DNA of 40,890 nucleotides from the NCBI GenBank assembly GCA_017612555.1, contig JAGAFR010000020.1, positions 1 through 40,890 of the forward strand, read 5' to 3'. Below the pieces are notes generated by a model. It made no database searches, was not told where the DNA came from, and saw nothing but the letters and a program-made list of their open reading frames with translations. A program made the position numbers and the translations under genes. Below are positions 1-40,890 of the stretch, piece after piece. This DNA comes from Lachnospiraceae bacterium (GTDB lineage Bacteria; Bacillota; Clostridia; Lachnospirales; Lachnospiraceae). Numbering within the stretch: the stretch's first letter is position 1; each line of letters starts with the position of its first letter.

Positions 1-378
1 ATTACCTGCGATTTCCGTCATAACCTCATGCATATGCAGAATTGTCTGCTCACTAACGACCATTTGATCATGGGATGTATGAATTTCATCCAAAGCATTC
101 CTATAGCCTGCTATCTCCATTTCAGTATGATTCAATGGAGCACTGTTTCCTTCAACTATCTCCTTGATACGGGCATCTGTTGTTATGATTCCTTCTATAG
201 CATTAGATCCCTTAACTGACTGAATCCTGGCTATCTTTTCAAGTTCAGTATAAACCGTCTTATTTCTGTCTCTTCTCTCTTCAGATATCGCATTCAATGC
301 AGATATCGTAGAAGTGAGATTTACAAGCTCTGCCGGCAAAACACCTTCATCCAAAAAGGAATAATCAAAGATATGCAT
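1..378 (-). CDS. Fic family protein, N-terminal part (runs off the window)
   Basis: Reading the minus strand from the ATG at 378-376 gives 126 open codons that run off the left edge. The sequence begins MHIFDYSFLDEG and contains SNAIEGI at residues 58-64. This matches the (S/T)xxxE(G/N) inhibitory-helix motif that class II Fic proteins carry N-terminal to the catalytic domain, where the Glu blocks the ATP gamma-phosphate site. The catalytic HxFx(D/E)GNG motif lies outside the window. Fic enzymes usually transfer AMP to a Ser, Thr or Tyr of a target protein. The start is supported by a TGGAGG ribosome binding site at 390-385. The upstream region carries several copies of an 11-base motif, which suggests autoregulation. 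The family is clear; the target is unknown. Confidence 0.82.
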   Translation of the reverse strand, partial: MHIFDYSFLDEGVLPAELVNLTSTISALNAISEERRDRNKTVYTELEKIARIQSVKGSNAIEGIITTDARIKEIVEGNSAPLNHTEMEIAGYRNALDEIHTSHDQMVVSEQTILHMHEVMTEIAGN

Positions 379-391
379 AATAGTCCTCCAT

Positions 392-450
392 TATCTGCAT
401 ATAGTTTAACTAAAAATATGCAGATAATCAATCCGTATCTGCATATTTTT
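392..450 (-). promoter_or_regulatory. Promoter with operator-like repeat array upstream of the Fic gene
   Basis: The 11-mer TATCTGCATAT occurs at 392-402 and 436-446, and its reverse complement at 416-426. The last two belong to a perfect 15-base inverted repeat (412-426 and 436-450, 9-base spacer). On the minus strand TTGATT (431-426), a 17-base spacer and TAAACT (408-403) form a plausible sigma-A promoter. One repeat is upstream of the -35, one in the spacer and one just after the -10. A weaker match, ATATGCATA, overlaps the start codon (371-379). The arrangement looks like repressor sites covering a promoter. An A/T-rich hairpin is an alternative reading of the 15-base arms, but the third copy argues for protein binding. 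Confidence 0.55.
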
Positions 451-467
451 CTCTGGCTTTTATGCAC

Positions 468-608
468 TTAAACCATTAGCAATCTCTCTCGGACCCTCTC
501 GTGGACAATTGCCTCACCCATATCATACCGTTCATATAGTCCTAACTCGTTCATCGGGTTTTTTTCGATATATATCGCTATTCCAAAATTATATAGTGTC
601 TGTAACTG
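468..608 (-). other. Open in-frame stretch after the EamA stop codon; possible gene remnant
   Basis: Immediately after the TAG that ends the EamA gene (611-609), the same frame stays open for 46 codons to a TAA at 470-468. The translation is non-repetitive and protein-like, with segments such as YNFGIAIYIEKNP and ERYDMGEAIVHERVRERL. No ribosome binding site precedes the internal ATG at about 552. It could be the tail of a lost gene, a stop-codon read-through extension, or chance. I do not recognise a family. The rest of 379-608 holds the Fic promoter array and a CGATATATATCG palindrome at 566-577. Confidence 0.25.
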
Positions 609-1490
609 CTATGAATTCAAAATAATAACAGCTGATAGGACCAGAACTATTCCTATCCCCGAGAAAAGTGTTAAAGTCTCGGAAAAGCAGATGATCCCGA
701 CCAATGTTGCGACAACGGGTTCTATGGTTGCTATTATTCCGGCTTTACTTGCTTCCACACTGCGAAGTCCAAGTGTATACGCAAGGAATGGGATCACGGC
801 TGTTACAAGGGCCGTCAGCATGCAAAAGAATATCAACCCTATAAGTCCATCCGCTCTTTCGAATTTTGAATACATGTCTGCCGGTTTGCAGATGACCAAT
901 GAACCCACAGCTGCAATCAAAAAAGTATATGTTGTTACTGTATACGGCGAATACCTCCGCAATGCCACCGTACCGAGTATACTGTACAATCCGTATCCGA
1001 TTCCGGAACCGAGTCCCAGAAGCAAACCTGTAAAGCTTATCCCATCTCCGGAAATCCCTGATACCAGCACGCACCCACAAAACGCCAGAAGTAATGCTAT
1101 CATCTTCCTGCTGTTCATCTTTTCTCGAAAGAACAGCACAGACATCATCATGATCCAGATCGGTGATGTATATAAAAGGATCGCGGCTGTAGATAACGGC
1201 ATGATTGTTATCGCCGCAAAATAGCAGACTGTAAAGAACAGAATACTTCCAAGACCAAGACCGAGAAATAGCGGAATATCCCGCAGAGATATCCGAAATC
1301 CCTTCCGCTCCCTTATCATCAGAAACAGGCAGAAGATCAATGCCGCCAGCATAACTCTTATCGACACGATCTGTATAGAGTCAAATCCGTATGTCGTAAG
1401 CCTTCTGACAAATATCCCCATGCTACCCCGAAAACAGGCAGCTATAATAATCAATGCAATTCCAGTTTTACTGTTTTCATTTTCTTTCAT
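609..1490 (-). CDS. EamA/DMT-superfamily membrane transporter
   Basis: The 293-residue protein is almost entirely hydrophobic, with about ten membrane segments in two EamA-type halves. The first half includes GSMGIFVRRLTTYGF and the second GLRSVEASKAGIIATIEPVVA, the typical conserved end of the second repeat. Length fits the family. DMT proteins export amino acids, nucleotides or other metabolites; the substrate cannot be inferred. The gene follows the GNAT gene by 23 bases on the same strand, so the two are probably co-transcribed. The start is the only reasonable ATG, but its Shine-Dalgarno is weak (AGAGA directly before it). Confidence 0.88.
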   Translation of the reverse strand: MKENENSKTGIALIIIAACFRGSMGIFVRRLTTYGFDSIQIVSIRVMLAALIFCLFLMIRERKGFRISLRDIPLFLGLGLGSILFFTVCYFAAITIMPLSTAAILLYTSPIWIMMMSVLFFREKMNSRKMIALLLAFCGCVLVSGISGDGISFTGLLLGLGSGIGYGLYSILGTVALRRYSPYTVTTYTFLIAAVGSLVICKPADMYSKFERADGLIGLIFFCMLTALVTAVIPFLAYTLGLRSVEASKAGIIATIEPVVATLVGIICFSETLTLFSGIGIVLVLSAVIILNS

Positions 1491-1513
1491 TCTCTATTGC
1501 GCATCTGTTTTGT

Positions 1514-2134
1514 TTAGAATATCTGCCCCGGAAGCTTCAGCTTTTCCTTAGGCGGGAATCCCTTGTCAAACTCCTCCACGTCTTCATCCTTCACATAGTA
1601 TCCCTTCGGTGTCTGATACACCCCTGTGACATCGTCAAGATACCCCGGAATTAACTCTTTGCACAGGAAGAAAGAATCATCTTCTCCTTCAGGCAGATCA
1701 TGGTAACGTATACCAAATTCTCTTGCAAAGGTAAACCCGCATTTGCTGTAGAAATCAATATTTCCTTCAAACAAAACGGCACCGAAGCCCATCTTGGCAG
1801 CCTCTTCCAGAGAATAGTCCAGCAAAGCCTTTCCATAGCCCTTACGCTTAAGCTCCGGGATAATGCCGATCGGTCCCATCGTCAACACATCAACCGTCCT
1901 TCCATCATCTGCTTCGATGATCGTCTTCATGAACATATTCTGTCCGATCAGCTTCCCATCCTGCTCCATAACAAAATCAAGCTCCGGAACAAATGCCGGA
2001 TCATCCCTGAGCACATGGATCACATAATGCTCAGCACATCCGGGTTTATACACATTCCAGAATGACTCCCTGACCAGATTTTCAACTTCTCTGTAATCCT
2101 TCTTTTCTTCCAAACGAATTGTAAAATCATTCAT
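1514..2134 (-). CDS. GNAT-family N-acetyltransferase
   Basis: This 206-residue protein carries the acetyl-CoA binding signature of the Gcn5-related fold, RKGYGKALLDYSLEEA (about residues 97-112), followed by GFGAVLFEGNIDFYSKCGF, the usual beta-5 segment with the catalytic-side Tyr. The N-terminus (IRLEEKKDYREVENLVRESF) is the usual first strand and helix. A C-terminal extension of about 50 residues (ending KLPGQIF) goes beyond the minimal domain and resembles the YhbS-type subgroup. AAGGAG lies just upstream of the ATG. The protein probably acetylates an amine of a small molecule or protein; the substrate is unknown. Confidence 0.85.
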   Translation of the reverse strand: MNDFTIRLEEKKDYREVENLVRESFWNVYKPGCAEHYVIHVLRDDPAFVPELDFVMEQDGKLIGQNMFMKTIIEADDGRTVDVLTMGPIGIIPELKRKGYGKALLDYSLEEAAKMGFGAVLFEGNIDFYSKCGFTFAREFGIRYHDLPEGEDDSFFLCKELIPGYLDDVTGVYQTPKGYYVKDEDVEEFDKGFPPKEKLKLPGQIF

Positions 2135-2248
2135 TGTTTATCTTCTCCTTATATACTATAAAACACTTCCCTTTCCAATCAGCAATCGTATTGCCTGACG
2201 GCAATCTGAAGGTAACACAGAACCATGAAGGAGAAAAGAAACGCATCG

Positions 2249-2497
2249 TCACATCAGTGATACGGTTCGTGTCATGCCTGTAAATACCGGTTTTTCAGGA
2301 TTCAATTTTCTCCTAAAAGAAAATACACTGTTTAATACCTCTTTTATCCCCGCATACGTCGATTGACTTAGGTAATGCCCTATCCAACCTGCATCTTCTT
2401 TCGCGGTCTTCTCATCCACATTGGCCACGGTCTTTAGAAAATCGCTGAGTGTGGAATGCCTCTCGCAGATTTCCCTGGCTGCTGTTATTCCTTCCGT
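2249..2497 (-). pseudogene. C-terminal remnant of a DtxR-type metalloregulator
   Basis: The minus-strand frame from 2497, just after an in-frame stop, reads TEGITAAREICERH and continues through VDEKTAKEDAGWIGHYLS to a TGA at 2251-2249. It aligns along its length with the dimerisation and metal-binding half of the intact regulator at 2803-3174 (TEAGRIMAKRIYERH; VDEKTASEDACRIEHYIS). The N-terminal winged helix is missing and there is no start codon. The equivalents of metal ligands Cys100 and Glu103 are both Gly, so the piece could not bind metal normally. It begins inside the feoA 3' end in another frame, as expected if a deletion joined feoA to an old regulator gene. The 115 bases beyond it (2135-2248) hold only a small hairpin. 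Confidence 0.75.
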
Positions 2498-2670
2498 TTA
2501 CTTCTTTCCTTAACCTTCACGATCAGGTTTTCTCCGAGTGTGCTTACAACACTGGCCTCTCCCCCAACTGTAAATCCAAGATCCTCAAGGTGTTTTTTGA
2601 CTTCCGGACTTCCTCCGATCTTCCTTATGATCTGAGGTTTGCCCGTTTCCGCAAATACCAAAGGCATCAT
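2485..2670 (-). CDS. feoA: FeoA-domain protein, probably C-terminally truncated
   Basis: The 61-residue protein has the core of the FeoA SH3-like domain: MMPLVFAETGKPQIIRKIGG, EVKKHLEDLGFTVGGEASVVS and GENLIVKVKE. FeoA is the small cytosolic partner of the FeoB ferrous iron transporter. Normal FeoA proteins run about 70-75 residues and end with a strand such as SRIAIGKGMASRIMV; here the sequence diverges after VKVKE and stops at RSKRKE. Directly downstream lies a DtxR-type remnant rather than feoB. The simplest reading is a deletion that removed the feoA tail, any feoB and the start of a regulator gene. GGGAGG (2682-2677) precedes two adjacent ATGs. Function is doubtful; the promoter still looks intact. 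Confidence 0.72.
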   Translation of the reverse strand: MMPLVFAETGKPQIIRKIGGSPEVKKHLEDLGFTVGGEASVVSTLGENLIVKVKERSKRKE

Positions 2671-2689
2671 GCTTTTCCTCCCGTTTATT

Positions 2690-2718
2690 ATTTTGATTAG
2701 CGTTCGCTAATATGTCAA
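2690..2718 (-). promoter_or_regulatory. feoA promoter with a palindromic operator between -35 and -10
   Basis: On the minus strand a perfect TTGACA (2718-2713) is followed after exactly 17 bases by CAAAAT (2695-2690). The spacer is filled by the inverted repeat ATTAGCG-TT-CGCTAAT (2696-2711 on the plus strand). DtxR/IdeR-type regulators bind sites with TTAG...CTAA half-sites, and a site in this position would block RNA polymerase when metal is bound. The adjacent divergent gene at 2803 encodes such a regulator. Operator identity is inferred from symmetry and context. Confidence 0.68.
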
Positions 2719-2802
2719 GAGATGTTTTTTATTTTTCGTTGTATATCTTTGGTTTTTGTGGTAAGTTAATGCTAAAAGAAATGCTTATTGGAGGCTATAC
2801 TA

Positions 2803-3174
2803 ATGGCTTTACTCGAATCGGGAGAAATGTATCTTGAAACTATATATGTGCTTTCACAGGAATCGGATTCTGTCCGCGGGATCGATATCGCAGACCATCT
2901 GGGATACTCAAAGCCCTCCGTCAGTCGTGCTGTCGGGTTACTCAGGGACGAAGGTCTTGTGAAAAAAGATGATGATGGTTATTTCAAACTGACCGAAGCC
3001 GGCAGGATAATGGCCAAAAGGATATACGAACGCCACACGGTACTTACAACTCTTTTTATTAACCTCGGTGTTGATGAGAAGACTGCTTCCGAAGATGCAT
3101 GCCGTATAGAACATTACATAAGCGATAAAACATTTGATGCGATCAAGGCTCATATGAAAGAGCATGGTGCGTAA
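2803..3174 (+). CDS. DtxR-type metal-dependent transcriptional regulator (iron-type ligands)
   Basis: The 123-residue protein has a winged-helix DNA-binding domain at residues 1-63 (EMYLETIYVLSQE; GYSKPSVSRAVGLLRDEGLV) and a dimerisation/metal domain at 64-123. The likely metal ligands are Met9, His78, Cys100, Glu103 and His104, in the pattern ACRIEH. This corresponds to the Met-Cys-Glu-His set of DtxR/IdeR rather than the Asp-Glu set of MntR, so ferrous iron is the likelier signal. There is no C-terminal SH3 domain, as in short members. The start is the ATG at 2803, with TTGGAGG at 2788-2794; an upstream TTG overlaps that binding site and is rejected. It is divergent from feoA and probably binds the palindrome at 2696-2711. 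Confidence 0.85.
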   Translation: MALLESGEMYLETIYVLSQESDSVRGIDIADHLGYSKPSVSRAVGLLRDEGLVKKDDDGYFKLTEAGRIMAKRIYERHTVLTTLFINLGVDEKTASEDACRIEHYISDKTFDAIKAHMKEHGA

Positions 3175-3231
3175 CTGCCACTCCGGTTTATTCAATGAGT
3201 AGCGTGCAGCCCTTTACTTCCATCAGAGAAA

Positions 3232-4071
3232 CTATCCGGTAACTATTTCTTCACCGGAATGTATATATACAAGCTGATCTCCCATGATCCTCTTCATTTC
3301 TTCAAATGCAGGAATCCCGGTACAATGACAAGTGTAAAACCTGGTCCGATAAGTTTTTATTTCCTCTGCAATAGCTCTGACTTCTTTTTGCTCATTTTCT
3401 CTGTATTCACGTTTAACCATCAGATGAAAGCCGCTAATGACGATATCCGGATGTGTCCCGTATTTTTCTTTGTATGCATCAAGAATGCTCAAGATCCCGT
3501 TATGGGCGCAGCCGGACAATAGCACTGTGAGTCCTTTGTCTTTTACCACAAGAAAATGCTCATGTGAAAAATCATCGGCTATGAAGCCATCTTTTGTTCC
3601 GATCAGAAGGCGCCTGTTGGTGAACGGAAGCGTATGCGTTCTGTCTTTTATCGTAAAGAGCTCCAACTCATCATCAATCACGTGATCACCTTTAAGCAGT
3701 CTCACCTGAGGAAGCTTTAAGATATCCTTGTCTATCCCTATATATCTGTAACGTTCATCCCCTGCACTTTCCCCGTCATCTGCATAATGATCGCCACCGG
3801 CAGAACTCTGCATATAAATAAGAGCATTACCGTTGATCTTGGAAAACGGAATAATGCCTCCTGAATGGTCGTAATGCCCATGGCTTAGCACAACTGTGTC
3901 CACTGCCTTCAGATCAACCCCAAGGGCTTTTGCATTTCTAATGGAACTATCTGTCTGCCCAAGATCAAATAATGCCCTATGGCCTTTTGTCTCTATATAG
4001 AAGGACAGTCCATGCTCATATAAGCATTCAGATATTCCTTCTGTATTTTCGATCAGATTAACGATTCTCAT
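3232..4071 (-). CDS. Metallo-beta-lactamase-fold hydrolase (MJ0301/dihydropteroate-type family)
   Basis: The 279-residue protein has the metal-binding motif HGHYDH at residues 64-69 (HxHxDH), preceded by ALFDLGQT and followed by a long insertion and SGCAHNGILSILDAY, a later His-containing metal motif. The C-terminal FYTCHCTGIPAFEEMK and VYIHSGEEI match the archaeal MJ0301-like branch often annotated as 7,8-dihydropterin-6-methyl-4-(beta-D-ribofuranosyl)-aminobenzene-5'-phosphate synthase. The real reaction of bacterial members is not established. There is no signal peptide, so it acts in the cytosol. The ATG has a poor Shine-Dalgarno, and a short Cys-rich frame overlaps its first 14 bases. 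Confidence 0.82.
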   Translation of the reverse strand: MRIVNLIENTEGISECLYEHGLSFYIETKGHRALFDLGQTDSSIRNAKALGVDLKAVDTVVLSHGHYDHSGGIIPFSKINGNALIYMQSSAGGDHYADDGESAGDERYRYIGIDKDILKLPQVRLLKGDHVIDDELELFTIKDRTHTLPFTNRRLLIGTKDGFIADDFSHEHFLVVKDKGLTVLLSGCAHNGILSILDAYKEKYGTHPDIVISGFHLMVKREYRENEQKEVRAIAEEIKTYRTRFYTCHCTGIPAFEEMKRIMGDQLVYIHSGEEIVTG

Positions 4072-4174
4072 GTGTGTTTAACTCTATATACATTACAGTT
4101 CTCCATCGCCACAACAAGCGTCCCCGTTCACACTTTCCGCAGGAAACACACTTACTCTTGTCACACTTCCTCAT
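4058..4174 (-). CDS. Possible 38-residue Cys-rich peptide
   Basis: Between the YkgJ-type gene and the MBL gene the minus strand reads from an ATG at 4174-4172 to a TAA at 4060-4058. The peptide begins MRKCDKSKCVSCGKCERG, with four cysteines spaced C-x4-C-x2-C-x2-C, enough for a small zinc or iron-sulfur knuckle. The last 14 bases overlap the start of the MBL gene, which itself lacks a good ribosome binding site, so translational coupling is conceivable. Its own Shine-Dalgarno is weak (AAAGGTG, about 12 bases upstream). It may be an accident of a Cys-rich stretch near a Cys-rich gene. Confidence 0.3.
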   Translation of the reverse strand: MRKCDKSKCVSCGKCERGRLLWRWRTVMYIELNTHENR

Positions 4175-4181
4175 TTTTTCT

Positions 4182-4670
4182 TTAACACCTTTCACAGATC
4201 ACTGTATAGTCATCCCTGTATTCTGTTATGATCTCGGGATGATCCTTTGCATATTCCTTGGCTTCCTGTGCCACAAAAGCCGCCACTTCTCTCAGTTTTG
4301 AAGTGTCATCTTTCCTGATCCACGGACAGCTCGGTACAAGAGCCAGCGACAGACCGTCACCGTTTTTCATCAGTCGAAACGGCCAGAGCTTGCAATCAAA
4401 GGGTTTCAGATCTTCCGGAAGTATACATCCCTTTCGGTTAAAATAGCAGAGCGCTTCTTCCTCTCTGTCATCCGTATGATATTTATCATCAAGATCGATC
4501 GTAACGGCCCCGTCCGGTAAAGTCTTAAACCTTGCCTCAGGATACATGCGGCTGATCTTTTCAACATTCTCCTTATCAAAACAAGGCGTCAGATTCAGGC
4601 TCTGACGGCGAAAAGAACAGCAGAACTCACATCGTGCGCAGTCTTCTGCCGAAAGGATTTTCTCTAACAT
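4182..4670 (-). CDS. YkgJ-family cysteine cluster protein
   Basis: The protein of about 162 residues has the YkgJ pattern of clustered cysteines: CARCEFCCSF near the N-terminus, FNRKGCILPEDLKPFDCKLWPFR in the centre, PSCPWI, and a terminal VICERC. The family is described as a putative zinc- or iron-chelating domain without an assigned reaction. The central CxLxxxxPxxCxxxP-type spacing is the most diagnostic part. Two starts are possible: a GTG at 4676 and an ATG at 4670. AGGAG sits nine bases from the ATG but only three from the GTG, so the ATG is chosen. The neighbouring genes give no clear pathway. Confidence 0.78.
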   Translation of the reverse strand: MLEKILSAEDCARCEFCCSFRRQSLNLTPCFDKENVEKISRMYPEARFKTLPDGAVTIDLDDKYHTDDREEEALCYFNRKGCILPEDLKPFDCKLWPFRLMKNGDGLSLALVPSCPWIRKDDTSKLREVAAFVAQEAKEYAKDHPEIITEYRDDYTVICERC

Positions 4671-4722
4671 TTTCACTCACTCCTGTTCGTAATAATACTC
4701 CCTGCCATCAGCACAGGCAATA

Positions 4723-4731
4723 TGATATAAT
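4723..4731 (+). promoter_or_regulatory. Extended -10 promoter for the ComEC-like gene
   Basis: TGATATAAT at 4723-4731 is a perfect extended -10 (TGnTATAAT). No good -35 lies 16-18 bases upstream, which is usual for extended -10 promoters. It is 30 bases before the TTG start at 4762 and is the only promoter-like element between the divergent genes. Confidence 0.62.
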
Positions 4732-4761
4732 TACTCCATTGATAAACTCGGAGGGATCGTT

Positions 4762-5670
4762 TTGAAAGATCAAAAAAGCCTGCGGCAAACCAATTATCTT
4801 ATGTTAGCACTCACCGTTATACTGATCGGTGTGATCCTCTGTCTGAGTATCGGAATGTCAGGTAGTCCGGTATCTGATAATACAGAAAAGCCGTTCACTT
4901 CACTATATGATGCAAGCGATGATATGCTTCAGATCATCGACTTTAATGTCGGTAAAGCTGATGCTGCCGTGATCCGTTTCAAGAATTCGATCGGCGTGAT
5001 CGATTCCGGAACAGAGGCGTCCTTCCCTACGATAGATTCCTGGTTTGAGGATCGCGGTATCACCAATATCGACTATCTCATACTCACGCATTACGACAAG
5101 GATCATATCGGAGGTGCGGTAGATCTCCTTGATAAATACGATGTAAAGACGGTATATATCCCCGATTATGTCAGTGAAAAGACACTGTATAAAGGTCTTA
5201 TGGACAAACTGTCGGAAAAGGATGGCGTGACCACGGTAAACAGCGATACATCATTTCGCATTGATGCTGTTTCTGTCGAAATAATACCGGCTGACGATCC
5301 TGCTGCCCTTATCACCGATAAAGACAATGTAGACAATAACATGTCGCTTCTGTGCATGGTGACATACGGCTCCAAGAAATTCCTGTTTGCAGGTGACGTG
5401 GAATCAGACAGGATCGAGCAGCTTCTGGCAAGTTCTCATGATCTTGATTCGGACTGGATCAAGATCCCTCATCATGGGAACTATGATTCCAAACTTGACG
5501 AGCTGATGGATGTCGTCACACCCGAATATGCCATCATCAGTACATCTTCGGATGAGACTCCCTCCAATAAGCTTCTTAAACTTCTTAACAAAAAAGACGT
5601 CACAGCCCTCGACACCATGAATCGCGCTGTCGTAACAGACTGTGACGGAACCGATATCATAATTGAATGA
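4762..5670 (+). CDS. ComEC-like exported metallo-beta-lactamase-fold protein
   Basis: The 302-residue protein has one N-terminal membrane segment (about residues 12-31, a signal anchor) and an extracytoplasmic MBL domain. Motifs follow the ComEC/Rec2 hydrolase branch: LQIIDFNVGKADA, then THYDKDHIGG with metal ligands His110, Asp112, Asp114 and His115, then KFLFAGDVE and IKIPHHGNYDS. In competence this domain degrades the non-transported DNA strand; stand-alone versions of unknown substrate are common in Clostridia. It starts with TTG at 4762, supported by GGAGGG at 4750-4755; the next ATG (4801) lies inside the membrane segment. It converges on the DUF4956 gene with a 14-base overlap of 3' ends. 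Confidence 0.83.
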   Translation: MKDQKSLRQTNYLMLALTVILIGVILCLSIGMSGSPVSDNTEKPFTSLYDASDDMLQIIDFNVGKADAAVIRFKNSIGVIDSGTEASFPTIDSWFEDRGITNIDYLILTHYDKDHIGGAVDLLDKYDVKTVYIPDYVSEKTLYKGLMDKLSEKDGVTTVNSDTSFRIDAVSVEIIPADDPAALITDKDNVDNNMSLLCMVTYGSKKFLFAGDVESDRIEQLLASSHDLDSDWIKIPHHGNYDSKLDELMDVVTPEYAIISTSSDETPSNKLLKLLNKKDVTALDTMNRAVVTDCDGTDIIIE

Positions 5671-6370
5671 TACGCTTTTTATCCGGTAAGGAAACAGTAA
5701 AGACCGATCCCGAACCCATGAGTTCTTCTATGAGGCCGTCTTCTGCATCGTCGGATGATAAAGTCAGTTTCCACGTATATTTGCGCACCATCTTTTCTTT
5801 ATCCTTATCTTTACCCTTTGAGTAGCCACATCCCGATTCAAGAAGCGTCATATCGCTTGCAAAACTTTCCATTATCTTTTCAAGATCATCCTTGGACGAT
5901 CCGCTCTCGGATGTCTCTATCATAACGATCCTGACAGCTTTGTATTCCTTTTTGGTATTCCATATTTCCATCTTCGAATACAGGAAGAACACTGCCAGAA
6001 CCACAACGGAAAAGCATACCGTGATCATCAGAAATCCCGTGCCGCAGGCTATCCCGATACCGATACCGATGAACAGTGCCACCATCTCCTTGGCTGTTCC
6101 AGCAATGGATTTGAATCTGATCAGCGCAAATGCACCTGCGATCGCAAGTCCCGCTCCGAAATTATCGGAGATAAGCAACACAACAACACATGTGACCGGA
6201 GGGATCAGGGCTATTGCCATAACGAAGCCTTTGGTCGTGGAAGACGAAGTATAATAATAGATATTGGCAAGTATCCCACCCAGGATAAACGCAAGTAACA
6301 GACTGATCAGGAACCCCCTCATATTGATCTTAGCCATGATACCGTATACATTTGTCATAAAAACATTCAT
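5657..6370 (-). CDS. DUF4956 membrane protein
   Basis: The 237-residue protein has about four membrane segments in residues 15-130, including the conserved DNFGAGLAIAGAFALIRFKSIAGTAKEM loop region typical of DUF4956, and a cytoplasmic alpha/beta domain of about 100 residues (VRIVMIETSESG to the C-terminus). In many Firmicutes DUF4956 genes sit beside a VTC-type polyphosphate polymerase, a CotH-type kinase and a Cthe_2159-like carbohydrate-binding protein. Only the last is present here, 11 bases upstream in the same operon. The biochemical role is unknown; an envelope function coupled to the surface protein is inferred. GAGG lies nine bases before the ATG. Confidence 0.83.
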   Translation of the reverse strand: MNVFMTNVYGIMAKINMRGFLISLLLAFILGGILANIYYYTSSSTTKGFVMAIALIPPVTCVVVLLISDNFGAGLAIAGAFALIRFKSIAGTAKEMVALFIGIGIGIACGTGFLMITVCFSVVVLAVFFLYSKMEIWNTKKEYKAVRIVMIETSESGSSKDDLEKIMESFASDMTLLESGCGYSKGKDKDKEKMVRKYTWKLTLSSDDAEDGLIEELMGSGSVFTVSLPDKKRIIQL

Positions 6371-6381
6371 AGGACTTTACC

Positions 6382-9300
6382 TCATAATCTGGTGCCTATC
6401 TTAAACTTGACCGTCTTATAACCGCCAAACTCTCCTGTACCGTGAAGGGTGACCTGTGCCGTTCCTTTCTTCACATTGTTGATATATGATCCGGGAACAA
6501 CCTCGAACCCGTTTTCTGCGTTAAGGACAAGGTCTGTATTATACAGCTTTGCCGATGAGAACTGATCGGCTTTGGTTATAAGTATCTCCCTTCCCGTGTA
6601 GGTTTGATCCTTTATGGAGAACTTCGCTTTTGAGATATCCTTCTTTGCAGCCAGTATTCTGTACGGAGCAAATACCGTTTGATTCATATAATTCCCCATT
6701 CCCGTTACCGCCGCATACAAAAGCGTTCCTGCGGGAGGGTTTTCCGTATCGGATACTTCCGTAGTCTTATCCTCTTTATAGTATTTGATCACTTTTTCGT
6801 AGTCCTTACCGGCACGCAGCGTATTGCCGTTACGATCGCGCACGGTCACCTTAGCCTTGAACTTTCCGGCCTTGGCGGAGGCTGTAACATCTGATGCGAT
6901 CACGGTAGTATTCCTTGCAAACACCGACTCTGTTATGGAGAAATTGACGTATTTGGTTTTGCTGTAGTTTCCCTTACCTGTTATCGTAATTGTGGGAGGC
7001 TTGAGATCAGCCGCAGACGCGACCTTATTGTTATTTGTACATTTGATCGTATAATCGCGGCCCTCCTTAAGCTTAACAGAGCCGTCTCTTACAACAACGG
7101 AAGGTATTGTCTGTCCGCTTTCATACTGTACGGAAACAGGATCCCCGCTATTGATCGTGATCCCCTCGCTGTTTATCGGTTTTCCCGTGATCTTAAATGT
7201 AACTGTCTTCTCGCCGGTAAACGCATATCCGGTCTCACTTATCGGAGCCTGTCTGCCCCGAAGCACGAGCGTTGCAGTTCCCGCATTTTTACCGTTCTGT
7301 ACGGTCAGGATCTCAAAATCCGTACCCTGCGTAAGTTTTTTACCCTGATACTTAACATCAAGCCCGTGATCAGATCCGTCGCTGTTCTTAAGATCCGAAC
7401 CTGTATAAGCCACTCCCTTGTATACCTGATCCGGTATCTTTCCTACAGTGACTTTGGAAAGGGCCACCTTCGGAAGGTCCGTCTTTCCGGAGCCGTTTTC
7501 GTCTGTAATGGAGAAATACACCGTCTTTTGGCCTGAATAATTGCCTTTCATGTTGACGGTCACGGACGGAGCCTTCTTTTTATCCTCGGCAGTGGGATTC
7601 TTTTTGTCTGCTACCTTATATGCTTTTTTATTATTCTTGTATGATAACGTATAATCCGTCTTCTCAACGAGCATGGTCGTTCCGTCATATACGCGTATAT
7701 CAGGCTTTATTGCTGCGCCTGTATAAACCTGATCTTTTATCTCTGAAACCCATATCTTTGAAAAAATACCCGAGGCCGGGATATCCTCGTCGAGAACTTC
7801 CCATTCTCCCCCCATATAGTCACCTATATACGGTTCGTAGTCATCGATGTTTCCGGTCAACACATCCGGATCGGCAAATATCACAAGAGCTCCCGCATAA
7901 GGCAGCTTAGTCGTGTATACACGATAACTGTCCGATCTGTCCGATACGTTGTATACGGAAAAAACGGTTCCCGCTTCATAAGGATCGATGGCTCCGACAT
8001 AATATCTGTTACCGGTTTCCGGCAGTCCGAGGTTTTCAATACTCTTGTATCCGCCCGCTGCCAGGAGCTTAGCTCCTTCATGGATCATGAATTGTGTATC
8101 CGTATCAACCGGTGAGTTCTTGTCACTCGAATCACCGAAGATCGTTACTCTTCCACCGTACAGATCGAGAGAACCGTTACAGTCGATACCGTCTCCTTCG
8201 GGAACAAAACTGATCGTTTTGACACCGTCACCTGCATAAAGGTCTGTCGAATTACCACCGTCCACGTTGTTGCTGTCTATTGTGATACGAACGTCCCCGC
8301 TGTATATATTGCACTTTCCTTCCAGGGTAGACTCAAATTCCTTGGTAAGTCCGATCTCATCATTGACCTTAAATGCATCATATGAATCATATTTATAAGT
8401 CGGTTTCTTGTTGGATGCATTTATACCATCCTCACGGGAATTGATCCTGACCGTAGGACCTTCCACGCCGGCCTCTCCGATAGTGATATCCTTGCCTTCA
8501 ATACCCTCATAACACGTCCGGATATCAAGTACCGTACCGCTTCCTTCCAAGTACACCTTTTCTATTCCGGATACACCGTTTCCGGACGCTTTTACAGTTA
8601 TATCTCCGCCGGTTATCTCAAGTTTGTTATTGGAGTGAATCGCCGTGTCCGGTGAACCTATCATATATGCACCGTTATCAGTCGGTGTGTAACCTTCCGT
8701 GGTAACGCCCTTTGCCTTCAGTCCGGTCTTGGTCGTATCAAGATTGATAGTTCCTCCGGTTATGAATATACCACCGCTTGCTCTGTCCTGGGATTCATCT
8801 TTACCGTGCTTTCCATCGGGATCCCCTTCAAGGAACACGACCGTCCTGATCTTGGACGTTCCGCCGTTAAGTGCTTTGTGGCTTCCAAGATCCACATTTA
8901 CACGCTCATACTTTGTATTATCGGTCTTCCAGAGATAGTTCCTGGCGGTATCAGTCCCCGGTGTTCCGGTTCCGTAGAATGATACGGCCGAATCCTTATA
9001 TACGGTATCGATGTTGACCGTGCCACCGTTTATGTATATATTCCCCGCCTGGATACCGTCGCCTTCACACAGGTTGATATTGATCTCGCCCCCGTTGATA
9101 TTTACGAAGCCGTCGCTGCCTTTAGCCTTGATCCCGTCATTGCGGCATTCTATGATGTTCAGCCGGCCTCCGTTTATATTTATCTCTCCGGCGTTGGCTT
9201 TAACAGCCTCTCCTTTAATATTCCACAGGTTGATCGTCCCGCCATCGATGAAAAGCTTGCCTCCCTTTGCACCTATTCCTCTTGTAGGCTCTTTTCCTTT

Positions 9301-9981
9301 TGCGGCAAGCGCGTTTGCGGTATCGTCGGACATCTCATCCCATATGCCCAGAACACCGTCTCCGCTTATGTGCAGCTCGCCTTTTGTCGCTCTTATAACC
9401 GCCTTGGAATCATCATCGGGATCACACGTCTTATTACTCTTTATCGTATTGGTCCCTGATATCACAAGATTAACGATCGAATCGCTTTCCTTTACCATTA
9501 CAGTCGGGTACAGGATCTTTCTTGTCTCATAATACTTGGTGTTGTCTATCGAAAGGTCTTTGAGCTCCAGAGTGACTCCGCCGTTCTTCTTAAGGTTTCC
9601 TTCAATTGCTATTATCGTATTAACGGCTTGTCCGGTGACGGTATAACTGCCTTCTTTCTTTATGAGCACGGTTGTAACGCCTTCTGCAGGATCGGCTACT
9701 TTGATCGCACTCGTATCAATGGGATCGTATTTCGTTTTCCCGTCTTCAACGGAAAACGTCACGGTAACGTGTTCATCCGTTACCTCATCCGTTTGTGAAA
9801 AGTCTTCCTTTACGATCAATTCATTTTCAGATTCATCTGACAACAGCTCATCTTCTGCAACCAACACTTCCGCTTCCTCATTGTCAGGTTCAGCCGCATA
9901 AGCACCGACGGTACTCATAAAGCAGAATGAACCTGCAAATATCAGGGTTGTCAGGCGCTTTAAAAAGCTTTTCTTATTCAT
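6382..9981 (-). CDS. Large secreted carbohydrate-binding beta-helix protein (Cthe_2159-like) with Ig-like repeats
   Basis: The protein of about 1199 residues starts with a signal peptide (MNKKSFLKRLTTLIFAG, cleavage near AYAA). An acidic linker leads to a right-handed beta-helix region (about 80-690) rich in INGG turns, such as GEININGGRLNI and GNIYINGGTVNI, and in D/E side chains that could bind calcium. This matches the Cthe_2159 family, whose founding member binds polygalacturonate and has a pectate-lyase-like fold. From about 730 to the end are five Ig-like repeats, several beginning DQVYTG or DQTYTG and ending in GNYSGxKTVxFxI. No LPXTG sorting signal or SLH domain is visible. The start is the ATG at 9981 with GAGGAGG six bases upstream; a TTG at 9996 lies within that binding site. 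Confidence 0.85.
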   Translation of the reverse strand: MNKKSFLKRLTTLIFAGSFCFMSTVGAYAAEPDNEEAEVLVAEDELLSDESENELIVKEDFSQTDEVTDEHVTVTFSVEDGKTKYDPIDTSAIKVADPAEGVTTVLIKKEGSYTVTGQAVNTIIAIEGNLKKNGGVTLELKDLSIDNTKYYETRKILYPTVMVKESDSIVNLVISGTNTIKSNKTCDPDDDSKAVIRATKGELHISGDGVLGIWDEMSDDTANALAAKGKEPTRGIGAKGGKLFIDGGTINLWNIKGEAVKANAGEININGGRLNIIECRNDGIKAKGSDGFVNINGGEININLCEGDGIQAGNIYINGGTVNIDTVYKDSAVSFYGTGTPGTDTARNYLWKTDNTKYERVNVDLGSHKALNGGTSKIRTVVFLEGDPDGKHGKDESQDRASGGIFITGGTINLDTTKTGLKAKGVTTEGYTPTDNGAYMIGSPDTAIHSNNKLEITGGDITVKASGNGVSGIEKVYLEGSGTVLDIRTCYEGIEGKDITIGEAGVEGPTVRINSREDGINASNKKPTYKYDSYDAFKVNDEIGLTKEFESTLEGKCNIYSGDVRITIDSNNVDGGNSTDLYAGDGVKTISFVPEGDGIDCNGSLDLYGGRVTIFGDSSDKNSPVDTDTQFMIHEGAKLLAAGGYKSIENLGLPETGNRYYVGAIDPYEAGTVFSVYNVSDRSDSYRVYTTKLPYAGALVIFADPDVLTGNIDDYEPYIGDYMGGEWEVLDEDIPASGIFSKIWVSEIKDQVYTGAAIKPDIRVYDGTTMLVEKTDYTLSYKNNKKAYKVADKKNPTAEDKKKAPSVTVNMKGNYSGQKTVYFSITDENGSGKTDLPKVALSKVTVGKIPDQVYKGVAYTGSDLKNSDGSDHGLDVKYQGKKLTQGTDFEILTVQNGKNAGTATLVLRGRQAPISETGYAFTGEKTVTFKITGKPINSEGITINSGDPVSVQYESGQTIPSVVVRDGSVKLKEGRDYTIKCTNNNKVASAADLKPPTITITGKGNYSKTKYVNFSITESVFARNTTVIASDVTASAKAGKFKAKVTVRDRNGNTLRAGKDYEKVIKYYKEDKTTEVSDTENPPAGTLLYAAVTGMGNYMNQTVFAPYRILAAKKDISKAKFSIKDQTYTGREILITKADQFSSAKLYNTDLVLNAENGFEVVPGSYINNVKKGTAQVTLHGTGEFGGYKTVKFKIGTRL

Positions 9982-10007
9982 GTAAAACCTCCTCAAGTGA
10001 CCACTTT

Positions 10008-11204
10008 CTACATATCATCAACTGTTATGATATCCGTAAGGATATAATGGAACAGAGGGTATGATGTATTCTCATTTTCAATATATCCTTTTCGAAGATC
10101 GATCGTATCGGAAGGATCATCGGGGTTAACGCCCGTATAATTACCGCGGAACACAAAGTCACCGTTTCCGCGCTTAAACCGCTCTATGGCATCCTCCATG
10201 GCATCCTCGGTCCCGGGTGCTGCGGCCTGCATATTAAGGTCATCCATTTCAACCCACCCTTTTTCGAATCCGGCCGAAATGTCCGTTCCGTGAATGCGGC
10301 CTGTTACGACGGATTCAATATCCTTATCCATAAAGACTGCCTCAACTGCGCCGAGAACATAAGGTTCCCAGCATATCCTTGAAGTGATGAGCGATGTACC
10401 GGGAGCAACCTCCGACATGCTCTGATTGTATCCCACATAATATACCGGACGCTCCTCGGATGCTTCCTCACATGCTATGGCAGGACCGATCGTATCCGTA
10501 TGCTGGGAGATAACTATACAACCTTCATCGATAAGATGTTGTGCAGCACTCTTCTCCTGAGCGTAACTGCTCCACGTACCGGTGTAGCACACATGCATAA
10601 CGGTCTGTGACACAACGGAGCGTACCCCCATCAGGTAGGCCGTATAACCCGATATGACCTCCGATGTGGGAAAAGCAGCCACAAATCCTACTACAGCTTC
10701 ATCCTCCGATATGGTACCGTCGAGTATCATCTGCCTTATCTTGACTCCGGCCGCGATACCGCTGACATATCTTCCCTGATAAGCTTCGCCCTTAAAAGTA
10801 TGATAATTGGCAGGAACACTCTGTCCGCTCATATCCATATACGATGTCTGGCAGAACTGTGTATCCGGGTACTCCGGAGCAAGCTTTCTTACCAGTTCGC
10901 TGTATCCGTTGAAAAAAATGATGTCGCACCCCTTTTCTGCCAGTTCCCTGAGGGGCTCTTCCATCTCATCATCAAGAACGTTGCTGCACGACTCGATCGT
11001 CACGCGATCACCGTATTCCCTCTTGAGCGCATCGCTCGCAAGTGAGAAATTATAAGTATAGGGCGTACTTTCATCATTATCGTAAATAAAACCCACCGTC
11101 AGATGCTCCTTTCCTCCGGAAAGATTGAGCAGTCTGAAGCTCACGATGAAACCGGCCATGATCACAAGACATGTCAGCGCGGTTATGATATACACTCGTT
11201 TCAT
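10008..11204 (-). CDS. BMP/PnrA-type periplasmic ligand-binding protein
   Basis: The 398-residue protein has one N-terminal membrane segment (residues 4-26) and then the Bmp/Med fold: LTVGFIYDNDESTPYTYNFS, GCDIIFFNGYSELVRKLAPEYPDTQF, AYQGRYVSGIAAGV and VVGFVAAFPTSEVISGYTAYLMG. Characterised BMP proteins such as PnrA bind purine nucleosides and feed ABC transporters. No lipobox Cys is present, so it is probably membrane-anchored by an uncleaved segment. No permease or ATPase gene is nearby. Its start overlaps the stop of the HD-GYP sensor gene by four bases (ATGA), so the two are made together. It may present a ligand to that receptor rather than to a transporter. Confidence 0.83.
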   Translation of the reverse strand: MKRVYIITALTCLVIMAGFIVSFRLLNLSGGKEHLTVGFIYDNDESTPYTYNFSLASDALKREYGDRVTIESCSNVLDDEMEEPLRELAEKGCDIIFFNGYSELVRKLAPEYPDTQFCQTSYMDMSGQSVPANYHTFKGEAYQGRYVSGIAAGVKIRQMILDGTISEDEAVVGFVAAFPTSEVISGYTAYLMGVRSVVSQTVMHVCYTGTWSSYAQEKSAAQHLIDEGCIVISQHTDTIGPAIACEEASEERPVYYVGYNQSMSEVAPGTSLITSRICWEPYVLGAVEAVFMDKDIESVVTGRIHGTDISAGFEKGWVEMDDLNMQAAAPGTEDAMEDAIERFKRGNGDFVFRGNYTGVNPDDPSDTIDLRKGYIENENTSYPLFHYILTDIITVDDM

Positions 11205-14200
11205 TCCTCTGCTCCTTTCTCTTCTTCTCCGGTCTTATTATCGCTTTGCATCTGCTCGGCCTGTATCTTCTTGTCTTCCTCTTCGCGGCGCCTTAACTCT
11301 TCCTGCGCCTTACTGTCGGCATTTTGGATCTCTGCAGACTTCTGAGCGTAAATCTCATCCAGGTTGATGACTCCCTTATCCACAAGACGCATAAATGCGT
11401 CGAGAGCTTCGGGATCGAACTGTGAGCCCCGTCCCCGCTTCATTTCATTCATGACATAATCCGTATCCATCTGATTTCTGTATACGCGATTGGATGTCAT
11501 TGCATCAAATGTATCCGCAACGCTTATTATCCTTCCGAAGAGCGGTATCTCTTCACCCTTAAGGCCATCCGGATATCCGCGTCCGTCATAGCGTTCATGG
11601 TGATACCTCGTTCCGTCGACAACATTTTCCACGAGAGTGAAATCCTTAAGTATCTCCGCACCGCTCTCCACGTGGGATTTCATCTTGGCGTATTCATCAT
11701 CGTCAAGGCGACCCACCTTATTGAGAACGCTGTCGGGAATGGCGATCTTTCCGATATCGTGCATCTGCGCCGCCTTACGCAGATTGGAAAGATCCTTGCT
11801 GCGCCGCCACCATTTAAAGCATTTCATTTCCCTTGCTATCAGTACGGCATATTCGGCAACGCGCATACTGTGCTGATGCGTACGCACGTCCTTGGCATCG
11901 ACTGCGTTTGCTATGGCCATTACCGTTTCATTGGCCATGTTCAGTTTGATCTGCTGTCTGTTGAGCTGTCTCTGAACTATTATCCATGTGAACCACATGA
12001 TGAACAGTATCAGAAGGATGACCATATAAGTCTTGAATACCCGCTGTTCGTAGAATTCGCCTTCCTTGACGATCTCGAACTTGCGCTCTTCAAGGACACG
12101 CTCACCGGCACTGTCAAATATCGCCAGATGGAATGTATAATCACCCGCCGGCAGATTGACATATATGATGTTGTTCAGATTGTTCTGTGGAACGATGGTC
12201 CACTGACTGTCATACCCCTCGAGATAATATCCCACATTAGGCTCCTGAATGGTATAGTTGAGTATCTCGGGAAACATTTCCACACGGCTGACGCCCTGTC
12301 CGACCGTTATCGCTCCCATACGCGCAAGAGGCTGTGTGACCCCGTCCATCTTCACGGAAGCCAGCTGCATCCGGTAGGACCTTACGTCGGTGTTGTATTT
12401 ATCAACGTCGATGATATAGACACCCGTATCACACGGAAGGAAGAGCTCGCCTTTTTCGTTGTAATAGTTCCATGAATTTGCGGTAAGGGAAGTACCCAGT
12501 CCTCTTCTGGCATCAAGAAGTTCCCATGCGATCTCACCGCCCGCCACGAGTTCATCACGTTCCACGACATATATACCGGCACTGGACATGACAAACAGCG
12601 TGTCTTCATCTTTGACCCAGATATCATAGTTGTTAAAATACGGGAATTTCTCAAGCACCCGTATTGAACCCTTTTCGTCAAGATAGCAAAGACTGTTGCT
12701 GGTTACTATGAACACTCCCTCTGACTTAGGATCCTTTACGGTACGAAGTATGACTCCGCTGGAGAGTCCATCATCCCTTGTCAGCATCTTCTCAACTTTT
12801 CCGTCCCGAAGAACAGCGATACCGTCTCCGTCCGTTCCCGCAAGTATCGTTCCGTCACTTCGCTCGGTCGCGGTCAGTATCATAGAGTTGATCAGTCCGT
12901 CTTCGTTACGGATCGTTTTATCTATCCTGTGATCGCGGATATAGCTGATACCCGTATCACCTGCCGCAAATATCGTTCCATCCGACAGTCCCGTTACTAT
13001 ACGGGCCCTGTTTCCGAAGCTTCCGGTGTCAGCATTGTATGACCATGACTCTCCGTCGGGTGCATATTCCATAAGACCGCTGCCGTATGTACATATCCAC
13101 AGATGATCTTTATCATCCACGTACATGCATCGTATACGTTTGCCGTCAAGTTCGGTCGTCAGATCGTTGTTTATCTGTCTGCGGCATGCCCTGTCCACAA
13201 CATCAAGTCCTTTGTCCGTTCCGATATAATAGTTGCCCTGCCAGTTTACGATGGCATTTACGACACGCCTCTCCATACCGATGGCACCGTATACATCCTT
13301 GAAAGGAGACTTGGCCAGCCGGAGGAGTCCGAGTCTTGATGATGTAAACCAGAGATTACCCTGGTAGTCATACAGCATATTGTCGATGGAGTTGTTAAAA
13401 TCATTTGTATTGAGCTTGTGATATGCTCCATTGTCCAAATACGATATACCGCTGTCGGAAGATACGAACAGTGTACCGTCGGGCAGATAGTTCAGGTTGT
13501 TGATGCTGGCCACATCTTCACAGGTAATGGTGTTCTTTTTCTTAAATGTATCCGAAGAAACGTCAAAACAATAAATGTGGTTGGTAGATGATCCCACCAT
13601 CAGTGTTCCGTCCGGAGAAAAAGCACAGCAGTTGTACAGTTCCTTCTCGTCAGGCAGCTGATCGCTGCACACTATCTTTCCGCCGCGCATCAGGAACAGG
13701 CGTCCGTCGGAAGCTATGGTCGCCACTCGCCCCGACTCATCAGCTGTGATACTGTCGGCGTAGTTTACTTCTTCAAGATCATCCGCTACCTTCAGACCAT
13801 TGTTCATGACAAGCACCTGCATGCTGCCGGTCGTTCCCACGTAATAATTTCCATCAGTCGCGCGGATGATGCATCTGACCGAATTGGATCCGAGTCCGCT
13901 CGTCTGGTCCAGCACATTGACCACCTTCTCACGGATCACGATCGACAGACCGTTGTCATTCGTTCCGATCCACAGACGTCCTTCCTCATCCACGTAAAGG
14001 CAGTTGACATTCTTGACTGATTCATAATCATCGACCCAGCGGAACTCTCTCCCATTATACCTGTACAGTCCTGCATATGTTCCTATCCAGAGAACTCCGT
14101 CATTGGTCTGCGCTATGTCGTTGGCCTCGCCGCACGGAAGTCCGTTATTACTGCTGTATACGCTCTGTACATAATCGTTATAATCTGTCGGATCCTGTGC

Positions 14201-14854
14201 CGATGCTGCCTGTGTACCGACAGGAACAAGAAGACTCATTCCGACGGACAACGCGAGGATCATTGCGATCCCTTGTGCACTTTCGCCTGTAACCTCCCTG
14301 TTATGTTTATGGTTCCGCCTGAACCTTCTGATGAGCATCACAAGATAGACAGCCAGTATAGTGATCATCTTGTCGGCAAACTCGATCGAAAGCTGACCGA
14401 GAACACTGCTTATAAGAAAAGGAACATCTTTTTCAAGCAGATAGTCGATAAGTGCATTACCCCAACTGTTACCGGTATATCCCTTATCGAGCAGGAGGTT
14501 TATCGGAACGGAAACGGCTAGCGATGTAAATACCGCGAAGGAAGCGGCCTTCATAAATCCGTAAAACCTGTCAAACCATTTCCTGTTTGCCGCGATACCC
14601 ACGATCACCCCGAGTGCGATACTCGTAAGCGAATAAGCAGCCGACAGATGATTGACTACGCAGTACGCCATATTGGCGGTAAATCCGACCAGTGCTCCGC
14701 ATACGGGACCGCCTATACATGCACACAACGCCGTTCCGAAAGAATCGGCCCAAAGCGGAAGCCCGAGACTTACGGACAAAAGCTTTCCGCCTATATTAAG
14801 ACATATGCAGATCGTAACGAACAGAACGATCTTCCAGATTTTCCAATTCTTCAT
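11201..14854 (-). CDS. ECF-S-like membrane domain, beta-propeller, Y_Y_Y and HD-GYP sensor
   Basis: This 1217-residue receptor has: residues 5-178, about six membrane segments resembling ECF transporter S components (GLPLWADSFGTALCACIGG; PVCGALVGFTANM); 195-217, another membrane segment; about 230-820, a large extracytoplasmic propeller with Reg_prop repeats (NDGVLWIGTYAGLYRYNG; EGRLWIGTNDNGLSI; DHLWICTYGSGLMEY); 855-930, a Y_Y_Y domain (VGYYLEGYDSQW; LPAGDYTFHLAIFDSAG); 943-961, a final membrane segment; and about 975-1160, HD-GYP. The phosphodiesterase motifs are intact: HD at 1032-1033, HDIGK, H1085-H1086 and GYP at 1093-1095. The tail is highly charged. The expected product of c-di-GMP hydrolysis is pGpG or GMP. 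Charged flanks fit propeller outside, HD-GYP inside. It overlaps the BMP gene by four bases. Confidence 0.87.
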   Translation of the reverse strand: MKNWKIWKIVLFVTICICLNIGGKLLSVSLGLPLWADSFGTALCACIGGPVCGALVGFTANMAYCVVNHLSAAYSLTSIALGVIVGIAANRKWFDRFYGFMKAASFAVFTSLAVSVPINLLLDKGYTGNSWGNALIDYLLEKDVPFLISSVLGQLSIEFADKMITILAVYLVMLIRRFRRNHKHNREVTGESAQGIAMILALSVGMSLLVPVGTQAASAQDPTDYNDYVQSVYSSNNGLPCGEANDIAQTNDGVLWIGTYAGLYRYNGREFRWVDDYESVKNVNCLYVDEEGRLWIGTNDNGLSIVIREKVVNVLDQTSGLGSNSVRCIIRATDGNYYVGTTGSMQVLVMNNGLKVADDLEEVNYADSITADESGRVATIASDGRLFLMRGGKIVCSDQLPDEKELYNCCAFSPDGTLMVGSSTNHIYCFDVSSDTFKKKNTITCEDVASINNLNYLPDGTLFVSSDSGISYLDNGAYHKLNTNDFNNSIDNMLYDYQGNLWFTSSRLGLLRLAKSPFKDVYGAIGMERRVVNAIVNWQGNYYIGTDKGLDVVDRACRRQINNDLTTELDGKRIRCMYVDDKDHLWICTYGSGLMEYAPDGESWSYNADTGSFGNRARIVTGLSDGTIFAAGDTGISYIRDHRIDKTIRNEDGLINSMILTATERSDGTILAGTDGDGIAVLRDGKVEKMLTRDDGLSSGVILRTVKDPKSEGVFIVTSNSLCYLDEKGSIRVLEKFPYFNNYDIWVKDEDTLFVMSSAGIYVVERDELVAGGEIAWELLDARRGLGTSLTANSWNYYNEKGELFLPCDTGVYIIDVDKYNTDVRSYRMQLASVKMDGVTQPLARMGAITVGQGVSRVEMFPEILNYTIQEPNVGYYLEGYDSQWTIVPQNNLNNIIYVNLPAGDYTFHLAIFDSAGERVLEERKFEIVKEGEFYEQRVFKTYMVILLILFIMWFTWIIVQRQLNRQQIKLNMANETVMAIANAVDAKDVRTHQHSMRVAEYAVLIAREMKCFKWWRRSKDLSNLRKAAQMHDIGKIAIPDSVLNKVGRLDDDEYAKMKSHVESGAEILKDFTLVENVVDGTRYHHERYDGRGYPDGLKGEEIPLFGRIISVADTFDAMTSNRVYRNQMDTDYVMNEMKRGRGSQFDPEALDAFMRLVDKGVINLDEIYAQKSAEIQNADSKAQEELRRREEEDKKIQAEQMQSDNKTGEEEKGAEE

Positions 14855-14891
14855 CTGTTATCCATCCTCCATCATCTTGAGAGCCCAATGC

Positions 14892-16757
14892 TTACCTGTC
14901 GGCAAGTGATTTAAGCGGCATGGGTTTTCCGAACAGGTAACCCTGAAGCCTCTCGCATCCTATCTCTGTAAGGAACTTTGCCTGCTCCTGCGTCTCTACT
15001 CCCTCCGCAAGCGTCTTCATCCCTATTGATTCAGCCATGTTCACTATGCTCTTTAATATCGCCTCTGTCCTGACATCACCGTGAAAATCCTTCAGGAAGA
15101 TCATATCTATCTTCATAACATCAAAAGCATAATCTTTGAGAACATTAAGAGCAGAATATCCCGATCCGAAATCATCGAGCCACAGTTCAAGCTTCTTTTC
15201 CTTCATGATCTGCACAGCCTGTTTCAGTTTTTCATCGCTCCCTATAAGAGCACTCTCGGTGATCTCAACGTGAAGATATGACTCCGGAATATCAAATTTT
15301 TTGATCAGTTTCTGAAGATTGTCAGTCACATCGGTCAATTCAAAATCAAGACGCGAGAAGTTCACGGATACCGGAAGTACCTGCCTTCCTTCATCCATCC
15401 CTTCTCTTATATCACGGCATACCCGCTCAAGTATTGCCGTATCAAGCCAGTGTATCAGCCTGTATTCTTCAAGTGCCGGAACAAACTCCGCCGGCGAGAG
15501 GAATCCGTATGTCGGATCCACCCATCTCGCAAGTGCTTCAACACTGCATATACTGCGCTCTTTTGCCCATACGACGGGCTGATAGTACACCTTCAGGTAT
15601 TCCTTCTCGATAGCTTCCTGGATATGAGTTATGATGTACTGTCTCTTCTTAAATGCCTCGTCCATTTTCTGATCATACTCACATAAGATTTCATCACCAT
15701 ACTTCTTGATCATTGAACAGGCATATCTTGCGTGGTCACAGGCGATCAGAGGATCTACTTTTGAACCCTTTACCGCATATGCTCCGGCCTTAATCATCAT
15801 ATGAGTGGACTTATGGTCCTCGCGGACCAGTCTGTTAAGCTCTTCAAGTTTTCCTTCAACCCCGTCCCTGACGGTAAGAGCAACAAAATGATCATCGGAA
15901 AACCTTGCGATCAGATCTCTGTGAAATGCATGACTAAGAGCCTTGGCTGTCTTGCGTATAAACTCGCTTCCCGCATCAAAACCGTATTTTTCGTTGTAAG
16001 CTTTAAAATTGGAAATATCCAGAAACAGGAATATGTGTTCGGTGTTTTCTTTGGCGGCAATGATCAGAGATGCCTGTTCACGAAAGCTGGTCATATTGGC
16101 AAGTCCGGTAAGGTCATCTCTTATGGAATGATTTTCAAGCTTCTCGTCCTTCTCGGCCTCGGCAAGGCGCTGTCCATATACGGCAAGGCCCAACATAACG
16201 ATGGCTATCCAGAGCATGAAATAGTTCACCTGCGTGGCATATGTCATCTCAACTCCGGGTGCCCGGCTCATGATCACATAGAACAGGGCAAACGTGCCGC
16301 TGCTTATGATGATCGAGATAAAAGGCCTCCAGTTGAGGAGTCCCACCACGAAGATGATCATCATGATGAAGCACAGTATCTGCTCTCCTCTTGTGTAATC
16401 CGAATAAGAAACATTCACACCGAAATAGATCGCTATGGCGGAGAATATGATCATTATCCCCATTCCAAGCGCAAAGTTATCCGTTATGTTCTTAAGATAC
16501 AGTTTGGCAAAGATAAGCATAAAGACAGCAGCGATCAGAAAGACCACATACCATGTCAGATGTTGGGAATACCAGGAACTGTCGCGGCTGTTGTCACCGC
16601 TTACCCATCTGTACAAGAGGCTGGCAAGCATCCAGAGTTCCAGGATGATTATAACTATCGACATGTAGATACTGGAGCGAAAATTCGCACGGGCGAAATA
16701 ATTGTTTACGTATTCACTCCTCTTTTCCAATCCCAGATAACGCCTTAATTTTCCCAT
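14892..16757 (-). CDS. Membrane GGDEF(degenerate)-EAL c-di-GMP phosphodiesterase
   Basis: The 621-residue protein has about six membrane segments (residues 30-195), a GGDEF domain (about 213-365) and an EAL domain (about 372-618). The cyclase active site has become SDDHF at 287-291, so synthesis is not expected. The EAL domain looks complete: E407-A-L, N466, E498, the DDFGSGYS pair D528/D529, K549, E585 in AEGVET, and Q605. It should therefore hydrolyse c-di-GMP, with the degenerate GGDEF possibly a GTP-sensing regulator. GGGAGG precedes the ATG. It follows nifJ by 24 bases and precedes the HD-GYP sensor by 37, placing two phosphodiesterases of unrelated folds in one transcript. Confidence 0.88.
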   Translation of the reverse strand: MGKLRRYLGLEKRSEYVNNYFARANFRSSIYMSIVIIILELWMLASLLYRWVSGDNSRDSSWYSQHLTWYVVFLIAAVFMLIFAKLYLKNITDNFALGMGIMIIFSAIAIYFGVNVSYSDYTRGEQILCFIMMIIFVVGLLNWRPFISIIISSGTFALFYVIMSRAPGVEMTYATQVNYFMLWIAIVMLGLAVYGQRLAEAEKDEKLENHSIRDDLTGLANMTSFREQASLIIAAKENTEHIFLFLDISNFKAYNEKYGFDAGSEFIRKTAKALSHAFHRDLIARFSDDHFVALTVRDGVEGKLEELNRLVREDHKSTHMMIKAGAYAVKGSKVDPLIACDHARYACSMIKKYGDEILCEYDQKMDEAFKKRQYIITHIQEAIEKEYLKVYYQPVVWAKERSICSVEALARWVDPTYGFLSPAEFVPALEEYRLIHWLDTAILERVCRDIREGMDEGRQVLPVSVNFSRLDFELTDVTDNLQKLIKKFDIPESYLHVEITESALIGSDEKLKQAVQIMKEKKLELWLDDFGSGYSALNVLKDYAFDVMKIDMIFLKDFHGDVRTEAILKSIVNMAESIGMKTLAEGVETQEQAKFLTEIGCERLQGYLFGKPMPLKSLADR

Positions 16758-16781
16758 GATCCCCTCCCGGGATTTAAGAAA

Positions 16782-19700
16782 TCACTTTTTCTCCATTGCC
16801 TTATATCTGTCAAAACGCTCTTTTGCGTCCTTCGCTCCCTGCGCAAACAACTCCTTTGCATTATCAGGGAAAGTCTTCTTAAGAGAAGAATATCTCGTTT
16901 CTCCCGCAAGGAACTCTTCGTAATCAAGCGTTGGCTCTTTACAGTCGACAACGAGCGGATCGGGAAGTCTCGGGTCATAGTGATAGAGCGTCCAGTATCC
17001 GCTGTCCACGGCACGCTTCATCTCTTCCTGAGCCGATCCCATTCCGGCCTTGATACCGTGAGTTATGCACGGCGTATATGCCACTATTACCGAAGGTCCG
17101 TCGTACTCCTCCGCTTCCTTCAATACTTTTATCAGCTGATTCGGATTGGCTCCCATTGAAACGGACGCGACATATACATTTCCGTATGTCATGAATATGG
17201 CTCCGAGATCCTTCTTCTTCGTCTTCTTGCCTGAAGATGCGAACTGAGCCACAGCTCCGATCTGAGTCGCCTTCGAGCTCTGCCCTCCGGTATTCGAGTA
17301 TACCTCGGTGTCAATTACGAGAGTGTTTATGTTGGCACCGGATGCTATAACATGATCGAGACCGCCAAAGCCTATATCATACGCCCATCCGTCACCTCCA
17401 TACATCCAGAATGATTTTCTCGCAAGATCATCCTTCCGCTCAAGGATCGATCCTATGAGTCCATCATTCGCAGGATCCTTTGCATTCTCAAGGACCTCAA
17501 CGAGTTCATCCGCATACTGTCTTGAAAGATCAAAATCGTCAAACGCACCAAGGAATTTCCCGCACGCATCCTTTACCTTATCATCGGCCGACGCCTCAAG
17601 GAGCTTTGTAACATTATCCTTCTGAAGTTCTCTGTGCTGTGTCACGGACAGGTACATTCCGAGCATCAGTTCCGCATTGTTCTCGAACAGTGAATTGGTC
17701 CACGCAGGCCCGAAGCCGCGTTCATTGACCGTGTAAGGTATCCCCGGATATGTGGCTCCCCATGCCTGGGAACAACCTGTTCCGTTCGCCCAGTAAACCC
17801 TGTCTCCGAACAATTGCGTCATAAGCTTGGCATACGGTGTCTCACCGCAGCCCGCACATGCAGCCGAGAACTCAAGAAGAGGCTGTTCAAACTGACTTCC
17901 CTTAAGCGTGTATTTATTGTAAGCTTCACTCTTCTTCGAAACGGTAAGTGAGTAATCCCATTCTTTTCTGTTATCTTCGGACAGCTCCGCAGGCTCCATC
18001 GTTATCGCTTTATCCTTTGCAAGGCACGATGCCACACAGCTTCCGCATCCGGTACAGTCATGTGCCGATACGCTGAGTGTATACTTATACTTCCCGTCCG
18101 GTTTGCTGTCGGCAAACTTCATCGTCGCCGGTGCGGCAGCCGCTTCTTCTTCCGACAGAAGATGCGGGCGTATCGCAGCATGAGGGCAGACGAATGAACA
18201 CATGTTACACTGCAGGCACTTTTCCGGATCCCACTTGGGAGTGCTTACAGCGATGCCCCGCTTTTCGTACGCAGTAAGTCCCATCTCGATCGATCCGTCC
18301 ATCCTGTCAACAAAAGCGGATACCGGAAGATCATTACCCTTCTGCCTGTTGATATAGTCACAGACCTCTCTTACGATCGCAGGGGCATTCTCGCTTCCCC
18401 TGATCTCTTCATCTTTCAGGTTTGCCCACTCTGCAGGCACTTCGATCTCATGAACACTTTCTGCGCCTTTTTCTATCGCATCGGTATTCATCTTGACGAT
18501 CTTGCTTCCCTTTGTGAAGTATGCCTTTTCTGCCGCCTTCTTCATGTGCTCGATCGCGGTATCGATCGGAAGCAGATCCGCTATAGCGAAAAATGCCGCC
18601 TGAAGAACGGTATTGGTATGACTTCCCAGTCCGAGTTCCTCTGCTATCTGTGTTGCGTTTATCACGTACAGTCTTACCTTTTTCTTGGCAAGGAGTCTCT
18701 TGACCCTGTTCGGAAGCTCTGCTTTGAGTTCCTCATCGGACCATGTACAGTTGAGCAGGAACTTACCGCCCTTTTTCACCTCATCCGCAACATCATATTG
18801 TTTGATAAAGCTCTGATTATGACAAGCCACTATATCACCTGATTTGACATAGTAACTTCCTCTTATCGGCTTCTTCGAAAATCTCAGATTTGACTTCGTG
18901 ACTCCGAATGATTTCTTGGCATCGTATTCGAAGTATGCCTGTGAGTACATATTGGCAAGATCTCCGAGTATCTTTGCCGTATTATGGTTGGCTCCTACCG
19001 TTCCGTCTCCGCCGAGTCCCCAGAACTTGCAGCAGATCATATCGGGTGAGCCCACCTCAAAATCAAGCGTCGGAACCTTCAGAGACAGATGTGTTACATC
19101 ATCCTCTATTCCAACCGTGAAGCTGTTTATCGGCTTGCTCGACGCAAGATTATCAAATACCGCAACGATCTGTGCGGGATTGGTATCCTTTGAAGAAAGC
19201 CCGTACCTTCCTCCGATGACTCTTATATCCCTCTTCGAAGAAAAGACTGCCGTGCACACGTCTTCATAAAGGGGCTCGCCCGCTGCTCCCATCTCCTTGC
19301 AGCGATCCATGACCGCTATCCTCTTAACGCTTTCAGGGATCGCTTTCATGAGCTTTGCCGTATCAAACGGTCTGTACATAAGTACCTGAAGGAAGCCGGT
19401 CTTGCGGCCTCTCTTATTGAGCGCATCAACAGTCTCCTCGATCGTTCCGGATACGGAACCCATCGCTATTATGATATCGGTTGCATTATCCGGACCATAG
19501 TATCTGTAGGGCTTGTATGTCCTGCCCGTAACAGACGATACCTTATCCATGTACTCTTCTATGATATCGGACAACTGCATGTAGCATTTGTTGTTAGCTT
19601 CCCTGAACTGGAAGTATACGTCATCGTTCTGGACCGTATTCCGAAGCATCGGATGCTCGGGATTGAGCGCGTGAGATCGAAAATCATTCAGGGCATCCAT

Positions 19701-20288
19701 GTCCATCAGAGCCGTTAGTTTCGATACATCGGGCATATCTATCCTGGACATCTCATGGGAAGTCCTGAATCCGTCAAAGAAATGCATGAAGGGAACGCGC
19801 GCCTTGATCGCAGACAGATGCGCAATGGCAGCCATATCCGCCGCTTCCTGAACACTTCCCGAACAAACTTGCGCCAGCCCGATCTGGCGGCACGCCATAA
19901 CATCGGAATGATCTCCGAATATGCTCATGGCATGAGTTCCTACCGTCCTTGCAGCAATGTGAAGTACTGCCGGAAGATGCTCTCCCGTGATCCTGTACAG
20001 GGTCGGGATCATCAGCATCAGTCCCTGACTCGATGAATACGTGGTCGCGAGCGATCCGGTCTGAAGAGCCCCGTGAACCGCACCGATGGCACCTGCCTCC
20101 GACTGCATCTCCACAAGCTTTACCGTCTGACCGAACATGTTCTTTCTTCCCTTTGCCGACCATTCATCGGTCTTGGCCGCCATGGGTGATGAAGGTGTGA
20201 TCGGATAGATCGCCGCTACCTCGGTGAACTCATATGCCACGTTGGCGCAGGCGCCGTTACCGTCAACCGTTACTATGTTTTTTTCCAT
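16782..20288 (-). CDS. nifJ: Pyruvate:ferredoxin (flavodoxin) oxidoreductase, single chain
   Basis: The 1168-residue enzyme converts pyruvate and CoA to acetyl-CoA and CO2, reducing ferredoxin. Domains in order: N-terminal pyrimidine-binding domain with YPITPSSPMA (28-37) and the EMQSEAGAIG region (60-69); transketolase-C-like domain; gamma domain (FWGLGGDGTVGANHNT, 422-437); two [4Fe-4S] sites with C691/694/697/701 and C745/748/751/755; and the TPP domain with CAGCGETPY (811-819), TGCSQAWG and IDTEVYSNTGGQ. Length and motifs are full and typical. GAGGG lies nine bases before the ATG. It is embedded among genes of unrelated function, 44 bases after the TIM-barrel/ligase fusion, and duplicates the activity expected of the porCDAB set further right. 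Confidence 0.96.
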   Translation of the reverse strand: MEKNIVTVDGNGACANVAYEFTEVAAIYPITPSSPMAAKTDEWSAKGRKNMFGQTVKLVEMQSEAGAIGAVHGALQTGSLATTYSSSQGLMLMIPTLYRITGEHLPAVLHIAARTVGTHAMSIFGDHSDVMACRQIGLAQVCSGSVQEAADMAAIAHLSAIKARVPFMHFFDGFRTSHEMSRIDMPDVSKLTALMDMDALNDFRSHALNPEHPMLRNTVQNDDVYFQFREANNKCYMQLSDIIEEYMDKVSSVTGRTYKPYRYYGPDNATDIIIAMGSVSGTIEETVDALNKRGRKTGFLQVLMYRPFDTAKLMKAIPESVKRIAVMDRCKEMGAAGEPLYEDVCTAVFSSKRDIRVIGGRYGLSSKDTNPAQIVAVFDNLASSKPINSFTVGIEDDVTHLSLKVPTLDFEVGSPDMICCKFWGLGGDGTVGANHNTAKILGDLANMYSQAYFEYDAKKSFGVTKSNLRFSKKPIRGSYYVKSGDIVACHNQSFIKQYDVADEVKKGGKFLLNCTWSDEELKAELPNRVKRLLAKKKVRLYVINATQIAEELGLGSHTNTVLQAAFFAIADLLPIDTAIEHMKKAAEKAYFTKGSKIVKMNTDAIEKGAESVHEIEVPAEWANLKDEEIRGSENAPAIVREVCDYINRQKGNDLPVSAFVDRMDGSIEMGLTAYEKRGIAVSTPKWDPEKCLQCNMCSFVCPHAAIRPHLLSEEEAAAAPATMKFADSKPDGKYKYTLSVSAHDCTGCGSCVASCLAKDKAITMEPAELSEDNRKEWDYSLTVSKKSEAYNKYTLKGSQFEQPLLEFSAACAGCGETPYAKLMTQLFGDRVYWANGTGCSQAWGATYPGIPYTVNERGFGPAWTNSLFENNAELMLGMYLSVTQHRELQKDNVTKLLEASADDKVKDACGKFLGAFDDFDLSRQYADELVEVLENAKDPANDGLIGSILERKDDLARKSFWMYGGDGWAYDIGFGGLDHVIASGANINTLVIDTEVYSNTGGQSSKATQIGAVAQFASSGKKTKKKDLGAIFMTYGNVYVASVSMGANPNQLIKVLKEAEEYDGPSVIVAYTPCITHGIKAGMGSAQEEMKRAVDSGYWTLYHYDPRLPDPLVVDCKEPTLDYEEFLAGETRYSSLKKTFPDNAKELFAQGAKDAKERFDRYKAMEKK

Positions 20289-20332
20289 AATATGATCCCT
20301 CTATTCTTTGAGAGCCACGCCATCTACAGTAC

Positions 20333-22801
20333 CTAAAGGCCCAGCTTCTTTACCGCATCCTCGCGCATCTTGTATTTGAGCACCTTGCCCGCCGCATTCA
20401 TCGGGAAGCTGTCGGTAAACTCAATATACTTGGGAACCTTATGACGTGCCAGATGAGACTTGATGTATTCATCCATCTCCTCGACAGTCATCGTCTCGCC
20501 GTCTTTTAATATGATGCACGCCATGGCTTCTTCGCCGTATCTTGCATCGGGAACGCCTATTACCTGAACATCCTTTACCTTCGGACAGGTATAGATGAAT
20601 TCTTCTATCTCCTTAGGGTAGATGTTCTCTCCGCCCCTGATTATCATATCCTTAAGACGTCCGGTGATCCTGTAGTTGCCGTTCTCATCCTTGGCCGCAA
20701 GGTCTCCCGAATGGAGCCATCCCTCGGCATCGATCGTATCTCTTGTAGCCTCGGGCATCTTGTAGTAGCCCTTCATCGTGTTGTATCCCCTTGCACAGAA
20801 CTCACCGTTCTCCCCGACTCCGACTTCCTTTCCGGTCTCGGGATCGATGACTTTGCATTCAACGTGGGGGAATGCATATCCGACAGTCTCGGTACGTACG
20901 TCAAGGGGATCTGTCCACGAAGACATCGTATTACCGGGAGCGGTCTCGGTCTGACCGTATACGGACACGATGCCGCGCATGTTCATTTCGTTCGGATCCG
21001 CTGCTCTCTTCATAAGTTCCGGAGGGCATCCGGCACCGGCCATGATACCGGTCCTCATATATGAAAAATCAGTCTTCCTGTAGTCCTCGTGATTGAACAT
21101 CGCTATGAACATCGTAGGCACGCCGTTAAAGCATGTGATCCTCTCCTGATTGATACACGCAAGCGATGATTTTGCACTAAAGTACGGCATCGGACAGATC
21201 GTTGCTCCGTGCGTGAGTGAAGACGTCATCGACAGTACCATTCCGAAACAGTGGAACATCGGTACCTGTATCATCATCCTGTCGGCTGTGGACAGTCCCA
21301 TCCTGTCACCGATACATTTTCCGTTATTGACAACATTATAGTGAGTCAGCATAACACCCTTGGGAAATCCGGTCGTTCCCGAAGTATACTGCATGTTGCA
21401 GACATCATCCGGTCTGACCCCGGCTGCCATCTTCTCCAGTTCGGCATCGGATACCATATCGCATCTGTCCATCGCTTCCTCAAAAGTAAGAGCACCCGGC
21501 ATCCTGAAACCTACCGTTATGACGTTTCTGAGGAACGGAAGCTTCTTGCAGTGAAGCGGCTCTCCCGCCTTTGACGATGCGATCTCGGGACACAGCTCGT
21601 TTATGATGCTCTTATAGTTCGAATCAAGGACTGACTCTATCATGACCAAAGTATGGCTGTCTGACTGGCGGAGCAGATACTCGGCCTCGTGTATCTTGTA
21701 TGATGTGTTCATCGTAACAAGCACGGCACCTATCTTGCAGCATGCCCAGAATGATATATACCATGCAGGCACGTTTGTCGCCCATACCGCAACCTTTGAT
21801 CCCGATCTGACACCAAGGCTCATGAGAGACTTTGCAAAATCATTGACGTCGTCCCTGAACTCCTCATATGTCCTTGTATAATCAAGCGTAGTATATTTGA
21901 AGCAGTACTGATCCGGAAACTCCTCGACCATCCGATCCAACACCTGGGGAAATGTCAGGTTGATGAGCTCATCCTTCTTCCATACGTAATATCCGGTACC
22001 GTCATGGTTGGGGTAGAGCACCTTCTTCTTGCCCCTTGTATTTTTAAAGCGGCTCATATAGTTTACGAAGTAAGGGAATATGACTTCGTAGTCATCAAGA
22101 TCATCCATATACTCCGGCTTCCATTCAAGAGAGATAAACCCTGCATAGTCGATGGAATACAGGGCATCCATAAACTCCTTGATCGGAGCACTGCCTTCTC
22201 CTATGAGGTTATATGTATCCTTGTCGTCGGAATCGCACAGATGCACATGCTTAACATATGCCCCGAGATTGCGTATCGTATCCTTCGGCTCTTCGCCGCC
22301 GGATCTGTATGTATGGTGAAGATCCCACAATGCGGCGAGATTATCGTCTGCGAATTCATCAAGAAGTCCGCACAGCTTCTTTGTGTCGGAATATATCCCT
22401 TCGGTCTCTACAAGAAGGATCACGCCTTCTTTCCTTGCAGACGGAAGGAGTTCTTTGATCACTTTTTTGATACTTTTCTCATCTTCCGTATCAAAAACGA
22501 TACCCACATGATCAACGCGCATATAGCCCGCTACATCTATGGTCTTTTTGATATCCTGAACCGATACGGGATCGGCAGGATCGCACTTTCCGTAAAAAGC
22601 AGGGATCGCAAGCTTTCTGTCACGAAGCTGCCTTGTGGTCGCTGCCAGATTGTACTGATCAAAGGCCTGACCCTTACCGTACAGTCTGTCCTGTGTAAGC
22701 TTGTAAACTTCAATGCCGGCAAAATCCATTTCGTTTGCAACGTCAAGATAGCCGTCCCATGTTATATCGTCCCATCCTCGTGTGGAAAATGACAGTTTCA
22801 T
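20333..22801 (-). CDS. TIM-barrel (sugar-phosphate isomerase/epimerase-like) fused to acyl-CoA ligase
   Basis: The 822-residue protein joins two enzymes. Residues 1-255 form a xylose-isomerase-like TIM barrel with a plausible metal site: VETEG (Glu near 133), LWDLHH (Asp and His near 161-164), VKHVHLCDSD (His near 188) and SLEWKP (Glu near 227). After a linker, residues 280-822 are an AMP-forming acyl-CoA/carboxylate ligase: P-loop YTSGTTGFPKGVMLTH (about 473-488), VYGQTE, WLHSGDLAAKDENGNYRITGR, IIRGGENIYP and the catalytic Lys in AAGKVLK (about 807). Both halves look active. The ligase half resembles medium-chain fatty acyl-CoA ligases; the substrate is unknown. The ATG shares one base with the upstream stop (TGATG), and GGAGG lies seven bases before it, so it is coupled to the LeuA-like gene. 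Confidence 0.88.
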   Translation of the reverse strand: MKLSFSTRGWDDITWDGYLDVANEMDFAGIEVYKLTQDRLYGKGQAFDQYNLAATTRQLRDRKLAIPAFYGKCDPADPVSVQDIKKTIDVAGYMRVDHVGIVFDTEDEKSIKKVIKELLPSARKEGVILLVETEGIYSDTKKLCGLLDEFADDNLAALWDLHHTYRSGGEEPKDTIRNLGAYVKHVHLCDSDDKDTYNLIGEGSAPIKEFMDALYSIDYAGFISLEWKPEYMDDLDDYEVIFPYFVNYMSRFKNTRGKKKVLYPNHDGTGYYVWKKDELINLTFPQVLDRMVEEFPDQYCFKYTTLDYTRTYEEFRDDVNDFAKSLMSLGVRSGSKVAVWATNVPAWYISFWACCKIGAVLVTMNTSYKIHEAEYLLRQSDSHTLVMIESVLDSNYKSIINELCPEIASSKAGEPLHCKKLPFLRNVITVGFRMPGALTFEEAMDRCDMVSDAELEKMAAGVRPDDVCNMQYTSGTTGFPKGVMLTHYNVVNNGKCIGDRMGLSTADRMMIQVPMFHCFGMVLSMTSSLTHGATICPMPYFSAKSSLACINQERITCFNGVPTMFIAMFNHEDYRKTDFSYMRTGIMAGAGCPPELMKRAADPNEMNMRGIVSVYGQTETAPGNTMSSWTDPLDVRTETVGYAFPHVECKVIDPETGKEVGVGENGEFCARGYNTMKGYYKMPEATRDTIDAEGWLHSGDLAAKDENGNYRITGRLKDMIIRGGENIYPKEIEEFIYTCPKVKDVQVIGVPDARYGEEAMACIILKDGETMTVEEMDEYIKSHLARHKVPKYIEFTDSFPMNAAGKVLKYKMREDAVKKLGL

Positions 22802-24213
22802 CACGGCTCCTCCTCGTATATTACTTTGTTGACAGCATTAAGATATGCTCTTACGCTTGCTCCGATAATGTCGGTAGACAGACCTCTTCCCGAGTAAACT
22901 TTGCCGTTCGCCAAAAGCTTTACTATCGTCTCCGCAGCCGCTTCTTTTCCTTCGGTCACGGCCTTGATCTGAAAATCATCCAGTTCGTAATGTCTTCCGG
23001 TTATCTGCTCTATTGCAAGGAAAGCTGCGTCAATGGGTCCGTCCCCGAGCGAGATGCCTTCCAGGTCTTCGTCTTTTGTGCGAAGCTTCACGTGAGCCAT
23101 CGATGTGATGGAATTGCCGGTATTGGCAATATAATCTTCAAGCGTATATCTTGCAGGAACCTGCATGGCTGCGGTTGCAACGATCGCATCCAGTTCCTTC
23201 GTCGAAACGGATTCCTTTCTTGTGGCAAGCTTCATGAACGCTTCGTATACCTTATCTCCGTCTTCCGGTCCCAGGCTGTATCCAAGCTTTTCAACAACAC
23301 CGAGAACAGCCTCTTTTGTATCGTGAGATGTAAGCCTGTCATCAGACGATTCTTCGCCGGACGTGAATCCGAATGCTGTTTTTCCCGTTGCAGACGGAAC
23401 ACAAAATCTGTCGATGAGTCCTATCATCCTTTTCATCGAAGATGTTGCCACACCCGTCCTGACTCCAAAGCTCTCACCTTTTCCTGCGATGACTCTGCAC
23501 ACATTCTCAAGAGACGAAGTATTGACGGGATATGCCGAAGCCTTGATCTCACCCGCACCGTGGCAGAGAGCCGCTATCGCACACGCATCCGCCATTGCCA
23601 GCTCGTTGGAACATGATACTCCCCATGTTATGTCTGAAAGCTTGGGATCGGCCTTTAACCTGTCCTCAAGAAAAGCTGCGAACTCTTCGGGCAGCATGGT
23701 TCCCGCATCATCACAGAAAGTGATCGTGGTGGCACCTGAAGAAATAGCGGTCTCGGTAAGATCCGACAGGACCATTGTATCAGCCCTTGTGGCATCATCT
23801 ATAAGAAGTTCCACATCATCCGTGTACTTCTTACACGCTTCCACCGTTGACTTTACCATCTCGATGATCGCCGGAACCTTCTTGTGATAAACATACTCCA
23901 TCCTGACACTGCTTCCGGGTGCTACCACCTGAAGCCTGAAATGCCCGGCTTCCGAAAGAGCGGCAGCCGTCGGAGCAGGATCGCCCCCAAGAGCCACCGG
24001 TACCGCTACGGTACTGTTCTTTACCGCAGACGCAACCGACTTGATCAGCAGGCTGTCAACCTTGCTGTTCTGTATCTCATCGAGTTCTATAACATCAACA
24101 CATAGCTTGTCCAGTAGCTTGGCAACCTCCAGCTTTTCCTTGAAGGACAGAGAGATATCCCTGCCGCCCGAAAGCTTTCTTACTGTGCTGTCGCATACTT
24201 TGACTGTGTTCAT
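22801..24213 (-). CDS. Isopropylmalate/homocitrate synthase homologue with missing catalytic metal site
   Basis: The 470-residue protein has an HMGL-like TIM barrel (about 1-280) and a LeuA-type C-terminal regulatory domain (about 365-465: DGPIDAAFLAIEQI; GRGLSTDIIGASVRAYLNAV). In LeuA-type enzymes the first strand carries D-x-T-L-R-D-G-E and a later strand the metal-binding H-x-H-N-D. Here these are DSTVRKL (8-14), where Asp8 and Arg12 remain but D-G is lost, and SCSNE (200-204), where both metal-ligand His are Ser. Normal Claisen condensation of acetyl-CoA is therefore unlikely. The rest is well conserved and free of breaks, so it is under selection for another role. AGGAGG precedes the ATG, 11 bases after the S41 gene, and the stop overlaps the start of the TIM/ligase fusion. 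Confidence 0.85.
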   Translation of the reverse strand: MNTVKVCDSTVRKLSGGRDISLSFKEKLEVAKLLDKLCVDVIELDEIQNSKVDSLLIKSVASAVKNSTVAVPVALGGDPAPTAAALSEAGHFRLQVVAPGSSVRMEYVYHKKVPAIIEMVKSTVEACKKYTDDVELLIDDATRADTMVLSDLTETAISSGATTITFCDDAGTMLPEEFAAFLEDRLKADPKLSDITWGVSCSNELAMADACAIAALCHGAGEIKASAYPVNTSSLENVCRVIAGKGESFGVRTGVATSSMKRMIGLIDRFCVPSATGKTAFGFTSGEESSDDRLTSHDTKEAVLGVVEKLGYSLGPEDGDKVYEAFMKLATRKESVSTKELDAIVATAAMQVPARYTLEDYIANTGNSITSMAHVKLRTKDEDLEGISLGDGPIDAAFLAIEQITGRHYELDDFQIKAVTEGKEAAAETIVKLLANGKVYSGRGLSTDIIGASVRAYLNAVNKVIYEEEP

Positions 24214-24224
24214 GTTTAATCCTC

Positions 24225-25562
24225 CTACTTTTTATCTTTAAGATATTCCTTGGCAGCATCAAGCTGAGTATCCGTCTTGTCTTTTTTGTATTTGTCGACA
24301 TCAAATTCCACTTCCACATCGGGTTCTATACCGATCTTGTGGATGTTCGTGCCGTTCGGTGTATAGTAAACGGAATTCGTTATCTTGACTCCGCTTCCGT
24401 CATCGAGCGGTGTTATTATCTGAGTGATGCCTTTACCGAAAGTCTTGGTTCCCATCACCGTGACAAGACCGTGATCTTTCAGTGCTCCCGTCAGAATCTC
24501 GGATGCGCTTGCGGTATTTCCATCCACCAGAACCACGCACGGAACTTTCAGATATTTATCATCACCTTTGTCTTCATACTTGTATGACAGGCCGCGCCGG
24601 TCTTCAACGGATACGATCACACCGTCCTTTACCATCCTGTCCGCTATCTCGACAGCGATGTCTACGTATCCGCCACCGTTTGAACGAAGGTCTATGATCA
24701 GGCTCTTCATCCCCTGACTTTCCAGATCATCAAAAGCCTCCCTGAACTGGTCCGCGGTAGCATCGGCAAACTCGGAGATGGCAATGTAACCTATATTTCC
24801 ATCCATCATCTCATAGTCAACCGTCATCGTGTTGATCTCGTCTCTCTTGATATCAAACCTTATGATGTCGTCCTCGTCACCCCTCTTAACACCTACGTTA
24901 ACCTTACTGCCCTTTGGACCTCGAAGCTTTGAGACTACAAGGTTGATATCCTGACCGGTTATATCTTCACCGTCCACCTCAACGATAACGTCATCCGTCA
25001 TCATTCCCGCCGCTTCGGCAGGTGAATCCTTGATGGGTTTTACAACGGTTATCACCATAGTTTCGGGATCCTGCGTCAGATAGGCTCCGATCCCCTCGAA
25101 CGTTCCCGATGTATCCTCCATCATCTCGGCAAATTCTTCTTCAGTGTAATATACGCTGTACGGATCATCCAGTGACTCGAGCATTCCCTTATACAGACCT
25201 TCGCGAAGCGTCTCTTTGTCGACGGTCTCCAGATAGGTCTTGTCTATCATTCCGTACAGTTCATCGATCTTATCTATCGTCTCTTTATCAAGAAGCGAAC
25301 TTGATGTGCTTCCCAATACTTTTGAGTAAAAGCTTCCGTTGATCAGCATCTTCGTGACCGAAAAAGCCACGTATACTATAGTTGCGATGACCACTATCAG
25401 AAGTGCTATAAGAAGGCCCTGTACCATACCTTTTTTACGGGCCTTCTTCATCTGTTCGGTTACGTATTCAATTGATATCTGGCTGTATACCGGAGCCTGC
25501 TGTCTGTCCTGCTCCGGCGGATCCTGCACAGGGGATTCCTGTGGCTCGAAGGTTTCTTCCAT
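24225..25562 (-). CDS. S41-family C-terminal processing protease (CtpA/CtpB type)
   Basis: The 445-residue protein has a Pro/Gln-rich cytoplasmic N-terminus, one membrane segment (about 48-68), a PDZ domain (about 150-235; EGIGAYLTQDPETMV, SPAEAAGMMTDDVIVEVDGE) and a tail-specific protease core. The catalytic dyad is Ser352 in TASASE and Lys377 in TFGKG, 25 residues apart as in the D1 processing protease. The substrate-binding LRSNGGGY is present. It acts on the outer face of the membrane. The start is the ATG at 25562 with AGAGG six bases upstream; an upstream start would overlap the preceding gene and lengthen the tail. In the FtsEX/M23 cluster it may process or turn over the hydrolase. Confidence 0.92.
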   Translation of the reverse strand: MEETFEPQESPVQDPPEQDRQQAPVYSQISIEYVTEQMKKARKKGMVQGLLIALLIVVIATIVYVAFSVTKMLINGSFYSKVLGSTSSSLLDKETIDKIDELYGMIDKTYLETVDKETLREGLYKGMLESLDDPYSVYYTEEEFAEMMEDTSGTFEGIGAYLTQDPETMVITVVKPIKDSPAEAAGMMTDDVIVEVDGEDITGQDINLVVSKLRGPKGSKVNVGVKRGDEDDIIRFDIKRDEINTMTVDYEMMDGNIGYIAISEFADATADQFREAFDDLESQGMKSLIIDLRSNGGGYVDIAVEIADRMVKDGVIVSVEDRRGLSYKYEDKGDDKYLKVPCVVLVDGNTASASEILTGALKDHGLVTVMGTKTFGKGITQIITPLDDGSGVKITNSVYYTPNGTNIHKIGIEPDVEVEFDVDKYKKDKTDTQLDAAKEYLKDKK

Positions 25563-25579
25563 GATGTACCTCTTTAATA

Positions 25580-26800
25580 CTAAGATAGATAGTTCCAAGG
25601 GCTAACATATGATCCATTGAGACGTACGGAGAAGTGCAGGTGGGGTCCCGTACTTCTTCCGGTGGATCCGACGCTTCCGATCCTCTCTCCTCTTGCGACC
25701 ATCGTTCCCGGTGATACGTTTACCGAGCTGGCATGCATGTAGATCGTGATCAGTCCGTCTCCGTGATCGATCATAATGTAATTGCCCATCGTTGCGGAAT
25801 ATGATGAGGCTATGACTTCGCCGTCATATGCTGCCAGTATCGGGGATCCGCTCGGAGCTGCCATATCCACACCGTTATGGAACTGCTGTACTCCGAGTAT
25901 CGGGTGAGTCCTGGAACCGTAATCGTCCGATATCCTTGTATACTCAGGTGCCGGCCACTTGAACTGTCCGCCGTCGTATACTATCGCTTTCTTATTTTCC
26001 GCAAGAAGCCGCTTCTTTTCTTCAAGGATAGCCGCTTCCATCGCTTTGATTATCTGATCCTGTTCGGCGATCATCGCCTCGTATTCGGCGATCGCAGCTT
26101 CTTTATTGGTGATATCACCTTCAAATACAGTGATCTCTTTTTCCTTGTCTGCCATGAGTTCTTCAAGAGCGTTCTGCTCATTCTCAACGGCAACCTTGGC
26201 ATCCTCCAGCGCTGCCTTCTGGGCTACGAGCTCTTCTTCCTTGGCTGCGACCATATCCTTGGCCGCGATATATGAATCGAGCATCCTCTTGTCGTATGCC
26301 GATATCTTGGTGATAAACTCCGCCTTGTTCAGAAAATCGACAAAGCTCTTTGACGACAGCAGCATCTCGGCAGTAGATGCCTCTCCGCGCTCATATACAA
26401 ACTTGATGCGCTTCTTCATGGCATTGTACTGCGTCTCTTCCACCGACTTGGCTTCTTCGAGTTCCTTCTCAGTCGTCTGTATCTCAAATTCCTTGTCGGA
26501 GATCAGAGAAGTCAGGCGGTCTATCTTGGAATTGATGTCATCAAGCTGCTTATCAAGCTCCTGGATATAGTTCTCCAGATTGCTCTTGGAGACCTCAAGA
26601 CTCTTAAGTATGGACTGAACATCAGTCAGATTGCTCTTGAGTGCTTTTCTCTCCTCTTCCGCCTGTTTCTTGGATTCTTCGCTCTCCCTGATCTTATCGT
26701 TCGTAAGAGTGGCTGCATGCACAAATAGCGGCACATGTGCCGCTAATAATGTCGTTACCATCAACATCCCGATAAAACGCGCTCCCCTTTTGCGTTTCAT
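25580..26800 (-). CDS. Secreted coiled-coil M23 peptidoglycan endopeptidase (FtsEX partner, PcsB/EnvC-like)
   Basis: The 406-residue protein starts with a signal peptide (to about 29-30, FVHAA), followed by a long coiled coil (about 35-265) rich in Glu, Lys and Leu heptads, then a LytM/M23 domain. The zinc and catalytic residues are intact: His308 and Asp312 in HNGVD, His356 in YMHAS, and His387/His389 in GPHLHFS. It should cut peptide cross-links in peptidoglycan. The coiled-coil plus hydrolase layout and its position directly after ftsX match PcsB, CwlO and EnvC proteins, which FtsEX activates during division or elongation. Unlike EnvC, its own active site is complete. AAGGGG precedes the ATG. 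Confidence 0.92.
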   Translation of the reverse strand: MKRKRGARFIGMLMVTTLLAAHVPLFVHAATLTNDKIRESEESKKQAEEERKALKSNLTDVQSILKSLEVSKSNLENYIQELDKQLDDINSKIDRLTSLISDKEFEIQTTEKELEEAKSVEETQYNAMKKRIKFVYERGEASTAEMLLSSKSFVDFLNKAEFITKISAYDKRMLDSYIAAKDMVAAKEEELVAQKAALEDAKVAVENEQNALEELMADKEKEITVFEGDITNKEAAIAEYEAMIAEQDQIIKAMEAAILEEKKRLLAENKKAIVYDGGQFKWPAPEYTRISDDYGSRTHPILGVQQFHNGVDMAAPSGSPILAAYDGEVIASSYSATMGNYIMIDHGDGLITIYMHASSVNVSPGTMVARGERIGSVGSTGRSTGPHLHFSVRLNGSYVSPWNYLS

Positions 26801-26828
26801 ATGATTCCCCTTCTGATCTTTTCGATGA

Positions 26829-27728
26829 TCAAACTTTTAAGTGTCTTCGTACCGTTATCAGACTTCCGAGAAATCCTATCCCTACTCCAAGGACAAGTGA
26901 TATCGGTACAAGGTTCCTGAACAGTTCCTCAACACTCATAAACTTGAGCATATCCGACAGTACTGCAAAATTAGCGGTGGCATATTCCATGATCAGTTTA
27001 TATAGGTAATAGATCGCAACCAACGGTAGGGCTGATCCTATAAGACCGATCAGTATGCCTTCTATCACGAAAGGAGACCGGACCACAAAATCCTTGGCTC
27101 CTATCAGTCTCATGATACTGATCTCTTCCCTTCTGACTGAAATTCCCATCGCGACCGTGTTGCTTATCAGGAATACGGATACGAGCAGCAGCACTGCTAT
27201 TATGGCAAGAGAAACATAACTGATGAGCGTATTGACATTTGTCAGCACCTCTGCGGTGATATCCGATCTGTTCACCTCCCGGATGCCCGGTAGCGAGCTT
27301 AGCCAGTTCACCAGTTCAGGCTGCTTGGATACGTCACTCAGATATATCTCATAGTTCTCCGAACCTTCCAGGGGATTGTCCCCTTCATATCCGTCGGCAT
27401 ATTCTCCCAGGTAGTCCTCCTTGAAGCTGTCCCACGCCTCCTCCGATGATACGAACTTGACCTCTGAGACCTCACTTCTTGACCGGATCTGATTACCGAT
27501 CTGCTGTATCTGCTCATCACTTAAGTCCTCGTCAAAGAACACCGTGACGGCGACACCGGACTGGGCTGCCTTGACACTGTACTGTACATTGATGACCAGA
27601 CAGTAGAACAGTCCGAACAGGAATATACAGGATGCTATCGTAGCAGTTGTTGCCAGGGAGAACACTTTGTTTCTGAATATGTTCTTGAATCCCTGCTTAA
27701 ATGTATACCAAAGTGTACTAATCCTCAT
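26829..27728 (-). CDS. ftsX: Cell-division ABC permease-like FtsX
   Basis: The 299-residue protein has the FtsX layout: a cytoplasmic N-terminus (TLWYTFKQGFKNIFRNKVFS), a first membrane segment, a large extracytoplasmic loop (about 50-165) beginning VAVTVFFDEDLSDEQI, and three C-terminal membrane segments with the conserved RREEISIMRLIGAKDFVVRSPFVIEG between them. FtsX does not transport; with FtsE it transmits ATP hydrolysis to a periplasmic or wall hydrolase. The start overlaps ftsE by 11 bases and the M23 hydrolase follows 28 bases later, which supports that pairing. Confidence 0.95.
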   Translation of the reverse strand: MRISTLWYTFKQGFKNIFRNKVFSLATTATIASCIFLFGLFYCLVINVQYSVKAAQSGVAVTVFFDEDLSDEQIQQIGNQIRSRSEVSEVKFVSSEEAWDSFKEDYLGEYADGYEGDNPLEGSENYEIYLSDVSKQPELVNWLSSLPGIREVNRSDITAEVLTNVNTLISYVSLAIIAVLLLVSVFLISNTVAMGISVRREEISIMRLIGAKDFVVRSPFVIEGILIGLIGSALPLVAIYYLYKLIMEYATANFAVLSDMLKFMSVEELFRNLVPISLVLGVGIGFLGSLITVRRHLKV

Positions 27729-28404
27729 CTATGTACTCACCCTTCTCCTCGTCGCTGATGATGATCCCTTTTTTCATTGTTATGACACGCTTACGCATCG
27801 CGTTTACGATCTCACGGTTGTGGGTTACCACAAGTACCGTTGTGCCTCTTCTGTTGATCTCCTCGAGAAGCTTCATTATCTCCCATGAGTTTCTCGGATC
27901 AAGGTTTCCTGTAGGCTCATCCGCAAGCAGTATCGGCGGATTGTTAACGAGCGCTCTTGCAAGAGCCACTCTCTGCTGTTCACCACCCGAAAGCTGCCAG
28001 GTCTTGGCTTTGTATTTGCCGGCAAGTCCGACGAGCGACAGCATTGCCGGAACATTCTTACGGATCTGTCTTGTGGGCACTTCTATTACTCGCTGCGCAA
28101 ATGCAACGTTTTCATATACATTCCTGTCTTTGAGCAGTCTGAAGTCCTGGAAAACCACCCCTACGTTTCTGCGGAACTTTGCGACCTTACGTCTCCGAAG
28201 TCTTGAAAGATCGTAGTTGTTGACAACTATCCTCCCGCTCGTAGGCGTCAGTTCGCGAAGCAGCAGTTTGATCAGAGTGGATTTACCCGAACCGCTGTCT
28301 CCGACTATGAATACAAATTCCCCTTTTTTGATGTGCAGGCTGACATCATTAAGCGCCGGCACACCCGTGGAGTATGATTTGCTGACAGACTCCATTGTGA
28401 TCAT
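27718..28404 (-). CDS. ftsE: Cell-division ABC ATPase FtsE
   Basis: The 228-residue ATPase has Walker A GDSGSGKST, Q-loop in VFQDFRLLKDRNVYENVAF, signature LSGGEQQRVALARAL, Walker B ILLADEPTGNLDP and an H-loop VVTHN. The FtsE-type sequence between Walker A and the signature (RRRKVAKFRRNVGVVFQDFR region) distinguishes it from generic exporters. It is the cytosolic engine of the FtsEX complex. The ATG overlaps the stop of the PucR-type regulator by four bases (ATGA), and the 3' end overlaps ftsX. Confidence 0.96.
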   Translation of the reverse strand: MITMESVSKSYSTGVPALNDVSLHIKKGEFVFIVGDSGSGKSTLIKLLLRELTPTSGRIVVNNYDLSRLRRRKVAKFRRNVGVVFQDFRLLKDRNVYENVAFAQRVIEVPTRQIRKNVPAMLSLVGLAGKYKAKTWQLSGGEQQRVALARALVNNPPILLADEPTGNLDPRNSWEIMKLLEEINRRGTTVLVVTHNREIVNAMRKRVITMKKGIIISDEEKGEYIDED

Positions 28405-29486
28405 AATTCATTCTCCATATAACGCATGTACTTAACAACCATGAGCGCGATCTTGAAAGTGATCGCATCCTCAAATACACGAAGATCCAGTCCCGTTGTC
28501 TTCTGAAGCTTGTCTAGTCTGTACACCAGCGTATTACGATGGATGTACAGCTGACGGCTCGTTTCCGACACATTGAGACTGTTCTCGAAAAACTTGTTTA
28601 TCGTCATAAGAGTCTCTTCGTCGAAATCGTCCGGACTCTTTCCGTCAAATATTTCCTTGATGAACATCTTGCACAGAGGTATCGGCAGCTGGTAGATAAG
28701 CCTTCCTATACCCAGCGAACTGTAAGCGATGACATCCCTGTCGTCAAAGAATATCCTTCCGACATCAAGCGCCATCCTCGCTTCCTTGTATGACCTTGAT
28801 ACCTCGCGGATCTCGTTTACGATCGTGCCGTATGAGACATGGCATATTCTTCCGGTCTGCTTGTTTACAAAATCGAGTATCTCATGCGCCGCTTTGTCAA
28901 CGTCCTCATAAGTCTCGTTTGCCGCAAGCTCGCGAACGATTATTATACCCTTCTCATCAACGGCAGTGATAAAGTCCTTGGTCCTTGCCTTGAAATGAGC
29001 ACGGACACTTTCTATCACGTTGATCTCCTTGGCCGAAGGCGTCTCCGCGATGATTATTATCCTGCGCGCCTCGGCTTCGATACGAAGCTTCTGTGAACGC
29101 GTGTAAATATCAACAAGCAGCAGGTTATCAAGAAGAAGGTTTTTGATAAAGTTATCTTTATCGAATCTCTCCTTGTATGCGATGAGCAGATTCTGTATCT
29201 GGAATGCCGCGATCTTTCCGATCGTGTACGTATCCTCGGTCGTTCCCTGGACCACGAGAATATACTCTATCTGAAGTTCATCGTATACCTTAAAGAACTG
29301 ATAGCCCGAAATCTCCTGGCTGTCCGCCGGGGACCCTGTAAAGCTTGCTGCTGCCTCGTGATAATTGATGTCCTCTTTGAACGTAGATGCCAGAACTTTT
29401 CCGTCCGTATCTATAACGGCAAGCTCGGTTCTGGTGATCCCCTTAAGCCCCTCAATGGTACTTTGCAGTATTTGATTGGAAATCAT
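28401..29486 (-). CDS. PucR/CdaR-type transcriptional regulator
   Basis: The 361-residue protein ends in the PucR-type helix-turn-helix (SLNVSETSRQLYIHRNTLVYRLDKLQ and GLDLRVFEDAITFKIAL, about residues 300-350). Upstream is a GGDEF-like or CdaR-type middle domain (about 135-270) and an N-terminal sensory region (about 5-110). Founding members respond to sugar diacids or purine degradation, but many clostridial ones have no known signal. It heads the ftsEX gene run and overlaps ftsE by four bases, so it may report metabolic state to the division genes or regulate its own operon. AAGGAG lies six bases before the ATG. Confidence 0.88.
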   Translation of the reverse strand: MISNQILQSTIEGLKGITRTELAVIDTDGKVLASTFKEDINYHEAAASFTGSPADSQEISGYQFFKVYDELQIEYILVVQGTTEDTYTIGKIAAFQIQNLLIAYKERFDKDNFIKNLLLDNLLLVDIYTRSQKLRIEAEARRIIIIAETPSAKEINVIESVRAHFKARTKDFITAVDEKGIIIVRELAANETYEDVDKAAHEILDFVNKQTGRICHVSYGTIVNEIREVSRSYKEARMALDVGRIFFDDRDVIAYSSLGIGRLIYQLPIPLCKMFIKEIFDGKSPDDFDEETLMTINKFFENSLNVSETSRQLYIHRNTLVYRLDKLQKTTGLDLRVFEDAITFKIALMVVKYMRYMENEL

Positions 29487-29512
29487 ACCATTCTCCTTAT
29501 TATTGAACGTCA

Positions 29513-29531
29513 GCCTATAACCCCCATAGGC
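29513..29531. repeat. Short inverted repeat upstream of the PucR-type gene
   Basis: GCCTAT and ATAGGC form perfect 6-base arms around AACCCCC, 27 bases before the regulator's start. It lies in the 116-base gap between the GT39-like and PucR-type genes and could be the regulator's own operator or a leader hairpin. No convincing promoter was found in the gap; TAGAAT and TATAGT are possible -10 elements on the minus strand without a matching -35. Confidence 0.35.
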
Positions 29532-29558
29532 ACTATATCGATTATTCTAATACATATC

Positions 29559-29583
29559 GCCAAAAAAATAAAGAATTTTTGGC
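29559..29583 (-). terminator. Possible A/T-rich terminator hairpin after the GT39-like gene
   Basis: Perfect 8-base arms GCCAAAAA and TTTTTGGC enclose a 9-base loop, 20 bases beyond the stop of the GT39-like gene on the minus strand. The base of the stem has only three G-C pairs and no T-run follows on the minus strand, so termination would be weak. Confidence 0.35.
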
Positions 29584-29602
29584 ACTTTTTCACAAACAAA
29601 CA

Positions 29603-31027
29603 TCACCTGACCATATACATTTCGCATTTGTATCTGTCAAAATCAAAATCCGCCGTTTTTTCCATGGATAATCCGGCCTCATCAAGCACCCTGCGTTCAT
29701 CGTCCGTCGGATCATATCCGTCAAGGACCGTTATCCACAATGTCGTGCCCCGTTGTTTTGAAACCTTGATCGCTTTTTCAAGCGGATGCACGAACTCGAG
29801 CTCGGCAGTTTCCTTATCAAGGTAAGTATAAAAAGGTATACAGTTCTGCATCTCCTCATGTCCGCCTATGCTGTAGTATACATCGCCCTCGTTCACATGT
29901 TCGCGAAGAAATGCTATCTCCTCATCGGCAGAGTTGCCGTATTCGACTTTAAATTCCACGGTATAAACGCACACGCCTACAACAGCCGCAGCAACCATCG
30001 CCGGTATAAAAGCTTTTCCGTCCGCGAGCATTATGGCGGCAAACAACCACAGCAGTCCTGTCGAAAAGAACAGATACCTGTCAACGAATATATTGGCACT
30101 CATTATATGACACACTATCGTTCCGAACAGAAGAACAAAGTAATAGGTCAGAAAACACCAGAATGCATACATTCCGGTTATATCTCTCTTTTTCTCCGAT
30201 ATCATCCGGTACGCAAATACCGCAAGTGCAGCAAGCATTATAAAAGCACACAGTAACGTAGCCGCCTTCATACCCACCGTATAAGGGTACAGACAGTACT
30301 GAACGAACATCGCAGTATCGATGTCCGGCATCGAAAAATATCCGCTGACTCTGGAAAACTGTCTGAGCGTTACGATAAGGCACGGCAGATAAAGTACAAA
30401 CGTTGCCAGAAGGCACTTCAGCCATCCGGCTATCCCGTCTCTCTTTCGTATAATGAAATACAGGAGAAGGAACAGATACGAAAAGGCCACCGTCACGAAT
30501 GCAAAATGGTGTGAATAGCCTGCCATTACCGAAAACAGAGTAAATGCCGTCCACGTTTTTCGGCAGGGGTCGGATATCACCTCATAAGCGTATATGCCGG
30601 ATGCCGTGGCAAAGAAAAACCCCAGGCTGTACATTCTTATCTCGACTCCGTAGTACATCATGAGAGGCATACCGGTGATAAACACCATAAACAGAAGTGC
30701 CGTACGCAGACCGAAGCGCTTTCGGACCGTGGTCGCTCCCAAAACGATCGAAAGGATCATTGGGATGACCGACGTTATCTTCATAACCGGGGTGCTGTAT
30801 CCGAACAGATCCGTTGCTATCTTCAGAAGTATGTTGTAAAGCGGCGGAAGCGTATCGGCCATGGAACGCTTTATCACTCCGGCCATGTCGGTATGGACCA
30901 AAGAAGCGGTAAATGCCTCGTCCATCCACACATTGTTGTTCCATACAAGAGACAGGAAAACCGCCGACAGAACGATGACCGCTGCTACCGCGATCACATT
31001 TTCATTTATTTTTGATGTTTTTTTCAT
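29603..31027 (-). CDS. GT39-like membrane glycosyltransferase
   Basis: The 474-residue protein has about ten membrane segments and the mark of the GT-C fold used by PMT/ArnT-type enzymes, an acidic pair in the first outer loop (VWMDEAFT, Asp36-Glu37). This is followed by an amphipathic stretch (GVIKRSMADTLPPLYNILLK), also typical. A soluble C-terminal part of about 110 residues (from YTVEFKVEYGNSADEE) would face outside. Such enzymes transfer sugars from polyprenyl-phosphate donors to proteins or glycans at the membrane. The acceptor is unknown. The Shine-Dalgarno is weak (GGAAAAAAAG). It is divergent from the YjfB peptide gene. Confidence 0.82.
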   Translation of the reverse strand: MKKTSKINENVIAVAAVIVLSAVFLSLVWNNNVWMDEAFTASLVHTDMAGVIKRSMADTLPPLYNILLKIATDLFGYSTPVMKITSVIPMILSIVLGATTVRKRFGLRTALLFMVFITGMPLMMYYGVEIRMYSLGFFFATASGIYAYEVISDPCRKTWTAFTLFSVMAGYSHHFAFVTVAFSYLFLLLYFIIRKRDGIAGWLKCLLATFVLYLPCLIVTLRQFSRVSGYFSMPDIDTAMFVQYCLYPYTVGMKAATLLCAFIMLAALAVFAYRMISEKKRDITGMYAFWCFLTYYFVLLFGTIVCHIMSANIFVDRYLFFSTGLLWLFAAIMLADGKAFIPAMVAAAVVGVCVYTVEFKVEYGNSADEEIAFLREHVNEGDVYYSIGGHEEMQNCIPFYTYLDKETAELEFVHPLEKAIKVSKQRGTTLWITVLDGYDPTDDERRVLDEAGLSMEKTADFDFDRYKCEMYMVR

Positions 31028-31054
31028 TTTTCAGATGCTTTTTTTCCAAACACA

Positions 31055-31063
31055 TGTTATAAT
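31055..31063 (+). promoter_or_regulatory. Extended -10 promoter for the YjfB-family gene
   Basis: TGTTATAAT at 31055-31063 fits TGnTATAAT, 39 bases before the ATG. There is no clear -35 and no sigma-28 motif. An 11-base palindrome, CTGAT-G-ATCAG, lies just downstream at 31074-31084. Confidence 0.58.
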
Positions 31064-31101
31064 GATTATGTATCTGATGATCAGGCTTTAAGGAGCGAAT
31101 C

Positions 31102-31293
31102 ATGGAACTCAGTATTGATGCTATCCCTTATATCTCAATGGCTATGGCGCATGAGAATGTCATGTCGGCAGTGGGTACCCGTCTGCTGGAGTCATCCCTT
31201 GATATAGCTTCGGCCGAAGTTGAGAATCTGACGAAGGCAATGGAATTATCCGTTAACCCTTCTGTCGGTGCCAACTTTGACGTGGCTGTCTGA
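31102..31293 (+). CDS. yjfB: YjfB-family putative motility peptide
   Basis: The 63-residue peptide starts MELSIDAIPYISMAMAHENV and ends MELSVNPSVGANFDVAV. A short helical body followed by a terminal SVNPxxGxNxD motif is characteristic of the YjfB family, annotated as putative motility proteins in flagellated Firmicutes. The molecular role is unknown. AAGGAG lies seven bases before the ATG. It stands alone on the plus strand with its own promoter and ends 12 bases from the convergent GH43 gene. With the c-di-GMP enzymes nearby it hints that the organism is motile. Confidence 0.8.
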   Translation: MELSIDAIPYISMAMAHENVMSAVGTRLLESSLDIASAEVENLTKAMELSVNPSVGANFDVAV

Positions 31294-31305
31294 TCATTTT
31301 ATATT

Positions 31306-32721
31306 TCATTCGAATGTGAATCCTGCAAATTGCAGATGTCCTTCACCCCTGAACGTAAAGTAGAGGTCATTGATCCCATCGGGTATCATGACTTCTTTTT
31401 TTATGTCATGCCATACATTGGCATAATCTATTGGGTAGCTTCCCAGGCAGGAGCCGTCCCACTTTATTCTGACCTCAAGTTCCCCTTTTGCATATCCTTT
31501 TGTCCTGACCGATGTGATCTTCGCACCCGTGCACTTGAAATACTTGAATCCTGCTCTGGCACCGTCCGTCATGTTGCAGACATAACCGTTGACTTCGTCA
31601 CCGTCACGGCCCTCCTGAGTGATCTTGGGAAATCTGTCATCCATCCATCCCTGCCACGGAACATCGAGCTTTTCCTCATCGGTGAACAGATTGCACGCAA
31701 GATATGCGGGATAGAAGCCTTTCTGCGTAAATGCCACGCTGCCGCATGATGTTATCATCGACTGATAAAAGCCTCCGTCCTCTCTTTCCTTCAGTTTTTC
31801 AAAACAGCCCTGCCGGCTGTAGTTGGTGCCGTTGGTATGTCTGTGATAGAAAATGTACCATTCATCGTTTATACGGATGATGCTTCCGTGATTGTTCGCA
31901 CAGTAACACCCGGGCATATCGGCCCTCTTGTATGTATCTATACCGATATCACCGTTGTCCACGAGCACCCCGCGGTATTCAAAATCACGATCGGGACTTT
32001 CGCTCGTTGCATAGCACAATTCCCTGCACACCTGTGATGAATAGATAAAGAAATACTTGCCGTCCTTTTTCCTGATGGAAGGTGCTTCAAAGAAAGCATG
32101 GCCTTCATAGGCGGTACCGATGCTGTTATGAGTTGCCGGAACGATGAACACCGGATCCTTTACGATCGTCAGCATATCCGGTCCGAGGCATGTACACATT
32201 GCGCCATGTCTTGTCTTTTCCGGGATCGCGCAGAATCCCGTATACATATATGTGAAGTCTCCTTCGGTGATCACACCGGGATCGAACTGCGGCTCATCTC
32301 CTTCTCTTTCTCCGAGTCTCGTTCCGTCGGAATAATGAACATATCCGTAGAACTCATATCTGCCTGCAGGCTCATCGCATACCGCAACCGATACTATGCC
32401 GAGGTTTGACAGAACATAGTACAGATAATACCGTCCGTCAGGTCCCACGGTCACATCGGGCGCATACAGATTTCCCTGAAGATCCCCGTTCTCCGGATCA
32501 TCGCTCTTCGTGTAGATCACGCCTTCATATCTCCAATTACCAAGATCGCCTACATCTGCGGACCAGCATACGTAATCACCCATGCAGTATACATCCCCGC
32601 CAAACTTATCATGGGACCCGTACACATAGACCCTTCCGTCAAAGATATAAGGTTCTCCGTCGGGAATATACTCCCACGAAGGAAGATAAGGATTTGTAAT
32701 CTGTCTTAATACATTATCCAT
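31306..32721 (-). CDS. GH43-family glycoside hydrolase with C-terminal carbohydrate-binding domain
   Basis: The 471-residue protein has a GH43 five-bladed propeller (about 1-310) and a CBM6-like beta-sandwich (about 340-471, ending GHLQFAGFTFE). Likely catalytic residues are the base Asp in YIPDGEPYIFDG, the pKa-modulating Asp in LYAPDVTVGPDG and the acid Glu in GHAFFEAPSIRK. Such enzymes remove xylose or arabinose from plant-derived oligosaccharides. No signal peptide is present, so it works on imported oligosaccharides. The start is the ATG at 32721, with GGAG seven bases upstream; an open frame to 32895 would run through the CPBP gene. It overlaps the end of the CPBP gene by eight bases. 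Confidence 0.87.
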   Translation of the reverse strand: MDNVLRQITNPYLPSWEYIPDGEPYIFDGRVYVYGSHDKFGGDVYCMGDYVCWSADVGDLGNWRYEGVIYTKSDDPENGDLQGNLYAPDVTVGPDGRYYLYYVLSNLGIVSVAVCDEPAGRYEFYGYVHYSDGTRLGEREGDEPQFDPGVITEGDFTYMYTGFCAIPEKTRHGAMCTCLGPDMLTIVKDPVFIVPATHNSIGTAYEGHAFFEAPSIRKKDGKYFFIYSSQVCRELCYATSESPDRDFEYRGVLVDNGDIGIDTYKRADMPGCYCANNHGSIIRINDEWYIFYHRHTNGTNYSRQGCFEKLKEREDGGFYQSMITSCGSVAFTQKGFYPAYLACNLFTDEEKLDVPWQGWMDDRFPKITQEGRDGDEVNGYVCNMTDGARAGFKYFKCTGAKITSVRTKGYAKGELEVRIKWDGSCLGSYPIDYANVWHDIKKEVMIPDGINDLYFTFRGEGHLQFAGFTFE

Positions 32722-33682
32722 CGATGATCTCCAGTAATTGAGGCAGTCCAAACATAACAAACAGTACGAGGCATATTCCGAGTACGGTAGATACCCTGAG
32801 CCAGCCCGCATTTTCATGTTTATTTGCAAACATATCATGAAGTGCTTCAAAGTTATCTTCATGTTTTGCGATCCACACAACACACGGTATCGCAATGGCT
32901 ATACTGATGATCGAGATCACAAAAGTCACCGCGATCATCATATACAGAATGTCACTTCCCCTTGCCAGCTCCGCAGCCTGCGCCAGATCCGTTTCCCGTC
33001 CGAGGCTTTTTGCCGCCCCGGCCATCGCAAACATCATCAGCATGTTGAAACCGTTGATGCACATATGAATTATAAGAGAAGGCAGAACACTTCCGGCCGC
33101 CCGGTTTATTATCGAAAAGATCACGCTAAGCACAAATACATATGCGGCCTGGTTGATGTTCATATGAGCAAGTCCGAACAGCATTGCCGATATAAATCCT
33201 GCGCGAAGCGGTCCCACATACTGTTCATAACGGTTGCAGAATATCCCCCTGAAAACGAACTCTTCGCAGAACGGCCCGTACACGGCGGTAAGAAACCAAA
33301 CAGCAATGCCCGATCCTCCAAGCAGAGTATCCGACATCTGAGTCATGGTGTTACTGACAAAAAGCTGGGATACAACATTTACGAATGATGCAACCGGGGA
33401 AACAAACATCGTCAGGAGAATGCACATAAGAACCGTCCCCGGCTTTAGTCGTCTGAACCCGAGATCATTGCGAAGATCAAGATTCTTAACGAGTACATAG
33501 ATCACCGCGGGAATGAGAATGGTAAGTTCCGATACCACAAGGGTTACTTCAACCGGAAATTCAAACCCTTTGTCTGACAGAAGGTTAAATCCGAGCATCG
33601 CCAGCAAATGAACAAACATGGATATGAAGAACAGCCATCCGAGACCGCTTGTTTCGGATCTTGCGTTATCCGCAGTATTCAT
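32714..33682 (-). CDS. CPBP-family intramembrane protease
   Basis: The 322-residue protein has about eight membrane segments and the three CPBP (CAAX protease/bacteriocin-processing) motifs: EEFVFR in GPFCEEFVFRG, FGLAHMNINQ, and HMCINGFNM. These supply the Glu pair and His residues of Rce1-type glutamic proteases. Roles of the family include bacteriocin self-immunity, maturation of membrane peptides and stress signalling; none is indicated by neighbours. The start overlaps the stop of the CvfB-like gene by four bases (ATGA), with CGGAGGA just upstream. Confidence 0.9.
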   Translation of the reverse strand: MNTADNARSETSGLGWLFFISMFVHLLAMLGFNLLSDKGFEFPVEVTLVVSELTILIPAVIYVLVKNLDLRNDLGFRRLKPGTVLMCILLTMFVSPVASFVNVVSQLFVSNTMTQMSDTLLGGSGIAVWFLTAVYGPFCEEFVFRGIFCNRYEQYVGPLRAGFISAMLFGLAHMNINQAAYVFVLSVIFSIINRAAGSVLPSLIIHMCINGFNMLMMFAMAGAAKSLGRETDLAQAAELARGSDILYMMIAVTFVISIISIAIAIPCVVWIAKHEDNFEALHDMFANKHENAGWLRVSTVLGICLVLFVMFGLPQLLEIIDG

Positions 33683-34326
33683 TCCGTCCTCCGTATCGAT
33701 CCATCCTCTATGATTATGCGTCTTTGCTTATACAGTATCCCGGCGGCACGCTTAAAGGCATTTTTACTCATCCCGAGTTCCTGCTTTATCACTTCCGGAG
33801 AGGCTTTGTCCCCGAAAGGCAGCTCTCCCTTATGATCGTTTATCATATCCATCAGGTATTCGGCATCCGCCTCCATCCTGACAAGTGACCTTTCCTCTGC
33901 GGAAAGTCCTTTATCCGTATACATGGTAAGACACAGTCGATCGCTCTTATCAATGTAGAGTTTTACAAGAACGTATTCTCCGGCCCTAACCTCTTTTGTC
34001 TGCTCCGAAAAAGGAAGAAGAAGGTCCTTATCAAGACCCCAGTCCACGAACGCTCCTATCCCTCCCACAGATACGACGCGAAGAAGCCTTACCTGTCCGA
34101 GCATTATCTTCGGTGTTCTGACGGTAGCGATCAGCCGGTCATTCGAATCACGGTATACGAATACGGGAAGTGCACTTCCCGGTCTGATCTTTTCGGGAAC
34201 CTGATTTTTCGGAAGCAGTATCTCCTCTCCCTTTCCTACCTCGGGATCGGGTTCGTCCGTCAGGTACACTCCGTGATCGGTCTTTCTCGTAACATATAAC
34301 GTTTGTTTCTTTCCGAGTTCTATCAT
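33679..34326 (-). CDS. cvfB: CvfB-like S1-domain RNA-binding protein
   Basis: The 215-residue protein has an N-terminal S1-like domain (1-70: TLYVTRKTDHGVYL, EEILLPKNQVPEKI), a second S1-like domain (about 72-145: LLRVVSVGGIGAFVDWGL, KDLLLPFSEQT) and a C-terminal winged helix (about 175-215: GMSKNAFKRAAGILYKQRRI). This is the order in CvfB/YitL proteins, which bind RNA and affect virulence gene expression in Staphylococcus. It is shorter than the roughly 280 residues of CvfB, apparently lacking one S1 repeat. It sits between the CbiET-like gene (10-base gap) and the CPBP gene (4-base overlap). Confidence 0.85.
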   Translation of the reverse strand: MIELGKKQTLYVTRKTDHGVYLTDEPDPEVGKGEEILLPKNQVPEKIRPGSALPVFVYRDSNDRLIATVRTPKIMLGQVRLLRVVSVGGIGAFVDWGLDKDLLLPFSEQTKEVRAGEYVLVKLYIDKSDRLCLTMYTDKGLSAEERSLVRMEADAEYLMDMINDHKGELPFGDKASPEVIKQELGMSKNAFKRAAGILYKQRRIIIEDGSIRRTE

Positions 34327-34336
34327 TTATCCGATA

Positions 34337-35239
34337 CTACGCGCCGGCCTTGAACGATATGATCCACGGTGCCGGCTGAACATCAACATTGTGCCTGCTC
34401 GTTACTTTTGAAACGCTTACCTGGATTATCTCCGGATCCGATATGCAGAACTTCTTGCATTTTTCTATCATCGAAGCAGCGAGGACAAAATCGAGCGTGT
34501 AGATCACGAATTCCATGTTCGGATTGATCCGAAGTAGGCAGTCGATCTCCTGCTCCATGGAAGCGCTCGCAACAAGCATCGTAACGTCCGGAACCGGCAG
34601 ATCCTTCATCGTTTCATCGTCGATATGGTCTATTATCGTAACGTTGTTCAGTCCGAACTGATCAACGTTTTCTTCAAGAGCGCTCCTGTCGTTCCCGTTA
34701 TACTCTACCGCAATGATCGTACCCTCACCGTTTAATATCCCGGCTTCAACGACTATCGATTCGGCAGATATGGCGCATATGTTCTTGCCCTCTTCTATCT
34801 GCATCTTGGACAGTATTATGGCTCTTATCTCGCTTCCGACATACTTGACGCTCCCCTTTGCAAGCGTCTTGTTGTCAATACCGAACCTCATGGTCGCTCT
34901 CGCGTTGGGATTGAGGATGATCATACCGGCCGAAGCATTGATACCTCTGTCTATCATATTGGAGACCGGATCTTCCTTTATCGGACCTGTGGGATCGCTT
35001 CCTTCATTGTATATGACCTTACAGTCGCCAAGGCCCGCATTGTACATTCTGTAAAAGATATCGGGATGTCCCGCCTCGGTAAATACAAGAACACATCTGT
35101 GAGCCTCGCATGTCGGGATGAGATTCTTGTTCTTTTTTGTTATATCAAGTATCTTGACATGCTCAAGATCAATATCCGTGTTATCGGAAAAATACTGAAG
35201 CCATGAGATTATATGCGTGTTGTTGAATAATCCTTCCAT
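34337..35239 (-). CDS. CbiET-like protein with degenerate SAM-binding motif
   Basis: The 300-residue protein resembles the C-terminal part of CbiE joined to CbiT, the precorrin-6Y methylase/decarboxylase. The CbiE-like part is about 49-115 (VLVFTEAGHPDIFYRM, GLGDCKVIYNEGSDP). The CbiT-like part starts with FGIDNKTLAKGSVKYVGSEIR (119 onward) and ends in IQVSVSKVTSRHNVD, which matches CbiT tails. In place of the glycine-rich SAM motif I (DIGAGTGSVSIEAA) it has CAISAESIVVEAG (155-167), so methylation is unlikely. About two thirds of CbiE is missing, and no other cobalamin gene is nearby. It lies 11 bases after porB. The ATG at 35239 follows GGAGG; a GTG six bases upstream overlaps that site. Confidence 0.62.
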   Translation of the reverse strand: MEGLFNNTHIISWLQYFSDNTDIDLEHVKILDITKKNKNLIPTCEAHRCVLVFTEAGHPDIFYRMYNAGLGDCKVIYNEGSDPTGPIKEDPVSNMIDRGINASAGMIILNPNARATMRFGIDNKTLAKGSVKYVGSEIRAIILSKMQIEEGKNICAISAESIVVEAGILNGEGTIIAVEYNGNDRSALEENVDQFGLNNVTIIDHIDDETMKDLPVPDVTMLVASASMEQEIDCLLRINPNMEFVIYTLDFVLAASMIEKCKKFCISDPEIIQVSVSKVTSRHNVDVQPAPWIISFKAGA

Positions 35240-35250
35240 AGACACCTCCG

Positions 35251-36192
35251 TTAGTTATTACATCTAATCAGCAACTCTTCCCACTGCCTGTCGACCTCTT
35301 CCTGGAAAGCAGCGATCAGATCCTCGTTGCCGGGTTTGAACAGGTGCTTGAATCTTCCCTGCTCTCTCAAAAAGTCTTCGATCGGAAGCTTCTTCTTCGG
35401 TTCATATGTCAGTCTCCATACACCGTGGTCTACCTCGTACATCGGCCAGTAGCATGTGTCTATCGCCAGCTGGCATATCTTCATAACGTCCGCCGTCTCG
35501 TATCTCCATCCTCTGGGGCATGGTGCCAGCATGTTAAGGAAGGTCGCACCTTCCGTATAGATGGCCTTTTCCGCCTTGACGTGTATGTCTCTGAAGTCTT
35601 TTGTAAAGGTCGTCTGTGCCGCATACGGAACATGATGCTCGGCGATTATCGCGGTCAGATCCTTCCTGACCTGAACCTTTCCGTTGCTGTTGCTGCCTAC
35701 CGGTGTAGTGGTAGTATCCGCAAACTGAGGCGTAGCCGAAGATCTCTGTATACCCGTGTTCATGTATGCACCGTTGTCATAGCATACATACAGCAGATCA
35801 TGACCCCGCTCCATAGCACCGGACAATGACTGGAATCCTATATCATATGTACCTCCGTCCCCTCCGAAAGTTATGAACTTGAAGTTCTCTTCCTTGGGAA
35901 GGCGGCCTCTTTTCTTAAGAGCACGGTATGCGGTCTCAACTCCCGAAAGCGTTGCTCCCGCATTCTCGAACGCATTATGTATGTAACTGTCTTCCCAGGC
36001 AGTGTACGGATACATGAATGACGATACTTCAAGACATCCCGTTGCATTTCCGATAACAGCCCTGTCTCCTTCGTGAAGCGCACGAAGAACAGCCCTTATC
36101 CCGATGGTCGCACCGCACCCTGCGCACATCCTATGTCCCGGAGCGAGCCTTTCCGGCTTGCTCATTAATTCTTTAAGATTATATCCTGCCAT
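35251..36192 (-). CDS. porB: 2-oxoacid:ferredoxin oxidoreductase, beta (TPP) subunit
   Basis: The 313-residue subunit has the TPP-binding domain of pyruvate-type oxidoreductases: MCAGCGATIG (Cys23, Cys26), NATGCLEVSS, TFGGDGGTYDIGFQSLSGA and YDNGAYMNTGIQRSS, followed by PVGSNSNGKVQVRKD and PCPRGW. The cysteine set would hold the cluster next to TPP. It forms a heterotetramer with PorA, PorC and PorD. The gene is five bases after porA. Sequence alone does not settle pyruvate versus 2-ketoisovalerate; the motifs favour a pyruvate-type enzyme. Confidence 0.92.
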   Translation of the reverse strand: MAGYNLKELMSKPERLAPGHRMCAGCGATIGIRAVLRALHEGDRAVIGNATGCLEVSSFMYPYTAWEDSYIHNAFENAGATLSGVETAYRALKKRGRLPKEENFKFITFGGDGGTYDIGFQSLSGAMERGHDLLYVCYDNGAYMNTGIQRSSATPQFADTTTTPVGSNSNGKVQVRKDLTAIIAEHHVPYAAQTTFTKDFRDIHVKAEKAIYTEGATFLNMLAPCPRGWRYETADVMKICQLAIDTCYWPMYEVDHGVWRLTYEPKKKLPIEDFLREQGRFKHLFKPGNEDLIAAFQEEVDRQWEELLIRCNN

Positions 36193-36197
36193 TTTTA

Positions 36198-37397
36198 TTA
36201 TCCCTTCTGATCGCCGCGGCTTCTGAGACCTACGTATTTATTCTGTACGACAGGTCTCTTTCCTTCTGCGATTTCCTTCAGTTCCTCAAATATGCCCATT
36301 GCGGTCTCAACCGTAAAATCTCGTCCTGCAAGGCCGTATACATAGCTTACGGCTTCCGTATATACCTTGGCATTGTAGAGCGCAGCGGGAACTTCGCTCG
36401 CAAGCGGTCCGCCATGCCCGTTATAGCTCTCACAACGATCCATTATCGCAACTGCCTTGCAGCCTTTAAGAGCCTGTGCGATCTCTTCTGCCGGGAACGG
36501 CCGAAAGAGCCTCAGTTTCAGAACGCCTGCCGCAAATCCTTTGTTTCTTAGGTCATCAACCGCCTGCTTTGCGGTTCCTGCGGCAGAACCCATGATGAGC
36601 ATCACATACTCGGCATCTTCCATCCTGTACTGCTCGAACAGATCAAATCCTCTTCCGAACTTATCTCTGAAAGCAACAGCGATTTCCTTAACCACTTCCT
36701 TGGACCTGATCATAGCCTGTTCCTGATTATACTTGGCCTCCATTGAGTAGTTCGATACGGCATAAGGTCCCACGGCAACGGGCTTCCCGGGGTTAAGAAG
36801 AAATTCTTCCGGATGATACTCACCCACGAAGTCCTTAACGTCAGCATCGTCCTCGATCTCGATATTCTCAACGGCATGGCTCGTAATGAAACCGTCCTGG
36901 CATACCATGACGGGAAGATGTACTCTTTTATCTTCCGCTATCGGGAATGCCTGAATGAAATTGTCATAGGCTTCCTGATTGTTCTCGGCATATATCTGTA
37001 TCCAGCCCGTATCTCTTGCTCCCATACCGTCCGAATGGTCGCAGTTGATGTTGATGGGTCCGGACAATGTCCTGTTTACGAGTGCAAGAACGAGCGGCAG
37101 CCTGTTTGACGCAGCCACAAGGAGCTCCTCCCACATAAATGCGAGTCCGCAGGAAGACGTAGCCGTCATGCTCCTGGCGCCTGCTGCCTCGGCTCCTATC
37201 GTCGCACTCATGGACGAATGCTCGGATTCTACCGGGATGAACTCGGTATCCATTTCACCGTTCGCAATATATGTTGATACCATCTGCGGTATCTCTGTTG
37301 AAGGTGTGATGGGAAACGCCGGCATGACATCAGGATTTACCTGACGAATGGCATATGCAACGGCCTCGTTTCCCGACATACGGTCTTTCCTGGACAT
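36198..37397 (-). CDS. porA: 2-oxoacid:ferredoxin oxidoreductase, alpha subunit
   Basis: The 399-residue subunit has the pyrimidine-binding domain (PAFPITPSTEIPQM, residues 26-39; FIPVESEHSSMSATIGA; GLAFMWEELLVAASNRLPLV) and the transketolase-C-like domain (VMLIMGSAAGTAKQAVD, LKLRLFRPFP, VAIMDRCESYNGHGG). It contacts the TPP and the 2-oxoacid. Length and order fit PorA of archaeal and clostridial four-subunit enzymes. It is 13 bases after porD and five before porB. Confidence 0.93.
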   Translation of the reverse strand: MSRKDRMSGNEAVAYAIRQVNPDVMPAFPITPSTEIPQMVSTYIANGEMDTEFIPVESEHSSMSATIGAEAAGARSMTATSSCGLAFMWEELLVAASNRLPLVLALVNRTLSGPININCDHSDGMGARDTGWIQIYAENNQEAYDNFIQAFPIAEDKRVHLPVMVCQDGFITSHAVENIEIEDDADVKDFVGEYHPEEFLLNPGKPVAVGPYAVSNYSMEAKYNQEQAMIRSKEVVKEIAVAFRDKFGRGFDLFEQYRMEDAEYVMLIMGSAAGTAKQAVDDLRNKGFAAGVLKLRLFRPFPAEEIAQALKGCKAVAIMDRCESYNGHGGPLASEVPAALYNAKVYTEAVSYVYGLAGRDFTVETAMGIFEELKEIAEGKRPVVQNKYVGLRSRGDQKG

Positions 37398-37410
37398 ATT
37401 GTTTCTCCTT

Positions 37411-37704
37411 CTATTTCATGGATATGGCGCCGAACGGGCATGCTTTTTCGCAGATGCCGCATCCCTTGCAGTGATCCATATCAAAATCATCACGTCTGCC
37501 GTCCTTTACCGGAATACATCCGTCCGGACATACCGGTGCACACAGCAGACACTGTTTGCATTTATCCTTATCAAACACGGGAGTGCTCGTTCTCCACTCT
37601 CCGGTCTTAAAATCCTTTGATGTTCCGCCTGCGAAGATCATCAGGCCTTCGGTGAGGTCTTCGCACGGAGACTGTTCGTTGATCTTGCTGATATCTGTTC
37701 TCAT
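37411..37704 (-). CDS. porD: 2-oxoacid:ferredoxin oxidoreductase, delta (ferredoxin) subunit
   Basis: The 97-residue subunit has two [4Fe-4S] motifs, Cys49/52/55/59 (CKQCLLCAPVCP) and Cys79/82/85/89 (CKGCGICEKACP), with the adjacent Pro residues usual for 2[4Fe-4S] ferredoxins. The N-terminal 40 residues include GTSKDFKTGEWRTSTPVFD, typical of PorD. It passes electrons from the catalytic core to free ferredoxin. Its 5' side is unusual: the 170-base gap to porC contains a long inverted repeat. AGGG lies seven bases before the ATG. Confidence 0.93.
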   Translation of the reverse strand: MRTDISKINEQSPCEDLTEGLMIFAGGTSKDFKTGEWRTSTPVFDKDKCKQCLLCAPVCPDGCIPVKDGRRDDFDMDHCKGCGICEKACPFGAISMK

Positions 37705-37723
37705 ATTCTTACCCTATCCGCTC

Positions 37724-37854
37724 ATTGAGTGAATTACACATTTGCTCAAAAGGCGCTTGCGCTCGTTTCCGCGCGTCACGTTACTAGACTCGTGAAAAAC
37801 CTCGTCAAGTAACAACGCGCTCCAAGTCTTTTGAGCAAACGGTAATCACTCAAT
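37724..37854. repeat. Long imperfect inverted repeat between porC and porD
   Basis: The 170-base gap holds two nested stems. Outer arms: ATTGAGTGAATTAC then TTTGCTCAAAAG (724-752 of the 37 kb block) against ATTGAGTGATTAC then TTTGCTCAAAAG on the other strand (37854-37828). Inner arms: GCGCGT and GTTACT (37771-37785) against the same motifs at 37820-37808. The apex is at about 37793-37800. A palindrome, GCGCTTGCGC (37753-37762), lies in the left flank between the stems. The RNA could fold into a branched hairpin of about 130 bases. It looks like a small mobile (MITE-like) or intergenic repeat, or an RNA processing element; no other copy was seen in the window. Confidence 0.7.
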
Positions 37855-37874
37855 TCACTTACTCTTTCTATATT

Positions 37875-38459
37875 TTAAAGCTGACTCTCAAGCGCTTCGA
37901 ACGTCATCGTGAGTGCCTTCATGTTCCCGTCGATGACCTCCGGCTTCTTGGCAAATTTATGTTCATAGGACGCCCTCATCTCCTTGATGAACGAATCCCG
38001 GTCCATAACCTGCGATACGGCAACCGCTGCGGCAAGCATCGGCGAATTCGGAAAATACTTCCCGAGAGCCTCGACCGAGATCTTTCTTGCATCCACGGTG
38101 TAAACGGATCCCGAATATCCGTTAAGGAGAGGTCTTACATCTTTCTCACTCTTATCGGTATTGATTATGATCGCTCCGTCACTCTTAAGTCCTGCCGTTA
38201 CATTGACGGAATCAAGCAGTGTCTCATCTACCACAACGACCAGATCAGGATTGTATATGTTCGAGTGGACACGTATCACCTGATCGCTGATCCTGTTGAA
38301 TGCGGTTATCGGCGCACCCATCCTCTCCGGTCCGTATTCCGGAAAACCCTGGACATACGCACCTGTCTTAAAGCACACATCCGCAAGGAGAAGGGCTGCT
38401 GTCTTGGCGCCCTGTCCGCCGCGTCCGTGCCATCTTATCTCTATGCTCTTATTACCCAT
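37875..38459 (-). CDS. porC: 2-oxoacid:ferredoxin oxidoreductase, gamma subunit
   Basis: The 194-residue subunit begins with the family signature EIRWHGRGGQGAKTAA and continues with YGPERMGAPITAFNRIS and VVVVDETLLDS, all typical of the PorC/PorG domain that binds CoA in related enzymes. It is the first of the four por genes, giving gamma-delta-alpha-beta order. The ATG at 38459 lies 14 bases from AGGAGG (38479-38474), an unusually long spacing. No better start exists in frame, so initiation may be weak or the true start may be a rarer codon. Confidence 0.92.
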   Translation of the reverse strand: MGNKSIEIRWHGRGGQGAKTAALLLADVCFKTGAYVQGFPEYGPERMGAPITAFNRISDQVIRVHSNIYNPDLVVVVDETLLDSVNVTAGLKSDGAIIINTDKSEKDVRPLLNGYSGSVYTVDARKISVEALGKYFPNSPMLAAAVAVSQVMDRDSFIKEMRASYEHKFAKKPEVIDGNMKALTMTFEALESQL

Positions 38460-38498
38460 GATGTATTGATAAACCTCCTGATAATGCGACTGCCACTG

Positions 38499-38528
38499 AT
38501 TATATCACACTGCGACAGAGTGCGTCAC
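38499..38528 (-). promoter_or_regulatory. Promoter for the por operon
   Basis: On the minus strand GTGACG (38528-38523), an 18-base spacer and TGATATAAT (38507-38499, extended -10) form a good promoter before porC. The -35 overlaps the stop codon of the alpha-galactosidase gene, so the por genes can be transcribed separately from it. The extended -10 has the same form as those at 4723 and 31055. Confidence 0.6.
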
Positions 38529-40882
38529 TTCTTTTCAATGAAATACAGACGTGATGAAAAATCCGGAAAGGCCCTTGTTCTTTCATTAAATCCCGTCGAT
38601 GAAAATGCCGGCTTCAGCATTACCCCGGCTTCCGACAGGGTATCTCCGTAAACGAGCACATCTTCCGTCTCTCCATCCAATTTCACGAAATGAGATATTA
38701 TGTCATGAAGAGCCGAACCGTTCTTAACGTGTATCGGCGCAATGGTATTGATCAGATCTCCGAACATCCTCACATCGATCTTACACGGCCGGTTGTACAT
38801 TCTGTACTTTGTATCTTTGATGAGTCCGTGCACCTTTATGCTCCCACTCTGATCGTTTGGAACGGCGAGTTTTCTGAACATCATCGCCACCGCCCTTGTC
38901 CCGTCGGGCGATACGACATTCCATGTTGCAGTGTTTCCGTCATGCGTTTCTTCTCCCCTGTAGAATCTTCCCATCTGGAACACTCTTCTCCACTTCTTGT
39001 ACACATCGATCTGTTCTCTGATCGCTTCAAGACTATCCTGATCAAGGTCGCACAGGTTCAATTCGTAGCCAAGGGACCCGAACGCGGCAATATCAAACCT
39101 CGTCTCGAGAGGCGTCTTACGAAGAGTCTGGTGATTCGGTACTGATGAGACATGCGCGCTCACGGTCCTTTGCGGGTAACCGTAGCTGTATCCCGTCTGG
39201 ATCTGTACCCTGCATGCGGCATCGGTATTGTCGCTTCCCCATATTTGTGAAAAATAGCACAGCATCCCGAGATCGAACCTGTTGCCTCCGGAAGAGCATC
39301 CTTCAAACAGTATGTCCGGAAACCTTTTCGTCAGTTCGGAAAGTATACCGTACAGCCCGATCATGTATCTGTGGGCTGTCTCCCCCTGTCTGTCGGCGGG
39401 AAGGTATTGTGAGTATACATCGGACATCGTCCTGTTCATGTCCCACTTCACATAGTCGATACAACCATCCTCAAACAACTTCGACAGTGTATCCGTTATA
39501 TATCTGCACACTTCCGGATTGGCCAGATCGAGTATCATCTGATTGCGCCCGGTTGAATGGGGTTTTCCCGGGATCCTCATGGCCCACTCGGGATGGGCCC
39601 TGTACAGATCACTGTCTTCGCTTACCATCTCGGGCTCCACCCAGATGCCGAATCCCATTCCCATGCCGTGGATCCTGTCGGACAGTCTCTTTACTCCGCC
39701 CGGCAGCTTCTTTTTGTTCGGATACCAGTCTCCGAGGGATGATCTGTCATCATCCCGGTGCCCGAACCATCCGTCATCCATCACAAACATCTCTATTCCT
39801 ACGGACTTGGCTTTTCTGGCCATTCTGAGGAGCTTATACTCCGATATGTCAAAATATGCCGCTTCCCAGCTGTTCAGAAGTATCGGACGCTCCGTATCAG
39901 CCCAGTTACCACGCAGTATATGCTTACATACAAACCGGTGCATGTTATAAGACATACCGTTGAACCCTTCCGATGACATGGTCATTACTGCTTCCGGTGC
40001 TTCGAAAGTCTCCCCGGGTGCGAGACGGTATTCAAATCCTCCGGGATTGATACCGCACAGGAATCGCAGTTTTCCGTAGTCGCTCACCGATGCTGTCTCG
40101 ATATGATTACCGCTGTAGATCAGATTGAAACCGTATGCATTACCTGTATTCTCACCCGTATGCTCATCTCCGAACATCACGAACGGATTGGCACCTGATG
40201 ATGACGATCCGTTTACGGATTCGTTTACGATCTTTCCCGATGCGAGCTTATGATCACATCTGTTCATTTCTCTTATCCAAGCTCCGTTAAAAGTCGTGAA
40301 CACAAGATCTTTTTTGCATGTGTCTATCTGCAGCGACATGAAGCGGAGTATCTTTACATCTTTATCCGAATTATTGATAAGCTGCGCCGATCTTGTGATC
40401 ACGTCACATTTTTCAAACACATGATAGATAAGCCTGACGGTAAGATCATAGCTTTTGTCTGCAAGAGTAATCACAAGCGATGAGCAGTCATCTTTACTTC
40501 CGACAGAAGAAGGAAGAGTAACAAGAGGTACCTTTCCGTCTTCGATCTTTGCGTTCTCATATACAAAATCGGAAGTCCTGCTTCCGTCAGCGTGAACAAC
40601 CTCGATGAACGGCTCCCTCAGATCGCCCTTACCCCGAGCGGAAAACTCGAGCCTTATATCATTCAGTGAATAAGATGACGAGTTATCGTCGTATATGCAC
40701 GTCTGTCCCGGCGCAAATTCATGTTTTTCGGTAAGAGCATCCGAAACAGCCCCTGTTTCATCATCCAGTCTGATCTTCTTTCCGTAATACAGATGCTCAA
40801 GGAATCTGTTCTCAAATATCCTGAAAGCGTATGTAGTATTTTGCGTATCAAGTATGAAGGTATCACCCGTCTGTCTTATCAT
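38525..40882 (-). CDS. GH36 alpha-galactosidase
   Basis: The 785-residue enzyme hydrolyses alpha-1,6-galactosyl residues of raffinose-family sugars or galactomannan. It has an N-terminal beta-supersandwich (about 1-320), a TIM barrel (about 330-640: LNSWEAAYFDISEYKLL, FVMDDGWFGHRDDD, GIWVEPEMVS) and a C-terminal beta domain. The nucleophile is Asp481 in YVKWDMNR and the acid/base Asp551 in WGSDNTDA; CSSGGNRFD is also present. No signal peptide is seen, so it acts on imported oligosaccharides. The ATG is eight bases from the window edge, so the upstream region cannot be judged and a slightly longer N-terminus is possible. Confidence 0.94.
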   Translation of the reverse strand: MIRQTGDTFILDTQNTTYAFRIFENRFLEHLYYGKKIRLDDETGAVSDALTEKHEFAPGQTCIYDDNSSSYSLNDIRLEFSARGKGDLREPFIEVVHADGSRTSDFVYENAKIEDGKVPLVTLPSSVGSKDDCSSLVITLADKSYDLTVRLIYHVFEKCDVITRSAQLINNSDKDVKILRFMSLQIDTCKKDLVFTTFNGAWIREMNRCDHKLASGKIVNESVNGSSSSGANPFVMFGDEHTGENTGNAYGFNLIYSGNHIETASVSDYGKLRFLCGINPGGFEYRLAPGETFEAPEAVMTMSSEGFNGMSYNMHRFVCKHILRGNWADTERPILLNSWEAAYFDISEYKLLRMARKAKSVGIEMFVMDDGWFGHRDDDRSSLGDWYPNKKKLPGGVKRLSDRIHGMGMGFGIWVEPEMVSEDSDLYRAHPEWAMRIPGKPHSTGRNQMILDLANPEVCRYITDTLSKLFEDGCIDYVKWDMNRTMSDVYSQYLPADRQGETAHRYMIGLYGILSELTKRFPDILFEGCSSGGNRFDLGMLCYFSQIWGSDNTDAACRVQIQTGYSYGYPQRTVSAHVSSVPNHQTLRKTPLETRFDIAAFGSLGYELNLCDLDQDSLEAIREQIDVYKKWRRVFQMGRFYRGEETHDGNTATWNVVSPDGTRAVAMMFRKLAVPNDQSGSIKVHGLIKDTKYRMYNRPCKIDVRMFGDLINTIAPIHVKNGSALHDIISHFVKLDGETEDVLVYGDTLSEAGVMLKPAFSSTGFNERTRAFPDFSSRLYFIEKK

Positions 40883-40890
40883 GATCTCTG

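Follow-up and report, generated by a model that had tools for sequence, protein, structure and literature searches.

This locus raises the question of whether the membrane domain of a nutrient importer can serve as the sensing part of a receptor and, if so, what such a receptor might detect and with which partner. The locus lies in a 40,890-nucleotide stretch of DNA from a Lachnospiraceae bacterium (contig JAGAFR010000020.1), referred to below as the window. The receptor gene is an open reading frame of 1217 aa with an ATG start (positions 11201 to 14854, reverse strand), which a first-pass annotation, made from the letters alone, had read as an ECF-S-like module of roughly 180 residues followed by a propeller, a Y_Y_Y domain and an intact HD-GYP phosphodiesterase domain. 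Profile searches bore out this reading. Pfam detected Reg_prop in four stretches (E 1.1e-22), Y_Y_Y (E 2.1e-8) and HD_5 at residues 982 to 1149 (E 4.5e-37), and the HD-GYP motifs HDIGK (residue 1032) and HHERYDGRGYP (residue 1085) are intact (Table 1). The HDxGK and HHExxxGxGYP motifs were both present in 78 of 78 near receptors; among 24 distant receptors, all have HDxGK and 12 have the full second motif, the other 12 lacking only its final Pro as judged by eye. The predicted output of the receptor is c-di-GMP phosphodiesterase activity.

Table 1. Features of the receptor gene and its partner in the window
Feature	Positions	Strand	Basis
S-component domain, residues 1-180	14315..14854	(-)	NCBIfam ECF_S_CD3073; FolT profile match; motif GYTGNSWGN
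Residues 191-220, the seventh hydrophobic segment, with a site of AxA type; either an anchor or an internal signal peptide	14195..14284	(-)	Site pattern above 500 shuffles
Reg_prop propeller region, predicted to be extracellular, about residues 225-870	12245..14182	(-)	Pfam
Y_Y_Y domain, residues 876-928	12071..12229	(-)	Pfam
Second membrane crossing, residues 937-965 (predicted)	11960..12046	(-)	Hydropathy
HD-GYP phosphodiesterase domain (predicted activity), about residues 975-1166	11357..11932	(-)	Pfam HD_5; motifs intact
Membrane-anchored BMP/PnrA-type binding protein, 398 aa, 4-base overlap with receptor gene	10008..11204	(-)	Pfam Bmp; neighbourhood; pocket residues

Hydropathy segments at residues 3-34, 38-67, 66-90, 100-124, 155-175, 191-217 and 937-965, together with basic stretches at 1-8 and 174-195 and an acidic stretch at 212-230, are consistent with the topology proposed earlier, in which the propeller is outside and HD-GYP inside. 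Near-full-length homologues with 73 to 87% identity were found at 80 loci (the best 80 of 235 relatives), so the architecture is not due to chance. Among receptors of family genomes, the outputs that accompany a propeller are HD-GYP, hybrid kinase and GGDEF. The propeller, Y_Y_Y domain, membrane crossing and signal peptide before the propeller are shared with hybrid two-component propeller sensors, from which the present protein differs in having HD-GYP in place of the kinase and an S domain upstream. A search for long open reading frames (>1,000 aa) carrying this type of S domain (E 1e-10) returned 3 of 391 genomes of the class, all from the same family. In the open-licence literature searched, no work on or characterization of the S-propeller-HD-GYP architecture was found; receptors with an S-component fold as such are already known, in the 5TMR-LYT group (PMC11109136).

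The relationship of the N-terminal domain to ECF S components is seen at the level of profiles. ECF_S_CD3073 (NF045596) matches receptor residues 11 to 174 with an E value of 1.2e-15; at 57.7 bits the match stays under the curated cut-off (180), as do those of three scanned solo relatives, i.e., S genes standing alone (45.5, 84.8 and 86.4 bits). The window S domain has no Pfam ECF match, PF12822 included, and PF12822 matches 26 of the 33 S domains of a mixed alignment at E values up to 0.1. When a profile of these 33 domains was run against the PDB, FolT, the folate ECF S component, was the sole protein to match with an E value below 0.01 (5d0y, 1.4e-3; 5d3m and others, 5.1e-3). The S domain shares its profile, a pocket-type motif and its tree position with the CD3073 family and the phosphorylase/EcfT/EcfA operons at L151-L153, from which it differs in being fused to a receptor and in its mostly changed docking positions.

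In 5TMR-LYT receptors, e.g., BtsS and YpdA, an S-component fold likewise acts as a membrane sensor joined to signaling outputs, which include GGDEF and EAL (PMC11109136). That the present domain belongs with these receptors and merely resembles ECF S components is an improbable alternative. PF07694 matches 14 of the 33 S domains at E values up to 0.1, and two receptors exceed its cut-off of 24.6 (L128, 29.9 bits; L122, 24.8 bits), whereas the window S domain has no PF07694 match. 5TMR-LYT receptors carry an additional helix, H0, as well as an NxR motif (PMC11109136). The window has only eight residues before helix 1, no hydrophobic helix precedes the core in any of the receptors checked for it (48 of the 55), and NxR between helices 1 and 2 occurs in 1 of 43 propeller receptors, the window reading LNIGG. 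The present receptors also differ from 5TMR-LYT in carrying a propeller and HD-GYP, and their S domains share a sequence clade with ECF-operon S genes (in a tree without 5TMR domains). When 30 S domains were scanned singly, 7 of the 12 solos but none of the 18 receptors passed the PF12822 cut-off, and 2 of the 18 receptors but none of the 12 solos passed that of PF07694, which places receptor S domains between the two families. The domains at L128 (3017-3628) and L122 (7681-8310) also match ECF models and form a sequence link between the families.

The tree was built from 90 S domains (35 solos, 43 propeller receptors and 12 receptors without propeller) taken from 80 fetched stretches of family genomes, and was midpoint-rooted. 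Propeller receptors form one clade with a single long-branch solo, L148 (support 97/86), which is sister to 12 solo S genes (joint support 100/99), while receptors without propeller form a separate clade (100/98). With a midpoint root, the likeliest reading, though not proof, is that S components were recruited twice from transporters into receptors. The motif G.[TS]..?N.[WF]G[DNQE] follows the same division: 38 of 43 propeller receptors and all 12 sister solos have it, as against none of the 12 other receptors or 23 other solos. Its exact form, GxTGNxWGD, is found in 21 of 43 propeller receptors and all 12 sister solos; the window reads GYTGNSWGN. This GxTGNxWG-type motif may line the ligand pocket.

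The first-pass annotation regarded the protein as a receptor rather than a transporter. The AMVIA motif of FolT, the AxxxA docking motif of helix 1, aligns on window positions 14 and 18. A strict docking set was defined as Ala, Gly, Ser or Pro at 14 with Ala, Gly or Ser at 18, and a loose set added Cys and Thr. All 21 solos that have an ECF module nearby keep the strict set, as do 27 of the 35 solos overall and 2 of 55 receptors; the corresponding numbers for the loose set are 21 of 21, 28 of 35 and 11 of 55. Loss of AXXXA also marks 5TMR receptors (PMC11109136). However, 8 of the 11 loose-set receptors are the entire near lineage in the tree, window included. The window itself has Thr14 and Cys18, outside the strict but inside the loose set, and among 79 near receptors Ala-Cys is commonest (43/79; Thr-Cys 5/79). 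Loss of the docking positions thus lends general support to use as a receptor and is plain, as judged from the alignment, for receptors taken together; for the lineage of the window, which keeps small residues, the claim is not clean. These small residues, and the one EcfT gene of the window's genome, would fit a transceptor whose S domain, besides signaling, continues to dock to the ECF module of the cell and to import its ligand. We consider this very improbable, as the strict set survives in so few receptors and a large propeller chain follows the S domain. Neither EcfT nor EcfA genes are recurrent neighbors of propeller receptors.

The sister transporters offer an indication of the ligand. 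EcfT and EcfA genes are near all 12 sister solos, a nucleoside phosphorylase is near 8 (the scanned ones hit Udp and DeoD models, with scores under the cut-off), a relative of the HTH_11 plus 3H (NiaR-like) regulator of L152 is near 6, and an isochorismatase-family gene is near 4; Pfam identification of these neighbors was made on L152, L151 and L153. The isochorismatase family includes nicotinamidases. NiaR, a repressor of niacin uptake genes (niaX among them), is likewise built from an HTH and a 3H domain (PMC7713382 and PMC5343564). From this combined context, our best guess for the ligand of the sister transporters would be a B3 nucleoside such as nicotinamide riboside. No phosphorylase of the sister type was found in the window's genome at E 1e-40, and two plasmid relatives examined for a ligand clue are plain S-T-A-A operons. 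Overall, a nucleoside phosphorylase or hydrolase gene lies near 21 of 35 solos. The operons at L151-L153 and L189-L196 (phosphorylase, S, EcfT and EcfA, with NiaR-like or isochorismatase-family genes in some) are candidate B3/nucleoside ECF operons in their own right. In another solo clade, a nucleoside hydrolase and a radical SAM gene are nearby in 6 cases and the hydrolase alone in 4. The adjoining hydrolase, S component and radical SAM genes at L149, L199, L203, L204, L212 and L216 resemble queuosine salvage (PMC11130926).

The gene directly downstream of the receptor encodes a BMP/PnrA-type protein (PF02608, E 1.8e-23), whose start overlaps the receptor stop. A BMP gene occupies this position in 75 of 75 close loci, the remaining 5 of 80 being left out because the contig ends in or at the receptor gene, and the 4-base overlap is found in 60 of the 75. 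In two of the remaining loci an early stop in the receptor gene accounts for a long distance between the two genes; in these (L067, 2015-5389; L082, 8001-8399) the downstream BMP gene is open, and the stop could reflect assembly error or decay. Of 17 loci fetched from among the distant members of the BMP clade, 15 have a BMP gene beside the receptor, with only a piece at the contig end in L132, and none was found beside the receptors of L130 and L226. Within those 15 loci, a set chosen for having the gene, BMP is the only neighbor recurring in at least 3. Across 299 family genomes, this BMP clade is set apart by E values of at most 1.4e-107 and at least 45% identity, the next best others reaching 1.0e-61; it is present in 23 genomes, beside the receptor in 22 and split by contig ends in one (G112). 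Other neighbors (GGDEF-EAL, PFOR and Cthe_2159) were rejected as parts of the unit, since they are not conserved beside the receptor in the 80 loci. The GGDEF-EAL protein (14892-16757, reverse strand), a membrane protein, is encoded just upstream of the receptor. Relatives of about 1600 aa were likewise rejected as receptor-BMP fusions: L119, which was scanned, carries kinase-receiver-Hpt at its end, and the rest are matched by the kinase query.

By eye, the BMP protein is anchored through its N-terminus and lacks a lipoprotein signal. Among solved structures, 3s99 and AtzT, both BMP-type purine binders, are its best relatives; AtzT was purified with guanine, and adenine was modelled in 3s99 (PMC6834077). 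In an alignment read by eye, Tyr45, Glu165 and Trp194 of AtzT correspond to Y49, E182 and W211, each conserved in 77 of 77 sequences, so that the aromatic pair and the Glu of the guanine site are common to both. In contrast, Asn218 and Asn220 of AtzT correspond to H235 (75/77) and D237 (77/77), His and Asp being the residues of 3s99, and the Ser97/Phe98 loop is two residues shorter. The pocket resembles the guanine site of AtzT and would be of purine type, with a different loop and His/Asp pair. Membrane anchoring and the pairing with a receptor gene also distinguish this protein from AtzT and 3s99.

Neither the BMP gene, co-translated with the receptor, nor the signal-peptide-like junction between S domain and propeller figured in the first-pass annotation. 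At this junction, a basic stretch (mean net charge +0.7 in near and +2.8 in distant receptors) precedes a short run of hydrophobic residues and a site of AxA type. The pattern [AVST]xA without a following Pro occurs in 69 of 79 receptors of the near set and 28 of 35 of the distant set, and none of 500 shuffles came up to these numbers (means 48.3 and 18.0). A similar signal peptide, as judged by eye, stands at the start of three stand-alone propeller kinases. In the fusion event, an S gene was probably attached to the gene of a secreted propeller sensor together with the latter's signal peptide. These same observations would suit a polyprotein in which the seventh segment, as an internal signal peptide, is cleaved by signal peptidase, freeing the S domain from the propeller-TM-HD-GYP chain as a separate subunit, with the fusion serving only to equalize amounts. 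We regard this as a real possibility but hold it with somewhat less than even confidence. Plain AxA exceeds the shuffles in the near set (46/79 versus 26.8) but is within chance in the distant set (12/35 versus 9.5); the control, the same pattern after TM8 (0/79 near, 1/35 distant), is weak, TM8 being Ala-poor; and the uncharged run of about 18 residues could also remain as an anchor. An extended form, in which transporter-derived S domain, cleavable internal signal peptide, propeller-HD-GYP chain and co-translated tethered BMP make up a membrane polyprotein that assembles into a nucleoside/vitamin-B3 receptor setting c-di-GMP, with importer S components recruited at least twice and outputs of kinase, cyclase and phosphodiesterase, is rather unlikely. 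On another contig of the window's genome (L234, 1013-9072, contig C42), genes for an NMT1-like binding protein, an S-HD-GYP protein, a propeller hybrid kinase and a response regulator follow one another on a single strand and amount to the same parts in split form. There, the S-HD-GYP gene, which holds a second S domain of this genome, overlaps the propeller-kinase gene by 4 bases, and the NMT1-like gene is upstream.

The explanation we put forward, to which we give an even chance, is a two-gene sensory unit: an S-propeller-HD-GYP receptor of ECF-S ancestry and a tethered BMP co-receptor, with a nucleoside- or nucleobase-class ligand and c-di-GMP output. The S domain would share ancestry with S components from nucleoside/vitamin-B3-type salvage operons, would have been placed in frame ahead of the signal peptide that a secreted propeller sensor with HD-GYP output already possessed, and would have retained a motif otherwise found only in the sister transporter clade. 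The membrane-tethered BMP protein, with its purine-type pocket, would be co-translated and probably act as a ligand-binding co-receptor in contact with the receptor. Ligand may then alter the Y_Y_Y-TM-HD-GYP part and so change c-di-GMP breakdown, up or down. Several findings count against this two-gene unit: the ligand hints differ (B3-type from the sister transporters, purine-type from BMP, which in turn departs from AtzT in the Ser97/Phe98 loop), docking positions are kept in 11 receptors when Cys and Thr are counted as small, the exact motif is present in only about half of the propeller receptors (21/43), L130 and L226 are without an adjoining BMP gene, and singly scanned receptor S domains passed the 5TMR cut-off in two cases and that of PF12822 in none.

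A structure-based tree left the sharing of the S-component fold between transporters and receptors unsettled (PMC11109136). The S domains of the present receptors and transporters are similar enough to be placed in one sequence tree, have a motif in common and show a change at the docking positions, which makes the recruitment step testable. Some rumen and gut bacteria seem to join the ligand-catching part of a vitamin or nucleoside importer to a large outside sensor and an inside c-di-GMP-degrading enzyme, with the gene of a membrane-tethered binding protein alongside, such that a nutrient may serve as a signal; the class proposed to be read out as c-di-GMP in these common rumen bacteria is a nucleoside, nucleobase or vitamin B3. 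Elsewhere in the window, a single gene (20333-22804, reverse strand) encodes a xylose-isomerase-like TIM barrel joined to an AMP-binding acyl-CoA ligase.
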